A stretch of 49,915 bases of DNA from the IMG/VR virus record IMGVR_UViG_3300042460_000335, positions 1 to 49,915 of that record. The stretch is one strand, 5' to 3'. The stretch comes from a virus. This document shows, one piece after another, positions 1 to 49,915 of this stretch. Positions within the stretch are counted from its first letter, which is position 1; every line of letters begins with the position of its first letter. Position numbers and translations under genes: made by a program. The notes beneath the pieces are model-generated. The model saw nothing but the letters and a program-made list of their open reading frames with translations. It searched no databases and was not told where the DNA came from.

Positions 1-276
1 AGAGTTTCGGAGCTCGGCAGCTTGGTCAAGTGTTTTCCCTTTGACCCATTCAGTGACAAGACTTGAGCTAGCAATAGCCGACCCGCACCCATACGTTTTA
101 AATTTAGCATCTGTTATTAATCCTGTTAGTTTATCTACTTTAATTTGTAGTTTCATTACGTCCCCGCAAGCAGGGGCTCCGACCATACCTGTACCTACAT
201 CGTCATCGTCTTTTGCAAAACTACCGACGTTTCTTGGATTTTCGTAGTGGTCTACTACTTTTGCGCTATAAGCCAT
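1..276 (-). CDS. iscU: IscU Fe-S cluster assembly scaffold (partial, C-terminus off the left edge)
   Basis: This frame runs off position 1 and gives the first 92 residues. IscU is the scaffold on which IscS-derived sulfur and iron are built into [2Fe-2S] clusters before transfer to target proteins. The N-terminus reads MAYSAKVVDHYENPRNVG. The cluster-binding motif GAPACGD holds Cys37 and Asp39, and YGCGSAIASSSL holds Cys64. The third ligand Cys would lie beyond the edge. Similarity by eye to ISC-type proteobacterial IscU is very high, with one extra residue between the first two ligand cysteines. The start at 276 has an AGGAG site eight bases upstream. A CTAAATA late-promoter motif sits at 302-296, in the end of the preceding gene. 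Spacing and strand continue the phage operon, so it looks like a phage-carried auxiliary gene rather than host flank, although the truncated end prevents a full check. Confidence 0.93.
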   Translation of the reverse strand, partial: MAYSAKVVDHYENPRNVGSFAKDDDDVGTGMVGAPACGDVMKLQIKVDKLTGLITDAKFKTYGCGSAIASSSLVTEWVKGKTLDQAAELRNS

Positions 277-290
277 ATATTAGTCTCCTG

Positions 291-959
291 TTAAGTATTT
301 AGTGTACTAGATATTTTATCTAAACATTGTGATGTTGCTTCTCTCCATTCCAATAAGTTTGAAATGTTGAAGTTTTCTTTAGGTATGCGAGTAAATGCGG
401 AAATCTTTTCTATAAGAATATTAGTATCTAAATGAAATAGCTCTTTCCATGACACATTCAAGACATTAGCAGACTCGTATTCTTTAAAAAATCTAGAGGA
501 ATATTTTAGTGTGATTTTAGTAGTGACGTATTTATGGCTAAATGATATATTGGTATTAGGTTGTTCATCTATATGAAACTTTCCATAATATATCAATGCA
601 ATATCTGATATATCTTCTATGTCATATATGATAGAAATAACTTTATCAAATATGTTTAGTAGAATCTCAATATTCATTAAATGCATTGCAGGATAATATA
701 CAGGCACTGATCCTTCTTTACCTATTAGATTCAACATAGAATTAATATTTAAAGTATCATTTTGAAAACGTGGGCCAAAGGCTGATTCTTTGGGTATATT
801 AAAATCTGATAGATTGTTTTGATGAGCGTTGCCATGTACACTTAAATATATATTGTACTTATTGTTGGTTTTGGCAGCAGTAATGAAATTAGACAAGAAC
901 TGTCCTCCTGTCCCTGACATATATCGAATAGGTATAATATCAATATTCTTCTGAACCAT
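291..959 (-). CDS. Conserved hypothetical protein with glycine-rich N-terminal loop
   Basis: This is a 222-residue protein with no family I can name with certainty. The N-terminus (IIPIRYMSGTGGQFLSNFI) has a beta-strand followed by a glycine-rich turn and a helix. That resembles the phosphosulfate-binding loop of sulfotransferase-like phage proteins, but no second diagnostic motif is visible. The rest is a mixed alpha/beta sequence without membrane segments. The ATG at 959 lies inside the end of the preceding gene (20-base overlap), which suggests translational coupling, and the ribosome site is weak. Its last codons contain the CTAAATA motif proposed as the iscU promoter. The family assignment is a guess; that it is a real gene is well supported by length and packing. 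Confidence 0.72.
   Translation of the reverse strand: MVQKNIDIIPIRYMSGTGGQFLSNFITAAKTNNKYNIYLSVHGNAHQNNLSDFNIPKESAFGPRFQNDTLNINSMLNLIGKEGSVPVYYPAMHLMNIEILLNIFDKVISIIYDIEDISDIALIYYGKFHIDEQPNTNISFSHKYVTTKITLKYSSRFFKEYESANVLNVSWKELFHLDTNILIEKISAFTRIPKENFNISNLLEWREATSQCLDKISSTLNT
296..302 (-). promoter_or_regulatory. T4-like late promoter (CTAAATA) before iscU
   Basis: The minus strand reads ACTAAATACTTAA across the end of the preceding gene, 19 bases before the iscU ATG, with AGGAG between. It has the same form as the head and tail gene promoters, so iscU may be a late gene as well as part of the operon. Confidence 0.55.
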
Positions 960-1503
960 CTATTACTATCCAACCCAATTTCAATAAATCTTCTCGTATC
1001 TCATCAGTTACGCAACCTTCTGGTACAAACTTTTTACCTTGTATATACGATTCTTGCTGTTCTTTAGTAAGGGCACGAAATTCATCATCGTCAAGTATCT
1101 TAGCATCTCTGATACCACTACAGTACCAATCGATGTAATCACCCTTCTCTTGCATATCAGCAATGATGCCACCTGCTGATCGCCAACTACAACTCCAACG
1201 TTTCTCAGTTAATATAGGCCATACATCATTTTTAGTAAAGTCATTGTTACACATAGCGGCATACAAATGTTGAGCATATACTTCATCACCTTTAACTTTG
1301 TCAATAATCCATTGAGTACTACGTAAGTCATACTCCATATTATCTTTTTGCCATTCTGGATCTACAATGTTGGCTTGAGCCTGTTCTCGCCAAGTTTTAA
1401 ACATGTCTAAATATGCAGGATCAGGTAGTTTCCCTGCCTCTTCTTGTCGTTTGACATAATTTTCCATTTGAAATGTATTTCTATCCGGGCTACTACTTAT
1501 CAT
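940..1503 (-). CDS. Conserved phage hypothetical protein, Trp/Asp-rich
   Basis: This is a 187-residue soluble protein, rich in Trp, Asp and Glu, with no signal peptide or membrane segment. A striking core reads KRWSCSWRSAGGIIADM followed by DYIDWYCSGI. This kind of block tends to be conserved in phage proteins, but I cannot attach a function. Its ATG overlaps the end of the preceding gene by 11 bases and its own end overlaps the next gene by 20, so it is part of a tightly coupled operon between the SleB-like lysis gene and iscU. The start codon falls inside a GATAAGTAGT decamer that also occurs just upstream of two other genes in the window. Confidence 0.75.
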   Translation of the reverse strand: MISSSPDRNTFQMENYVKRQEEAGKLPDPAYLDMFKTWREQAQANIVDPEWQKDNMEYDLRSTQWIIDKVKGDEVYAQHLYAAMCNNDFTKNDVWPILTEKRWSCSWRSAGGIIADMQEKGDYIDWYCSGIRDAKILDDDEFRALTKEQQESYIQGKKFVPEGCVTDEIREDLLKLGWIVIDGSEEY

Positions 1504-1969
1504 CTTCTACCTCTAGCCATGTGTGATCTCCTAGCCATTTAACTCTACAAATATATTCATATTGTTCTGGGGCACGGCCAGACCAATCATTAGGTCCGTG
1601 AATACTTAATCTAGTAAACTGTTTCAATGTATCAAATAACAACCAATATATGTTACCATTGGCTAACTGAAAATCATATTTAGCGGCATGAACCATATCA
1701 GTCAAGTCTAACCGATGTTTAATCTGCTCTGCTTGTTTCTGTAATACATTAACTAGTTCCATGATTCTATCATATTCTTGCTTGGCATGCAACCTTGCAA
1801 CATTAAGCATAATGTCTTTATGCTTTTCTACAGGGACTAAATCAAATTTGGGTCCACTAGATTCAGTAGCGTATGGTGTTACATTACGATTGAAGAAATG
1901 TATTAATGATCCACTACTAGTAGAGTCATAGCTACTAACACCATTAGCTGAATTTGGTTTATCACTCAT
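1493..1969 (-). CDS. DUF2452-like conserved protein
   Basis: This is a 158-residue protein. The N-terminal 30 residues are Ser/Asn-rich and look disordered. They are followed by NVTPYATESSGPKFDLVPVE, then a long amphipathic helix rich in Gln, Lys and Glu, and a C-terminal aromatic section (IYWLLFDTLKQFTRLSIHGP, NDWSG). The order of a proline/tyrosine opening, one long helix and a compact aromatic tail resembles the DUF2452 family, whose function is unknown. The gene overlaps the next one by 11 bases and lies six bases after the SleB-like gene. There is no evidence for a catalytic site. The family assignment is moderate and made by eye. Confidence 0.72.
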   Translation of the reverse strand: MSDKPNSANGVSSYDSTSSGSLIHFFNRNVTPYATESSGPKFDLVPVEKHKDIMLNVARLHAKQEYDRIMELVNVLQKQAEQIKHRLDLTDMVHAAKYDFQLANGNIYWLLFDTLKQFTRLSIHGPNDWSGRAPEQYEYICRVKWLGDHTWLEVEDDK

Positions 1970-1975
1970 TAGATA

Positions 1976-2569
1976 TTATATGTTATTATCCGATTTAATG
2001 ACAGTCTTTTGGGTATTAGTTTGCTTTTTGTGTTTACTATAAAAGATATGATTACCAATCTTTGCTACTTGTTTATAAGGCCACAACGGATCAACAGTTA
2101 GGTTATGAAAAAACAATGCTGATTTGGGTAAAACATCGTTATATGCATCATTAGCCATAACATCATAAGCTACTTGTTGGGCTAGCTTGTATCGTTGACT
2201 ATTCTTATTTGGTTCAGCTTTGTCCTCACAAACCCAACTAAACTGACATAGTTTAACTTTGGTAGTTTCATCGTCAACTACTTTTTCTACAATATGTGCC
2301 TGGTATATAACAGCACAAGGAGTATGAGCAAACCCATGAGCTACTCTATTCATTACCACACGTGCAACTGCCGCTTGTCCCATAATAGATTCGCTACCTG
2401 CTTCATAGAATATATTCTTTGCCATACACGCAAGTTGTTTTGGATCTACTACTTTAGCAACAACTTCTGTAGTTTTTTCTGGTTCGACATATTTAATAGA
2501 GTCATGTGTAAAATAAGCTCCAAATAATATAATGCAGGCAACTATAGGTTTAATAAAATTTAGTTTCAT
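1976..2569 (-). CDS. SleB-like cell wall hydrolase (Hydrolase_2 family), membrane-anchored
   Basis: This is likely the phage's peptidoglycan-degrading lysis enzyme. The chosen start at 2569 gives 197 residues. An AAGGA formed at the upstream stop codon is well spaced for it, whereas the longer frame would run back into the preceding gene. Residues 6-20 are a hydrophobic segment that can act as a signal anchor, placing the domain in the periplasm. The SleB-type domain begins near residue 46 (LACMAKNIFYEAGSE), with Glu56 the likely catalytic acid. It continues through QAAVARVVMNRV, CQFSWVC and ALFFHN to HIFYSKH. SleB-type enzymes are lytic transglycosylases or amidases acting on the glycan backbone. 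No holin candidate is obvious beside it. The virion also carries a separate GH24 lysozyme domain. Confidence 0.86.
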   Translation of the reverse strand: MKLNFIKPIVACIILFGAYFTHDSIKYVEPEKTTEVVAKVVDPKQLACMAKNIFYEAGSESIMGQAAVARVVMNRVAHGFAHTPCAVIYQAHIVEKVVDDETTKVKLCQFSWVCEDKAEPNKNSQRYKLAQQVAYDVMANDAYNDVLPKSALFFHNLTVDPLWPYKQVAKIGNHIFYSKHKKQTNTQKTVIKSDNNI

Positions 2570-2577
2570 ATTCATCC

Positions 2578-4341
2578 TTAGATTAAATCCCAGCAATCGC
2601 AGTTGCAACGAATAACCTCATCGATTGCTTCTCCGATAGTGTATGTAGAAGGTAACAAGTTCTTGGACGCATAGATAGCATTCAAGTTTGTTGGTATAAG
2701 ATTATTATACGCTGAACCTGCAAAAGATCCTAATGCTTCGGCATTTCCCGTATCTAACAGAGACACACCAAAGTCAGGATTAGTTACATAATAGTTATTA
2801 TTATTTGGATCATATACACCATATGGATTAGGATTGATTTCATCTCCGGTGTCACAGTTTACTTGTGCTAGTGTTGCCGGTGGAGAGTTAGCAACTGTAC
2901 CATTGGCTACTAACTCTTTATTTTGTACTGGAGTAATAGTGTCATTAATATTATTATCTAACGGTACACCTATTGTATTTAATCTAGCTTGGTTACGTGC
3001 TTCACGCATCATACCTACAATGCTTTGTCCACCGGGTGTGCATATGTTAGCTATTGCTTCCAAAGTTTGTCCTTGCATATGCGGATCAGTGTTCAATGCA
3101 AACTGTGGTATAGAATCAGTAAATGCTATTTGTGTTGTGGGGAACTGTGCAAGATCGGGTACAATATCTTCCGGGGCAGGTGGAACGGGTACGGGTAAGC
3201 CTGTATCTAATGCACGTTGTTCTATAGTAAGTTGTGTTCCAGTATCATTCCAGTTACTGTTCATTTGTTCAGATAATCTTTGTTTAGCAGTTTGTATTGC
3301 TAATATCTCTGCGTTAGCATCGTCAATCAAAGTTTGTACTACTGCATTCATACTAGGCCAGCCTGCTGTACCATATGCCGAATTGCTAGCACCAGTATAT
3401 GGGTAACTGCTAACTGTTGTCGGTGGGGCAGATAACTGATATTCAATATTCGGCTTTACTGGAGTTGAACTTGCTTCACCTGTACTATATGTTACCCAAG
3501 TTCCCGGAGTGTTTGCTACAACTAAGTTAATCATTCGACCATAAGTACCCGGCACATTATTAGAGTTAGTGTCTGGGTTAGTAGATAATAGAACACCACC
3601 GGAAGGGGCGATGCCACTTCCGTAAGGACTTCCGGTTGGGTAATAATAATCTCCACCGGGTGCTGGTGCGCCATTTCTAGTGTACCCACCTCCTGGATTA
3701 GTCATAGTAGTGCCAGTGATTCTGTACTGCCAACTATAAACACCCGGACTTGTTTCGATTGATTGTTCTGCTGTTGTTACTTCAAACATCGCTTGTTGCC
3801 AAGTTACAGCCAAATATAATTGATTGTAGATATCATATAGTTTGGCACTTTCTAATGCACCTATTAATCCTTTAAGGTCAATACCAATATAAGGCAAGCC
3901 ATTCATACAACCAAAGAAGTCACTCATTGTGTATGTGCCATACGGGCCGCTACCTAATGCGATTAATGGTAATGATCCACTTACTAATGTTCTATCTACT
4001 GGTACACTTGAGCCATTTATAGCTAACCCTGCAATCGTTTCTATGCTAGTTACAACTTGTGCAAACTTCTCTATTGGAATAGAACTTATGTTTTTAATCT
4101 GTTGCATTGATACTGCAAATGCTCCGGCAGCAGTAGCAAAGTCAGGTGGTAATATACCATCTAAATATGAACCAAACCCTACTGGAAACTGTTGTATAAC
4201 TATATTCTCAGGAGTAGAACTAATAGACGCATCAGTAACGGTTGATGTACCAAAACTGGGCGGGGAATAGGCTGCACCGATTGAATCAACTGAACTTTCT
4301 CTTTCAGATACTACTCTAAGATTTTGAGATAATATTGCCAT
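2578..4341 (-). CDS. Large hypothetical virion-associated protein A
   Basis: This is a 587-residue protein I do not recognise. It is rich in Ser, Thr, Pro, Asn and Gly with few charges, a composition typical of phage structural proteins. The N-terminal third is helical and hydrophobic around residues 60-130. The middle is Gly/Pro/Tyr-rich (for example GGDYYYPTGSPYGSG), and the C-terminus ends with a cysteine cluster (CNCDCWDLI). It begins at an overlapping TAATG with the preceding gene. That gene and the PAAR gene above it form a three-gene unit, so a role in the tail spike or baseplate complex is a reasonable inference. No enzymatic motif is visible. The C-terminal CxCxC is unusual and could bind metal or form disulfides. 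Confidence 0.75.
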   Translation of the reverse strand: MAILSQNLRVVSERESSVDSIGAAYSPPSFGTSTVTDASISSTPENIVIQQFPVGFGSYLDGILPPDFATAAGAFAVSMQQIKNISSIPIEKFAQVVTSIETIAGLAINGSSVPVDRTLVSGSLPLIALGSGPYGTYTMSDFFGCMNGLPYIGIDLKGLIGALESAKLYDIYNQLYLAVTWQQAMFEVTTAEQSIETSPGVYSWQYRITGTTMTNPGGGYTRNGAPAPGGDYYYPTGSPYGSGIAPSGGVLLSTNPDTNSNNVPGTYGRMINLVVANTPGTWVTYSTGEASSTPVKPNIEYQLSAPPTTVSSYPYTGASNSAYGTAGWPSMNAVVQTLIDDANAEILAIQTAKQRLSEQMNSNWNDTGTQLTIEQRALDTGLPVPVPPAPEDIVPDLAQFPTTQIAFTDSIPQFALNTDPHMQGQTLEAIANICTPGGQSIVGMMREARNQARLNTIGVPLDNNINDTITPVQNKELVANGTVANSPPATLAQVNCDTGDEINPNPYGVYDPNNNNYYVTNPDFGVSLLDTGNAEALGSFAGSAYNNLIPTNLNAIYASKNLLPSTYTIGEAIDEVIRCNCDCWDLI

Positions 4342-5669
4342 TACATTGCTCCTCCACCACCACCACCACTGGCGCCACCGCCACCACCATCTCCACCACC
4401 AGAACTACCGCCATCTCCACCACTATCACCGGCACTTACAATAGAACCTGCAACAATAGCACCATCTACTACTCTTGCTACTAAGTCAATAGGATTGCCT
4501 TGCTCATCTGTCATAGTATATTGATATACTGTAACTTGATTTGCTGTTTGTGTCGCACTAGGTGCTATCACAGGAGTACCTGTTGGTGTTTGTGTACCTA
4601 TTTGATTAGTTACTAATGCACTACGTAGGTTACTATTAAGACCACCATTTACATATATAGGATAATATGTTTTACTGTTTGTTGGGCCTTGCGTTGTATT
4701 ATATACCGGTACTGTTAACGTTTGATAACTGTTTGGGAATAACTTTTGTGGGTTTAATAAATCAGCGAGAGATTCTAACCCTCGAACTTTACAGTTTAAT
4801 GGCACTAGTACATCATTAAGACTATCACCCACAATCAGATTGTAGGCTGCATATAATCTTCTTTCTTGTTCTTGCGTAACTGCACTAAAGTTTGTTAATA
4901 TCTGAGATAACTCATCTAGTTGTAGACCTGAAGATAATATTGCTAAACTTACTTCTTTAGTTATTGCATTATACTTTTGCAATGTCTCTAATAGATTAGA
5001 AGGTAATCCAAATGTTGATATCTTTGCTAGATTGATTGCTTTACCACTAGTAATCAAGTCACGACCAAATGTTGATGTTGCTAAACTTATACCAGCAATA
5101 TCAGCACTAATCAAATCATTCATGTTACTATAAGTACCGTCTAAGAAATCTTGCGAGTTCGTCATAGACAATATAGCTTTGTTCGTGTATTCTACAAAAC
5201 TACTAGCTGCCATAAAAGCAGATAAGAAATCTTTATATTCTCCGCCAGTAGCATATCCATTATTATAGTTAAACTCATTGTACCCTTGTAGTGCAAATAG
5301 TCTTACATAGCCCCAACGTGTTACTTCATTACTTTTAGTATAGTCGCTTGCCCAGTTAGGATAGCCTGTCCAGTTGAAAGTAGGTGCTTTGCTGTTCCCT
5401 AATGCAGGTATAGTTGTTGAACCGATTGAGATTAAGTTATTATATGTAACTGTATTAACTTGCCCTCTACCATAAGCATCATTAAATGCATATGTAAGCA
5501 AACGCAAACAAGTATCATTAACTATACTACCAAGATTAGTAGCAGATGTTTCACTGATACTAACTCCAGTAAAGTCAACCATGATAGGGTTTATATTAAA
5601 CCCTTGATTTTGTAATAATGAACTTAGTGTGTTAACACCTAGTGGGCTTTGCTTTCCTGTATCGCTCAT
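4341..5669 (-). CDS. Large hypothetical virion-associated protein B with Gly-rich tail
   Basis: This is a 442-residue protein without a recognisable family. The first 330 residues look globular, alternating helical stretches with Asn/Tyr/Thr-rich segments. The final 30 residues are almost pure Gly, Ser and Asp and end in GGGGGGAM, probably a flexible tail. The start overlaps the PAAR stop codon (ATGA) and the end overlaps the next start (TAATG), so the three are probably made in fixed proportion. With a PAAR tip protein upstream and another large Ser/Asn-rich protein downstream, a tail or baseplate structural role is inferred. No signal peptide or membrane segment is visible. Confidence 0.75.
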   Translation of the reverse strand: MSDTGKQSPLGVNTLSSLLQNQGFNINPIMVDFTGVSISETSATNLGSIVNDTCLRLLTYAFNDAYGRGQVNTVTYNNLISIGSTTIPALGNSKAPTFNWTGYPNWASDYTKSNEVTRWGYVRLFALQGYNEFNYNNGYATGGEYKDFLSAFMAASSFVEYTNKAILSMTNSQDFLDGTYSNMNDLISADIAGISLATSTFGRDLITSGKAINLAKISTFGLPSNLLETLQKYNAITKEVSLAILSSGLQLDELSQILTNFSAVTQEQERRLYAAYNLIVGDSLNDVLVPLNCKVRGLESLADLLNPQKLFPNSYQTLTVPVYNTTQGPTNSKTYYPIYVNGGLNSNLRSALVTNQIGTQTPTGTPVIAPSATQTANQVTVYQYTMTDEQGNPIDLVARVVDGAIVAGSIVSAGDSGGDGGSSGGGDGGGGGASGGGGGGAM

Positions 5670-5950
5670 GGAACAAATACATCAGGACTACCATCAACGA
5701 TACTATGACCGCAACTGTTTCCTGACCCTACTCTAAGTACCGCACTACCTTCAGCAAATACTGTTGGACTAGCACTTGTAGTTGTTGCGGCTTTGTGTGG
5801 TGGATGACCTTTTTTACTCCACGGCGCGTGTGGAGTAATCGTACTAACGTGTAGACCAACTTGGATTCCATTGGCAAAGACAGTACCGGCACCTCTTACG
5901 ATAGCACCGCCTTCTTGATTCTTGTCACCTACACGACTTAGTTTTGCCAT
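5666..5950 (-). CDS. PAAR-domain spike-tip protein (T4 gp5.4-like)
   Basis: This is a 94-residue PAAR protein. PAAR proteins form the sharp, metal-stabilised cone on the tip of the central baseplate spike and are the first part of the tail to pierce the outer membrane. Typical features are the short beta repeats, the early GDKNQEGGAIVRGAGTVFAN segment, the HxxH-like metal-binding area around HPPHKA, and the closing CGHSIVDGSPDVFVP. The length fits the family. It starts one base after the stop codon of the Sm-like gene, and its TGA overlaps the ATG of virion protein B. T4 encodes the equivalent protein as gp5.4. Confidence 0.88.
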   Translation of the reverse strand: MAKLSRVGDKNQEGGAIVRGAGTVFANGIQVGLHVSTITPHAPWSKKGHPPHKAATTTSASPTVFAEGSAVLRVGSGNSCGHSIVDGSPDVFVP

Positions 5951-5951
5951 T

Positions 5952-6257
5952 TTATCCTAATACGATTTTCTTATCTGGTACTTTGATACCAGTTGTTGCT
6001 TCTAAATACTTCATTCTAACACTATCGTCAGTTTCTGCATAAAGAGCAATACTACTAGTATTTAGCTTAAAATCACCCTTCGGATTTGCAGTAAATACGC
6101 TAGGAATCATTTGCATACCCTGCTGTGTAGGTGCAATAGAGACAGGTTCTTCAATAATAATGAAGTCACCACCTGCTTGAATTACTTTTGCTATAAGTTC
6201 TTCTCCTGAGTTAAGTTTAAATGTATATACGGTGTTTGGTTCGATTGCTATTTGCAT
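5952..6257 (-). CDS. Small Sm-like (LSm-type) phage protein
   Basis: This is a 101-residue protein. Its opening, VYTFKLNSGEELIAKVIQAG, followed by DFIIIEEPVSI, has the strand-turn-strand pattern of an Sm-like fold, where one strand carries a hydrophobic pattern ending in Gly-Glu. It then carries GMQMIPSVF and a C-terminal YLEATTGIKVP. Proteins of this type are common beside structural genes in aquatic myoviruses. Whether this one binds RNA or is a small structural adaptor cannot be told from sequence. A good AAGGA ribosome site sits in the stop-codon region of the glutaredoxin gene, and the next gene (PAAR) follows after one base. Confidence 0.72.
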   Translation of the reverse strand: MQIAIEPNTVYTFKLNSGEELIAKVIQAGGDFIIIEEPVSIAPTQQGMQMIPSVFTANPKGDFKLNTSSIALYAETDDSVRMKYLEATTGIKVPDKKIVLG

Positions 6258-6265
6258 TGTGTTCC

Positions 6266-6490
6266 TTAGGCTGCAAGTTTTTCTTTGAGTTCTGTAAACC
6301 CACCCACAAGTTCATCTTCAATAAAGATTTGTGGTACTGTTCTGGCAGTTGGTACTGCTTCTAATAGTTCTTCTTTTGTGTATCCGTCACCAATCTTCTT
6401 TTCTTCGATTATGTAACCTTTACTTTTCAATAATGCCTTTGCTTGGTCGCAATAAGGGCAGTGATATTTACTCCAAATAGTTGCTTTCAT
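6266..6490 (-). CDS. Glutaredoxin
   Basis: This is a 74-residue glutaredoxin, the right size for the compact phage type (compare T4 NrdC). It has the redox-active CPYC motif at residues 11-14, the cis-proline TVP loop, and the GGFTEL glutathione-contact segment near the end. It would supply electrons to the class Ia ribonucleotide reductase encoded two genes upstream, by reducing the C-terminal Cys pair of NrdA. The start at 6490 is chosen because AAGGAG lies seven bases upstream. The longer frame starting at 6520 would overlap the preceding gene and has no ribosome site. Its position in the nrdA-nrdB operon supports the role directly. Confidence 0.93.
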   Translation of the reverse strand: MKATIWSKYHCPYCDQAKALLKSKGYIIEEKKIGDGYTKEELLEAVPTARTVPQIFIEDELVGGFTELKEKLAA

Positions 6491-6504
6491 TTTTATTCTC
6501 CTTT

Positions 6505-7218
6505 TTAATGTCTTGTCCAATATTTACATTTAGGGAATGTCATTCCTAAACCTTCGTCATACTCTAATATTGTATCTTTAGTAATATTATACTTCTCTAT
6601 ACCTTCTTGTAGCTTTTCAGGAATCCAATAATCTATTCCTAAGAAATACCAATAATCATTACTATTATTAGTAAACTCATGTATATCATCTGCGTGAAAC
6701 GCAAACATCATACCTGATTGCAGTGGCACGTCTTCGTTGTTTATCTTAATAGAAATGTCCGGTGAACTTTGCTTTGTTGCAGTGTATATATAACGTGTGA
6801 CACCTACTTGATAAGGCAAGGTATCTACATGTGCTGAAATCTTACTACCGGGTGGACAATCCCAAACAATCATTCTACCAAATGGCCCAGTCTCTTTGTT
6901 AAACTCTCTAGCCATTTCAAATAGTTCTAATGACTTAGTGAACAAGGGATTATACTCGTACCCATTCAACGCTAACTGTATTGTACTTTCTTCATACAAA
7001 ATGTTAAAGTTTCTATTAACAAAATGCAATCTTACATCATCAAAAACACCTTTAGTAGTATTTTCTGAATTGGCTGTTCTGACCCCTTTATCATCTACTC
7101 GCCAATTAACTGCGTGATGCCATTCTGGATCAAGCTGTTTAGCTGTTTCGATTTCTGTTGCAATAGTTTCCGCCCATTCAGGAAACTGACATATATTAAA
7201 TATTGGGGAGTTCATCAT
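6505..7218 (-). CDS. 2-oxoglutarate/Fe(II) oxygenase, aspartyl/asparaginyl beta-hydroxylase-like
   Basis: This is a protein of about 237 residues. The core reads FGRMIVWDCPPGSKISAHVD. The HxD pair of an Fe(II) site lies near residues 130-132, then VTRYIY, and a distal His in DDIHEF near residue 180. This is the facial-triad layout of the aspartyl/asparaginyl hydroxylase branch of the cupin dioxygenases. The reaction would be 2-oxoglutarate-dependent hydroxylation of a protein or small molecule; the substrate is unknown. The track frame begins at a TTG. I prefer the ATG at 7218, or the one at 7215, inside the end of nrdB. No strong ribosome site is present, so coupling to nrdB translation is likely. 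It sits between nrdB and the glutaredoxin gene. Confidence 0.8.
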   Translation of the reverse strand: MMNSPIFNICQFPEWAETIATEIETAKQLDPEWHHAVNWRVDDKGVRTANSENTTKGVFDDVRLHFVNRNFNILYEESTIQLALNGYEYNPLFTKSLELFEMAREFNKETGPFGRMIVWDCPPGSKISAHVDTLPYQVGVTRYIYTATKQSSPDISIKINNEDVPLQSGMMFAFHADDIHEFTNNSNDYWYFLGIDYWIPEKLQEGIEKYNITKDTILEYDEGLGMTFPKCKYWTRH

Positions 7219-8296
7219 ATTCAATACTATCAGTCATCACACCGATAACATAGTTGGTTGATTCGTTTTCTTGTAATGCTGTTTGTTTCTTACTTGTATC
7301 AACGTGTTTGTTGAACCAAGGAATAGGTGTTGTTTTAGGTGCAGGACTATTATATCTAATACCAATTTCTTTTAATGCAGATACAGCCGTGTAATCAACA
7401 AAGTCTTTCAACACAGTTGCATTTAATCCAATGACTGGACCCATCTTAAACAAGTAGTCTGCCCATTCTTTTTCCTCACGAATAACATCCAAGTAGAGTT
7501 GGTAGACTTCACTTTCACACTCAGATTTAACTTGTGCGAAACGACTATCTTCTTTAACTACTTGGTTAATAAGGTAGGCAGTCCAGCCTTTATGGAGAAG
7601 TTCATCTTGGAGAATTAAACTGATAATATTGCCATTACCAATAAAGATTTTGTTCTCAACCATTGCTAACGATGTAGCGAATGATACCATAAAGCGGAAT
7701 GCTTCCAATGCGTAACTGGCATGTAATGCCATGTAGATTGCTTTGATGTGTTCTTTCTCGTTCACATCTTGACCTAACTCTTTGCGACAATTAACTTTGT
7801 GTAGTTCATCATAATAACGACCAACACTACTTGCCATATCTACAATCTCTTTTGTATCATGGATAGTATTGAATACATCTTTAGGTACATTATAGATGTT
7901 ACGAATGATGTGACTGTAGCTACGACTATGAATGTTAGTTTCAAAGAAACTCCAGTTGTAAATCAATGCTTCTAGTTCAGGCAATGATACTACTGGAGTA
8001 AACACTTGACTAGGTGCACGACCTTGTAAACTATCTAGTGCTGTTTGACGTAATAGGTTACTAGTAAAGATATGTTTTACTGCATCACTAGCTTCTTTAA
8101 AATCATTGGCATCTTTAGTTAGACTAACTTCTTCTGGAACCCAAAAGAAACCACGTGCTGTTGTTTCAAAATCTGCAATCTTTTTATATTTTACTTCTTC
8201 AAATCTTTGAATGGTTACGGGACCTTCCGGGTCCAAAAACATTTTTCTATTCAAATAATCTGTCTTAGTGTGTAGGTTGTATTGTTGTTTTGACAT
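7196..8296 (-). CDS. nrdB: Ribonucleotide reductase class Ia, beta (small) subunit
   Basis: This 366-residue subunit houses the diiron-tyrosyl radical that starts ribonucleotide reduction. Visible ligands and radical site, aligned by eye to E. coli NrdB, are Asp88 in ALDSLQG, Glu119 and His123 in ETNIHSRSY with the radical Tyr127, Glu in ALEAFRF, and Glu/His in DELLH. The first Glu and His are separated by three residues (T-N-I), whereas E. coli and T4 have two (T-I). This apparent one-residue insertion is reported as a finding. An AAGGA ribosome site precedes the ATG at 8296, just after the nrdA stop. The last bases overlap the 2OG-oxygenase start. It supplies dNTPs for phage replication together with nrdA. 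Confidence 0.96.
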   Translation of the reverse strand: MSKQQYNLHTKTDYLNRKMFLDPEGPVTIQRFEEVKYKKIADFETTARGFFWVPEEVSLTKDANDFKEASDAVKHIFTSNLLRQTALDSLQGRAPSQVFTPVVSLPELEALIYNWSFFETNIHSRSYSHIIRNIYNVPKDVFNTIHDTKEIVDMASSVGRYYDELHKVNCRKELGQDVNEKEHIKAIYMALHASYALEAFRFMVSFATSLAMVENKIFIGNGNIISLILQDELLHKGWTAYLINQVVKEDSRFAQVKSECESEVYQLYLDVIREEKEWADYLFKMGPVIGLNATVLKDFVDYTAVSALKEIGIRYNSPAPKTTPIPWFNKHVDTSKKQTALQENESTNYVIGVMTDSIEYDELPNI

Positions 8297-8304
8297 TGTT
8301 TTCC

Positions 8305-10623
8305 TTAAAGCTTACAAGCTTCGCAATCTTCTTCATCCATATCATTAAAGCCACTTGGCAAATCTAATACAGTTTCATCTTGGCTCTTACTACCCGCTTT
8401 GTTAATCAAGCTATAGTAGAATGTTTTTAATCCCCAGTGATGTGCTTGCATTAAGTTTTTAGCAATCAATGTTGTAGGGACTTTACGTTCAGGGAAATGT
8501 GCTGGATTATAAAACGTATTAGTACTTATGCTTTGGTCAACATAGGCTGCAATCACTGCCGCCGTCTTTAAGTAACCATCACAGTCTTTTTGTTCCCACA
8601 TCATTTGATATTTGTTTTTCAACTTATGATATTCTGGAACAACTTGTACAAAACTACCTGCTTTACTTTCTTTAACACTGATTAAACTCATTGGCATTTC
8701 AATACCATTAGTGCTGTTGATAACCACAGAACTAGATTCTACAGGAGCAACTGCCATTTGTGTAGCATTACGGACACCATAACTACGCATCATTGCACGT
8801 AGTCCTTCCCAGTTTAGTTCTGGATCAAAGTTAGTTAGTTCGTTAACACCTTTAGCACGTAGTTCCCAGGGGAATATACCTTGTCCATAACGAGTCTTAT
8901 CGCTGTGTTCGCAACGACCACGTTCTTGTGCTAGTTCTACACTTGCTTCTGTTAAGTAGAAGGATAAGTGTTCCATCCACGTCTTGACTTCAGCCAAGGA
9001 ATCTTTTTCTCCGTACTTGAGGCTTCGCTTGGCGTGCCAGTATGCAAGATTAGTAATTCCAATTCCGAGAGGTCTGATCTCGTCGTTACTCAACTTCGAT
9101 TGGATAGATAAGAAATCTTGATAATCAAGAATGTTGTTAAGACTGCGATGAAGTATGCGGCAAGCACGGCGCATATCTTCAGGATTACGGAAAGCACCCC
9201 AGTTGATGGATCCAAGAGTACATAAAGCGATGCGGCCATTAGGATCATCGAGACGCTTAAAAGACTTAGTAGGTAATAGTATTTCACAGCAAAGGTTACT
9301 CTGGTAAATTGTATGATACTCAGGATCGAATGGTCCTTGATTCATAACATTGTCAACGAACACTAAGTAGATACGTCCTGTATCTGTTCGTTCTTTTAAT
9401 ATGCCTGACTTGAATACTTCTTCAGCACTCATTGTTTTCTTACGCAATCCTGATTGCTTTTCGTATTTCACATAGAGTGCTTCAAACAGTTCTGTATTAC
9501 TATAGAATGCTTGATAAAGATCAGGAACTTCATTAGGATCAAAGAATGTTATTTGTTCTTTGTTTTTAAATCGTCTCCAGAAGAAAGCACTAAGCACAAC
9601 CCCATAATCCATATGACGGACTCGGGTTTCGTCGGTTCCTTGGTTGTTCTTAAGAACAATAAGATCATCAAACTGATGATGCCAAATAGGATAAAAAACA
9701 GTAGCACTTGCATTACGAATACCTCCTTGACTGCAACTACGTAAATCGCCGAACCATTTCTTTAAGAATGGTATCATACCGGTGTGCATAATCTCGCCAC
9801 CTCGAATAGGACTACCTAATGGTCGTAGTCTGCCAATCTCTAAGCCAATGCCAGCACGTTTACTAGCATATTTAGCCATCATTTCACCTGAAGCAAATAT
9901 ACTGTCCAAATCATCGTCACTGCGGATAAGTACGCAACTACTAAACTGTTTAGTAGGAGTCCCAAGACCAGCGAGAACAGGAGTAGCAAGAGTGAACAAC
10001 CCATCACTGGCTGCATTATAATATTCTTTGATATAACGCATACGGGCGTTATTAGGTTCTTCACTATGAAAGACTGTAGCGGCTGCAACCATGTATCTAA
10101 TTTGAGGTGTTTCATATATTTCTTTCGTTGAACGATTCTTAACTAGATATTTTTCAATCAGTTGTTCAATGGCGGCATAACTGTATTGTTCGTCCTTAGA
10201 ATGATCCAACATATCATTCATCTTGTTCCAATCTTCTTCACTATACCAGTCAAGAAGTTCACTAGTATAAAGACCTGTTGCTACATTCTTTTTAACTATT
10301 TCGTATAGATGTGGAACTTCGTATGAACCGTATACATCTTTGCGTAGCATACTGACACGTTGTTTGCCTGCTACATATTGATAGTTAACATGACCAACAT
10401 CACTATTGTTTTCTACATCAATTAAATCAACAATAGCACGTAATGTAATGCCATCAATTTGTTTAGTTGTGATGCCATCATAAAAATGTAGTTGTGATTT
10501 AATCTCTATCATTGATGGGCTAACGTCTGCTATCCCTTTACATACTTGTGCTACTTGTGCTTGCCATTTTTCTAATGTGAGTGGCTCTTTTGCCCCGGAA
10601 CGTTTCGTTACGTGTATCTTCAT
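8305..10623 (-). CDS. nrdA: Ribonucleotide reductase class Ia, alpha (large) subunit
   Basis: This 772-residue catalytic subunit reduces ribonucleoside diphosphates to deoxy forms and is close in length to E. coli NrdA. In order it has an N-terminal ATP-cone (from IHVTKRSGAKEPLTLEKW), the first active-site Cys in KQFSSCVLI, the central NLCCEI segment with the Asn-Cys-Glu catalytic trio, and the ATQMAVAPVESSSVV phosphate-binding region. These are followed by the Tyr-Tyr pair of the radical path (TFYYSL) and a C-terminal redox pair (CEACKL) that takes electrons from glutaredoxin. The ATG overlaps the TGA of the upstream small gene (ATGA). The ATP-cone suggests allosteric activity control is retained. 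Confidence 0.97.
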   Translation of the reverse strand: MKIHVTKRSGAKEPLTLEKWQAQVAQVCKGIADVSPSMIEIKSQLHFYDGITTKQIDGITLRAIVDLIDVENNSDVGHVNYQYVAGKQRVSMLRKDVYGSYEVPHLYEIVKKNVATGLYTSELLDWYSEEDWNKMNDMLDHSKDEQYSYAAIEQLIEKYLVKNRSTKEIYETPQIRYMVAAATVFHSEEPNNARMRYIKEYYNAASDGLFTLATPVLAGLGTPTKQFSSCVLIRSDDDLDSIFASGEMMAKYASKRAGIGLEIGRLRPLGSPIRGGEIMHTGMIPFLKKWFGDLRSCSQGGIRNASATVFYPIWHHQFDDLIVLKNNQGTDETRVRHMDYGVVLSAFFWRRFKNKEQITFFDPNEVPDLYQAFYSNTELFEALYVKYEKQSGLRKKTMSAEEVFKSGILKERTDTGRIYLVFVDNVMNQGPFDPEYHTIYQSNLCCEILLPTKSFKRLDDPNGRIALCTLGSINWGAFRNPEDMRRACRILHRSLNNILDYQDFLSIQSKLSNDEIRPLGIGITNLAYWHAKRSLKYGEKDSLAEVKTWMEHLSFYLTEASVELAQERGRCEHSDKTRYGQGIFPWELRAKGVNELTNFDPELNWEGLRAMMRSYGVRNATQMAVAPVESSSVVINSTNGIEMPMSLISVKESKAGSFVQVVPEYHKLKNKYQMMWEQKDCDGYLKTAAVIAAYVDQSISTNTFYNPAHFPERKVPTTLIAKNLMQAHHWGLKTFYYSLINKAGSKSQDETVLDLPSGFNDMDEEDCEACKL

Positions 10624-11063
10624 GTTCTACCTATTTTTGTAATTATTGTTTGTAAATCTAACTTTTGTACTATTTTAAAATCTTTTAGTGTATTACTTAT
10701 GACCGTATTAGGCCAGTAATTCATTATATATTTTGCGTTGTCAACTAGGACTAATACTACATCTTCTGCTGTTTCATTTCTAGCTAGTACCAATTCTATA
10801 TCAGTTATTCCTATTAGATGTAGAGTATAACACATTCCTAAGGCTCTTGCAACCTCACAGTAGGTATTTTCGGACAAAAGTTCCCAGGGGTCAGGCCAGT
10901 TGTCTATGTCATGTGGGTGTAGATGATGGGTAACCAATGGTGCATGTTGCCACCATTCGTCTATGGTTACACATTGTTGTTCTATGGGTAAACTAGTTAC
11001 GGATGTCCGTAATTGAAACCAATCTTGAAGCCTTGCTTCATAAGTTGATTGAAAGATATTCAT
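10620..11063 (-). CDS. Conserved phage hypothetical protein at the head of the nrd operon
   Basis: This is a 147-residue soluble protein. The diagnostic block is VTIDEWWQHAPLVTHHLHPH followed by WPDPWELLSENTYCEVARAL. That is a Trp/His-rich segment and then a helical one, without a catalytic pattern I can name. It is the first gene of the RNR operon, and its TGA overlaps the nrdA ATG. Its own start codon lies within a 15-bp inverted repeat (11061-11098), so translation may be controlled by RNA structure. A GATAAGTAGT decamer lies immediately upstream. I infer only that it is expressed with RNR; a link to nucleotide metabolism is not shown. Confidence 0.78.
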   Translation of the reverse strand: MNIFQSTYEARLQDWFQLRTSVTSLPIEQQCVTIDEWWQHAPLVTHHLHPHDIDNWPDPWELLSENTYCEVARALGMCYTLHLIGITDIELVLARNETAEDVVLVLVDNAKYIMNYWPNTVISNTLKDFKIVQKLDLQTIITKIGRT

Positions 11064-11098
11064 ACATCACTACTTATCATTTCTAAGTAGTGAGTATG
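11061..11098 (-). promoter_or_regulatory. Inverted repeat enclosing the start of the nrd-operon leader gene
   Basis: The two arms (catac plus tcactactta, against taagtagtga plus gtatg) pair over 15 bp with one bulged base and a seven-base loop. There is no T-run after the stem in either direction, so it is not a typical terminator. On the minus transcript the ATG at 11063 and the GATAAGTAGT motif lie inside the stem. This would sequester the initiation region unless it is melted. It could equally mark the end of the fibre operon or a protein-binding site. Confidence 0.5.
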
Positions 11099-11110
11099 AA
11101 TTTGATATTG

Positions 11111-13795
11111 TTAAGCGTAAGTTGCTTGGAATCTTGAACCAGAACTCAATGCAAAGTTACCAGTTACTGTAGCAGTAGTAGTGTTTGCACCAGTAGTGAA
11201 AGTATTACCTAAGTGTGTTGCACCTGTTCCACCAACAGTACCAGTAGAAACAAGATTACCTGCAGTTACATTACCTGTTACTGTAACCAAACCACCTGTA
11301 ATCAAGTTACCTGCAGTTACGTTACCTGTTACAGTAATCAAACCACCTGTGCCTAAGTTACCTACGTTAGCATTACCTGACACACCCAATGATGTTAGTG
11401 TGCCAACTGCTGTGATATTTGTCTGTGATGCAGTACTTAATGTACCAACTAAGTTAGTAGCACCAATGTTACCAACGTTAGCGTTGCCTGACACGCTTAA
11501 TGAACTTAATGTTCCTAAGCTAGTAATATTTGTCTGTGTTCCAGTAGTTAATGTGCCAACTAAGTTAGTAGCACCAATATTACCAACGTTAGCATTACCA
11601 CTGACACTTAATGAACTTAATGTTCCTAAGCTAGTAATGTTTGGTTGTGCCGCAGTCGTTACTGTACCTGCGCTTGTAGCTAATGGTACAGTGCCTGTTA
11701 CGTTAGCACCTGTAATTGCAGATAACGCAGAACCGTTACCACTTACGCTAGTAAATACACCTGCCGCCGCTCCAACATTACCAATATTAGCATTACCACT
11801 GATACTCAATGATGTTAGTGTACCAACACTAGTAATAGTAGGTTGTGCTACGTTAACACTGAATACACTACCTGTTAATGTTAATCCACTACCTGCAGTA
11901 TATGTACCTGCACCACTGAACTGTACCCAAACAACTGGACTTGTTCCAACTGTTGTTACTGGATCTGGCATTACCCAACCAGTGTTATCATATACTGTTC
12001 CTGCAGTAACGAATGTGAAGTCACCGCCTGCCATTTCAACTGAAGTATCAAAGTCATCTGCACGTGTTAATACTGTGCTACTTGTTCTTACATAGATACC
12101 GTTATTTGCGGCAGACACTTCGTTCTTAACAAGAATACGCATGCCATCTGACAATGTAACACCATCAATAGTTGTATATGAACCTGTTGTTGTCAATGTT
12201 GCACCAACACCACTTGTACCGTTATTATATGTAACAGTACCACCTGAGATTGTTGCTAATGTAGTTGTTGTGGCTGCGTTACAACTGTCGTGCGTATGTA
12301 GACCTTGAGCAACATCGTCAACATATTGCTTAGTTGCCGCATCAGTAGCATTAACTGGACTAGCAAGATTAATAATATTGTTGCTGGTCATATCTAAGTT
12401 ACCAGCAATAGAACTTACGCCAGTGCCAGTAACACTTAATATACCAGCTGTTACTAAGTTACCACCGGTTACGTTACCTGTTACACTTAAACTTGCTAAT
12501 GTACCTGTACTTGTAATATTTGGTTGTGCCGCAGTTGTTAATGTACCTGTTAACAATGTACCACTAATATTGCCACCAGTAATGTTACCAGTAGCAGAAA
12601 CTAGACCGCCCGTTGTGATATTGCCACCAGTGACGTTACCAGTTACACTTAAACTTGCTAATGTACCAGTACTTGTAACATTTGGTTGTGCCGCAGTTGT
12701 TAATGTACCTGTTAACAATGTACCACTAATATTGCCACCAGTAATGTTACCTGTAGCAGATACTTGACCTGCAGTTACTAAGTTACCGCCATTAACGTTA
12801 CCGGTGATATTTGCTATACCAGTTGTTACTAAGTTAGCTCCAATAACGTTACCAGATGCAGTAACAATATTTGCGCCCAATGTACCTATAATGTTGGCAC
12901 TACCATCAACTATCATATTACCTATGTTAGCAGACCCACTAACTGATAGTGCAGTTAATATTCCTAAACCTGTAATATTAGGCTGAGTACCTGTTGTTAA
13001 TGTACCTGTTACCAATGTACCACTAATATTACCACCAGTAATATTACCAGTAGCTGTGATTATACCGGCTGTTCCTAAGTTACCTACGTTAGCATTACCT
13101 GATACACTTAAACTTGTTAGTGTACCTGTACTTGTTATGTTTGGTTGTGCCGCTGTCGTTACTGTACCTGCTGTCGTTGCACTTGTAGCCGCTCCACTTA
13201 GTGCTCCAGTAAATGTTGTTGCACTTACATTACCTGCACTGATATTACCTGATACACTTAAACTTGTTAATGTACCTGTACTTGTGATATTTGGTTGAGC
13301 CGCAGTTGTTAATTCGCCTCCTACTGTTGTAAATATACCACCAGTTGCACCAATGTTACCTACATTAGCATTACCACTAGCACTAAATGTTCCTGTGACA
13401 TTTGCACCGGTCGTTGTAATAACTAATACATTTGCAACACCACCTACGCTAGTAGTTACATTACCACTAGCACCAATAATGTCAACATTACTTGTACCGT
13501 TTGCGATAGATGAAACATTAATATCACCTGCATCTAAATTACCAGTAACAGACAGATTTGTAACTGTCATTGTTGCTGATGTTTTATTGAATACTAAGTT
13601 AGCATTACCATTTAATGCACCATTGTCATTAAAAAGTACCTGTGTATTTGCACCCTGAACTGTTGGGAATGTTGTTACATTCCCGTCGGGGCTTTTAACA
13701 GACATGACACTATTATCATTGACGAACAGTGTACTTTTGCCAGCTGGTGGCGTTGCTATCGTGTTTGCTGGTTCTTGTTTTAAAATTAAACTCAT
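11111..13795 (-). CDS. Long repetitive tail fibre protein 1 (894 aa)
   Basis: This is a virion fibre, low in charge and dominated by degenerate beta-repeats such as SVSGNANVGNIGATNLVGTL and TAAQPNITSTGTL. The N-terminus contains the NTQVLFNDNGALNGNANLVF motif shared with the other long fibres in the window. Around residues 500-650 there is a compact non-repeat domain (QGLHTHD through DGMRILVKNE), also seen in three other fibres here. Two nearly identical 162-bp units lie back to back at 12484-12807. A GATAAATA late-promoter motif at 13848-13841 and an AAGGA ribosome site precede the ATG. It lacks an S74 chaperone domain and the RSAKY-type tip of its neighbours, ending instead with SGSRFQATYA. 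Confidence 0.88.
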   Translation of the reverse strand: MSLILKQEPANTIATPPAGKSTLFVNDNSVMSVKSPDGNVTTFPTVQGANTQVLFNDNGALNGNANLVFNKTSATMTVTNLSVTGNLDAGDINVSSIANGTSNVDIIGASGNVTTSVGGVANVLVITTTGANVTGTFSASGNANVGNIGATGGIFTTVGGELTTAAQPNITSTGTLTSLSVSGNISAGNVSATTFTGALSGAATSATTAGTVTTAAQPNITSTGTLTSLSVSGNANVGNLGTAGIITATGNITGGNISGTLVTGTLTTGTQPNITGLGILTALSVSGSANIGNMIVDGSANIIGTLGANIVTASGNVIGANLVTTGIANITGNVNGGNLVTAGQVSATGNITGGNISGTLLTGTLTTAAQPNVTSTGTLASLSVTGNVTGGNITTGGLVSATGNITGGNISGTLLTGTLTTAAQPNITSTGTLASLSVTGNVTGGNLVTAGILSVTGTGVSSIAGNLDMTSNNIINLASPVNATDAATKQYVDDVAQGLHTHDSCNAATTTTLATISGGTVTYNNGTSGVGATLTTTGSYTTIDGVTLSDGMRILVKNEVSAANNGIYVRTSSTVLTRADDFDTSVEMAGGDFTFVTAGTVYDNTGWVMPDPVTTVGTSPVVWVQFSGAGTYTAGSGLTLTGSVFSVNVAQPTITSVGTLTSLSISGNANIGNVGAAAGVFTSVSGNGSALSAITGANVTGTVPLATSAGTVTTAAQPNITSLGTLSSLSVSGNANVGNIGATNLVGTLTTGTQTNITSLGTLSSLSVSGNANVGNIGATNLVGTLSTASQTNITAVGTLTSLGVSGNANVGNLGTGGLITVTGNVTAGNLITGGLVTVTGNVTAGNLVSTGTVGGTGATHLGNTFTTGANTTTATVTGNFALSSGSRFQATYA
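12484..12807 (-). repeat. Two tandem 162-bp near-identical units inside tail fibre 1
   Basis: The unit beginning cacttaaacttgctaatgta at 12484 recurs at 12646 with only scattered mismatches. The period is 162 bases, or 54 residues (three times the 18-residue sub-period seen elsewhere in the fibres). The reading frame is preserved. Such repeats allow the fibre to lengthen or shorten by recombination. Confidence 0.75.
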
Positions 13796-13840
13796 GTTTT
13801 TTCCTTGTGTTTCAAGCAGTAATATACCGAATATTACTAT

Positions 13841-13848
13841 TATTTATC
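13841..13848 (-). promoter_or_regulatory. T4-like late promoter (GATAAATA) for tail fibre 1
   Basis: The minus strand reads GATAAATA here, one base from the T4 late octamer TATAAATA. It lies about 45 bases upstream of the ATG at 13795 and just before an AAGGA ribosome site. The same motif occurs at several other late-gene starts in this window. Confidence 0.6.
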
Positions 13849-13933
13849 TTTTTTTTAATCTTATTGTATTTAGAGCTATACAATAGGCATTAATTATTCG
13901 TTGTTTATCGTCAGTTAACTCATATTTTACCAT
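13844..13933 (-). CDS. Possible 29-residue small protein overlapping the zinc protein end
   Basis: This short frame starts at an ATG that overlaps the TGG TAA end of the cysteine-rich small gene (ATGGTAA) and encodes MVKYELTDDKQRIINAYCIA and nine more residues. An AGGA lies only a few bases upstream, closer than ideal. The coupling geometry is like that of other genes in this genome, and the predicted peptide has a plausible amphipathic helix with a basic end. No homology is recognised. It may also be chance reading through a short leader region, because its end overlaps the GATAAATA promoter motif. Confidence 0.35.
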   Translation of the reverse strand: MVKYELTDDKQRIINAYCIALNTIRLKKR

Positions 13934-14064
13934 TTTCCTATAGGACAAGTGCTACTTTCTATTCTAACTTTAACAGGAAGAACACAACCGCATTTTTTAC
14001 AGAACCATTCTCCGTAAAATTCACATTTCTTGCATATCTCAATTCGTTGTTCATGTAATATCAT
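13927..14064 (-). CDS. Small cysteine-rich zinc-binding protein (45 aa)
   Basis: Reading the minus strand from the ATG at 14064 gives a 45-residue protein with the pattern C-x2-C (11, 14), C-x2-C-x-C (22, 25, 27) and a closing CPIGKW (Cys40). This is a recurrent small phage protein type, recognisable by a C-x2-C pair, a CGC, a Lys and a terminal CP-x-GKW. It is presumably a zinc ribbon, but its role is unknown. It starts five bases after the stop of the fibrinogen-like tip gene, on the same strand, and ends overlapping a further small frame. The motif is too organised to be accidental. It was below the usual length cutoff for gene calling. Confidence 0.85.
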   Translation of the reverse strand: MILHEQRIEICKKCEFYGEWFCKKCGCVLPVKVRIESSTCPIGKW

Positions 14065-14069
14065 ATTAT

Positions 14070-14906
14070 TTACCAGCTTAAGAAAACGTATCCACCTTGT
14101 GTCCAAGTATTCTCATTTTGACTAGTTGTCAAATAAGGACTTGATGCAGTTCCTCTAAAAGAACTGCCACCACTATAACCACCCATATATATACCATCAT
14201 TTATGTGAATGCCGGATAATGTTAACCATTGTCCACTAGCATCCTGACCTGCTCCGCATGCACCTTGATAGGGTCCAAAATTTTGCCAACTTGGTGTATT
14301 ACTAGGGGTAGCAAATTGACTAATCAATGATGTAGTATAACTACATGATGCTGATTGACCAAAATTGCTATACCAGGCAGTAGTGTCCGGTAGTTTTTCA
14401 AATGTTTGACGTTGTGCTACTATGACCCATCTTATAGTATTTGCGACTATGATAGTATTCATATCAGTATCGCTTATTTTTGCTGATCGGCTAGGTGTTG
14501 TGTCTGTTGGAGTAACAGCTAAATCAGCTTGATTGTTTGAGGTAGTAAGATATTGATTTTGATCGTTGGGTGACAATTTAGTAACCATAACCATCGGATA
14601 GTTAGTAAATGAAGTGAAATCAGTATACATAGGCACGGTGCCACTAGTTAATGTGTAGTAATAAACACCGTTAGTGGTGACACCGGAACTTTTTAATTGC
14701 GTTGCGGAACTTGCAGGATTACCCTGAGTTCCTAGTGCTCCTAGAATACTTAACCACGATCCGGCTGCGTATCCTTCAATTGTACCTGTTGTAGTATTAT
14801 ATCTAACCATTCCGTTAGACGGGCTTGCAGGTCTTTGAGCCGTTGTTCCAGTTGGCAGACCTAAGTAACCAGTGTCGTTTATTGTTGTATTCTTTAGTGT
14901 TGCCAT
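14070..14906 (-). CDS. Tail tip protein with shared N-terminal module and fibrinogen-like segment
   Basis: This is a 278-residue protein. Residues 1-56 are the module shared by the neighbouring adhesins (MATLKNTTINDTGYLGLP, then TAQRPASPSNGMVRYNT and a WLSI end). The next section, GTQGNPASSATQLKSSG followed by NGVYYYTL and VPMYTDFTSF, resembles the opening of fibrinogen-like C-terminal domains found in phage receptor-binding proteins. The last 60 residues are aromatic and Gly/Ser-rich (GIHINDGIYMGGYSGG). It differs completely from the poly-glycine adhesins after the shared module, so it is an alternative tip attached through the same base. It ends directly before the small cysteine-rich gene. 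The receptor-binding role is inferred from architecture. Confidence 0.82.
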   Translation of the reverse strand: MATLKNTTINDTGYLGLPTGTTAQRPASPSNGMVRYNTTTGTIEGYAAGSWLSILGALGTQGNPASSATQLKSSGVTTNGVYYYTLTSGTVPMYTDFTSFTNYPMVMVTKLSPNDQNQYLTTSNNQADLAVTPTDTTPSRSAKISDTDMNTIIVANTIRWVIVAQRQTFEKLPDTTAWYSNFGQSASCSYTTSLISQFATPSNTPSWQNFGPYQGACGAGQDASGQWLTLSGIHINDGIYMGGYSGGSSFRGTASSPYLTTSQNENTWTQGGYVFLSW

Positions 14907-14910
14907 GTTA

Positions 14911-15975
14911 TTAACTAAACGTTACCGTTCCTGTTCCTGCTGTTATTGTATATATTTTATACCCTGCAATTGCGGTTGATAATGAGGTAGTCAGTCCTCC
15001 GCTAAAAGTGGCAGTAATTGCGTTAGTAATTTTTAAAATAATAACTCCATCTCCACCTTTTCCTCCGTTATTTGTTGTAGTCGATCCGCTAATATAACCG
15101 CCACCACCTCCACCACCTCCTGTATTATTTGTACCATCTTGACCAACACTGGTGCCACTAACTCCGCTTCCTCCCTGTCCGCCGCCGCCTGCACCACCTG
15201 CGCCTCTTGCAGTGTTATTAGAATTTCCACTATGATTTCCACCACCTCCACCGCCGGCGTATGTTATTGAAGAACCGGAGATAGAAGATGCAGTGCCGGT
15301 TCCACCTGCATTTGGACCAGCAGTGCTTGAATTTCCAGTACCTGCTGATGTTGCACCTCCGCCGCCGGCGCCGTACCAACTACTATTTACATATCTGCCA
15401 TTGCCGCCATTGTTTCCTTGACTAGGTGTTGTAGATGGCGTATTACCAGAGCCGCCGGCGGCTCCAACAGACGGTTCACCTATACCGCCACCGCCACCTG
15501 AACCACCATTCGCGCCAATAGCATAAGCAGACCCAGACGCTGTATAAGCACCTCCGCCGCCGCCACCGGCAGCTATTATATTATTAAATATAGAGTTAGA
15601 ACCGCTTACACCTTTGCTATTTGAATTGTTACCTGTGTCGGCTGTTGCACCGGCACCTCCTGTGCCTACTGTTACCGCATATGCTATGTTTGTTAATAAA
15701 TTAGATACAGTACCAGTTAAAAATCCTCCGGCGCCACCTCCACCAGCTGTGATGGCACCACCACCGCCACCACCAGCAACTACCAAGTATTCAATTGTAA
15801 GAGACCCGGACGCTATTGTTATCCAATTACCGGCAACATACGCTTCGTATGACGATGTAGTTGTGTTATATCTCATCATCCCGTTGGTAGGGCTTACTGG
15901 TCTTTCAGCCGTATTACCAACGGGCAATTGTAAATACCCGGTATCAGTAACATTAGTGTTCTTTAATATTGCCAT
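14911..15975 (-). CDS. Glycine-rich tail adhesin 4 (gp38-like)
   Basis: This 354-residue protein has the shared N-terminal module (MAILKNTNVTDTGYLQLPVG, TAERPVSPTNGMMRYNT, ending WITI). It is followed by LTIEYLVVAGGGGGGAITAG and about ten poly-glycine runs separated by short variable segments. This design matches the poly-glycine-helix adhesins known from gp38 of T-even phages, where the loops between the Gly runs contact the receptor. The C-terminus is a small beta segment (TATFSGGLTTSLSTAIAG). It starts four bases after the stop of the 124-residue gene. Adhesins 1 and 4 share the SIEYLVVAGGG-type linker, whereas 2 and 3 share another. Confidence 0.85.
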   Translation of the reverse strand: MAILKNTNVTDTGYLQLPVGNTAERPVSPTNGMMRYNTTTSSYEAYVAGNWITIASGSLTIEYLVVAGGGGGGAITAGGGGAGGFLTGTVSNLLTNIAYAVTVGTGGAGATADTGNNSNSKGVSGSNSIFNNIIAAGGGGGGAYTASGSAYAIGANGGSGGGGGIGEPSVGAAGGSGNTPSTTPSQGNNGGNGRYVNSSWYGAGGGGATSAGTGNSSTAGPNAGGTGTASSISGSSITYAGGGGGGNHSGNSNNTARGAGGAGGGGQGGSGVSGTSVGQDGTNNTGGGGGGGGYISGSTTTNNGGKGGDGVIILKITNAITATFSGGLTTSLSTAIAGYKIYTITAGTGTVTFS

Positions 15976-15979
15976 TATT

Positions 15980-16354
15980 TTATTCTGTTGTAGGACCTAC
16001 ATCCCAACGTATTGCAAAATCATTCCAAATATACATTTTTCCGTCATTTGGGTAAGCAACTGGTGCTTCCCAGCGACAAGTTGTCTCATTCAATATCCAA
16101 CTATTGAATGGTTTAGGTGATATGAATGCATCTCTAGTTTCATCGTATGTAAAACCTATACCTGCATAGTTTTTTCTAATGTTAGCATTATAGCTAGTTT
16201 GTTTCCATATAGTATTTGGTCCTAGTAGACTCTTACAGAACGCTATGCCTGTAAGTTCACTTTCATTACCTTCACTATCTTTTATATCATCATTACTTAC
16301 AACAATTACTTGTGTAACGATGTTATTTTCATCTAATTGTGCAAAATGTGCCAT
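15980..16354 (-). CDS. Conserved small phage protein of the tail region (124 aa)
   Basis: This is a 124-residue protein of a type common in aquatic myoviruses and often found near fibre genes. It starts MAHFAQLDENNIVTQVIVV, has IWKQTSYNANIRKNYAGIG and TYDETRDAFISPKPFNSW in the middle, and ends TCRWEAPVAYPNDGKMYIW. No catalytic pattern is evident. The compact aromatic beta composition and location suggest a minor tail or fibre-associated protein. A good AGAGGAA ribosome site precedes the ATG. It interrupts the adhesin series between copies 3 and 4, lacks the shared N-terminal module, and so is not itself one of the series. Confidence 0.82.
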   Translation of the reverse strand: MAHFAQLDENNIVTQVIVVSNDDIKDSEGNESELTGIAFCKSLLGPNTIWKQTSYNANIRKNYAGIGFTYDETRDAFISPKPFNSWILNETTCRWEAPVAYPNDGKMYIWNDFAIRWDVGPTTE

Positions 16355-16368
16355 ATTTTATTCCTCTA

Positions 16369-17451
16369 TTATTGATATCTATATTTAACAATGACTATAC
16401 CTGAGCCACCATTTGTTCCTATATTGTTTGGTCCACCATTACCCGCACAGGCGCCGCCCCCTCCACCTGTATTAGCACCACCATTACCACCAAAGAATCC
16501 ACTTGGGGTTCCACCTACATTTATACCACCTGTGCCACCAGATCCAAAACGACCACTATCACCCCAGCCGCCTCCGCCCCCACCAAGTCCTCCGTTACCA
16601 CCAAATGTACCGGATTGATTATAGTAATAAATCATCCCTGCTCCACCTCCGGCCCAATAATAATTATTGCCGTCTATGTTTATTTGAACTCCGGAGCCAC
16701 CGTTGCCACCTGAACTAGCAGGGTCTAGTGGAGATACTCCATTTGCACCTGCCCCTGCGCCGCCACCAGTTGGGTAATTTACACCGTTTTGACCTGCGCC
16801 ACCAGTGTATCCACCATATCTAGTGAACACATAATTTATATTTTGTCCTGTTATACCTGCATATCCTGCAGTTCTAGAACCACCACCGCCCCCATTAGCA
16901 ATGATGCTAGGTAGTGTACGTGGTCCATTATAATCTGATCCCAATCCGCCACCACCGGGTTTTGCTGTTTCACCAAATGCTGTAGTAGGACTACCACTAG
17001 TCTGTATATCACTTGAACCAGATGCGCTAGGAGACGCTCCTGCTCCAATAACAATGCTATACGCATTTGAAATTAGATTGACTGAGGTACTGTATATAAC
17101 TTCTCCACCACCACCTCCACCACAATATGAACCACCTGCCCCACCGCCCCCTACCATTAATACCTCAGCAGTTGCTCCTATAGGAGCACTATTTACAGTA
17201 AATGCACTAGAACTAGTAAATGTGTGAATTTTATAATCACCACTAGTAGTTACTGTTCCCCCTGTTGCAACAGTGTATCCTACATACATTGCACTAAACC
17301 AAGCTCCGTTTATATAAACTTCAACATATTTAGTGTCAGTATTGACTCTACTATAACCTTCGGCAGGACTACCTGGTCGTTGGGCTGTATTACCATTAGG
17401 AAGCCCCATATAGCCAGTATCATTGATAATAGTATTCTTTAATGTTGCCAT
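16369..17451 (-). CDS. Glycine-rich tail adhesin 3 (gp38-like)
   Basis: The start at 17451 (MATLKNTIINDTGYMGLP) is chosen because it matches its paralogs and lies one base after the upstream stop. The longer frame would overlap the previous gene. The 360-residue protein has the shared module to about residue 56. A linker follows (YKIHTFTSSSAFTVNSAP), then EVLMVGGGGAGG and a series of poly-Gly runs, ending NGGSGIVIVKYRYQ. It is closely similar to adhesin 2 in length, linker and C-terminus, so the two probably arose by duplication. The divergent loops between Gly runs are the expected receptor-contact sites. Substrate is unknown. Confidence 0.86.
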   Translation of the reverse strand: MATLKNTIINDTGYMGLPNGNTAQRPGSPAEGYSRVNTDTKYVEVYINGAWFSAMYVGYTVATGGTVTTSGDYKIHTFTSSSAFTVNSAPIGATAEVLMVGGGGAGGSYCGGGGGGEVIYSTSVNLISNAYSIVIGAGASPSASGSSDIQTSGSPTTAFGETAKPGGGGLGSDYNGPRTLPSIIANGGGGGSRTAGYAGITGQNINYVFTRYGGYTGGAGQNGVNYPTGGGAGAGANGVSPLDPASSGGNGGSGVQINIDGNNYYWAGGGAGMIYYYNQSGTFGGNGGLGGGGGGWGDSGRFGSGGTGGINVGGTPSGFFGGNGGANTGGGGGACAGNGGPNNIGTNGGSGIVIVKYRYQ

Positions 17452-17452
17452 C

Positions 17453-18532
17453 TTATTGATACCTGTAACGAACAATAACTATTCCGGAGCCGCCATTACC
17501 ACCTAATACTCCACTGCCGCCATCGCCTGCACCTGCGCCTCCACCGCCACCGGTATTTGCGCCGGCTGATCCGCCCACGAATCCACTAGGGTTTCCACCT
17601 GTATTGTAACCATTTCCACCTGAGCCATACCATCCTCCTGGTGCCCAACCACCTCCGCCACCACCTAATCCACCATTGCCACCTCTTGTACCAGAAGATC
17701 CGCCATAGTAAATCATGCCGGCGCCGCCGCCGCCCCAGTATACTGATGCGCCGGTTATGTTTATAGCTACTCCAATACCTCCGTTGCCCCCTCCGACAGC
17801 TCCGTCTGTAATTGACGCAGTACTTGCGCCTGCGCCTGGACCACCTACAGATGGATAGTTAGGAGAACCTGTTCCGTTACCGCCTGAGTTGCCACCATAT
17901 CTAGTGAATGGTATTGCAACATTGGTGCCGATAGAGCCACCGTAACCAGTAGAGCGACTTGCGCCACCACCGCCATTAGCATATGTACTTGATGAAGGGA
18001 AAGTTGATGAGTCTGATCCTTTACCACCTCCACCTGCTTTAGCTGTTTCGCCAAATGCTGTTGTTACTGAACCTGGATTGCCTATGATATTGCCACCATT
18101 ACCGTCAGGTGATGTACCACCTGCTCCAATAACAATACTATATGCTTGTACTGCTAATGTAGCTGATGTTGTATATAATACTTCTCCTGCACCACCGCCA
18201 CCTGAGTAACCACCTGAGCTACCACCTCCACCAACCATTAGTATTTCAAAAGCAGTTCCTGCAGGCGCAGATGTAACAGTAAATGTTCCAGATGCGATGA
18301 ATGTGTGAATTTTATAATTACCTGAATAAGTAATAATTCCTCCCGTAGCTGATGGCAATGCTAGTGAAGATACAGTATTCCATATTCCATTGTAATACAT
18401 CTCTATAGTTGATGATGTAGAGTTAACTCTCATATATCCATTAGCAGGACTTACAGGTCTTTGAGCCGTAGTTCCAATTGGCATACCTAAGTAACCTGTG
18501 TCATTGATAGTTGTGTTCTTTAGTGTTGCCAT
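17453..18532 (-). CDS. Glycine-rich tail adhesin 2 (gp38-like)
   Basis: This 359-residue paralog of adhesin 3 has the shared module (MATLKNTTINDTGYLGMPIG, TAQRPVSPANGYMRVNS), the linker YKIHTFIASGTFTVTSAP, EILMVGGGGSSGG, and many poly-Gly runs. Like adhesin 3 it ends GIVIVRYRYQ. Its stop codon is followed after one base by the next ATG, so the two are strictly co-translated. Conserved framework with changed inter-glycine loops is the pattern expected for host-range variants, though the sequence cannot show which receptor is used. Confidence 0.86.
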   Translation of the reverse strand: MATLKNTTINDTGYLGMPIGTTAQRPVSPANGYMRVNSTSSTIEMYYNGIWNTVSSLALPSATGGIITYSGNYKIHTFIASGTFTVTSAPAGTAFEILMVGGGGSSGGYSGGGGAGEVLYTTSATLAVQAYSIVIGAGGTSPDGNGGNIIGNPGSVTTAFGETAKAGGGGKGSDSSTFPSSSTYANGGGGASRSTGYGGSIGTNVAIPFTRYGGNSGGNGTGSPNYPSVGGPGAGASTASITDGAVGGGNGGIGVAINITGASVYWGGGGAGMIYYGGSSGTRGGNGGLGGGGGGWAPGGWYGSGGNGYNTGGNPSGFVGGSAGANTGGGGGAGAGDGGSGVLGGNGGSGIVIVRYRYQ

Positions 18533-18541
18533 ATTATATAT

Positions 18542-19549
18542 TTACCATGCAATTGAACCTGTTGCTGTGAACGTGTATATTCTATATCCACCTGCAGTAG
18601 TTACCGTTGGTGAGCCTGTAGTAGATGTTGCGAGTGAATATGCGTCTGGATAGCGTATAACGACTATACCAGAGCCTCCAAGACCACCTGTATTATTGCT
18701 TGGATAACCACCTGCTCCGCCACCGCCCCCAGTATTTACTGTGCCGGCGCCTGCTACACTTCCACTACCACTAGCACCACTACCTCCCCCTCCAGTGCCG
18801 CCGGGTGCTGAAGAACTTAAACTATAGCCGCCTCCACCTCCACCTCCCGCATAATATGTTCCTGTTCCTGTTATAGATGATAACGCTCCTATACCACCTG
18901 ATCCTGCAGTGCCAGATATAGCATTACCACCAACAGCTCCGGCACCACCTCCACCTGCACCACTGGCAGCGCCGGCGCCATCGCCACCAAAACTATCAAC
19001 ACCACCGTTGTTACCTTGACTCGGTGTTGTTGCTGGTGTATTACCTGACCCCACTGTTCCTCCTCGGCCACCAACTGATCGACCTTGGCCGCCACCTGAA
19101 CCACCATTGGCTATATTTGAGGGTGTAGCTTCACCACCATTACCTAGTCCTCCACCTGTGGATGTTATACCATTAAACACAGAGTTTGATCCTTGTGTTC
19201 CATAACCACCACCAGTGCCACCAGTGCCACCTCCACCAACTGTTACAGTGTAGGTAACTCCTGTAGTTATAGCTAAACCAGTTGCTGTTCTATAGCCACC
19301 ACCGCCTGCACCACCTCCAATATATCCGCCGCCGCCACCCCCACCCGCAACAACTAAATAATCTACTGTAGAAGGTATGTTACTACTTAGTGATAACCAT
19401 GCAGTTCCATTCCATAATTCTACTTGTGATAATGATGTATTCCATCTAGTCATTCCTGCAGTAGGGCTTGAAGGTCTTTGTGCCGTAGTGCCACTAGGTA
19501 ATTGTAAATAACCGGTATCATTAATGGTAGTGTTCTTTAATGTTGCCAT
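18542..19549 (-). CDS. Glycine-rich tail adhesin 1 (gp38-like)
   Basis: The start at 19549 (MATLKNTTINDTGYLQLPSG) is preferred over the longer frame because it aligns with the paralogs and follows the upstream stop by two bases. The 335-residue protein has the shared module ending WLSL, then VDYLVVAGGGGGGGYIGGGA, repeated poly-Gly runs, and a C-terminal beta segment (YRIYTFTATGSIAW). Its linker and tail group it with adhesin 4 rather than with 2 and 3. So there are two subfamilies on one N-terminal base. Confidence 0.86.
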   Translation of the reverse strand: MATLKNTTINDTGYLQLPSGTTAQRPSSPTAGMTRWNTSLSQVELWNGTAWLSLSSNIPSTVDYLVVAGGGGGGGYIGGGAGGGGYRTATGLAITTGVTYTVTVGGGGTGGTGGGYGTQGSNSVFNGITSTGGGLGNGGEATPSNIANGGSGGGQGRSVGGRGGTVGSGNTPATTPSQGNNGGVDSFGGDGAGAASGAGGGGAGAVGGNAISGTAGSGGIGALSSITGTGTYYAGGGGGGGYSLSSSAPGGTGGGGSGASGSGSVAGAGTVNTGGGGGAGGYPSNNTGGLGGSGIVVIRYPDAYSLATSTTGSPTVTTAGGYRIYTFTATGSIAW

Positions 19550-19551
19550 AT

Positions 19552-19722
19552 TTATAATCCAAATTTTACCCAAGCATTACCGTTATACACCTCAGCGTAT
19601 CCTAGTGTTGTATTAAATCTTACCATACCAGCAATAGGACTTGCCGGTCGTTGAACTGTATTTCCTGAAGGTAAATTCAAAAACCCAGTGTCATCGATAG
19701 TAGTGTTCTTTAATGTTGCCAC
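19552..19722 (-). CDS. Free-standing copy of the adhesin N-terminal module (56 aa, GTG start)
   Basis: Reading from a GTG at 19722 gives 56 residues: VATLKNTTIDDTGFLNLPSG, then TVQRPASPIAGMVRFNT, ending NAWVKFGL and a stop. It aligns end to end with the first 56 residues of the five neighbouring tip proteins and has no C-terminal adhesin. It sits between the S74-containing fibre (stop 13 bases upstream, AAAGG in the gap) and adhesin 1 (ATG two bases after its stop). It could be a cap protein for unoccupied fibre tips, or a remnant of an adhesin that lost its variable part. The intact frame and tight spacing favour an expressed gene. Confidence 0.78.
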   Translation of the reverse strand: MATLKNTTIDDTGFLNLPSGNTVQRPASPIAGMVRFNTTLGYAEVYNGNAWVKFGL

Positions 19723-19734
19723 TTTACACTACCT

Positions 19735-22700
19735 TTATTTCTTGTTGTTCTTAGCGGTACCTTTAAGGATAGCAATTTCATCATTTAAAACCTTAATTGA
19801 TTCTAATAGATAAACAGACAAACGTGAGTAGAACACGCTTTCTGGATTACCATTACTATCTGTTTTTACAAGATTAGGAATAATCTTATATACATCTTCA
19901 GCAACTAGTCCAGCTTCATCTTTACTTGAGCCATCTTTTCTGTCGTATATCTGTCCTAACAATTGTAGAACTTTCTCTAATGGATTCTCAATAGGTCTAA
20001 AGTTTTCTTTCAATGCTAGACTAGATGTTTCTGTGAAGGTAGTAGCAGTTACTCCGGCTGCAAAAGTTACATCGCTACTATTGTATACTACGGTCATAAA
20101 GTTCGTGTCAACATTATTGTCTCGTCTGAACAATGTTACTGTATCGGGTGAAGAGTTGTACTTTATACCACCGCCATATACTCTACTTTGTCCTACATAT
20201 ACAGTAGCATTCACCTGTTGCGCGCCGTCACTAGTATCGCCACAAACTTCTAAAGTGGCAGCACTATTACTGTTAGAATGAATTAAGGCAGTTACTCCTG
20301 CATTTTTTACAGTTAAACTTGTACCAATCATGTTACCAACACTTACATTACCAGTAGTTGTGATTGTATTACTGCCATAACTAGCTAAGAATGTAGCAAC
20401 GTTTGCATTTCCATATGTTGCGGCCGCAACAGCAAACACACCATTACCATATAACACTGTGCTTGCATTACCATCAATATTAATAGATGCGATATTGCCT
20501 ATTCCCGCAACATTAGCTAATGCTACTGCATTTGCGGTTGATGCATAGTTTGCTAAGTTAACAGCACCTGTTACGTTTGCACCAGCTACTGCATTGGCTG
20601 TTGTTGCAAAACTTACCGCACCTGATACGTTTGCACCAGCTACCGCATTAGCAGTAGCCGCAAAACTTACTTGTCCACTTACATTACCGCCTGCGACCGC
20701 ATTCGCTGTTGCGGCAAAACTTACTTGTCCACTTACATTACCGCCTGCGACCGCATTCGCTGTTGCGGCAAAACTTACTTGTCCGGTTACATTACCACCT
20801 GTAATAGATGTTAATGCTGATCCATTGCCGCTTACATTAGTAAATACACCATTCGTAGCACCGATATTACCTACATTAGCATTTCCTGATACACTTAGAC
20901 TTGCTAATGTACCAACTGCTGTCACTTGTGTTTGACTTGCATTTATGTTGAATGTAGTGCCTACTAATGATAATCCAGTACCTGCATCATATACCTGACT
21001 TGTACTGAATGTACTGAATACAATATTTGAAGTTCCAAATGTAATTTCACCAGTAGGGGCACTAACAATAAACGCAGTACCTTCATTTACTACACCACCT
21101 AATGTGAAGAAATAATCATTAATTCCAAGATGGTCTGTTCCGTTAAGGTCTACACCGTACGTGTCAGTATCAGTTGAACGTACAATAGCTGTTGTATTAG
21201 AATATGTGTATACGCCGTTCCAGGCTGCATTTGCTTCATCTTTAACTAAGATACGTGTACCAACAGTTTGAACATTAGCACCATCAATATTTAAGAAAGT
21301 ACCAGTTGTGCTAATATACGCACCAATACCGTTTGCGGCTCCGTTTGGCGAGTTGTATGCAGTTGTACCACTCGTAGCAGTAGCCAATGTTGTTGTTGTT
21401 GCTACATTAACTGGTTGATGATAGCTGATGCCACTTGATGACATTGTGTCAACATATTGTTTAGATGCGGCATCTGTATTAGCACTTGGATAGCCTAAGT
21501 TGTTTATATATTGGCTATTCATATTAACATTAGCACTAAACGATCCTGTACCACTAGCGACTAAATTAGTTGTGCCTATATTGCCTACATTGGCATTGCC
21601 TGATACTGATACTGACGTTAGTATGCCAGTGCTTGTTATATTTGGTTGTGCGTTAGTTGTTAATGATCCAGCTACTGTTGTAAATACACCACCTGTAGCT
21701 CCAATATTACCTACGTTAGCATTACCTGTAGTTGTATTAGAACCAACTAAGTTTAAATATGCTGATCCATCATTTGTTGTTTGCCATGTATCAGTTGTTT
21801 CATTCCAACGCAGTTGAACGGCTGCTTCATCACCTCTGATTACTCGTATGCCTGCATTGTTAACAGGAACGCCTGTCGTTTCAGCACTGATATCAATAAT
21901 GTTATCTTCTACTGTCAATGACGTTACACTTAAGTTGCCACCAACACCATTAATTGTTAAATTGCCAGAGATAGTTACATCATCGTTAAGTTGAATATTA
22001 CCAGTGCCATTGGCACTGATTGTTAAATTTGTATTTGCTGATAGACTAGAAAGTGTATCAACATTGATTGGGTTACTGAACCCGATTGGGCCGCCGGTGC
22101 TACTTGTTATATAGTTAGCGGCTTGAATTTGTAATGGACCTTTAACTGCAACAACACCTGTGCCTGTTGTTTGTAGTTGAACATCGCCTGATCCACTTGA
22201 TGTTACTTTAACTGTTTGATTCAAATCAGCAGAGACAACAATTGCGTTACTTGATTCTTCTAATACTTTAACACCATTAATGTATAGTGAGCCCGGGCCA
22301 ATGAACGCATCTTTCCAATATGAACTTGCGCTACCTAAACTGTATGTGTTATTACTTGTGGGTACAATGTTACCAGTAATGTTTGCATTGTTAGCAGATA
22401 TATTACCATTAACTGTTAAACTAGTTAATGTACCAACTGATGTTATGTTAGGTTGTGCGGCTGTTGTCAATGAGCCCGCAACAGTTGTAAATACACCTGC
22501 GGCTGCACCAATGTTGCCAACGTTAGCATTAGCTGTTACGCTTAAACTTGCTAATGTACCCGTGCTTGTGATATTTGGTTGTGCGGCTGTTGTTACAGTA
22601 CCTGCAGTTGTTGCACTAGATACTGCACCGGATACATTAGCACCTTGAATGTTTGATAGTCCATTACCGTTGCCAGCTAGATAAGGTGCAGTAAAGATAC

Positions 22701-23292
22701 CCGTAGTCTTATTAAAAGTAAATCCAGTATTACCACCAAATGCACTAGCGTCATTAAATTGAACTTGAGTGTCTGTTCCACCTGGTGATCCATTACCACC
22801 CGCGCCGGCTGCCCAAGTTAATGTACCTGAACCGTTTGTTTGCAAGTAATAACCTGATGAGCCACCAGAAATAGAAACGTTTGCTATATTTGCGTTTAAT
22901 GCAGTAGCAGTTCCACCGCTTCCTCCATTGCCGTTATCATTAACATCAACTAATACACCATCAACAGTCATTGTGCCGTCAATTGTGATTGGGTATCCAA
23001 ATAGACCTTGATAGTTTGCCGCAATCAATAATTCATCACCTACTGCTACATAAGTAGGCATTGGTGCAGGATTTGCTTCAATAGTTGCATTACCAAATGA
23101 TAAATTGCCAGACCCGTCTGTTGTAATAAATTGACCGGTAGTACCACCTGTAATTTTTACATTACCAACTGCACCTAGATTGCTTAAACCTGTGACGGAC
23201 AAATTTGTTCCGGTGATGTTACCAGACTCAGCACTGAGTATAATATTGCCGGTTGTTATGCCGTTCTTTACTACGAAATTTTTTGTCGTCAC
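19735..23292 (-). CDS. Long tail fibre 2 with C-terminal S74 intramolecular chaperone
   Basis: This is an 1185-residue fibre. It starts at a GTG (23292; VTTKNFVVKNGITTGNIIL after the initiator), sharing its N-terminus with tail fibre 3. The body is beta-repeats, with the mid-domain also found in fibres 1, 3 and 5 (ISYHQPVNVATTTTLATAT, VGTRILVKDEAN). About five 18-residue units (VSFAATANAVAGGNVSGQ type) occupy residues 825-905. The last 95 residues are a peptidase S74 domain: SSLALKENFRPIENPLEKVL, then GLVAEDVYKIIPNLV and LSVYLLESIKVLNDEI. Such domains trimerise the fibre and then cut themselves off, using a Ser/Lys pair in the first motif. It is directly upstream of the adhesin series, so the mature fibre may be the carrier for those tips. 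Confidence 0.9.
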   Translation of the reverse strand: MTTKNFVVKNGITTGNIILSAESGNITGTNLSVTGLSNLGAVGNVKITGGTTGQFITTDGSGNLSFGNATIEANPAPMPTYVAVGDELLIAANYQGLFGYPITIDGTMTVDGVLVDVNDNGNGGSGGTATALNANIANVSISGGSSGYYLQTNGSGTLTWAAGAGGNGSPGGTDTQVQFNDASAFGGNTGFTFNKTTGIFTAPYLAGNGNGLSNIQGANVSGAVSSATTAGTVTTAAQPNITSTGTLASLSVTANANVGNIGAAAGVFTTVAGSLTTAAQPNITSVGTLTSLTVNGNISANNANITGNIVPTSNNTYSLGSASSYWKDAFIGPGSLYINGVKVLEESSNAIVVSADLNQTVKVTSSGSGDVQLQTTGTGVVAVKGPLQIQAANYITSSTGGPIGFSNPINVDTLSSLSANTNLTISANGTGNIQLNDDVTISGNLTINGVGGNLSVTSLTVEDNIIDISAETTGVPVNNAGIRVIRGDEAAVQLRWNETTDTWQTTNDGSAYLNLVGSNTTTGNANVGNIGATGGVFTTVAGSLTTNAQPNITSTGILTSVSVSGNANVGNIGTTNLVASGTGSFSANVNMNSQYINNLGYPSANTDAASKQYVDTMSSSGISYHQPVNVATTTTLATATSGTTAYNSPNGAANGIGAYISTTGTFLNIDGANVQTVGTRILVKDEANAAWNGVYTYSNTTAIVRSTDTDTYGVDLNGTDHLGINDYFFTLGGVVNEGTAFIVSAPTGEITFGTSNIVFSTFSTSQVYDAGTGLSLVGTTFNINASQTQVTAVGTLASLSVSGNANVGNIGATNGVFTNVSGNGSALTSITGGNVTGQVSFAATANAVAGGNVSGQVSFAATANAVAGGNVSGQVSFAATANAVAGANVSGAVSFATTANAVAGANVTGAVNLANYASTANAVALANVAGIGNIASINIDGNASTVLYGNGVFAVAAATYGNANVATFLASYGSNTITTTGNVSVGNMIGTSLTVKNAGVTALIHSNSNSAATLEVCGDTSDGAQQVNATVYVGQSRVYGGGIKYNSSPDTVTLFRRDNNVDTNFMTVVYNSSDVTFAAGVTATTFTETSSLALKENFRPIENPLEKVLQLLGQIYDRKDGSSKDEAGLVAEDVYKIIPNLVKTDSNGNPESVFYSRLSVYLLESIKVLNDEIAILKGTAKNNKK
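20566..20822 (-). repeat. 54-bp tandem repeats in tail fibre 2, two copies perfect
   Basis: The 54-base unit beginning caaaacttacttgtccactt at 20661 is repeated exactly at 20715, with a third partial copy at 20769 and two diverged copies on the other flank. Each unit encodes 18 residues (core AATANAVAGGNVSGQ). Perfect identity of adjacent units at the DNA level means the expansion is recent. Confidence 0.85.
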
Positions 23293-23312
23293 AGTTCCAT
23301 ATTCCCTGTTTT

Positions 23313-23338
23313 AATTAAATTGTAAATGAAATTTAATT
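23313..23338 (-). other. A/T-only hairpin before tail fibre 2
   Basis: The arms aattaaat and atttaatt pair perfectly around a ten-base loop, in the 52-base gap between fibre 3 and the GTG start of fibre 2. There is no strong T-run on the minus strand, and no late promoter motif is seen in this gap. It may be a weak terminator or an mRNA processing site. Confidence 0.35.
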
Positions 23339-23344
23339 CATATT

Positions 23345-26308
23345 TTATGTTTGCAAGTATGTTGTTAGTAAGTTTACAGTAGCAGTGCCACCTGAACTAG
23401 TTGCATACAATGCTACATTACCTGAAACACCATTAATGTTACTACTGATATCAATGATATCTGCTGTCACATTAGAAGAAATTGATCCATAAATTGTTAT
23501 GTAACTATTTGTTCCATCTTGTACTAACAATGCTTCAACTGACTGATAACCATTTGCGCTTGAAGCACTAATAATATATTTGGCTGTTCTATAATTACCT
23601 GGGGGAAACTGGTCAATAACTGTATTTGTTGTTACTGATACGTTTGTTCTGTTACTCTGTAATCCACCATTGATTAGAACATTACCTGCAGTAACGTTAC
23701 CTGTTACTGCTAAACTTGTTAATGTACCCGTACTTGTAATATTTGGCTGAGCACCTGTAATTAATGTACCACCTAAGTATGTAGCACTAACTAGATTGCC
23801 ACCAGCAACATTACCAAATGTACCATTACCAGTAGCACTTACGATGCCACCAGTGATAATATTACCTGCATTCAAATTACCAGTTGCTGTAATTAGTCCA
23901 CCTGTACCAATATTACCAATATTAGCGTTACCTGTAGCACTTAGTGTTGATGCAAATACACCGGTTGTGTTAACGTTACCAACGTTAGCATTACCAGTTG
24001 CACTAACTATTCCACCTGTGTTGATATTACCACCACCAATGTTACCAGTAGCAGTAATTAAACCACCTGTACCTAAGTTACCGCCGTCAATATTACCTGT
24101 AGCAGTAATTAGTCCACCTGTACCAATGTTACCAATATTAGCGTTACCAGTAGCACTTAGTGTTGTTGCAAATACACCAGTCGTACCTACATTACCAATA
24201 TTTGCATTACCACTTACGCTTAACGTACCTGTTACATTTGCTCCGGTTGCTGTTACAATGATGACATTTGCTGTGCCAGCTACTGTCATTGCTATGTTTC
24301 CATTAGCAGAGATAGCAATATTACTGTTACCACTAGCTAAAGGACCAACTAAATTTGCACCAGTGATATTACCAGTAGCAGTGATTAATCCACCGGTTGT
24401 AATATTACCACCAGTTATATTACCCGTTGCAGATACAACACCACCTGTGTTAATGTTACCACCACCAATATTACCAGTAGCAGTTATTAAACCACCTGTA
24501 CCTAAGTTACCAACATTAGCATCACCGCTGATATTAGCAGTTCCGGTAACGTTTGCACCGGTGCCAGTTACTACCATTGTAGTATTGCCGGCTGATGTTA
24601 GAATAATATTACCGTTAACATTAGGAATAGTTACACTACTTGTACCATTAGAAACACCTGATGTGCTAATAGTTGCAAATGATAGATTCCCTGCTCCGTC
24701 AGTTTGAATAATCTGGCCGCCTGTGCCACCTGTAATTTTTACGTTAGCAACAGCACCTAAACTAGTCTCACCAGAAACAGTTAGTGTTCCGGCAGTTACT
24801 GCACCAGTTGTTCCAATGTTACCAATGTTTGCATTGCCACTAACTGACAATGCAGTTAGTGTTCCTACGCTAGTAATTTGAGACTGTGAATTGTTAACAC
24901 TGAAAGTAGTGTTAGTTAATGTTAATCCAGTACCAGCATCATAAACTTGACTTGTACTAAACTGTGCAAACGTAATGTTTGATGTACCAAATGTGATAGT
25001 TCCTGCTGGGCCACTAACAATGAAACTAGAGCCTTCGTTAACTAGACCACCTTGAACAAAGAAATAATCGTTGATACTTAATTGTTGTGTGCTATCTGGA
25101 CCATATTCATCCGCATCAGTTGTTCTAGTAATAACAGTTGTGCTTGTATATTCGTATACACCATTGAATACTGCATTTGCCTCGTCTTTAACTAAGATAC
25201 GTGTACCGACTGTTTGAACGTTTGCACCGTCAATTAATAAGAATACACCAGTTGTTGTTAAAGTAGCACCAACACCTGCAGTACCATTATTATATGAAAC
25301 TGTACCGCTAGTAGCAGTATCTAATGTAGTTGTTGTTGCGGCTAATACGGGCTGGTGATAAGCAATACCAGTAGAAACTAATGTATCAACATACGATTTA
25401 GATGCCGCATCTGTTGTTAATACTGGATAACCAACATTGTTTATCCATTGTCCAGTCATATTTAGGTTAGCGCCAAAACTACCTCCACCGGTTGCTACTA
25501 ATGCTGTTGTACCAATGTTACCAACATTAGCATTTCCTGATACACTTACACTTGTTAGTATGCCTGTGCTTGTAATATTTGGTTGTGCCGCTGTCGTTAC
25601 AGTACCTGCTGTAGTAGCAGTTGTTGCCGCTAAGTTGGCAACTGTTGTAGTTGATGATACAACTAACGGTGCAGTACCAGTAGCAACACTTGAAACTAAT
25701 TGTGCTGATGTTGTTACATTACCGGTTGCAGTTACTAAACCAGCTGTTGTTAAGTTTGCACCTGATATATTACCAGTAGCAGTTACTAAACCACCTGTTG
25801 TTAAATTGCCACCTGACACGTTGCCAGTAGCAGTGACTACACCACCAGTGACAATGTTTCCACCACCAATGTTGCCTGTAGCAGTGATAAGGCCTGCTGT
25901 TCCAACATTACCTACATTTGCGTTACCAGTTGCGGAAATGACACCGCCTGTAACTAAGTTTCCACCAGTAACATTACCAGTTGCGGTGACTAATCCGCCT
26001 GTATTTAAATTACCTGCATCTACATTTCCAGATACTGATAAAGATACGAGTGTACCTGTACTTGTAATATTGGGTTGAGCACCAATAGTAACATTGCCTG
26101 CATATGCGGCCAAATTAGCATTAGCTATTGCTCCAACAAGGTTTGCAGCCTGTATATTAAACAATGCATTACCATTACCTGCAAGGAAATTAGCTGTTAC
26201 TAAGTTCCCTAAGTTGGCATTTGTAGCGATTAAATTACCAGTGGCAGCATCAAGTATGATGTTACCTGTAGTAATGCCATTCTTAACAACGAAATTTTTT
26301 GTAGTCAT
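23345..26308 (-). CDS. Long tail fibre 3 (987 aa)
   Basis: This fibre has an N-terminus (MTTKNFVVKNGITTGNIIL) nearly identical to that of tail fibre 2. The body consists of many ATGNITGGN/TGGLVTATGNI beta-repeats, with the shared mid-domain near residues 300-470 (IAYHQPVLAATTTTLDTAT, VGTRILVKDEAN). The C-terminal 95 residues (NYRTAKYIISASSANGYQSV through NLLTTYLQT) form a compact tip domain related to that of fibre 4. There is no S74 domain. AAGGA in the stop-codon region of fibre 4 serves as ribosome site. Because fibres 2 and 3 share an N-terminal anchor but have different ends, they may occupy the same attachment point on the virion. Confidence 0.88.
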   Translation of the reverse strand: MTTKNFVVKNGITTGNIILDAATGNLIATNANLGNLVTANFLAGNGNALFNIQAANLVGAIANANLAAYAGNVTIGAQPNITSTGTLVSLSVSGNVDAGNLNTGGLVTATGNVTGGNLVTGGVISATGNANVGNVGTAGLITATGNIGGGNIVTGGVVTATGNVSGGNLTTGGLVTATGNISGANLTTAGLVTATGNVTTSAQLVSSVATGTAPLVVSSTTTVANLAATTATTAGTVTTAAQPNITSTGILTSVSVSGNANVGNIGTTALVATGGGSFGANLNMTGQWINNVGYPVLTTDAASKSYVDTLVSTGIAYHQPVLAATTTTLDTATSGTVSYNNGTAGVGATLTTTGVFLLIDGANVQTVGTRILVKDEANAVFNGVYEYTSTTVITRTTDADEYGPDSTQQLSINDYFFVQGGLVNEGSSFIVSGPAGTITFGTSNITFAQFSTSQVYDAGTGLTLTNTTFSVNNSQSQITSVGTLTALSVSGNANIGNIGTTGAVTAGTLTVSGETSLGAVANVKITGGTGGQIIQTDGAGNLSFATISTSGVSNGTSSVTIPNVNGNIILTSAGNTTMVVTGTGANVTGTANISGDANVGNLGTGGLITATGNIGGGNINTGGVVSATGNITGGNITTGGLITATGNITGANLVGPLASGNSNIAISANGNIAMTVAGTANVIIVTATGANVTGTLSVSGNANIGNVGTTGVFATTLSATGNANIGNIGTGGLITATGNIDGGNLGTGGLITATGNIGGGNINTGGIVSATGNANVGNVNTTGVFASTLSATGNANIGNIGTGGLITATGNLNAGNIITGGIVSATGNGTFGNVAGGNLVSATYLGGTLITGAQPNITSTGTLTSLAVTGNVTAGNVLINGGLQSNRTNVSVTTNTVIDQFPPGNYRTAKYIISASSANGYQSVEALLVQDGTNSYITIYGSISSNVTADIIDISSNINGVSGNVALYATSSGGTATVNLLTTYLQT

Positions 26309-26325
26309 TTTATTTTATATCCTTA

Positions 26326-28506
26326 TCAATCCGGGACGTAAGTGCCCATTAAGTTTAAATTAGTGTTTGGTGCAATCGCTGTCGCATAGACATTGACATT
26401 TCCTGAACTAATATCAGTCGAAAATAGTACGAGATCACTTCCAGACGTTGATAAACTTCCATAAACAGTTATAATACTATTTATGTCATCGTGTACTAAA
26501 AGGACTTCGAGAGCTTGATAATCAGTACCGTCCCCTGCTCTCATCGTATATTTTGCCGATCTGAACTGGGTTGTAGGGAAAGAATCAATCATTGTGTTTG
26601 CTGTAACAGAAATCGCCGGGCGTTTACTGTACAAATCTGTTACTTTGATGTTTACTGCATCAATTGTGTTTGTTACTGTTAAATTACCAGAACTTACGTT
26701 GGCTGTAACACTTAAGTTACCCAACGTACCTACGCTAGTAATGTTTGGTTGTGCGTTAGTAGTTATTGTGCCGGTTAACAAATTACCTGACACTGTACCG
26801 GTAGCTGTTACGTTAACATTAGCAATCAGGTTACCTTGAACTGTTACTGTTTCTGTTGCACCACCCATAACAATATTAGATACAAGACCTAAGTTAATGT
26901 CGTCAACTAGTGATGCAAAGATACCTGCATTATTACCACTAACAGCAATAGTTGCACCGCTTATAGTTACACAACCACTAGTAGATATTAAATAATTTGC
27001 ACTAACTGAATTGGCACTGTCTACGTTACCTTTGAATGTTTGAGCACGTGCATTACCTAATGTGTTAAATGCAACTACTTCATTTGATATAGTTGTTTGG
27101 CTACCAAACGAAAATTCACTATTGCTTGTATCCCAGCCCATAAATGCTGTCTGGGCTTGTGTATCATAATAGTATAATGCTGTACCAACATCTTTTCCTG
27201 TATTAGCTACAGGGAATGCACCATTTGCACCTGAATTAAGAGTAATGATTGGATCTCTAACTGCCAATTCTTCAACGTTTATATAGACTAAATTACCATT
27301 AACAAAAAGATTTCCACCAATGACACCGTTGCCACTGACATTTAATGTTCCGTTAATACTGGCTCCGGAGCCAGTCATAGCAACTACATTTGAATTTCCA
27401 GCAATACTAAAATTAATATTAGCATTGGGTTGTATAATAATATTACTATTGCCATTAATAATAGATGCTGAGTTAGCCGCTTGTGTTCCTACAACAGTAA
27501 ATGTTCCGCCTGATGGGTTAGCTAAGGTGATTCCAGTTCCATTAGAAGATATATTTGAAGAACCTAATCTAATTGTGTTACCAGAAAGATACAAATCTCT
27601 AAATGCATTTGTTGCATTACCTAAGTCATATGTGATATCAACTGTTGGGGTAATATTACCACTTACTTGTAAACTAGTTAATGTACCTACGCTTGTAATA
27701 TTTGGTTGAGCATTAGTTGTAACTGTACCTGCGGTTGTTGCGTTAGCAACTGTACCTGTTACGTTGGCACCTGCTATATTTGTTAAGCCAGAACCGTTAC
27801 CATAATAAGCCCCAGTAGTTAAAACTATATTACCGCTAATTGCTAAATTATTTGTAGCACTATCAAATGACAAGTTAGCAGTTGCGCCAAACTCACCGGC
27901 ATTATTAAATTGTATCTGAGTGTTTGAACCACCCGGGGAACCACCAAAATCTAATGGTTGACCATTAGCATAATAATAATTATTAGTAGCAATACTAGCA
28001 ACTGTAGCATTACCCGGTACTGCAAAGTTACCAGAGGCTTGGTCAAATGTAAAACCTGTGTTGCCGGTTAGTTCACCATTGTCATCAAATATAATTTGAC
28101 TATTAAGAGAGTTTATTGCAGTACCAACTTCTGCTAATATACCATCGATTTCAAAAGTACCATCAATTGTTATTGGTACTGTGAATAAGCCTTGAAAGTT
28201 GTTTGGAACAAAATATGTTTCACCTACGGGTATAAGATAGGGCATAGGAGCCGAACTATCACTACTAGCTGTATCTGCAAATGTCAGATTACCTGCACCA
28301 TCAGTTGTTAATACTTGACCACTATTACCGCCTGCAATATGTATATTTGAAATTGTACCTAATGTTACATTTGAGGTAGAATTAAAATTTACTATACCGT
28401 TAGCAGTAATATTTGTAGTGGTTATATCCCCGTTTGCAAGTATTACGTCAACTGACGTATTACCAACAGATATACCTGCGATAGAGTTAAAGGGTCTTAG
28501 TGCCAT
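26326..28506 (-). CDS. Long tail fibre 4 (726 aa)
   Basis: This is a repetitive beta-rich fibre. The N-terminus (MALRPFNSIAGISVGNTSVD, VILANGDITT) is of the same type as fibre 5. It contains two copies of the QIQFNNAGEFG/QIIFDDNGELTGN segment used by all long fibres here, a PYLIPVGETYFVPNNFQGLF domain related to one in fibre 2, and a non-repeat block near residues 400-480 (RDPIITLNSGANGAFPVANT). The C-terminal tip (FRSAKYTMRAGDGTDYQALE through LMGTYVPD) resembles fibre 3. No enzyme motif is seen. It lies 18 bases after fibre 5 and 17 before fibre 3. Confidence 0.87.
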   Translation of the reverse strand: MALRPFNSIAGISVGNTSVDVILANGDITTTNITANGIVNFNSTSNVTLGTISNIHIAGGNSGQVLTTDGAGNLTFADTASSDSSAPMPYLIPVGETYFVPNNFQGLFTVPITIDGTFEIDGILAEVGTAINSLNSQIIFDDNGELTGNTGFTFDQASGNFAVPGNATVASIATNNYYYANGQPLDFGGSPGGSNTQIQFNNAGEFGATANLSFDSATNNLAISGNIVLTTGAYYGNGSGLTNIAGANVTGTVANATTAGTVTTNAQPNITSVGTLTSLQVSGNITPTVDITYDLGNATNAFRDLYLSGNTIRLGSSNISSNGTGITLANPSGGTFTVVGTQAANSASIINGNSNIIIQPNANINFSIAGNSNVVAMTGSGASINGTLNVSGNGVIGGNLFVNGNLVYINVEELAVRDPIITLNSGANGAFPVANTGKDVGTALYYYDTQAQTAFMGWDTSNSEFSFGSQTTISNEVVAFNTLGNARAQTFKGNVDSANSVSANYLISTSGCVTISGATIAVSGNNAGIFASLVDDINLGLVSNIVMGGATETVTVQGNLIANVNVTATGTVSGNLLTGTITTNAQPNITSVGTLGNLSVTANVSSGNLTVTNTIDAVNIKVTDLYSKRPAISVTANTMIDSFPTTQFRSAKYTMRAGDGTDYQALEVLLVHDDINSIITVYGSLSTSGSDLVLFSTDISSGNVNVYATAIAPNTNLNLMGTYVPD

Positions 28507-28524
28507 ATATATTACTTCTTATGT

Positions 28525-31500
28525 TTATATAAATCTTACTTGTGTTGTCCAAACTGTGCTATTACTACTTGCAGGGGTCACTTGTAATGCTACATTACCA
28601 GAAACAATATTAACTGCTAATACTCCGGTTTGTCCACCTAAGTTTACTGTACTAAATGTTGAGTAATCAGCATTTGTGCCATCTGTTACAGCTTGAACAG
28701 TTGCCATTGAATATTTAGAACCGGTTGAATCAATTCCCTTAACAATGAATTCAAGACCGGTAACACCCGAAACAGTATAAGTAGCAATTGTTTGATTAGC
28801 TGTGATTGAAGTGGTAGTTGTTGTACCAAACGAAATTGTTGTGTCACCCACTTCTACTGCTACATTTGCTACTAATGTGTTAGCTTCTAAATTACCTACA
28901 CTAAAGTTACCAGATACACCTAAGTTACCTGTAATGTTTGCACCGGTTGCTGTTACAACCAATGATGTATTGCCGCCGGCAGTTAAATTAATATTACCAT
29001 TAGCTGTTGGTATAACAACATTACTACTACCATTAATTAATGTACCAGTAAAGAAGTTAGCTGTTGCTAAGTTACCTAAGTTTGCGTTTAATGAAACAAT
29101 GTTACCACTGAAGTTTGCAGTATTTCCTGCAAGTTCTAAATTAACCGTTAAGTTACTTGTTGTGATATTGCTTGCAATATTAGCAAAGTTAGCAGTTAAC
29201 AGGTTACCTGCGTTTGTGTTCAACGCAACAATGTTACCACTGAAGTTTGCAGTATTTCCAGATAACTGTAAGTTAACTGTTAAGTTAGGTACTATTACAT
29301 TACCACTGAAGTTAGCAGTATTACCTGATAATTCTAAGTTAACAGTTGCATTATTTGTTACTAAGTTTGAGCTAATGTTGGCATTAGCAGTAGTTAGTAA
29401 CGCATTACTAGTGATATTATTTGCTAATAAGTTTCCACCAATGTTTGCAAAGTTAGTAAACGATGCATTATTACCGTTAATGTATGCGTTACTTGTTACG
29501 TTGCCATTAGATTCAATGATACCGTCAACACGTAGATTACCAGTAATATTAGCAATATTACCAATACTTAGATTGTTAGCGGTAACATTACCATTGCTTA
29601 GTGTATTCCAAGTTATGCTACTGAATGTTGCATCACCTATGTTCGGTGTTGTTAGATTTGCACCAGTTTTAACAACAATGTTACCACCACTAATAGCAGT
29701 AGTATCATTGTCAACATTTGCAGAAATAATTGTACCAGTAATAGCAATACCATTACCTGGACTATATGAACCGGCTGCACTAAATTGACTGAATACTATA
29801 CTGTCTACACCAATTATTATTTCGCCAGGGGGAGCAGTTAATACATAAGAAGAACCAGCATTCTGTGATCCTTGTGATGTAAAGAAATACGATCCTGCAT
29901 TTAAAGCTGTATCACTATTTGGTTGGTAAGAGTCACCGTCACTTGAGCGTGTTAGCACCCAATTTGTTGATACGGTTCCAACTGTTGTTACCTCGTATAT
30001 ACCATTTTCAAATTGATTAGTTTGACCTTGAACAAGAACTCTTGCACCAACTGTCATTAAAACACTATCAATAGTTAATGCGACTTGTGCGCCTGAATTT
30101 GTAAGTGTTGCTCCAACACCACCATTACCTAATGCTGGCTCTGTTAAACCAGATGCATTAGTAAGTGTAGTAACTTCGGCACCAAAGTAACCATCTTTAA
30201 TAGTAATCTCAGTTAATGTAGGTGCACTAAATACAAAGTATGCTTCACCACCAATTATACCATCAAATGAGTTCGTAAATGTAATGTTATCATCTACTGC
30301 TAATCCGTGATTTCCACTAAACGTAATTGTTTTACCACCAGCAATAGTAGTAACAGATAGTACAGTACCGCCATTATCATATGTAGATGCTAAATTAGTT
30401 TTTGTAGTTACATTGGCTGCAGTATGAATTTGCAAACCTTGAGCAGTGCTATCAACATATTCTTTTGTTGCCGCATCATTAGGATTTACCGGTAATGCAA
30501 CTTGTGTGATGTTATGTAATCCAACATCAACATTACCTACACCACTTGGTGAAAGTATAATATTATTATTTGCACCAGCCGCACTAATTGTAATAGCACC
30601 TGTTGGTGCAGTAATATTTGCTGTCTTAACACTACCAAGTAATGCTTCACCTGTAACATTAGCGTTTGCACTATTTAAGAAAAGATTTGCTGAAATGTTA
30701 CCATTAGATAACATATTACCTGACGTTGTGTTAATTTCACCAACAACATATAAACCAGTAGAACTAAATGTTGCTGTGTTTGCACTACCAGCGACTGTAA
30801 TTTCTACGTTAGCGTTGCTGTATACTTTAACATTACTTGTACCATTTGCTAATGCGCCAACTATATTTGCGGCTGTTACGTTACCAGCAAAGTTTGCAGT
30901 GTTTGCAGAAATATTATTAACACCACTGATGTTACCACCAGACATTGTGATATCACCACCTGAGCCTGTAGTAGAAATATTTCCACCAGCAACTATATCA
31001 GTAGTAACATCTAAGTTACCTATGTTGCCATAACTTGCATAAACATTGTCAGTGATAATATGACCACCAACTGTATTACCAACATCTAATTGCCCACCAC
31101 CTGAGTTGAAAGCTTTATCGTAACTGAAGTTTGCAACAGCGTTAGTTATGTTAGCATCGTTAAAAAGAATTTCTGTGTTTGCGCCAGGAGCAGTAATATT
31201 ACCAGAAATATTACCAAAGAAACTAGTAGCAATAACATTACCAACAACTGTCAAGTTACTTGCAACATCATCAAATGTGTAATTTGAACTACCAATTAAG
31301 AACGAGTTAGCATTAGCATATACAACTTGTGTGTTTGATATTGTTGATACTTTTGCGTTAGCTGTTTCTGTCGTTCCAGTAACATTAGCATTTCCGGTTA
31401 CAGTCAATACATTAGTAGAAAAATCAAATACTAAATTTGCACTTGCGCCAAAGTTATTATTACCATCGTTGAACTGTAATTGTGTGTTAGCTCCTGCAGC

Positions 31501-32112
31501 CTCTTGTAAGTCCCATGGTTGACCATTAGCATATAATAGATTATTAGTACGTAGATTACCAACGTTAGCAGTATCAGTTACAAACAAATTGCTTGATAAA
31601 TTAGCAAAGTTTGCTTCAACTAAATTACCTAAGTTAGCATTTAATGAAGTTAGATTACCACTGAAGTTAGCTACATTACCATTAATTTGTTGTGAAACGT
31701 TAACATAATTAGCAGTAGCTAAGTTACCTAAACTGGCATTTAGGGAAGTTAGATTACCACTGAAGTTAGCTACATTACCAAATAATGTTTTAGTAATATT
31801 TGCGTTACCTAATACAGTTAATATTTGTATACTGTCATCATATGTAAAGTTTGCACTAGCCGCAAAGTTATTACCTAAGTTATATTGAATCTGTGTGTTG
31901 CCACCGGCGGCTTCTTGCAAGTCCCAAGGATTACCGTTAGCATATAACAAATTATCTGTACGTAAATTACCAACATTAGCGGTGTTAGTTACATAAAGAT
32001 TAGCTGTTAAATTTGCGTTACCTGTTGTAATGTCACCATTTGCCAGTATCACGTTAGCTGGAACTTCTCCTACTGAGAAGCCACCTACCGAGTTGAATGG
32101 TTTAATTGCCAT
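28525..32112 (-). CDS. Long tail fibre 5 (1195 aa)
   Basis: This is the longest fibre. It begins MAIKPFNSVGGFSVGEVPAN. Its body is dominated by NFSGNLTSLNANLGNLATAN and similar 18-20 residue beta-repeats. A mid-domain like that of fibres 1-3 is present (QGLQIHTAANVTTKTNLAST, VGARVLVQGQTN) but carries an insertion around residues 590-650 (GKTITFSGNHGLAVDDNITF), so it is longer than its paralogs. The C-terminal 110 residues form a different tip (TYTVSGVTGLEFIVKGIDST ending VWTTQVRFI). It has its own GATAAATA late promoter at 32141-32134 and an AAGGA ribosome site. Confidence 0.88.
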   Translation of the reverse strand: MAIKPFNSVGGFSVGEVPANVILANGDITTGNANLTANLYVTNTANVGNLRTDNLLYANGNPWDLQEAAGGNTQIQYNLGNNFAASANFTYDDSIQILTVLGNANITKTLFGNVANFSGNLTSLNASLGNLATANYVNVSQQINGNVANFSGNLTSLNANLGNLVEANFANLSSNLFVTDTANVGNLRTNNLLYANGQPWDLQEAAGANTQLQFNDGNNNFGASANLVFDFSTNVLTVTGNANVTGTTETANAKVSTISNTQVVYANANSFLIGSSNYTFDDVASNLTVVGNVIATSFFGNISGNITAPGANTEILFNDANITNAVANFSYDKAFNSGGGQLDVGNTVGGHIITDNVYASYGNIGNLDVTTDIVAGGNISTTGSGGDITMSGGNISGVNNISANTANFAGNVTAANIVGALANGTSNVKVYSNANVEITVAGSANTATFSSTGLYVVGEINTTSGNMLSNGNISANLFLNSANANVTGEALLGSVKTANITAPTGAITISAAGANNNIILSPSGVGNVDVGLHNITQVALPVNPNDAATKEYVDSTAQGLQIHTAANVTTKTNLASTYDNGGTVLSVTTIAGGKTITFSGNHGLAVDDNITFTNSFDGIIGGEAYFVFSAPTLTEITIKDGYFGAEVTTLTNASGLTEPALGNGGVGATLTNSGAQVALTIDSVLMTVGARVLVQGQTNQFENGIYEVTTVGTVSTNWVLTRSSDGDSYQPNSDTALNAGSYFFTSQGSQNAGSSYVLTAPPGEIIIGVDSIVFSQFSAAGSYSPGNGIAITGTIISANVDNDTTAISGGNIVVKTGANLTTPNIGDATFSSITWNTLSNGNVTANNLSIGNIANITGNLRVDGIIESNGNVTSNAYINGNNASFTNFANIGGNLLANNITSNALLTTANANISSNLVTNNATVNLELSGNTANFSGNVIVPNLTVNLQLSGNTANFSGNIVALNTNAGNLLTANFANIASNITTSNLTVNLELAGNTANFSGNIVSLNANLGNLATANFFTGTLINGSSNVVIPTANGNINLTAGGNTSLVVTATGANITGNLGVSGNFSVGNLEANTLVANVAVEVGDTTISFGTTTTTSITANQTIATYTVSGVTGLEFIVKGIDSTGSKYSMATVQAVTDGTNADYSTFSTVNLGGQTGVLAVNIVSGNVALQVTPASSNSTVWTTQVRFI

Positions 32113-32133
32113 GATTCTTTTCCTTTACACTTA

Positions 32134-32141
32134 TATTTATC
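32134..32141 (-). promoter_or_regulatory. T4-like late promoter (GATAAATA) for tail fibre 5
   Basis: The minus strand reads GATAAATA about 22 bases before the ATG at 32112, between two fibre genes. An AAAGGAAAAG ribosome site follows. Spacing agrees with transcription starting just upstream of that site. Confidence 0.6.
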
Positions 32142-32157
32142 TTATTTTTATAATAGA

Positions 32158-34038
32158 TCATGGAGTATACTCCGTAATCAATATTTTGTATGATGTGACA
32201 TTAGTTGAATCAGGTGTCACCCTTAATTCAATTAGTGCGTCTACAACTACATTACCAGGAGTGTATGTTACATCAAAGCTACCCACTCCACCATTTATTA
32301 ATAAACTTCCATATTCATTCCATTGAACAATATTGCCCAATATGACTGAAGAAATTTTCGAAACTTGTCTTGTACCACTTCCCAAATCTGTTGAAATAAT
32401 ATGAAAATCTATGCCTGAAACATTTGCCGCTTCAGTAGACCATAACAATTGATTAGCTGCCGTAGACGATGTAGTTGCCGCATACACAGAACTAGTTGAG
32501 AACTTATAAACACCTGCACCAATTTGAGTAGAATTTGCTACTAAGTTACCAGCAACTTGGAATGTATTGGTATTTTCATTAAACGTTAAGAACGCACTAC
32601 CACCAAACAATCCATTATCATTATACTGAACTTGTGTGTTTGACCCACCTGGTACTCCATTACCACCACCGTTACCACCACCTGCTGTCCAAGACAAGTT
32701 ACCGGCGCCGTCTGTACTTAATACATATCCATTTAGACCACCGGTGATATGAATGTTTGCTACATTTCCTAATGTAACATTAGCCGAACCTGTAGCGTTT
32801 AAATTACCATTAACAGTTAATAGTGCCGCAGAACTTATTACTGCATTGTTACTAAATGTAGCCGTACCTGTTACATTAAGAGTAGTTGTAAAGGTAGTAC
32901 CTGATACTGATATAGTTTGTGAGCTAAGAGTATTTGCTACTCCTACATTACCTATATTTGCATTACCTGATACACTTACTGACGTAAGCGTTCCAACACT
33001 TGTTATGTTAGGTTGTGCGTTTGTATAAATCGTACTTGATACTAACGCATTAGCAACTTGTCCAACAATATTTGCAGCCGGTACATTTGTTAAGTTGTTC
33101 GAAACAATATTACCATTGCCACCATTAATAACTAAACTATTTCCGGAAGCAGTTAATACTACATTGGCTAAGTAAATTGAATTGCCTGCTAGATATATAT
33201 CTTTCCAACGATTTGTATTATTACCTAAGGTGTAAAGATTGCTAGTTGCTGGTATTAGATTACCATTGACAAGATTAGCATTTAAACTACCAATATTAGC
33301 ATTACCGGATACTGATACATTTAGTAATGTACCAAGACTTGTAATATTAGGTTGACTACTAACTGTTACATTGCCTGCAAAGTTAGCAAAGTTAGCAATA
33401 GGCGTAAAGTTTGCATTACCGACGCCGGTTAAGAATGCACCATTACCCAAAAAGTAGTTAGCTGATACATTACCCGTAACTGATAATGAAGTTAGTGTAC
33501 CAAGACTTGTAATGTTTGGTTGTGCGGCAACTGTAACATTACCTGCATAATTAGCAGAGTTAGATGTTGTTGCACTAACATTTGTTATTTGACTGCCGTC
33601 ACCTATAAAGTAATTAGCAGTGATATTTCCGTTTGCTGATATGTTAGCAATAACAATATTTCCACTACCGATAAAATTGTTAGATACAATATTACCTGAT
33701 ACAGATAATATATTGGTTGTTTTATTGTATATGAAGCCAGCATCACCACCAAAGTTGCCTTGGTCGTTGAACTGAACTTGTGTATTTGCGCCACCTGGAG
33801 TACCATTACCACCGCCACCATTGCCACCTGGTGCCCAAGTTAATCTACCTTCACCGTCTGTTTGTAGGAAATAACCGTTTTCACCGCCGGCAATAATAAT
33901 ATTACCAACAGGTCCTAAATTTGATGTACCACTAACAGTCAACCCGTTTAGGGTGGCTACACCGTTATCATTTATAACTAGTATCGGTGGTATACCTACT
34001 GATAATCCACCATATAAACCGAAGGGTTCAACTGCCAT
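32158..34038 (-). CDS. Long tail fibre 6 (626 aa)
   Basis: This is the most promoter-proximal fibre. The N-terminus reads MAVEPFGLYGGLSVGIPPIL, then NGYFLQTDGEGRLTWAPGG and NTQVQFNDQGNFGGDAGFIY, the standard opening blocks of this fibre family. The body has fewer repeats than its neighbours. The C-terminal tip (VSGIDFHIISTDLGSGTRQV through KILITEYTP) resembles that of fibre 5. A GATAAATA promoter lies upstream at 34074-34067, and TTAGGA gives a ribosome site. As the first gene of the fibre region it may encode a proximal segment, but that is inference. Confidence 0.87.
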   Translation of the reverse strand: MAVEPFGLYGGLSVGIPPILVINDNGVATLNGLTVSGTSNLGPVGNIIIAGGENGYFLQTDGEGRLTWAPGGNGGGGNGTPGGANTQVQFNDQGNFGGDAGFIYNKTTNILSVSGNIVSNNFIGSGNIVIANISANGNITANYFIGDGSQITNVSATTSNSANYAGNVTVAAQPNITSLGTLTSLSVTGNVSANYFLGNGAFLTGVGNANFTPIANFANFAGNVTVSSQPNITSLGTLLNVSVSGNANIGSLNANLVNGNLIPATSNLYTLGNNTNRWKDIYLAGNSIYLANVVLTASGNSLVINGGNGNIVSNNLTNVPAANIVGQVANALVSSTIYTNAQPNITSVGTLTSVSVSGNANIGNVGVANTLSSQTISVSGTTFTTTLNVTGTATFSNNAVISSAALLTVNGNLNATGSANVTLGNVANIHITGGLNGYVLSTDGAGNLSWTAGGGNGGGNGVPGGSNTQVQYNDNGLFGGSAFLTFNENTNTFQVAGNLVANSTQIGAGVYKFSTSSVYAATTSSTAANQLLWSTEAANVSGIDFHIISTDLGSGTRQVSKISSVILGNIVQWNEYGSLLINGGVGSFDVTYTPGNVVVDALIELRVTPDSTNVTSYKILITEYTP

Positions 34039-34066
34039 TGTTCATCCTAAATTTTATCTAATATAT

Positions 34067-34074
34067 TATTTATC
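34067..34074 (-). promoter_or_regulatory. T4-like late promoter (GATAAATA) for the fibre region
   Basis: The minus strand carries GATAAATA about 28 bases before the ATG of tail fibre 6, with AGGA between. It lies just after a terminator-like stem at 34098-34124, a terminator-then-promoter order seen elsewhere in the window. Confidence 0.62.
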
Positions 34075-34097
34075 TATAAACATTATCTTTTCCCTAC

Positions 34098-34124
34098 AAA
34101 AAAAACACCCGTTAGTGCTTTTTT
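34098..34124 (-). terminator. Terminator-like A/T-flanked hairpin upstream of the fibre region
   Basis: An A8 run, a short CAC/GTG stem around a six-base loop, then a T6 run. Read on the minus strand it ends in eight Ts, so it could stop transcripts arriving from the DUF6165-like gene before the fibre promoter. The stem is short, with one bulge, hence moderate confidence. Confidence 0.5.
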
Positions 34125-34125
34125 A

Positions 34126-34133
34126 TTAAATAA
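34126..34133 (+). promoter_or_regulatory. Possible plus-strand late-type promoter (TTAAATAA)
   Basis: The plus strand has TTAAATAA directly before the ATG at 34137, close to the CTAAATA form seen elsewhere. If used with T4-like spacing, the transcript would start at or next to the start codon, giving an almost leaderless mRNA. No ribosome site is present. Confidence 0.35.
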
Positions 34134-34136
34134 TAT

Positions 34137-34502
34137 ATGCTTACAAGACAGCCAACTAGACCCTTATGCGAACATTGCAATGTATCATTGGCTAAACCAA
34201 ATGGTGTAAGTAAACATGGCTTTAAGAAGTGGCACAAGTATTGTGTTGATTGTGCTAAGGGTGCATATAACAGTAAGTATGGTTACTTACTACATAAGAA
34301 AGATAAGTGTGAGAAGTGTGGCTTTGTACCAGAAGATAAATGCCAACTAGATGTTATCTATAAAGATGGTAACAAGAAGAATAAAGATAAACGCAATCTA
34401 AAAACACTATGTGCCAACTGCAATAGATTATATCAAAAGAAACTTAAAGAAAAACGTAAGAGTATTTTAGATATCACAAGTGATACTGACTATACTCTTT
34501 AA
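34137..34502 (+). CDS. Degenerate HNH-like zinc-finger protein
   Basis: This 121-residue, very basic protein has three CxxC pairs (CEHC, CVDC, CEKC) and a closing CANC, enough for two zinc sites. The block CQLDVIYKDGNKKNKDKRNL followed by KTLCANCNRLY has the frame of an HNH nuclease (LDVDH-DGN-NN-NL-TLC-NCH), but the catalytic His is Tyr and the final His is Asn. It is thus probably a DNA- or RNA-binding protein derived from an HNH endonuclease, not an active nuclease. It is one of the few plus-strand genes and lies opposite to the surrounding transcription. Its stop codon overlaps the stop of the next, convergent gene in a shared TTAA. No upstream ribosome site is visible. Confidence 0.8.
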   Translation: MLTRQPTRPLCEHCNVSLAKPNGVSKHGFKKWHKYCVDCAKGAYNSKYGYLLHKKDKCEKCGFVPEDKCQLDVIYKDGNKKNKDKRNLKTLCANCNRLYQKKLKEKRKSILDITSDTDYTL

Positions 34503-34867
34503 TAGCTTTTTTCTTCTATGATTGTGCTACCCACAAGTTCGTTGATTTGTTTTTTAATACTAGCACGTAAATCATTCTTTAGATAGACTTGTCTAGCGGT
34601 TTCAACAAAGTCTTCACCAAAACTTTGATTCTTTTCACATTCTCGTTTATAGTTCTCAATATGCCATAACTCTAAGTTGACACCATAAAGTTTAGATTGT
34701 AGTGAATCAACATCTATATTAAGACTGTCTTTAAGTTCTTCTAATAGTTGTAGCTCTTGTTCTATATTTTTAAGTTTTATGGTGTCTACTATTAAGATAG
34801 ACTTGATTTTTAATATAGTAATCTTGTCTATTAGTTCACCTATTGAGATTGGAGCATGTATAATCAT
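34499..34867 (-). CDS. DUF6165-like conserved protein
   Basis: This is a 122-residue helical protein opening with PISIGELIDKITILKIKS, the signature start of the DUF6165 family seen in aquatic phages and some bacteria near glycan genes. The remainder is a coiled, Glu/Lys/Leu-rich helix bundle (LKNIEQELQLLEELKDSL), with YLKNDLRASIKKQINEL near the end. Function is unknown. It follows the terminator at 34923-34899 and has no clear CTAAATA motif, only CTATATAAT in the upstream gap. It converges on the plus-strand zinc-finger gene with overlapping stops. Confidence 0.8.
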   Translation of the reverse strand: MIIHAPISIGELIDKITILKIKSILIVDTIKLKNIEQELQLLEELKDSLNIDVDSLQSKLYGVNLELWHIENYKRECEKNQSFGEDFVETARQVYLKNDLRASIKKQINELVGSTIIEEKSY

Positions 34868-34898
34868 ATGATTATATAGTCTACAAAACTATAGCCAA

Positions 34899-34923
34899 CA
34901 AAAAAGCACTCCTAAGAGTGCTT
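34899..34923 (-). terminator. Rho-independent terminator after the 147-residue late gene
   Basis: An eight-base stem (AAGCACTC with GAGTGCTT) around a four-base loop, followed on the minus strand by six Ts. It lies 25 bases after the stop of the gene ending at 34948. Confidence 0.85.
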
Positions 34924-34947
34924 GATTGTAACTTCCCATCCCGAGGG

Positions 34948-35391
34948 TTATTTTTTAATTAAAGGTACTATGTTTGTAGTTACCCAATTTTTAATTCTTT
35001 CTATATCAATAGAAACAATAGATGCAAGTTTTGATGGATTTTTTAAAAGAGTTTCTGCTTGATCATACCTTGAAATTTGACCTATAAAAGTTGATTTAAG
35101 CATTATTACTGCATCTACCATAAGAGATTTTACTTTGTCTATAGGTACACCATTTGCCAATAATACATCTTGTATTTGATTTGCAATTGTTATCGCATTA
35201 AATAAATCCCTTATTACAATAATCAACTGTTTTTCAGGTGATACCCGTGTTCTGGGAAAATTGAATGGACTTTTTTGTTTAATTAATATTGATACTTGTA
35301 ATATACCTATATTTTTAGTTAAACTAGTTAACGCTCTATTAAAACTTGCGACCCACTGTGCGATAGTAGGTATCTTTTTAGCAGTAGCCAT
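34948..35391 (-). CDS. Unknown late protein following the major capsid gene
   Basis: This is a 147-residue, mainly helical protein (MATAKKIPTIAQWVASFNRA through NWVTTNIVPLIKK). No family is recognised and no membrane segment is convincing. The start at 35391 is chosen over the longer frame because AAGGA lies seven bases upstream. The longer frame would also run through a terminator and a promoter motif into gp23. It has its own CTAAATA promoter and its own terminator, so it is a single-gene late unit. That suggests a virion or head-completion role at high dose, but this is inference only. Confidence 0.75.
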   Translation of the reverse strand: MATAKKIPTIAQWVASFNRALTSLTKNIGILQVSILIKQKSPFNFPRTRVSPEKQLIIVIRDLFNAITIANQIQDVLLANGVPIDKVKSLMVDAVIMLKSTFIGQISRYDQAETLLKNPSKLASIVSIDIERIKNWVTTNIVPLIKK

Positions 35392-35408
35392 GTTATATTC
35401 CTTTAATA

Positions 35409-35415
35409 TATTTAG
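35409..35415 (-). promoter_or_regulatory. T4-like late promoter (CTAAATA)
   Basis: The minus strand reads ACTAAATAT about 20 bases before the ATG at 35391, with AAGGA between, and begins 11 bases after the gp23 terminator. The terminator-promoter order isolates the next gene as a separate unit. Confidence 0.65.
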
Positions 35416-35425
35416 TCTATCCAAC

Positions 35426-35451
35426 AAAAAAGGCTCCGAAGAGCCTTTTTT
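35426..35451 (-). terminator. Rho-independent terminator after gp23
   Basis: The stem AGGCTC/GAGCCT is extended by A6/T6 around a CGAA loop. On the minus strand it ends in six Ts, 26 bases after the gp23 stop. It is symmetrical and could act on both strands. Confidence 0.9.
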
Positions 35452-35476
35452 AGATTTCCAAATCTCAAAGATTTGA

Positions 35477-36673
35477 TTATTGGAATGTAAGATTTTGAAC
35501 TGCGATTTCACCAACGTAATCAGCCGCATTACCGAAAGATGATGCAGTGTTAGTTAATTCGATGTAACCATAACGTGTCATAAATGATACGACTGGTTCG
35601 AATGTTGATGGATCCAATACAACTCCACTGCTCATCAATGGAATGTATGGGCAATAGAATGCGGCTGCATCTGTCTCTGATGAACCTTTATAACCAACCA
35701 ATACTGGTTGTGTATCAGGAGCATAGCTGTTAACGAATACACGCATAGCACCGTTCAATGTACCAACGAACTTAGTGTTAGTTGGAGCTTCGAAAGTACC
35801 TTCTGTTGTACGAGCAAAAGCTGAAGTAGTTGCAGATTGCAATACTGTCAAACTTGCTGGAGAAACAACAGCCCAGTTACCTGCGCCACGACGTGTACGT
35901 TGGGCGATCAAGTTAGCAACACGGTTGATAAGAACAGCTAAGGCAGCGTGTTCGTCACCAACGTAAGTAGCTGTACCAGATACAGTAGCTTGGTTGAATG
36001 TATATTCAGTAGATGCCAATGTCGCTAAAGACAATAGAATCTCTTGGTCAATCTCAGCAGTAATCTCTTGTGCAAGAGCTGCCATGATTTCTGCTTCAAC
36101 GTCAATACCATGTTGAGACTGAGCATCTTGTGCTGCCTCAAATGTCCAACGTGCTTGCAATTTACGTGACTTAGCTTCAACAGCTTGACGCAAGATTTGA
36201 ACGCTGATCTGACGACCGCCGTTACCTTCAAGAGCCGCAGTGTTGTTACCTGTGTAACCTGTTGCAGTTGCATCGTTAGATGGCTGACGTGAATATGCTT
36301 GAGCAATAGTGAATGGGCTCAACGCTTCTTGACCAGCAGTAACGCTAGTTTGAGCGGCAGAGTTGTCCACTAAGTTTTGTGCATAACGTACACGTAGTGT
36401 ATGAATCTGACCCACTGGGCCAGTCATTGGCTGAACGCCAACCAATTCGTTAGCGATAACGGTTGGCATAACACGACGGATAACTGGAAGAATCACACGG
36501 TTTAATGTAGCGATGTTACCAGCTGTAGTTGTACCTACTGAAGATTCAGCAAGTAGTTGTTTCTTAGTATTTTCTAAGATAACACCCATAGTTGAGCGGC
36601 GAGTGCCCTTTAAGCCTTCTAACAGAGCTTCCTTGGTCTCGTCCCAACGGCTTTCTAATAGAACTTTTGACAT
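35477..36673 (-). CDS. gp23: Major capsid protein (T4 gp23-like)
   Basis: This 398-residue major head protein forms the hexamers of the T4-type capsid. It is recognisable from RVILPVIRRVMPTVIANELV and GVQPMTGPVGQIHTLRVRY near the N-terminus, and DPSTFEPVVSFMTRYGY and the C-terminal VGEIAVQNLTFQ. It is shorter than the T4 protein (521 residues), as in many aquatic T4-like phages. A likely gp21 cleavage site (L-x-E) follows QLLAE at residue 43, which would remove a helical propeptide. AGGAG precedes the ATG. No late promoter is seen directly upstream, so it is probably transcribed from 39321 through gp21 and gp22. A strong terminator follows. Confidence 0.97.
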   Translation of the reverse strand: MSKVLLESRWDETKEALLEGLKGTRRSTMGVILENTKKQLLAESSVGTTTAGNIATLNRVILPVIRRVMPTVIANELVGVQPMTGPVGQIHTLRVRYAQNLVDNSAAQTSVTAGQEALSPFTIAQAYSRQPSNDATATGYTGNNTAALEGNGGRQISVQILRQAVEAKSRKLQARWTFEAAQDAQSQHGIDVEAEIMAALAQEITAEIDQEILLSLATLASTEYTFNQATVSGTATYVGDEHAALAVLINRVANLIAQRTRRGAGNWAVVSPASLTVLQSATTSAFARTTEGTFEAPTNTKFVGTLNGAMRVFVNSYAPDTQPVLVGYKGSSETDAAAFYCPYIPLMSSGVVLDPSTFEPVVSFMTRYGYIELTNTASSFGNAADYVGEIAVQNLTFQ

Positions 36674-36703
36674 TTATATTTCTCCTAATCTATGTCTTTT
36701 TAA

Positions 36704-37807
36704 TTAAAGCCCTGCCAGACGTTTGATATCTATAACGTTGTCACGTTGTTCCATATCAACTTCTTGTTTGGCAGCTTTATCCCCGGTAACTTCACTAATC
36801 ATCTTTGACTCTGCCAAGTTAGTCTTTACAGACTTCTTAGCGGTGCCAGTGTTTAGTACAGCTGGTAGATACTTATCGAAAGTAGCTTGCAGTTTACCTG
36901 TTTGCACACTCTCTAGTAAGTTCTGCATTACTGTTGCTTTTTCCTCATTAAGAGTAGAAAGTAACTCAGTCATGGTCTTCTCACGAATATTTGACTCTTT
37001 AATAATACGAACTTCACGTTCTTTTGATTCAACTAACTTTTTAGTGTTGTTGATTTGTGTAATGGATTCAGCTAATTGACGATCTTTTTCGTCTAACTTT
37101 TGCATTAGTTTTCTTGTCTCAGCTTTATCATTTAAATGAGTAACTGAGAATTCACCTGCAAAGCTTTCGAAAATACGACGACCAAAATTGTTTTCTTTTG
37201 CAACTTTGATATCTTCTTTCAATTGGCCTATTTCACCCTTTAACTGTCCTGCTACAGCAGTTGCCAACTTTCTAGCACTTTCAGCAACGAAACGTGCTTT
37301 AAGTTTTTCTAATTGTTGACGACCTTCTGCAACTAACTTGACCTTAGCTTCAACTACAGCCTGCTTATCTTGAGCGAACTCTTTGATTTCACGGGCAAGA
37401 GCATGAACAATAAATTGCTCTAGCTTTTGTTGACTTTCTTTCTGAATCATACGATCTGAACGTAGTTCTTTGATTTCTTCAGCTAGTTTAGTAACCATAA
37501 AGTCATTGAATTTTGTTGCTGATTCACGTAGTTTCATTTGTGCTTTCACACGGTCTTCGTTCATTGCTTGCTTCTCAGAGTGAAATTCTTCAATTTCTTC
37601 TGATAGGCTTTCTGTAACCATCTTGTCAAGGGCTTCTACCATCACGCTTCTGTCATGTTCATAACGTTGTGCGAATTCTTCGTGTAATTCTGCACGGACT
37701 TGCTGGCGAGCCTCATTCAATTTAGATTCCCAGGCTTCATTTAACTGAGCCCCTACATCTTCATTGATAAGTCCACTGTCAAGTAATGGCTTGATAGCAT
37801 CAAACAT
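36704..37807 (-). CDS. gp22: Prohead scaffolding core protein (T4 gp22-like)
   Basis: This is a 367-residue, highly charged, almost entirely helical coiled-coil protein (Lys/Glu-rich, for example EKQAMNEDRVKAQMKLRESA). It lies between the prohead protease and the major capsid gene, as gene 22 does in T4. It begins MFDAIKPLLDSGLINEDVG. Scaffold proteins assemble inside the prohead and are destroyed by gp21 before DNA packaging. The N-terminal LLDSGLINEDV segment is typical of gp22 in aquatic phages. Several L/I-x-E tripeptides are present and would be cut by gp21. Confidence 0.93.
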   Translation of the reverse strand: MFDAIKPLLDSGLINEDVGAQLNEAWESKLNEARQQVRAELHEEFAQRYEHDRSVMVEALDKMVTESLSEEIEEFHSEKQAMNEDRVKAQMKLRESATKFNDFMVTKLAEEIKELRSDRMIQKESQQKLEQFIVHALAREIKEFAQDKQAVVEAKVKLVAEGRQQLEKLKARFVAESARKLATAVAGQLKGEIGQLKEDIKVAKENNFGRRIFESFAGEFSVTHLNDKAETRKLMQKLDEKDRQLAESITQINNTKKLVESKEREVRIIKESNIREKTMTELLSTLNEEKATVMQNLLESVQTGKLQATFDKYLPAVLNTGTAKKSVKTNLAESKMISEVTGDKAAKQEVDMEQRDNVIDIKRLAGL

Positions 37808-37809
37808 GC

Positions 37810-38454
37810 TTATTCCCCTTTGTTAATTTTGAGATCCTTGATGAGGCGCATTACTTCCTCTTTCAAGTACTTCTCTACTTTCTTGTCGCCTCTTGCGTCC
37901 TTTGCAATATCCAACAACTTATGACCATGCTTCATATTCATCATGCCTTCATAGATTGCTTTAGGATAAGCATTTGGTGCGCTAGGTTGTGCAACAATAT
38001 CCACAGTGACTATTTCAAAGTCACTAACTTTGCCGTTCATGTCGTCAACGTTTCCGCTGCCACGACTTGAAACGCCGAGTTTCACACCACTCTCCAACAT
38101 AGTTTTAACTAATTCACCCATTGGAGTTGGTAAAATCTTTAACTTGCCGAATCCGTTAGCTCCGTCCATCCACATGCTTGTAATCATATGTGATACACGG
38201 TCTAAGTTAATCTTTAAGTCATCTGGGTGATCTACTTCACCTAATACTGAGTAACCTTCTGTGATTTGCTCATTCAGAGTTTGTACAGCGACTTCAATCT
38301 CAGCAACGGGATAAACACGCTCATTAGCGTTCTTTACCCCACCCTGAATGAAGATGCCCTTCATATAAAGGTTCTTCTTGTCGCCTTCACTGACAGATTC
38401 CACAACCATTCCGGCGCGGTCAAATGTCAAGTGCTCTTTGAGATACAAAGCCAT
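37810..38454 (-). CDS. gp21: Prohead maturation protease (T4 gp21-like)
   Basis: This 214-residue serine protease trims the scaffold and capsid proteins during head maturation. It has the catalytic His in GEVDHPDD near residue 76 and the catalytic Ser in LGVSSRGSGNV, followed by FEIVTVDIVAQPSAPNAYP, the usual family block. Length and order (core protein, 21, 22, 23) match T4-like genomes. It starts 15 bases after the stop of the acidic core gene, with AGGA upstream. The C-terminal 50 residues are Lys-rich helix, probably cleaved off during self-processing. Confidence 0.96.
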   Translation of the reverse strand: MALYLKEHLTFDRAGMVVESVSEGDKKNLYMKGIFIQGGVKNANERVYPVAEIEVAVQTLNEQITEGYSVLGEVDHPDDLKINLDRVSHMITSMWMDGANGFGKLKILPTPMGELVKTMLESGVKLGVSSRGSGNVDDMNGKVSDFEIVTVDIVAQPSAPNAYPKAIYEGMMNMKHGHKLLDIAKDARGDKKVEKYLKEEVMRLIKDLKINKGE

Positions 38455-38469
38455 TCTCTCAGATTCCTA

Positions 38470-39279
38470 TTAAACTCTACGCTTAGTAGAGTTACGTGAT
38501 TCTGCTACTGGACTTCTAGAATTTACACCATTGTCACCCTTTGACGGGGCCGGTGCTTTTTCTAAGTCTGCATTGTTTTGTGCTGGGCTATTTTTAAATG
38601 ATCCTGCACCTTTAACACTTGCTTCACCTTTAGTATATGCATTACTTGGTCCTTTTGGACTTGTTGGAACTGTTTCACTAGCACCAGAGAATTTAACTGG
38701 TCTACTGTCCATACCAGCTTGACCGCTATTAGCGTCTACTGTACTTTTGTTTTGAACACCATTGTCACCGTGAGTTACAGAAACTTTCTTTAGTGTGATA
38801 GCTTCCATCATAGGATCTTCATCATTACCATCTTCTAAATCTTTTGTAAAGTCATCACCAGCTTCTTCTGCTTCGTCATCAAACTCAGCATCAGTTTCAT
38901 CATCATCACCGGCCATGATTTCTTCAAACTCAGCCATTAACTGGTCTAGTTTATCTTCTAGGTCAACAACACGGTCTTCTAAATCTTCTTCTCCGCCCAT
39001 GTCATCTTCGCCGGCTTCAATGTCGATTACTTCATCTTCATCAGAATCAAACTCTAGGTCATCATCTTCAGCTTCAGCCATACCTTCTTCTTCAACTGAA
39101 ATCTCGTCTATCATTTCACCGACTTGACCGCCCATGCCTTCACCCATTTCGTCATCCATCATTCCCTCATAGATTTCGCGGCTTTTCTCAACTACGATAT
39201 CGTGAAATAATGCACGTGCTTGTTCTTCGTTCTCATTGATAATCAAATCAATAAGTTGTTCAAATTTTTTGTTATCCAT
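38470..39279 (-). CDS. Acidic prohead core-type protein
   Basis: This is a 269-residue protein in two parts. The first begins MDNKKFEQLIDLIINENEEQ, is helical, and leads into an extremely acidic section (residues 45-160, many Asp/Glu runs). The second is a low-complexity Ser/Asn/Pro/Lys tail ending SRNSTKRRV. Its position immediately before gp21 and its composition fit a prohead core protein such as those encoded by T4 genes 67 and 68, but the similarity is one of place and composition, not alignment. It is the first gene of the head operon and has a clear CTAAATA promoter and a GGAG ribosome site. Confidence 0.75.
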   Translation of the reverse strand: MDNKKFEQLIDLIINENEEQARALFHDIVVEKSREIYEGMMDDEMGEGMGGQVGEMIDEISVEEEGMAEAEDDDLEFDSDEDEVIDIEAGEDDMGGEEDLEDRVVDLEDKLDQLMAEFEEIMAGDDDETDAEFDDEAEEAGDDFTKDLEDGNDEDPMMEAITLKKVSVTHGDNGVQNKSTVDANSGQAGMDSRPVKFSGASETVPTSPKGPSNAYTKGEASVKGAGSFKNSPAQNNADLEKAPAPSKGDNGVNSRSPVAESRNSTKRRV

Positions 39280-39314
39280 TGTTTGTCTCCTGAATGTAAA
39301 TGGCTTTGTAGAGT

Positions 39315-39321
39315 TATTTAG
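39315..39321 (-). promoter_or_regulatory. T4-like late promoter (CTAAATA) for the head operon
   Basis: The minus strand reads CACTAAATAAC about 36 bases before the ATG at 39279, beginning nine bases after a strong terminator. It can drive the acidic core gene, gp21, gp22 and gp23 to the terminator at 35451. Confidence 0.7.
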
Positions 39322-39329
39322 TGGGTATC

Positions 39330-39361
39330 AAAAAAAACAGCACAATAAGTGCTGTTTTTTT
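39330..39361 (-). terminator. Rho-independent terminator between the 74-residue gene and the head operon
   Basis: The stem ACAGCAC/GTGCTGT around an AATAA loop is flanked by A7 and T7, forming a strong and symmetrical terminator. It lies after the stop of the gene at 39384. Confidence 0.92.
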
Positions 39362-39383
39362 ACGTTTTTGTTTAAACTACTCA

Positions 39384-39608
39384 TTAAACTGTCGGTGCAC
39401 CTTCTGCTTTAGGTGCATATTGTTGATGTATCTTTTTTAAATAACTAACTTTTTCATAGTTACGTACATCATTCATCTTACGCAACTTACGTATTTGTTT
39501 TAATGTTAACTTTGTTTTGCGGCTTTCTTTCCATTTAGGCTGACTGTTATCAGCACTAACGTCTTGATAACCTGCTGTAGCTGGATCGAACATTTCAAAT
39601 AGTTTCAT
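39384..39608 (-). CDS. Small basic protein between portal and core genes
   Basis: This is a 74-residue, very basic protein (MKLFEMFDPATAGYQDVSAD, then a Lys/Arg-rich stretch KESRKTKLTLKQIRKLRKMN). Small core proteins (67, 68) occupy this place in T4, and a basic protein of this size could help gather the scaffold or contact DNA. No direct similarity can be shown. The ATG is preceded at six bases by GATAAATA and no ribosome site, an arrangement like the plus-strand gene at 34137. A strong terminator follows. Confidence 0.72.
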   Translation of the reverse strand: MKLFEMFDPATAGYQDVSADNSQPKWKESRKTKLTLKQIRKLRKMNDVRNYEKVSYLKKIHQQYAPKAEGAPTV

Positions 39609-39613
39609 ATAGT

Positions 39614-39621
39614 TATTTATC
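39614..39621 (-). promoter_or_regulatory. T4-like late promoter (GATAAATA) close to a start codon
   Basis: The minus strand reads GATAAATA, ending six bases before the ATG at 39608 and starting just after the portal stop codon. With T4-like spacing the RNA would begin at or next to the start codon. Confidence 0.5.
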
Positions 39622-39624
39622 TTA

Positions 39625-41418
39625 TTACATTCCCGTACCGCCGGGTGCTGGCATATTCTGTCCCGGTGCCGCTTGACCTGGTTGCGGTACTTGACCGGCA
39701 GCCGCTAATGATGGATCCATTGGCATTTCTTCTGCGGCTGTAGCTTCCTCACCTGTTTGAATATCAGTCTCAATGTCACCCACTGATACACCAATACTAC
39801 GTAAATCATTACCTTGTGGCTCAACTTCAATCTCCTTATCGTTTTCTTCACGCCACATTTTCTCGTTTTTATCAATTTCTTCTTCTGTTAATCCTAAGAA
39901 ACGTTCCATAGCAAAACGCTTACTCATATATGGGTAAGCTTCAATTGCTGTAAATGAACTCATACGTGCTGTATCCAATTCGCTTTGACGATAGGCTGCA
40001 AAGTTTTGTGGTGGATTAAACGTTAAGTTAAACAATCCACTGTCAATGTTCAGTCCTCTCCAACGTAAGAATAACTTGAATTCTTCGTCAAGTTTTCTAA
40101 CCATATAGTTCTGTAGTCGTTCGCAATATTGATTGAAACGAAACTCTTGAATCATAGCTGTACCAACACGACCATCACTCATAGGAGTAACATTATCATC
40201 CGGGCCAGTAGGTAAATAACTACTTGGAACACGTAGTCCACGTGCTAATCTATTATTGAAATAACGCAAGTCATCAATCTCACCCAAGTTCTGTCCACCG
40301 GGTAGTAAGTCAACTGAAGATCCTCTACCATCAGCAGTTACTGGGAAGAAATAATCTTCGTTCATACTTAATGGGTTATATGATGCATCAACCATACTAC
40401 CACCACCATGTGTGCTTGGAATACGTCTTTGATGAATCTCATTCTTAATACGTTCAACGAATGCCATAGCCATGTGACTTGGCATGTTACCAACGTCAAT
40501 CTTAAAAACTCTACGTTCTGGTGCTCGTTGAACACGATAGATTAGAACCGCGTCTTCTAGTAACTCTTTTTGCTTATAAACTTTAAAGATGTTCTCTAGT
40601 ATTGACTGACCAAAAGGCCAAAAACGATCTAGACCTTCTGTTAAGCTTAGGTGAACAACGTGTTTAGAATCGATTGCGGCTTCATTAAAACCTAAACTAA
40701 ATCGTGATCCAGTTGTGTTGTATGGCATACTTGGAACAGTATATCCGCCTCCTCCACCTGTGCCTCCTCCACCTGTGCCACCCATACCAGTTGCTGGATT
40801 AGCGGCAAAGTCTGTGTTTGTTTTCTGTGCTACAACTAAGTTTTCTAAGTTAATGTTCAAGTCTTTAATGACATACTGTTCAGGCTTTTTACCTTCACTT
40901 TCATTAACAATAACTTTAATAACTTTAGTCATGTCAACCCAATATAACTTAAAGTTTTCCGGGTCACGTACAAAAACTTGATCTCCGTACTTAATAGTAT
41001 TACGGAATATTTTAAAGATACGTGTTTCCATTTCATTCAACTTACACCATTGTTGTAGTTGAGTTTTTAACATATCTACTTCATGTGGAGTAGGATCTTC
41101 ACGCCATTCTAAACTGAAAGGAGTCTTATTGTGTTCATTCTTTTGTGTGCTGAACTCTGAAATAATATCTAAACAAGCATTAATTTCAGCATCAACATCC
41201 ATCATTTCGTATTGATTATATCGTTCAATACGATTTGGATGACCTGTATAGACTTCTGGTAAACGACTTCCATAGTTTTTGTAGCCAAAATCTTGATTAC
41301 TGTAGTTGCTGGTTGTTGAGCTACCGGGGCCATTCCAAGCACCAGTGACACTACCGCCACCTAATGGGCTCATCTGTCCGGATTGATTAACTCTAGTAAA
41401 GTGTTTTTTGTATGTCAT
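39625..41418 (-). CDS. gp20: Portal vertex protein (T4 gp20-like)
   Basis: This 597-residue dodecameric portal is the channel through which DNA is packaged and ejected and the starting point of head assembly. Recognisable blocks are YNQYEMMDVDAEINACLDII, DQVFVRDPENFKLYWVD, LEDAVLIYRVQRAPERRVFK, NMPSHMAMAFVERIKNEIHQ and LPGGQNLGEIDDLRYFNNRL. A Gly/Thr-rich loop near residues 210-230 and a Met/Pro/Gly/Ala-rich C-terminal tail are low-complexity additions. The order relative to gp21-23 is canonical. A CTAAATA promoter at 41442-41436 lies directly upstream, inside the end of the preceding gene. Confidence 0.97.
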   Translation of the reverse strand: MTYKKHFTRVNQSGQMSPLGGGSVTGAWNGPGSSTTSNYSNQDFGYKNYGSRLPEVYTGHPNRIERYNQYEMMDVDAEINACLDIISEFSTQKNEHNKTPFSLEWREDPTPHEVDMLKTQLQQWCKLNEMETRIFKIFRNTIKYGDQVFVRDPENFKLYWVDMTKVIKVIVNESEGKKPEQYVIKDLNINLENLVVAQKTNTDFAANPATGMGGTGGGGTGGGGGYTVPSMPYNTTGSRFSLGFNEAAIDSKHVVHLSLTEGLDRFWPFGQSILENIFKVYKQKELLEDAVLIYRVQRAPERRVFKIDVGNMPSHMAMAFVERIKNEIHQRRIPSTHGGGSMVDASYNPLSMNEDYFFPVTADGRGSSVDLLPGGQNLGEIDDLRYFNNRLARGLRVPSSYLPTGPDDNVTPMSDGRVGTAMIQEFRFNQYCERLQNYMVRKLDEEFKLFLRWRGLNIDSGLFNLTFNPPQNFAAYRQSELDTARMSSFTAIEAYPYMSKRFAMERFLGLTEEEIDKNEKMWREENDKEIEVEPQGNDLRSIGVSVGDIETDIQTGEEATAAEEMPMDPSLAAAGQVPQPGQAAPGQNMPAPGGTGM

Positions 41419-41435
41419 AATGAAGGTCTATTCAG

Positions 41436-41442
41436 TATTTAG
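41436..41442 (-). promoter_or_regulatory. T4-like late promoter (CTAAATA) for the portal gene
   Basis: The minus strand reads AACTAAATACT immediately after the stop of the tape-measure-like gene, 18 bases before the portal ATG. Confidence 0.65.
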
Positions 41443-44217
41443 TTAAACTTTTGAATACTGTAATAATTCACTTTGTATACTATTGCTGTCAGACTGTGCG
41501 TCAATCAAGTTGTCCATTTTAGCAACAAACTCTCTCATCAACTCAACCAGCTCACTGTTATCAACTGGTGTTGCATTGCTACTAAACATATCACCGGCTG
41601 GTGTATTAGCAAGCTTATCTAATATTGAATCTTTAGTTAATCGTTTGATAAGTTCATTACCATGTAGTGTAGCCGAATATCCAGATTCTGGACCTTCTGC
41701 AATACCCTCTAAGCTAGCACTAACTTTACTACTATCTCTTAGTAAACTAACAATAGTTGGTGCTCTATTACCAACTTGTCCATACCATTTACTTTGTTCT
41801 AAGTTTTTTGCGGCCCCTTGAGTATCACCTTCTTCAAGCTGTTTCTTAAGCTTAGGCCATTTGCTAATCCAACTTGGGCCCATATTGAATGTCAAATCAG
41901 TTAATGCACCTTGCCCTCTACCATCTAGTTTACCAAATCCAGGGATATTCATAGCGGCACTTCTATGATGGGCATAGTCTTTTTCAAACATTGCCATTAT
42001 TTCTTCGTCACTAAACTCTCTGTTCATTTCAGGAGGTAATGATTTACCATCACCTATTAGGTGACCTATACCAACTGTCCATAATCCTAAACTGTCTTGG
42101 TAAGGTCTATTTCTTTTACCTTCATGTTTAATAATCATGGCTTTGATTTCTTCATCACTCATACCAGCACTACTTACTTTAACTTTTGGTGGAGGCATAC
42201 CTTTCATATCGGCTGTACTGGCGCCCATTGCCTTACTAGAAGCATCAACACCACCACCGTCTGTTCCACCACTAGTTAGTACTCCCATATTTTTATACAA
42301 ACCCACACCTGCACCAACTAACCCACCCACAACCCCTCCGGCTGCTGTTCCTAAACCAGGCACTACACTACCTAACATTGCGCCCATGCCTGCATAACTT
42401 GCGGCTTCACTTGCAATATCTAATCCAGCACCAGTTTTTGCATGACCTTCACTCTTAGCATAGTCAGCACCCATACCTAATGCGGTGCCACCTAATGCGG
42501 TTATTCCACCTTTTAATAGTCCACCACCTATTCGTTTTAATGCACTTCCTTTACCGGGAGCACCTTTACCAGGACCAACATCTCCTGTTCCACTTACAGA
42601 TTCTATAGCTTTTCCTACAGTTGCTTTTGCGGCCATTGCACCTAATGCAACTGCGGCTAACCCGGCTGCGGCAGTTAAGGCTGTGGCCGCGGCAGTAGTT
42701 GTATTGAATCCTTGCATCAACGGATTTACTGAAGCTACTAAATCATCTAAACCAATCTTAGCTTTACGCTCAAGTTCAGTTAGTTCATTACGTGCTATCT
42801 GTGCCGCATCTTGTGCCGCAATACCTTTATTTACGGAATTTTCTTGTATCTTATTTCTTGATTCGGCTGCGGCTGCAACTTCATTTTCTACACCTTCACG
42901 CTTGTTTACATAATTTAGTGCTTTTTCATCTAATCCGGTTGCTTTTCTATAATCCTCACTTAATGCTAATGCAGTGTCACCTGCCCCCAACATTGTATCA
43001 GCCGCCTTTTTATAAGCATCATTGAACTCACCGGATTGATATGTGTTCTCTTTGGCCGCTTTAATCTGCTTCTCAATGTCAACACCAAGAACTGCAAACT
43101 GTGAACTTGCTGGTGTAATCGCACCGGTTAAGTATTGTAACTGAACTGCCGCTGTCTTAGTTGGATCACCTAACTTAGTAACGTCATTGATAAGTTTATT
43201 AGCACCTTCTTTTTCAGCCTCAATGCGGGCCATTTCATCTTTATTACCGGACTCCTGTGCCGCTTTAAGTTGTCTAGCCCATTTGTTTTCTTGTAGTTTC
43301 CATTCATATGTAGCACGTGCTATCTCCATATCTTTCTTGGATTCTTCAATACTCTTACCAGTAATAGAACTTAATTCATATAAGTTTTTAGTATAATCTA
43401 ATGAAGCCTTTTGTAATCCTGCACTAGTCTTTAGTTGACCACTTAGTGCGCCACCCGAACGTTCCATCATTCCAATGAAGTCAGCTTGTGCTTGTATACG
43501 TTCTTGGTCATTCAATCCTAAACGTTGAAACTCCATTCTAGTTTGTTCAGTGACAGCAATCATTTTACCAAATGCTTTTACACCATCAGCCGATGTAGCT
43601 CCCAAACGTGTTAGTCCACCACTCATAGAACTCATTGGCTTAATCATCTTATCTAATTCGTGTGATGCTAAGCCTGCATCTGTACCCATTCTACGTATAC
43701 CCTCAGCAGTAAATGAATTCATTGCACCCATTTTACTGATTGAGTCAGTAGCTTTTAATGTGTCATCTGCTTGTTTAAGTGCCATTTCTGCGGCTTTAGT
43801 AACACCTTTTATAAGTGCACCAGTTGCTAACCCAAGTGGACCAAAGTTTTTGCCCCAAGCTAGTGCGGCAGATCCTGCGCTACTCAGTGCGGTGTTATAT
43901 TTTGCAAATTCACCAGTACCATTAAATAATGCACTAGCAAAAGCATCAAGTGCTTGAGTACTTTTACCCATGGCATCAGTCAAGTTGTCTTGTTTTCTTT
44001 GCATTTCAGCTTTAGAAAAAGCATCTGCTTTCTGACGTTCTGTACCTTCTTTAAGAGATTTATTATAGTTGTCTAATCCAGCTTTGACACTAGTAGTTCC
44101 AGCGGCTATTCCACCTACTTGACTTAAACCTTGCATAACGGTTGGCAAAATTCTAGCCATATCGTTCAATGACTCATTTATTTGATTAAGTGCATTCTGA
44201 TCTAAATTTTCTGCCAT
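41443..44217 (-). CDS. Tape-measure-like tail protein with internal GH24 lysozyme domain
   Basis: This is a 924-residue protein. Residues 1-510 are helical and tape-measure-like, with long amphipathic helices rich in Ala, Lys, Glu and Gln. Residues 520-660 hold Ala/Gly-rich hydrophobic segments (ATALTAAAGLAAVALGAMAA; GSVVPGLGTAAGGVVGGLVG) able to insert in a membrane. Residues about 685-828 are a GH24 (T4-type) lysozyme: the catalytic Glu in KHEGK, Asp in YQDSLG, Thr in WTVGIGH, then DLTFNMG and SKWYGQVGNRAP. The final 95 residues are helical. T4 instead carries lysozyme on gp5. Location next to a gp26-like gene supports a tail or baseplate role. I infer that it sets tail length and opens the cell wall during injection. 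It has its own late promoter. Confidence 0.85.
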   Translation of the reverse strand: MAENLDQNALNQINESLNDMARILPTVMQGLSQVGGIAAGTTSVKAGLDNYNKSLKEGTERQKADAFSKAEMQRKQDNLTDAMGKSTQALDAFASALFNGTGEFAKYNTALSSAGSAALAWGKNFGPLGLATGALIKGVTKAAEMALKQADDTLKATDSISKMGAMNSFTAEGIRRMGTDAGLASHELDKMIKPMSSMSGGLTRLGATSADGVKAFGKMIAVTEQTRMEFQRLGLNDQERIQAQADFIGMMERSGGALSGQLKTSAGLQKASLDYTKNLYELSSITGKSIEESKKDMEIARATYEWKLQENKWARQLKAAQESGNKDEMARIEAEKEGANKLINDVTKLGDPTKTAAVQLQYLTGAITPASSQFAVLGVDIEKQIKAAKENTYQSGEFNDAYKKAADTMLGAGDTALALSEDYRKATGLDEKALNYVNKREGVENEVAAAAESRNKIQENSVNKGIAAQDAAQIARNELTELERKAKIGLDDLVASVNPLMQGFNTTTAAATALTAAAGLAAVALGAMAAKATVGKAIESVSGTGDVGPGKGAPGKGSALKRIGGGLLKGGITALGGTALGMGADYAKSEGHAKTGAGLDIASEAASYAGMGAMLGSVVPGLGTAAGGVVGGLVGAGVGLYKNMGVLTSGGTDGGGVDASSKAMGASTADMKGMPPPKVKVSSAGMSDEEIKAMIIKHEGKRNRPYQDSLGLWTVGIGHLIGDGKSLPPEMNREFSDEEIMAMFEKDYAHHRSAAMNIPGFGKLDGRGQGALTDLTFNMGPSWISKWPKLKKQLEEGDTQGAAKNLEQSKWYGQVGNRAPTIVSLLRDSSKVSASLEGIAEGPESGYSATLHGNELIKRLTKDSILDKLANTPAGDMFSSNATPVDNSELVELMREFVAKMDNLIDAQSDSNSIQSELLQYSKV

Positions 44218-44229
44218 GTTTTTTACCCA

Positions 44230-44236
44230 CTAAATA
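44230..44236 (+). promoter_or_regulatory. Plus-strand T4-like late promoter (CTAAATA)
   Basis: The plus strand reads CACTAAATATT about 52 bases before the gp26-like ATG. Together with the minus-strand copy at 44251-44245 it forms a compact divergent late promoter pair. Confidence 0.6.
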
Positions 44237-44244
44237 TTATGTAG

Positions 44245-44251
44245 TATTTAG
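44245..44251 (-). promoter_or_regulatory. T4-like late promoter (CTAAATA) for the tape-measure-like gene
   Basis: The minus strand reads TACTAAATACT about 28 bases before the ATG at 44217. It faces away from the plus-strand promoter at 44230. Confidence 0.65.
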
Positions 44252-44255
44252 TATT

Positions 44256-44273
44256 GGGCAAACGCCCGTTTTT
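44256..44273 (+). other. Hairpin with T-run in the leader of the gp26-like operon
   Basis: GGGC and GCCC pair around an AAAC loop, followed by GTTTTT on the plus strand. An alternative AAACG/CGTTT pairing overlaps it. It lies between the plus-strand promoter and the ribosome site, so it could attenuate transcription or protect the 5' end. The stem is short. Confidence 0.45.
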
Positions 44274-44287
44274 AATCAAGGACAACA

Positions 44288-45118
44288 ATGACTATACAAA
44301 ACAACCCACTAAAGCAATATTTTCGTAGACCTTCAATTTATTTGAAACTACCTAGCGGTGGTAAAATGTATGCACCGGGTGTAGTAAATATCCCAGAATC
44401 TGGTGAACTTGCAGTATATCCAATGACTGCGATTGACGAGATTACTGCAAAAACCCCGGATGCGTTGTTTAACGGAACTGCAATGTCTGATATTATAAAA
44501 AGCTGTATCCCAGATATTAAAGATCCATGGTCTATTAATAGTGTTGATTTAGATGCGATATTGATTGCAATACGTTCGGCTGCGGATGGTAATGATATGA
44601 CTATTACATCCGGATGCCCTAGCTGTAAGGAGATTGCAGAGTATGCAGTAAATTTAGTGGCCATTCTAAGTCAGTTGAAGGCAGCTGATTATGATAAAGA
44701 GTTGACTATAAATGACTTATATATAAAGTTTAGACCATTAACTTATAAAGAAATGAATGAAGCTGGTACAAGTCAAATGGAAGCCCAAAGAATTTTTATA
44801 GGTCTAGAAAAAGAAGAAAACGAACAAGTTAGAATGGAAAAAACTCAGCAGGCTTTAAAATATATCACTGAAGTAACGATGACTATATTGTCAAAAACTA
44901 TTACACATATTAAAACTCCTTCAGTATTTGTAGAAGAAAGTGAATATATTTTAGATTTCTTGCATAACTGTGATAAAGATACATATATTGCTATTAGAGA
45001 TTATAATACAAGTTTAAAAGCACAAGCTGAAATTAAACCATTAAAAATTAAATGTATCCATTGCCAACATGAATATGAACAACAATTTACATTGAATACA
45101 TCTGATTTTTTCGGATGA
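44288..45118 (+). CDS. gp26: T4-type baseplate protein (gp26-like)
   Basis: This is a 276-residue baseplate protein of the T4 gp26 type. Recognisable features are LPSGGKMYAPGVV near the N-terminus, DEITAKTPDALFNGTAM, and FRPLTYKEMNEAGTSQMEAQ in the centre. It has two CxxC pairs, SGCPSCKE (residues 110-113) and KCIHCQHE (256-259), which together can form one zinc site. Baseplate-hub assembly is the expected role. It begins a two-gene plus-strand operon with AAGGA upstream, and its TGA overlaps the next ATG. In T4, genes 26, 51 and 29 lie in one cluster, which agrees with the tape-measure-like gene next door, although here it is divergent. Confidence 0.88.
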   Translation: MTIQNNPLKQYFRRPSIYLKLPSGGKMYAPGVVNIPESGELAVYPMTAIDEITAKTPDALFNGTAMSDIIKSCIPDIKDPWSINSVDLDAILIAIRSAADGNDMTITSGCPSCKEIAEYAVNLVAILSQLKAADYDKELTINDLYIKFRPLTYKEMNEAGTSQMEAQRIFIGLEKEENEQVRMEKTQQALKYITEVTMTILSKTITHIKTPSVFVEESEYILDFLHNCDKDTYIAIRDYNTSLKAQAEIKPLKIKCIHCQHEYEQQFTLNTSDFFG

Positions 45119-45342
45119 GGCTTCTACACCTTGACCACGTGGGTGTAAAGAAGCTGATAGATGATATGGAAGCAGAGTGTACCGGTATTAAGAAAAACGC
45201 TCTTAGTATGAGTTGGTACATGCGAGGTGGTGTTTCATATGAAGATGTGTTAAACATGTCCTCTGAGGAAAGAGAAGAAATTAAGAAGATTATTGATAGT
45301 AATCTGGAAGTCACTAAGAAATCACAGATACCATTCTTCTAA
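45115..45342 (+). CDS. Small conserved protein of the baseplate operon (possible gp51 position)
   Basis: This is a 75-residue protein, helical and acidic-basic mixed, with the block ALSMSWYMRGGVSYEDVLNM followed by SSEEREEIKKII and a C-terminal IPFF. In aquatic T4-like phages a short protein with this block often follows the gp26-like gene. In T4, gene 51 (baseplate hub assembly) follows gene 26. The assignment to gp51 rests on position only. Start and upstream stop overlap as ATGA. Two stem-loops follow the stop codon, the second with a T6 run. Confidence 0.78.
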   Translation: MRLLHLDHVGVKKLIDDMEAECTGIKKNALSMSWYMRGGVSYEDVLNMSSEEREEIKKIIDSNLEVTKKSQIPFF

Positions 45343-45407
45343 TCAAACCCGTAACTGTTCATTTATCACATCGGGTTGTTTCTTTGTAAAGATGAACTTC
45401 GTTCATC

Positions 45408-45438
45408 TAAGAACTCACTTCGTTCGTTCTTATTTTTT
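45408..45438 (+). terminator. Rho-independent terminator of the plus-strand baseplate operon
   Basis: TAAGAAC and GTTCTTA pair over seven bases around an 11-base loop, followed by TTTTTT. It is preceded by a second perfect hairpin (GATGAAC/GTTCATC, 45391-45407) and an AACCCG/CGGGTT pair at 45346-45377. It ends 96 bases after the stop at 45342. Confidence 0.7.
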
Positions 45439-45823
45439 ACGGTTATCTATTGTCTTTTACTGTAATCTAGTACGGACTATATTGCCGCTTTGAAGCCATG
45501 GTAGTGCTATTCAGCACTACCAATGGTAAAGGTTGTTTGCACGCCCGTCGTCCAGTGTTATCTATTCCCCATTCAATTAGCTATTTGATGCTATTAAATG
45601 CTACCGGTTGCTCTGTAAAGTATATGGGATTGTAGTTGAATTTACGCACTTTAGTGTTTCATTCAGCAACGCACATTCTATTGATTCAAGATAAAATATC
45701 AATAGACTTGTTGAAGGTTCGCTTTGTCGATTGCCTTCTCGGTATTCCGTGTATATCGCTACACACGCTTACTCCAGATCCGTCAGCACAGCACAATCTG
45801 TACAAACTCAAGGAGGTCTGCCA
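45439..45823. ncRNA. Candidate structured non-coding RNA region, strand undecided
   Basis: No convincing gene is found for about 385 bases between convergent genes, in a genome that is otherwise packed. Several strong inverted repeats are visible: CCAT plus GGTAGTGCT paired with AGCACTACC plus ATGG (45496-45526, 13 bp, one bulge); TCTATTGAT with ATCAATAGA (45677-45706); GTGTA with TACAC (45749-45764); and GTCTGC with GCAGAC (45816-45831). The pair CCCAT (45568-45572) and ATGGG (45624-45628) is interleaved with ATTCAA/TTGAAT and could form a pseudoknot. Loops are A-rich on the minus strand, which weakly favours that strand, and a TATAAAAA lies on it at about 45843. It reads more G+C-rich than the flanks. 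Known giant phage or lake RNAs (such as GOLLD) come to mind, but I cannot match a consensus. Confidence 0.5.
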
Positions 45824-45886
45824 ATGCAGACAACAAATTTTTATAAGGTTTCTATTGTGAGGATGTTGTTATTTGTAACAGTTTGA
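45824..45886 (+). CDS. Possible 20-residue peptide with perfect ribosome site
   Basis: An AAGGAGG at 45810-45816 is followed after seven bases by ATG and a 20-codon frame (MQTTNFYKVSIVRMLLFVTV) ending in TGA. The ribosome site is stronger than that of most genes in the window. The start codon is in the loop of a GTCTGC/GCAGAC hairpin, and the frame overlaps the end of the convergent nuclease gene. It may be a real small or leader peptide, or part of the structured region with an accidental start. No homology is recognised. Confidence 0.3.
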   Translation: MQTTNFYKVSIVRMLLFVTV

Positions 45887-46410
45887 TTTGACGTGGTGTC
45901 TGGTGAGCCTGAATATGCTTTTAGTAGTTTACTGTTAAGTGAGAAGAAACTGTCAAACTCTGTTATTATCCAATCACCATTCTTGGGACTTGTATAATAT
46001 AAGAAATTGTCAGTGACCCATGTTAGTTTGCTTTGTACAGCAATATAACGACCTTTACGATTGAACTTCATAAAAAGAATATTACAATCGTCAGGATCAG
46101 CTACATCCATGAGTTGTTCTAGCCAAGCATCTATCACTTTGCATTCCCCTGAAAGTAATAAATGAAACGGAAAATCAGCATAGAACTTACATTCTACATT
46201 CATCTTAGTAAAAGTTTGTCCAGGAACTATGTCCCCTTTAAAACTTCTAATCTGACCTTCATGTAGTATCTGTGTTCTTGATTGATTTTTTCCACCTATA
46301 TAAGCACCGGATCCTGGTGCACGAATGAAACTTTCACCGTACAACTCACTGAGATATTTAGCGATTTCTCGTTCAAAACCTGAACCTTTTGCTTTTTGTG
46401 GACTTGTCAT
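45841..46410 (-). CDS. PD-(D/E)XK nuclease, Holliday-junction-resolvase-like
   Basis: This is a 189-residue protein with the layout of a small PD-(D/E)XK nuclease. A first helix carries Glu (KGSGFEREIAKYLSELYG), then a Gly-rich RAPGSGAY loop and FKGDIVP with the metal-binding Asp. VECKFYADF then supplies Glu and Lys. This arrangement is seen in Hjc-type junction resolvases and related phage endonucleases. The C-terminal 25 residues look disordered. Its neighbours are gp46 and gp47, consistent with recombination or repair. A GATAAGTAGT decamer lies just before the ATG. The exact DNA substrate is unknown, and it might instead be a restriction-like or repair nuclease. Confidence 0.8.
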   Translation of the reverse strand: MTSPQKAKGSGFEREIAKYLSELYGESFIRAPGSGAYIGGKNQSRTQILHEGQIRSFKGDIVPGQTFTKMNVECKFYADFPFHLLLSGECKVIDAWLEQLMDVADPDDCNILFMKFNRKGRYIAVQSKLTWVTDNFLYYTSPKNGDWIITEFDSFFSLNSKLLKAYSGSPDTTSNQTVTNNNILTIETL

Positions 46411-46441
46411 ACTACTACTTATCGTAAACTTGGCATATAAA

Positions 46442-47323
46442 TTATTTTATTTCTATTTGTCTTAAAAACTGATTAGAAAAAGATGTGCCTGTATTATTTT
46501 TTAAACAAGACTTCTTACATATATTATTTGGATTTGTATTCCATGTATCTGATAAATCAGAAAACCATTGAACAATGTTGGGCTGATGTTCTGCTTCTCC
46601 TTGCCAACAACATGGATACACTCTTCCCGAAGCATCAACATATATACTATTCTCGTTCATAGCACTACACTCTATCTGCCCTTCAAATACTCTATGATCC
46701 ATAAACTCTAAAGGAGCTGTAATGCCATCTACTGGGAATCGTTGAAAACGTCTACTGACCTTTGCACGAAACCATTTAAATCTTAACTGTCTAGCTAACT
46801 CATATGCAGTATCTACTTGATGTTTGTTATGCTCAAATATTAACATGTCCCAATGAGCATTACCGCCTGCATTAATAAATGCTTGTGTATTCTCTATAAT
46901 CTTTGACCAACGAACATTTTTTCTGTAGATATGATTTGTATCTTCCAAACCATCTATACTAAACACAACATAATCATTTGGTCCATTCATAACTTTGGCT
47001 AATCGTGTCCACCAGTCAGGTGAACGAATACCACCATTAGTGTTCATCCCAATAACGATATTAGGATTGCATTCTTTAAAATACTCATACATCTCTATGG
47101 ATTGTCTTGCACTTGCTGGATCACCATAGTTACCGCACATATATATTTTCTCTAACTGTCTTACAACATCGGGAGAAAATATTACTTTAGCATCCTCTAG
47201 AGTTAACTCATTAGGTTCAAATGATGTTCTGGTACGCAAGCATTGCGGACAAGCCGCATTGCAGTTTGTTGTTGGTTCAAAATGTACAATCTTTGTATCC
47301 TGAAAACGAAAAATATCAGGCAT
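46442..47323 (-). CDS. Radical SAM/SPASM-type protein
   Basis: This is a 293-residue protein with the radical SAM cluster motif C-x3-C-x2-C at residues 21, 25 and 28 (TTNCNAACPQCLR). The enzyme would use a [4Fe-4S] cluster and S-adenosylmethionine to make a 5'-deoxyadenosyl radical. CGNYGDPAS follows the first beta unit. The C-terminal third has a SPASM-like cysteine set (CSAMNENSIYVDASGRVYPC, CW, then CKKSC) for an auxiliary Fe-S cluster. SPASM enzymes usually modify peptides or proteins. Such genes recur in aquatic T4-like phages with unknown targets. Its ATG overlaps the gp46 stop by eight bases, so it is made with the recombination nuclease. No obvious precursor peptide lies beside it. 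Confidence 0.9.
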   Translation of the reverse strand: MPDIFRFQDTKIVHFEPTTNCNAACPQCLRTRTSFEPNELTLEDAKVIFSPDVVRQLEKIYMCGNYGDPASARQSIEMYEYFKECNPNIVIGMNTNGGIRSPDWWTRLAKVMNGPNDYVVFSIDGLEDTNHIYRKNVRWSKIIENTQAFINAGGNAHWDMLIFEHNKHQVDTAYELARQLRFKWFRAKVSRRFQRFPVDGITAPLEFMDHRVFEGQIECSAMNENSIYVDASGRVYPCCWQGEAEHQPNIVQWFSDLSDTWNTNPNNICKKSCLKNNTGTSFSNQFLRQIEIK

Positions 47324-49394
47324 TGTCTATCTCAACCGAGTTACTGTAACTTGTAAAGCCGTTCTCTTTAACAACTTTCAATACATTAGGTACACGACCT
47401 GCTAGTTCTTCTCTATGTGACACAAGCCAAATAGATTTCTGTCGTCTACGTGACATGTCTTTAAGAATCGCTAAACTATTCTCAACACCCATTGTATCAA
47501 GACCACTGTCAATCAATTCATCAATGAATAATGTATTGATTGGGCTATACAATGATTCCCATACATCACGGAAAGCAAAACTCAAGCCAAGAATCAAACG
47601 ATTACGTTCACCTCGACTCAGATTATCAAAGTCAAGCTCACGACCTAACTCAGTGATTTCAACTTGCAAATCATTCTTAAAGATAACCTGATGTGGTAGA
47701 CCAATCTTATCTAAGTAATGTGTTAGTCTTGCATTTAAATAACTTAAGTTCTGGTCAATAATCTTCTTACGAACAAAACTATCTTTGCTAGTTAACAAAT
47801 CTAATAAGAACTTTTGATGTTCCATAGTTCGTGTTAGTTTATTGATAGCTTCAAAGTCAATCGCTTGTAATGCTTGCGTTTCCATCTCAACAACTTGTTC
47901 ACTATATGGATCAGTCTCTTGTGACTTGTTGTCAATCTGATTTAGAATGTTTGCAATCTCACTTGAATGTTTGATTGCTTCTCCTTCTGTATCATAGTGA
48001 GTTACAGGTTGTGGTCCTAACTCAATACCAGTAAGTTCATTTAGTTGTTCACTAAATGGATTAGATTCTTGTTTCTTATCTTCCCATACTTTCTTCAAGT
48101 TAGATACATCACCACTATGACGAATTGCTTCTGCTTCAGTTTTATATGATGGAGTGGGTTTAGTCCCTAATTTAGTAACCAATGACTGATTGATTGACAT
48201 TTGACTTTCAAGTTCAGCCAACTCAGCACGGGCATTCTCAAGTACTGTAGTCTTTTCTAATGTAACTTCTAAATGCTTATCATCATGGAAGTCTTGACCA
48301 CAAGCATAACACTTATGATCCTCAAGTTCTTTAACTTCCCGAACCAGTTTATCTATTAACTTTTTTTCTTTTGTGATACTTTTGGTTAGGGTATCGATTA
48401 TTGTTGCTATAGATTTTTGTTCAGTCTCATCATGTAGCCATTCTTTTAAATCATTCCATGACTTAAGTTCAGCTTCAATGTCATACTCATTTTTAAGAGA
48501 GTAAGCCTTGTGTGCTATTGAAACATCTGTGTCATGTTTTTGTTGCCAAGCAGTTGAACGAGCAACTAACGCATTGTATGTGTCTTGTGCCTCTTTTTGC
48601 TTAGTCCAAACGTTCAAATCTTTATGTGCTTGTAACTCTGCTTCAATGTTAATCTTGCTTAGTTCATCGTACTGTAACGCAAGTGTAGTCAAATCTTCAT
48701 CATGTTTCTTCAACCACAATGTTTGTCTGCGTTTCAATGCATCAATCTGTTCTTTGACACGTTTGTTAGCTTCTTCAATAGCTTTAACTCTAAATTCTTC
48801 TTGCTGAATATCATCTTTGCTACGGCGTATCATTTCTTTAATGATTTCAGCTTTCTCACTTAGTAATGTGATACCCATTAACTGTTCAATAATATCTTTT
48901 TGTTCGTTATTCTTTAATGCTAAGAATGGTTCGCTGTATGTATTCAATACAACAATGTGACGGAACATGTCGGCTGACATATTAATAACTTTTTCAATCG
49001 CAGCCTGTGTTTCTTTATTCTCGCCTTGCTGATCCTCAGAAGCTTTATCCTGAATATCATTTACATAGAATTTCAACACATTGGGTTTACGACCACGCTC
49101 AATCTTATAGTTAGTACCATTGACATTGAAAGTCAATGTAACCATCATGGCTTTACCATTTGTACGATTAACTAAATTATCTTTACGAATATTATTAATG
49201 GGTGTACCAAACAATGCGTAGGAAAGACCTTGAATCAAGGTTGTCTTACCTGTGCCATTACGAGCACCATCACCACCTAAGTCTAAGTTTTCACCTAGAA
49301 TAAGTGTTAAGTCTTTCTTGTCAAAGTCTACTGCTTGTGTTACTTGTCCGATAGATAGAAAATTGCGTAATGTAATGTCTTGTAATGTAATCAT
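47316..49394 (-). CDS. gp46: Recombination endonuclease ATPase subunit (T4 gp46-like, Rad50/SbcC family)
   Basis: This 692-residue SMC-like ATPase of the gp46/gp47 complex resects DNA ends for recombination-dependent replication. It has a Walker A-type motif in an extended form (LGGDGARNGTGKTTLIQGL). Two long coiled coils surround a zinc hook (HKCYACGQDF, CxxC). A signature motif follows (DNLSRGERNRLILGLSFAF), then Walker B (NTLFIDELIDSGLD) and a switch His in LVSHREEL. The ATG overlaps the gp47 stop (ATGA) and the end overlaps the radical SAM start. Length and order resemble other phage gp46 proteins. Confidence 0.96.
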   Translation of the reverse strand: MITLQDITLRNFLSIGQVTQAVDFDKKDLTLILGENLDLGGDGARNGTGKTTLIQGLSYALFGTPINNIRKDNLVNRTNGKAMMVTLTFNVNGTNYKIERGRKPNVLKFYVNDIQDKASEDQQGENKETQAAIEKVINMSADMFRHIVVLNTYSEPFLALKNNEQKDIIEQLMGITLLSEKAEIIKEMIRRSKDDIQQEEFRVKAIEEANKRVKEQIDALKRRQTLWLKKHDEDLTTLALQYDELSKINIEAELQAHKDLNVWTKQKEAQDTYNALVARSTAWQQKHDTDVSIAHKAYSLKNEYDIEAELKSWNDLKEWLHDETEQKSIATIIDTLTKSITKEKKLIDKLVREVKELEDHKCYACGQDFHDDKHLEVTLEKTTVLENARAELAELESQMSINQSLVTKLGTKPTPSYKTEAEAIRHSGDVSNLKKVWEDKKQESNPFSEQLNELTGIELGPQPVTHYDTEGEAIKHSSEIANILNQIDNKSQETDPYSEQVVEMETQALQAIDFEAINKLTRTMEHQKFLLDLLTSKDSFVRKKIIDQNLSYLNARLTHYLDKIGLPHQVIFKNDLQVEITELGRELDFDNLSRGERNRLILGLSFAFRDVWESLYSPINTLFIDELIDSGLDTMGVENSLAILKDMSRRRQKSIWLVSHREELAGRVPNVLKVVKENGFTSYSNSVEIDNA

Positions 49395-49915
49395 AGGTTG
49401 TTGTAAATGTCCAAAAGAATCTTCTTATCAAAATTATTTGATTCAATACTATTAATTTGGTCAATAATAATTTGGTCTACGCTTTCAAACTTAAGTCCGT
49501 CAGCAGTTTGACCATTTTCATTTTGTTCTACTTTCATAGGAATCAATGCCATCTCTCTTAGTTTATGTTCTGGTATCCATGTCTCACGCAAGAAGTTAGC
49601 TTCTTCATATGAGATTTCAATATCAAGATGTACTCTAACATGACTATCAATCAATAGCAAGCCCTCAGGGTTTTCTAAAATGTCTGATAGTTTATGAACA
49701 CGGAATACTGGCTGTCTTGGCCATGTATGAAATACAGGCTCAGTTCCCCATTCTAATATCATCATGCCACGTGCGTCATCACCTGCATCAGCATAGTTAT
49801 GCGGGAAAGCATTACCGATATACCAAATGTTCTTACGTGCTTGTCGTTTATGAAAGTGACCACTGAATACTTTTTCAAATCCACCCAATTGATCCTCATT
49901 GATTTCACCATGATC
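49391..49915 (-). CDS. gp47: Recombination endonuclease nuclease subunit (T4 gp47-like, Mre11/SbcD family), partial
   Basis: The frame is open to the right edge, so the N-terminal catalytic part is missing. The apparent start at 49888 is only an internal TTG. Upstream codons (DHGEINEDQLGGFEKVF) continue in frame. The visible C-terminal 174 residues contain the last phosphoesterase motif SGHFHKR, the GNAFPHNYADAGDDARGMMI segment, and the capping domain that contacts gp46. Mre11-type enzymes cut DNA ends with two metal ions. It overlaps the gp46 start (ATGA), which fits a fixed-ratio complex. Confidence 0.94.
   Translation of the reverse strand, partial: DHGEINEDQLGGFEKVFSGHFHKRQARKNIWYIGNAFPHNYADAGDDARGMMILEWGTEPVFHTWPRQPVFRVHKLSDILENPEGLLLIDSHVRVHLDIEISYEEANFLRETWIPEHKLREMALIPMKVEQNENGQTADGLKFESVDQIIIDQINSIESNNFDKKILLDIYNNL

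Follow-up and report, generated by a model that had tools for sequence, protein, structure and literature searches.

A row of genes in a virus of aquatic bacteria probably forms, at odds that we put at about 0.6, one co-transcribed tail-fibre cassette. It would encode separate small adhesins with a common base and exchangeable tips, together with a tip-less protein (g1) and a helper, the product of the gene here called MAH. This reading is built on the structure of the genes, the homology of the base module, the families to which the tips belong, their turnover, a junction in the Melnitz phages, the conservation of module-only genes and the linkage of MAH to a particular type of tip.

Architecture of the array and its common module

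In the window, by which we mean the whole stretch of 49,915 nucleotides that was analysed, six co-directional genes on the minus strand (g1 to g6) share a 56-residue N-terminal module, in agreement with the original prediction. Neither a regular-expression scan of all six frames nor a search with g6 found a further module in the window outside these genes. The earlier list of array genes was incomplete, as it missed a seventh gene, MAH, which is devoid of the module. The features are as follows:

19735..23292, minus strand: large fibre protein just upstream of the array, with a C-terminal Peptidase_S74 chaperone domain (PF13884, E 1.1e-8; long tail fiber distal subunit PHROGs)
19552..19722, minus strand: g1, module only, 56 aa, GTG start, with its stop next to the beginning of g2 (in other phages, purifying selection acts on conserved module-only relatives)
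19555..19722, minus strand: module of g1
18542..19549, minus strand: g2, module and glycine-rich tip of subfamily A, 335 aa (module, PF21722)
19382..19549, minus strand: module of g2
17453..18532, minus strand: g3, module and glycine-rich tip of subfamily B, 359 aa (syntenic counterpart a5 in the relative R1, 75% aa identity)
18365..18532, minus strand: module of g3
16369..17451, minus strand: g4, module and glycine-rich tip of subfamily B, 360 aa from the ATG at 17451 (syntenic counterpart a6 in R1, 71% aa identity)
17284..17451, minus strand: module of g4
15980..16354, minus strand: MAH gene, 124 aa, phrog_7759, lacking the module; candidate partner in the assembly of glycine-rich adhesins (linkage, model, co-swap in Melnitz)
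14911..15975, minus strand: g5, module and glycine-rich tip of subfamily A, 354 aa (module, PF21722)
15808..15975, minus strand: module of g5
14070..14906, minus strand: g6, module and fibrinogen/intelectin-like tip, 278 aa (family profile; counterpart in L089, 76% aa identity)
14739..14906, minus strand: module of g6, with a confident structure prediction for about residues 11-55
11111..13795, minus strand: large fibre-like protein downstream of the array, closing the cluster before a 147-aa gene and nrdA

The array is thus placed after an S74 long-tail-fibre-like gene, among the large fibre genes that are clustered between the capsid genes and nrdA/nrdB. All its genes are intact, tightly packed and read in one direction; promoter-like sites within it show no excess over chance, and no long inverted-repeat pair was found to bracket it, the single pair seen being a weak one of 21 nt within g5-g6. 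Given this packing, the chance-level promoter-like sites and the lack of bracketing repeats, constitutive co-expression is the simplest expectation.

The modules of g1 to g6 are 50-66% identical in pairwise comparisons over 56 aa, with 21 of the 56 columns invariant, and are predicted with pLDDT values of 82-93. The module model resembles a piece of the trimeric tailspike CBA120 TSP3 (Foldseek probability 1.00, 46 columns, E 0.1) and a piece of the PDB entry for Gp49 (E 0.006), and the module profile finds a match near the C-terminus of TSP3 (E 0.16). The matches to TSP3 and Gp49 are short with weak E-values, and the likeness is to a C-terminal piece of a tailspike and not to a known N-terminal docking domain, which counts against the interpretation of the module as a base.

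Module-only genes account for 12 of 87 module genes and occur on different contigs, one per array; they form three subfamilies of constant length and C-terminus, with pN/pS of 0.14-0.45. The tipped module genes (n=75) fall into at least 16 tip clusters. Because module-only genes recur in this manner under constraint, g1 looks like a conserved gene and a real working part. At the same place in R1, a gene that likewise starts with GTG and has a similar module carries a 470-aa tip, as might be seen if g1 were a truncation relic or a recombination by-product devoid of function; the recurrence and constancy of the twelve module-only genes make such an origin very unlikely.

The tips and the MAH gene

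The tips of g2 to g5 match the Pfam family PF21722 (Gly_rich_2) with E-values of 5e-17 to 3e-10 and bit scores of 52.2, 46.7, 41 and 63, respectively, against a gathering cut-off of 24.3. Identity between tips is 64% for g3/g4, 51% for g2/g5 and 40-46% between these two subfamilies, and g3/g4 possess an extra segment of ~35 aa between the module and the glycine domain. These matches and identities bear out the earlier count of four glycine-rich tips in two subfamilies; the single module-only gene of that count is g1. The accompanying claim that adhesins 2 and 3 arose by recent duplication is wrong, as the identity in even the closest tip pair, g3/g4, and its ~65% identity in DNA, together with synonymous saturation, rule out a recent duplication of g3 and g4 (identical codons at 88 of the 187 shared residues, versus 79.9 expected from codon usage).

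Similar to the T-even gp38 adhesins, the glycine motifs are more conserved than the loops between them: in the comparisons of g3 with a5 and g4 with a6, glycine columns are 83-84% identical versus 65-72% for other columns. The S16/T2-type gp38 is also comparable in that its glycine-rich tip gene lies downstream of the long-tail-fibre gene, but the array differs in having several copies, a glycine domain of the PF21722 type and a different N-terminus, namely the module that is also present on non-glycine tips. PF21722 is the only family found for g2 to g5, which do not match the Gp38 Pfam family, and searches of PDB sequences with g3 or with the glycine alignment gave no match beyond chance. 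Of the original designation as gp38-like tips, the glycine-rich character stands, whereas membership of gp38 does not, and the likeness is one of analogy.

The g6 protein on its own has no Pfam match, and the greater part of its tip is predicted with a pLDDT below 50, a model too poor for the assignment of a fold. A profile of g6 and five related proteins (alignment A4) matches intelectin-1 (E 2.6e-7), XEEL and angiopoietin-2 (E 1e-4), and a related protein of S-8S29 matches Fibrinogen_C with E 0.0019, which is below the curated cut-off. On the strength of the profile matches the description of this tip as fibrinogen-like is valid for the family, which thereby resembles fibrinogen-related domains and intelectins, while g6 itself is a divergent member.

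Of 62 distinct loci with MAH, 52 have a glycine-rich gene directly upstream of it, whereas the same holds for 12.6% of all ORFs (p=5e-37), so that MAH adjoins the fibre gene that it would serve, as expected of a dedicated chaperone. The linkage is directional and independent of the N-terminus of the tip, and at two Melnitz loci MAH has been gained or lost together with a glycine tip. Some glycine genes, such as gene 183 of Melnitz-3, have no MAH directly after them, and hence MAH is not strictly one per adhesin. The linkage and the two switches between Melnitz strains suggest that MAH is a candidate assembly partner of glycine-rich tips. A comparable arrangement is known from the phage Pam3, in which the glycine-rich fibre gp24 is served by a small dedicated chaperone, gp25 (PMC9608196); both systems combine a glycine-rich distal domain with a small adjacent partner gene. 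Where they differ is that MAH, whose structure is modelled with a pLDDT of 92, has no known homologue, no match in a PDB search and no detectable likeness in sequence or fold to solved tail-fibre chaperones of the Mu TFA/Pam3 gp25 type, the Mu tail fibre-chaperone complex (5yvq) being an insignificant neighbour (E 3.8, probability 0.11). This favours the alternatives that MAH is a virion protein serving as an additional tip or as a cap, or that its linkage merely reflects inheritance in an operon, which together we regard as a serious contender at somewhat less than even odds; the strong directionality of the linkage and the replacement of MAH along with the tip, which parallel the gp25/gp24 pair of Pam3, speak against them.

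Turnover and stability of the tips

As envisaged in the original prediction, relatives show directly that tips have been exchanged through recombination in or at the shared module. Gene 183 of Melnitz carries the same module core as the window, and in the cultured sister phages Melnitz-2 and Melnitz-3 the flanks of its region are 99.87% and 100% identical. The two versions of the gene itself are ~95% identical over the first 150 nt; at nt 151, still within the core of the module, identity falls to ~55%, and the tips that follow are different. In gene 175 these two phages agree over the first ~90 aa but not in the tip. Two adjacent genes of L108 that differ in their tips have in common 25 of 28 module codons (12.4 expected, p=1e-6), which points to recent copying of the module. 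Phages with a 92-95% identical capsid protein have at the locus another set, or glycine genes devoid of the module, or nothing at all; the array is thus a fibre/adhesin cluster that varies among relatives at a fixed place, as is typical of host recognition clusters. Other comparisons count against such exchange: as far as the array is covered in the window's two near-clones, its tip genes are unchanged, and six cyanophages of the ACG-2014a species possess one invariant set. The modules of the window itself are at synonymous saturation (12 of 15 pairs at the codon-usage expectation, 0 significant after correction), and no recent exchange was seen among them. As to the original suggestion that the phage may present several receptors, the host range of the four Melnitz variants was identical across the panel used (PMC9004378), a point against the cassette reading.

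The junction inside the Melnitz module and the recent copying in L108 would also fit a scheme in which a single adhesin is displayed per virion or infection and the others are a silent reserve of recombination donors. We consider this very improbable, as all the genes are intact and form one operon-like unit with neither invertible nor promoter switches. Furthermore, L088 has 12 differences over 12 kb, of which 11 are confined to a 67-bp stretch of the g3 tip and alter a single amino acid, as would suit a gene that is expressed, and g3 and g4 keep 71-75% identity with their syntenic counterparts at synonymous saturation.

Several other sources of variation were rejected. A paralogue origin of the variant tract in L088 was rejected for lack of a closer paralogue, and homogenisation of the modules within the window gave no signal beyond codon usage after correction. 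A pooled within- versus between-genome test over all relatives (p=0.0005) was not relied on, as codon usage was uncontrolled and one near-identical contig pair was counted as one genome. A diversity-generating retroelement was dismissed, given that no reverse transcriptase occurs among the ORFs scanned and the changes in L088 are not adenine-specific, as was an invertible fibre switch of the Mu Gin type, given the single weak inverted pair and the lack of a recombinase among the scanned ORFs.

Related systems, display and proposed working

As judged from sequence comparisons, rows of such putative module-based attachment proteins are widespread in aquatic phages. Cultured Kyanoviridae with the same layout after fibre genes are Melnitz, ACG-2014a (F5/8-like tips, glycine tips and a module-only protein of 79 aa), S-8S29 (two tips of the fibrinogen-like type) and S-TIM4 (three fibrinogen-like tips, one glycine tip and MAH). 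The arrays of Melnitz, S-TIM4 and ACG-2014a are cultured examples of the host recognition cluster of pelagimyophages, cyanomyophages and other marine phages, which is likewise a hypervariable cluster of fibre and adhesin genes (PMC7029224, PMC3909814). The metaviromic islands include Fe(II) oxygenases as well as lectin-like, C1q, fibrinogen-like and Gp38 proteins; the shared module, the module-only gene and the linkage of MAH to glycine tips do not appear in the sections consulted. The latter two appear to be without a description in the literature surveyed on such phages. In the Ackermannviridae CBA120 and S117, neighbouring receptor-binding genes with related N-terminal parts are interchanged, recombined and deleted (PMC8825819, PMC11414711). 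Their branched multi-tailspike complex is comparable to the array in its tandem genes with a shared N-terminal part, receptor binding being a prediction in the case of the array. However, these tailspikes are enzymes with other docking domains, whereas the array has a base of 56 aa and tips with predicted binding folds, up to six per array, plus a base-only gene, and its module matches the C-terminal part of TSP3.

It is conceivable, if unlikely, that the array proteins are not fibre-tip adhesins but Hoc-like decorations of the head or tail shaft, which bind glycans of the host surface or the environment and raise encounter rates. Fibrinogen/intelectin-like, Ig-like (He_PIG, TIG) and F5/8-like domains in the tips are in keeping with this, as are the filing of some module-matching PHROGs under 'head and packaging' and the match of the downstream fibre-like ORF to a 'head decoration' PHROG; PHROG matches labelled 'virion structural protein' are annotation only. 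The position of the array after the S74 tail-fibre gene within a fibre cluster, and of the Melnitz and cyanophage arrays next to short or long tail-fibre genes, argues for fibre-tip adhesins instead.

To these features the cassette reading would add co-transcription, virion display, docking, receptor binding and roles for g1 and MAH. The module would be the base of all these proteins: a small, independently folding beta domain, probably forming a trimer, through which each protein would be attached at a site that they have in common on the fibre or the baseplate. The domains after it (glycine-rich, fibrinogen/intelectin-like, and others in relatives) would be receptor-binding tips. With one base for all and tips that are independent of each other, recombination in or at the module could remove, add or replace tips in the course of evolution, with the set remaining stable within one phage. 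The g1 protein might be a conserved tip-less subunit, acting for instance as a spacer or as a cap where the proteins dock, and MAH, which goes with glycine-rich tips, most likely helps to fold or assemble them. More tentatively, the system might be a three-part plug-in, with swappable tips on one base, a tip-less g1-type protein that fills or caps docking sites, and MAH travelling with glycine tips. If so, the g1-type protein would set how many adhesins of each kind are present per virion, and replacement of a tip would need only a crossover in the module, with co-transfer of MAH in the case of glycine tips.

These observations provide an anatomy for 'hypothetical proteins' of cultured and uncultured aquatic myophages, comprising a base, the types of tip, a conserved gene for the base alone and a small gene associated with glycine tips. 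Cultured and harmless systems, such as Melnitz on OM43 and the cyanophages, thereby become a testing ground for two questions: whether phages of marine and fresh waters maintain several adhesins side by side, and by what means tips can be swapped with assembly left intact.

Layout of the array and its tip families

The virus record comprises 49,915 bases; among cultured phages its capsid protein is nearest, at 65-67% identity, to those of Vibrio phage 2.275.O and the PA5oct group of Pseudomonas jumbo phages. Six genes on the minus strand (19,722 to 14,070) open with a 56-residue N-terminal module, the base, which is absent elsewhere in the window; its copies share 50-66% pairwise identity and 21 invariant columns. 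One of the six is the module alone, as the original prediction had described. The array, preceded by a gene for a large fibre protein that has an S74 chaperone domain, contains:

19552-19722, minus strand: g1, module alone, GTG start
18542-19549, minus strand: g2, module with glycine-rich tip (PF21722)
17453-18532, minus strand: g3, module with glycine-rich tip (PF21722)
16369-17451, minus strand: g4, module with glycine-rich tip (PF21722)
15980-16354, minus strand: MAH, between g4 and g5, 124 aa (phrog_7759), without the module; named from its first residues, MAHFAQ, and absent from the original prediction
14911-15975, minus strand: g5, module with glycine-rich tip (PF21722)
14070-14906, minus strand: g6, module with a tip of another kind

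Downstream come, in this order, a further fibre-like gene, one of 147 aa, and nrdA/nrdB. The T4 late-promoter core TATAAATA occurs once in the window (19549-19556, minus strand), against 7.7 copies expected by chance; this copy overlaps the g1 stop and the g2 start, and the motif is apparently avoided.

The glycine-rich tips were initially called gp38-like, but they match neither the gp38 family nor any solved structure in sequence, and the label is therefore an analogy of composition and position. The name fibrinogen-like fares better for the g6 tip: g6 alone has no Pfam match and its tip is poorly predicted in structure, yet a profile of g6 and five related proteins matches intelectin-1 (E 2.6e-7), XEEL and angiopoietin-2, which supports the label for the g6 family. 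Recent duplication among the adhesins is contradicted, as even the most similar pair, g3 and g4, shares just 64% identity in the tip and ~65% in DNA. Their shared residues use identical codons at 88 of 187 positions, close to the 79.9 predicted by codon usage alone, and the two are old paralogues.

The base-only gene and the predicted fold of the module

Of the 87 distinct genes that are complete and have the full module, 12 consist of the module alone (53-61 aa; g1, L096, L099, L100, L103, L104, L106, L108, L111, L118, L122 and L127), and an array that has any such gene has exactly one. Length and ending are constant within three subfamilies (g1/L096/L100/L108, L099/L103/L104/L127 and L106/L118), within which pN/pS is 0.14-0.45, excepting one near-identical pair; the 79-aa version of the ACG-2014a cyanophages does not vary among strains. 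These features mark the module-only gene as maintained under purifying selection and not as debris.

The module part of the g6 structure model (pLDDT 82-93) resembles, over 46 columns, part of TSP3, a trimeric tailspike of phage CBA120 (Foldseek probability 1.00, E 0.1); the module profile matches TSP3 close to its C-terminus (E 0.16) and also matches the C-terminus of PDB Gp49 (E 0.006). The resemblance to TSP3 is consistent with a small trimeric fibre element, a lead rather than proof of docking.

Stability within strains and exchange between phages

Over the array part covered, the same tip genes occur in the window and its near-clones L001, which spans the entire array (99.92% over 14.8 kb), and L088, which runs from inside g3 to past g6 (99.90% over 12.1 kb). 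Six ACG-2014a-species cyanophages all carry one array, almost free of amino-acid change. Eleven of the 12 differences between L088 and the window fall within 67 bases of the g3 tip, with a single residue change (S176Q); this tract reflects mosaicism with a diverged strain, either genuine or created by assembly, and points to purifying selection. Differences of L001 and L088 from the window cluster in short tracts in g3, the 11111-13795 fibre, nrdA and the 19735-23292 fibre, and are either strain mosaics or assembly bubbles.

At 92-95% capsid identity the locus turns over, its gene set being different or absent. The relative R1 (capsid 94% identical), assembled from contigs G004 and G005 (loci L098 and L138), taken as adjoining because of an exact 127-base end in common, has six module genes, two MAH genes and one 2OG-Fe(II) oxygenase. 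Its gene a1, at the place of g1, likewise starts with GTG but carries an Ig/TIG/glycine tip of 470 aa; the remaining module genes are a2, with another tip, and four glycine genes, of which a5 matches g3 (75%) and a6 matches g4 (71%). In G017 (capsid 95%) three glycine genes with N-termini of another kind stand in tandem, together with MAH but without the module; G021 and G023 likewise have MAH and glycine genes and no module; and G019 (capsid 94%) lacks both module and MAH, its capsid-to-nrdA stretch being ~14.5 kb versus ~25 kb.

R1 has a second run of three genes in L290 (G005, about 9.0-5.7 kb, minus strand; reverse-complement 10906-14180); their products, 357-375 aa long, contain a module core that is less well preserved and have a single C-terminal tip type in common. 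The cyanophage S-TIM4 (L294, 29521-45886) combines one glycine tip and MAH with a tandem of three fibrinogen/intelectin-like tips that end almost identically at the C-terminus; this phage reportedly infects Prochlorococcus as well as Synechococcus (PMC6224464).

The proposal that tips are exchanged through the module is right for the protein class, as the tip switches between the cultured sister phages Melnitz-2 and Melnitz-3 indicate. Their flanks are 99.87% identical over 9.0 kb upstream and identical over 2.9 kb downstream; gene 183 is ~95% identical over its first 150 bases and ~55% beyond, with the break at base 151 in the module core (AQRANAQ|VGD) and, past it, different tips, of which only one is glycine-rich. 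The two strains agree in the first ~90 residues of gene 175; the module, a glycine tip and a MAH gene come next in Melnitz-2, whereas Melnitz-3 has an unrelated tip there and lacks MAH. For gene 181 the roles are exchanged: the Melnitz-3 version is the glycine-rich one, with MAH behind it, and the Melnitz-2 version is neither glycine-rich nor accompanied by MAH. The four Melnitz variants had identical host range on the authors' panel (PMC9004378). Inside the window no recent exchange is evident: in 12 of 15 module pairs the share of identical codons is what codon usage predicts, and no pair is significant after correction (best before correction: g1/g4, p=0.004; g3/g6, p=0.007; g2/g5, p=0.023). 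In the relative L108, 25 of 28 codons are identical between the module-only gene and the adjacent gene, where 12.4 are expected (p=1e-6): the base was recently copied beside another tip.

MAH, known systems and an account of the array

A glycine-rich gene lies immediately upstream of MAH in 52 of the 62 distinct loci having upstream sequence, against 12.6% of ORFs on the same contigs (p=5e-37), and immediately downstream in just 6. In most exceptions the upstream neighbour is a 2OG-oxygenase-like gene, with the glycine-rich gene usually 1-2 genes further up. The loci come from very diverse phages, and since few of the linked glycine genes have the module, MAH is tied to the tip and not to the base.

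The MAH structure is confidently predicted (pLDDT 92), but its fold matched no solved structure, and its sequence has no relative in Pfam, NCBIfam or the PDB. Pam3 is a parallel case: its glycine-rich fibre gp24 requires a dedicated chaperone, gp25, that is undetected in virions (PMC9608196). MAH most likely acts in assembly; the main alternative is that it is a cap protein. The oxygenase-like genes beside MAH (PF13759 at L138:2286-2903; by sequence similarity, upstream in L049, L054, L064, L070, L072, L073 and L078) possibly modify fibre proteins; window positions 6505-7224 show a weak Asp/Arg hydroxylase match.

Marine phages are already known to have variable host-recognition clusters with tips of these types (PMC7029224, PMC3909814), and Ackermannviridae to have multi-adhesin complexes whose genes can be exchanged (PMC8825819, PMC11414711). 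In the open-access literature searched, no description was found of a base common to the adhesins, of a conserved gene for the base alone or of the linkage between MAH and glycine-rich genes. We infer that the adhesins are located in the virion, docked there, bind receptors and are displayed simultaneously. In the simplest account, small adhesins on a common base would be expressed together as a set that is stable within one phage, and crossovers in or at the base would rebuild this set between phages.
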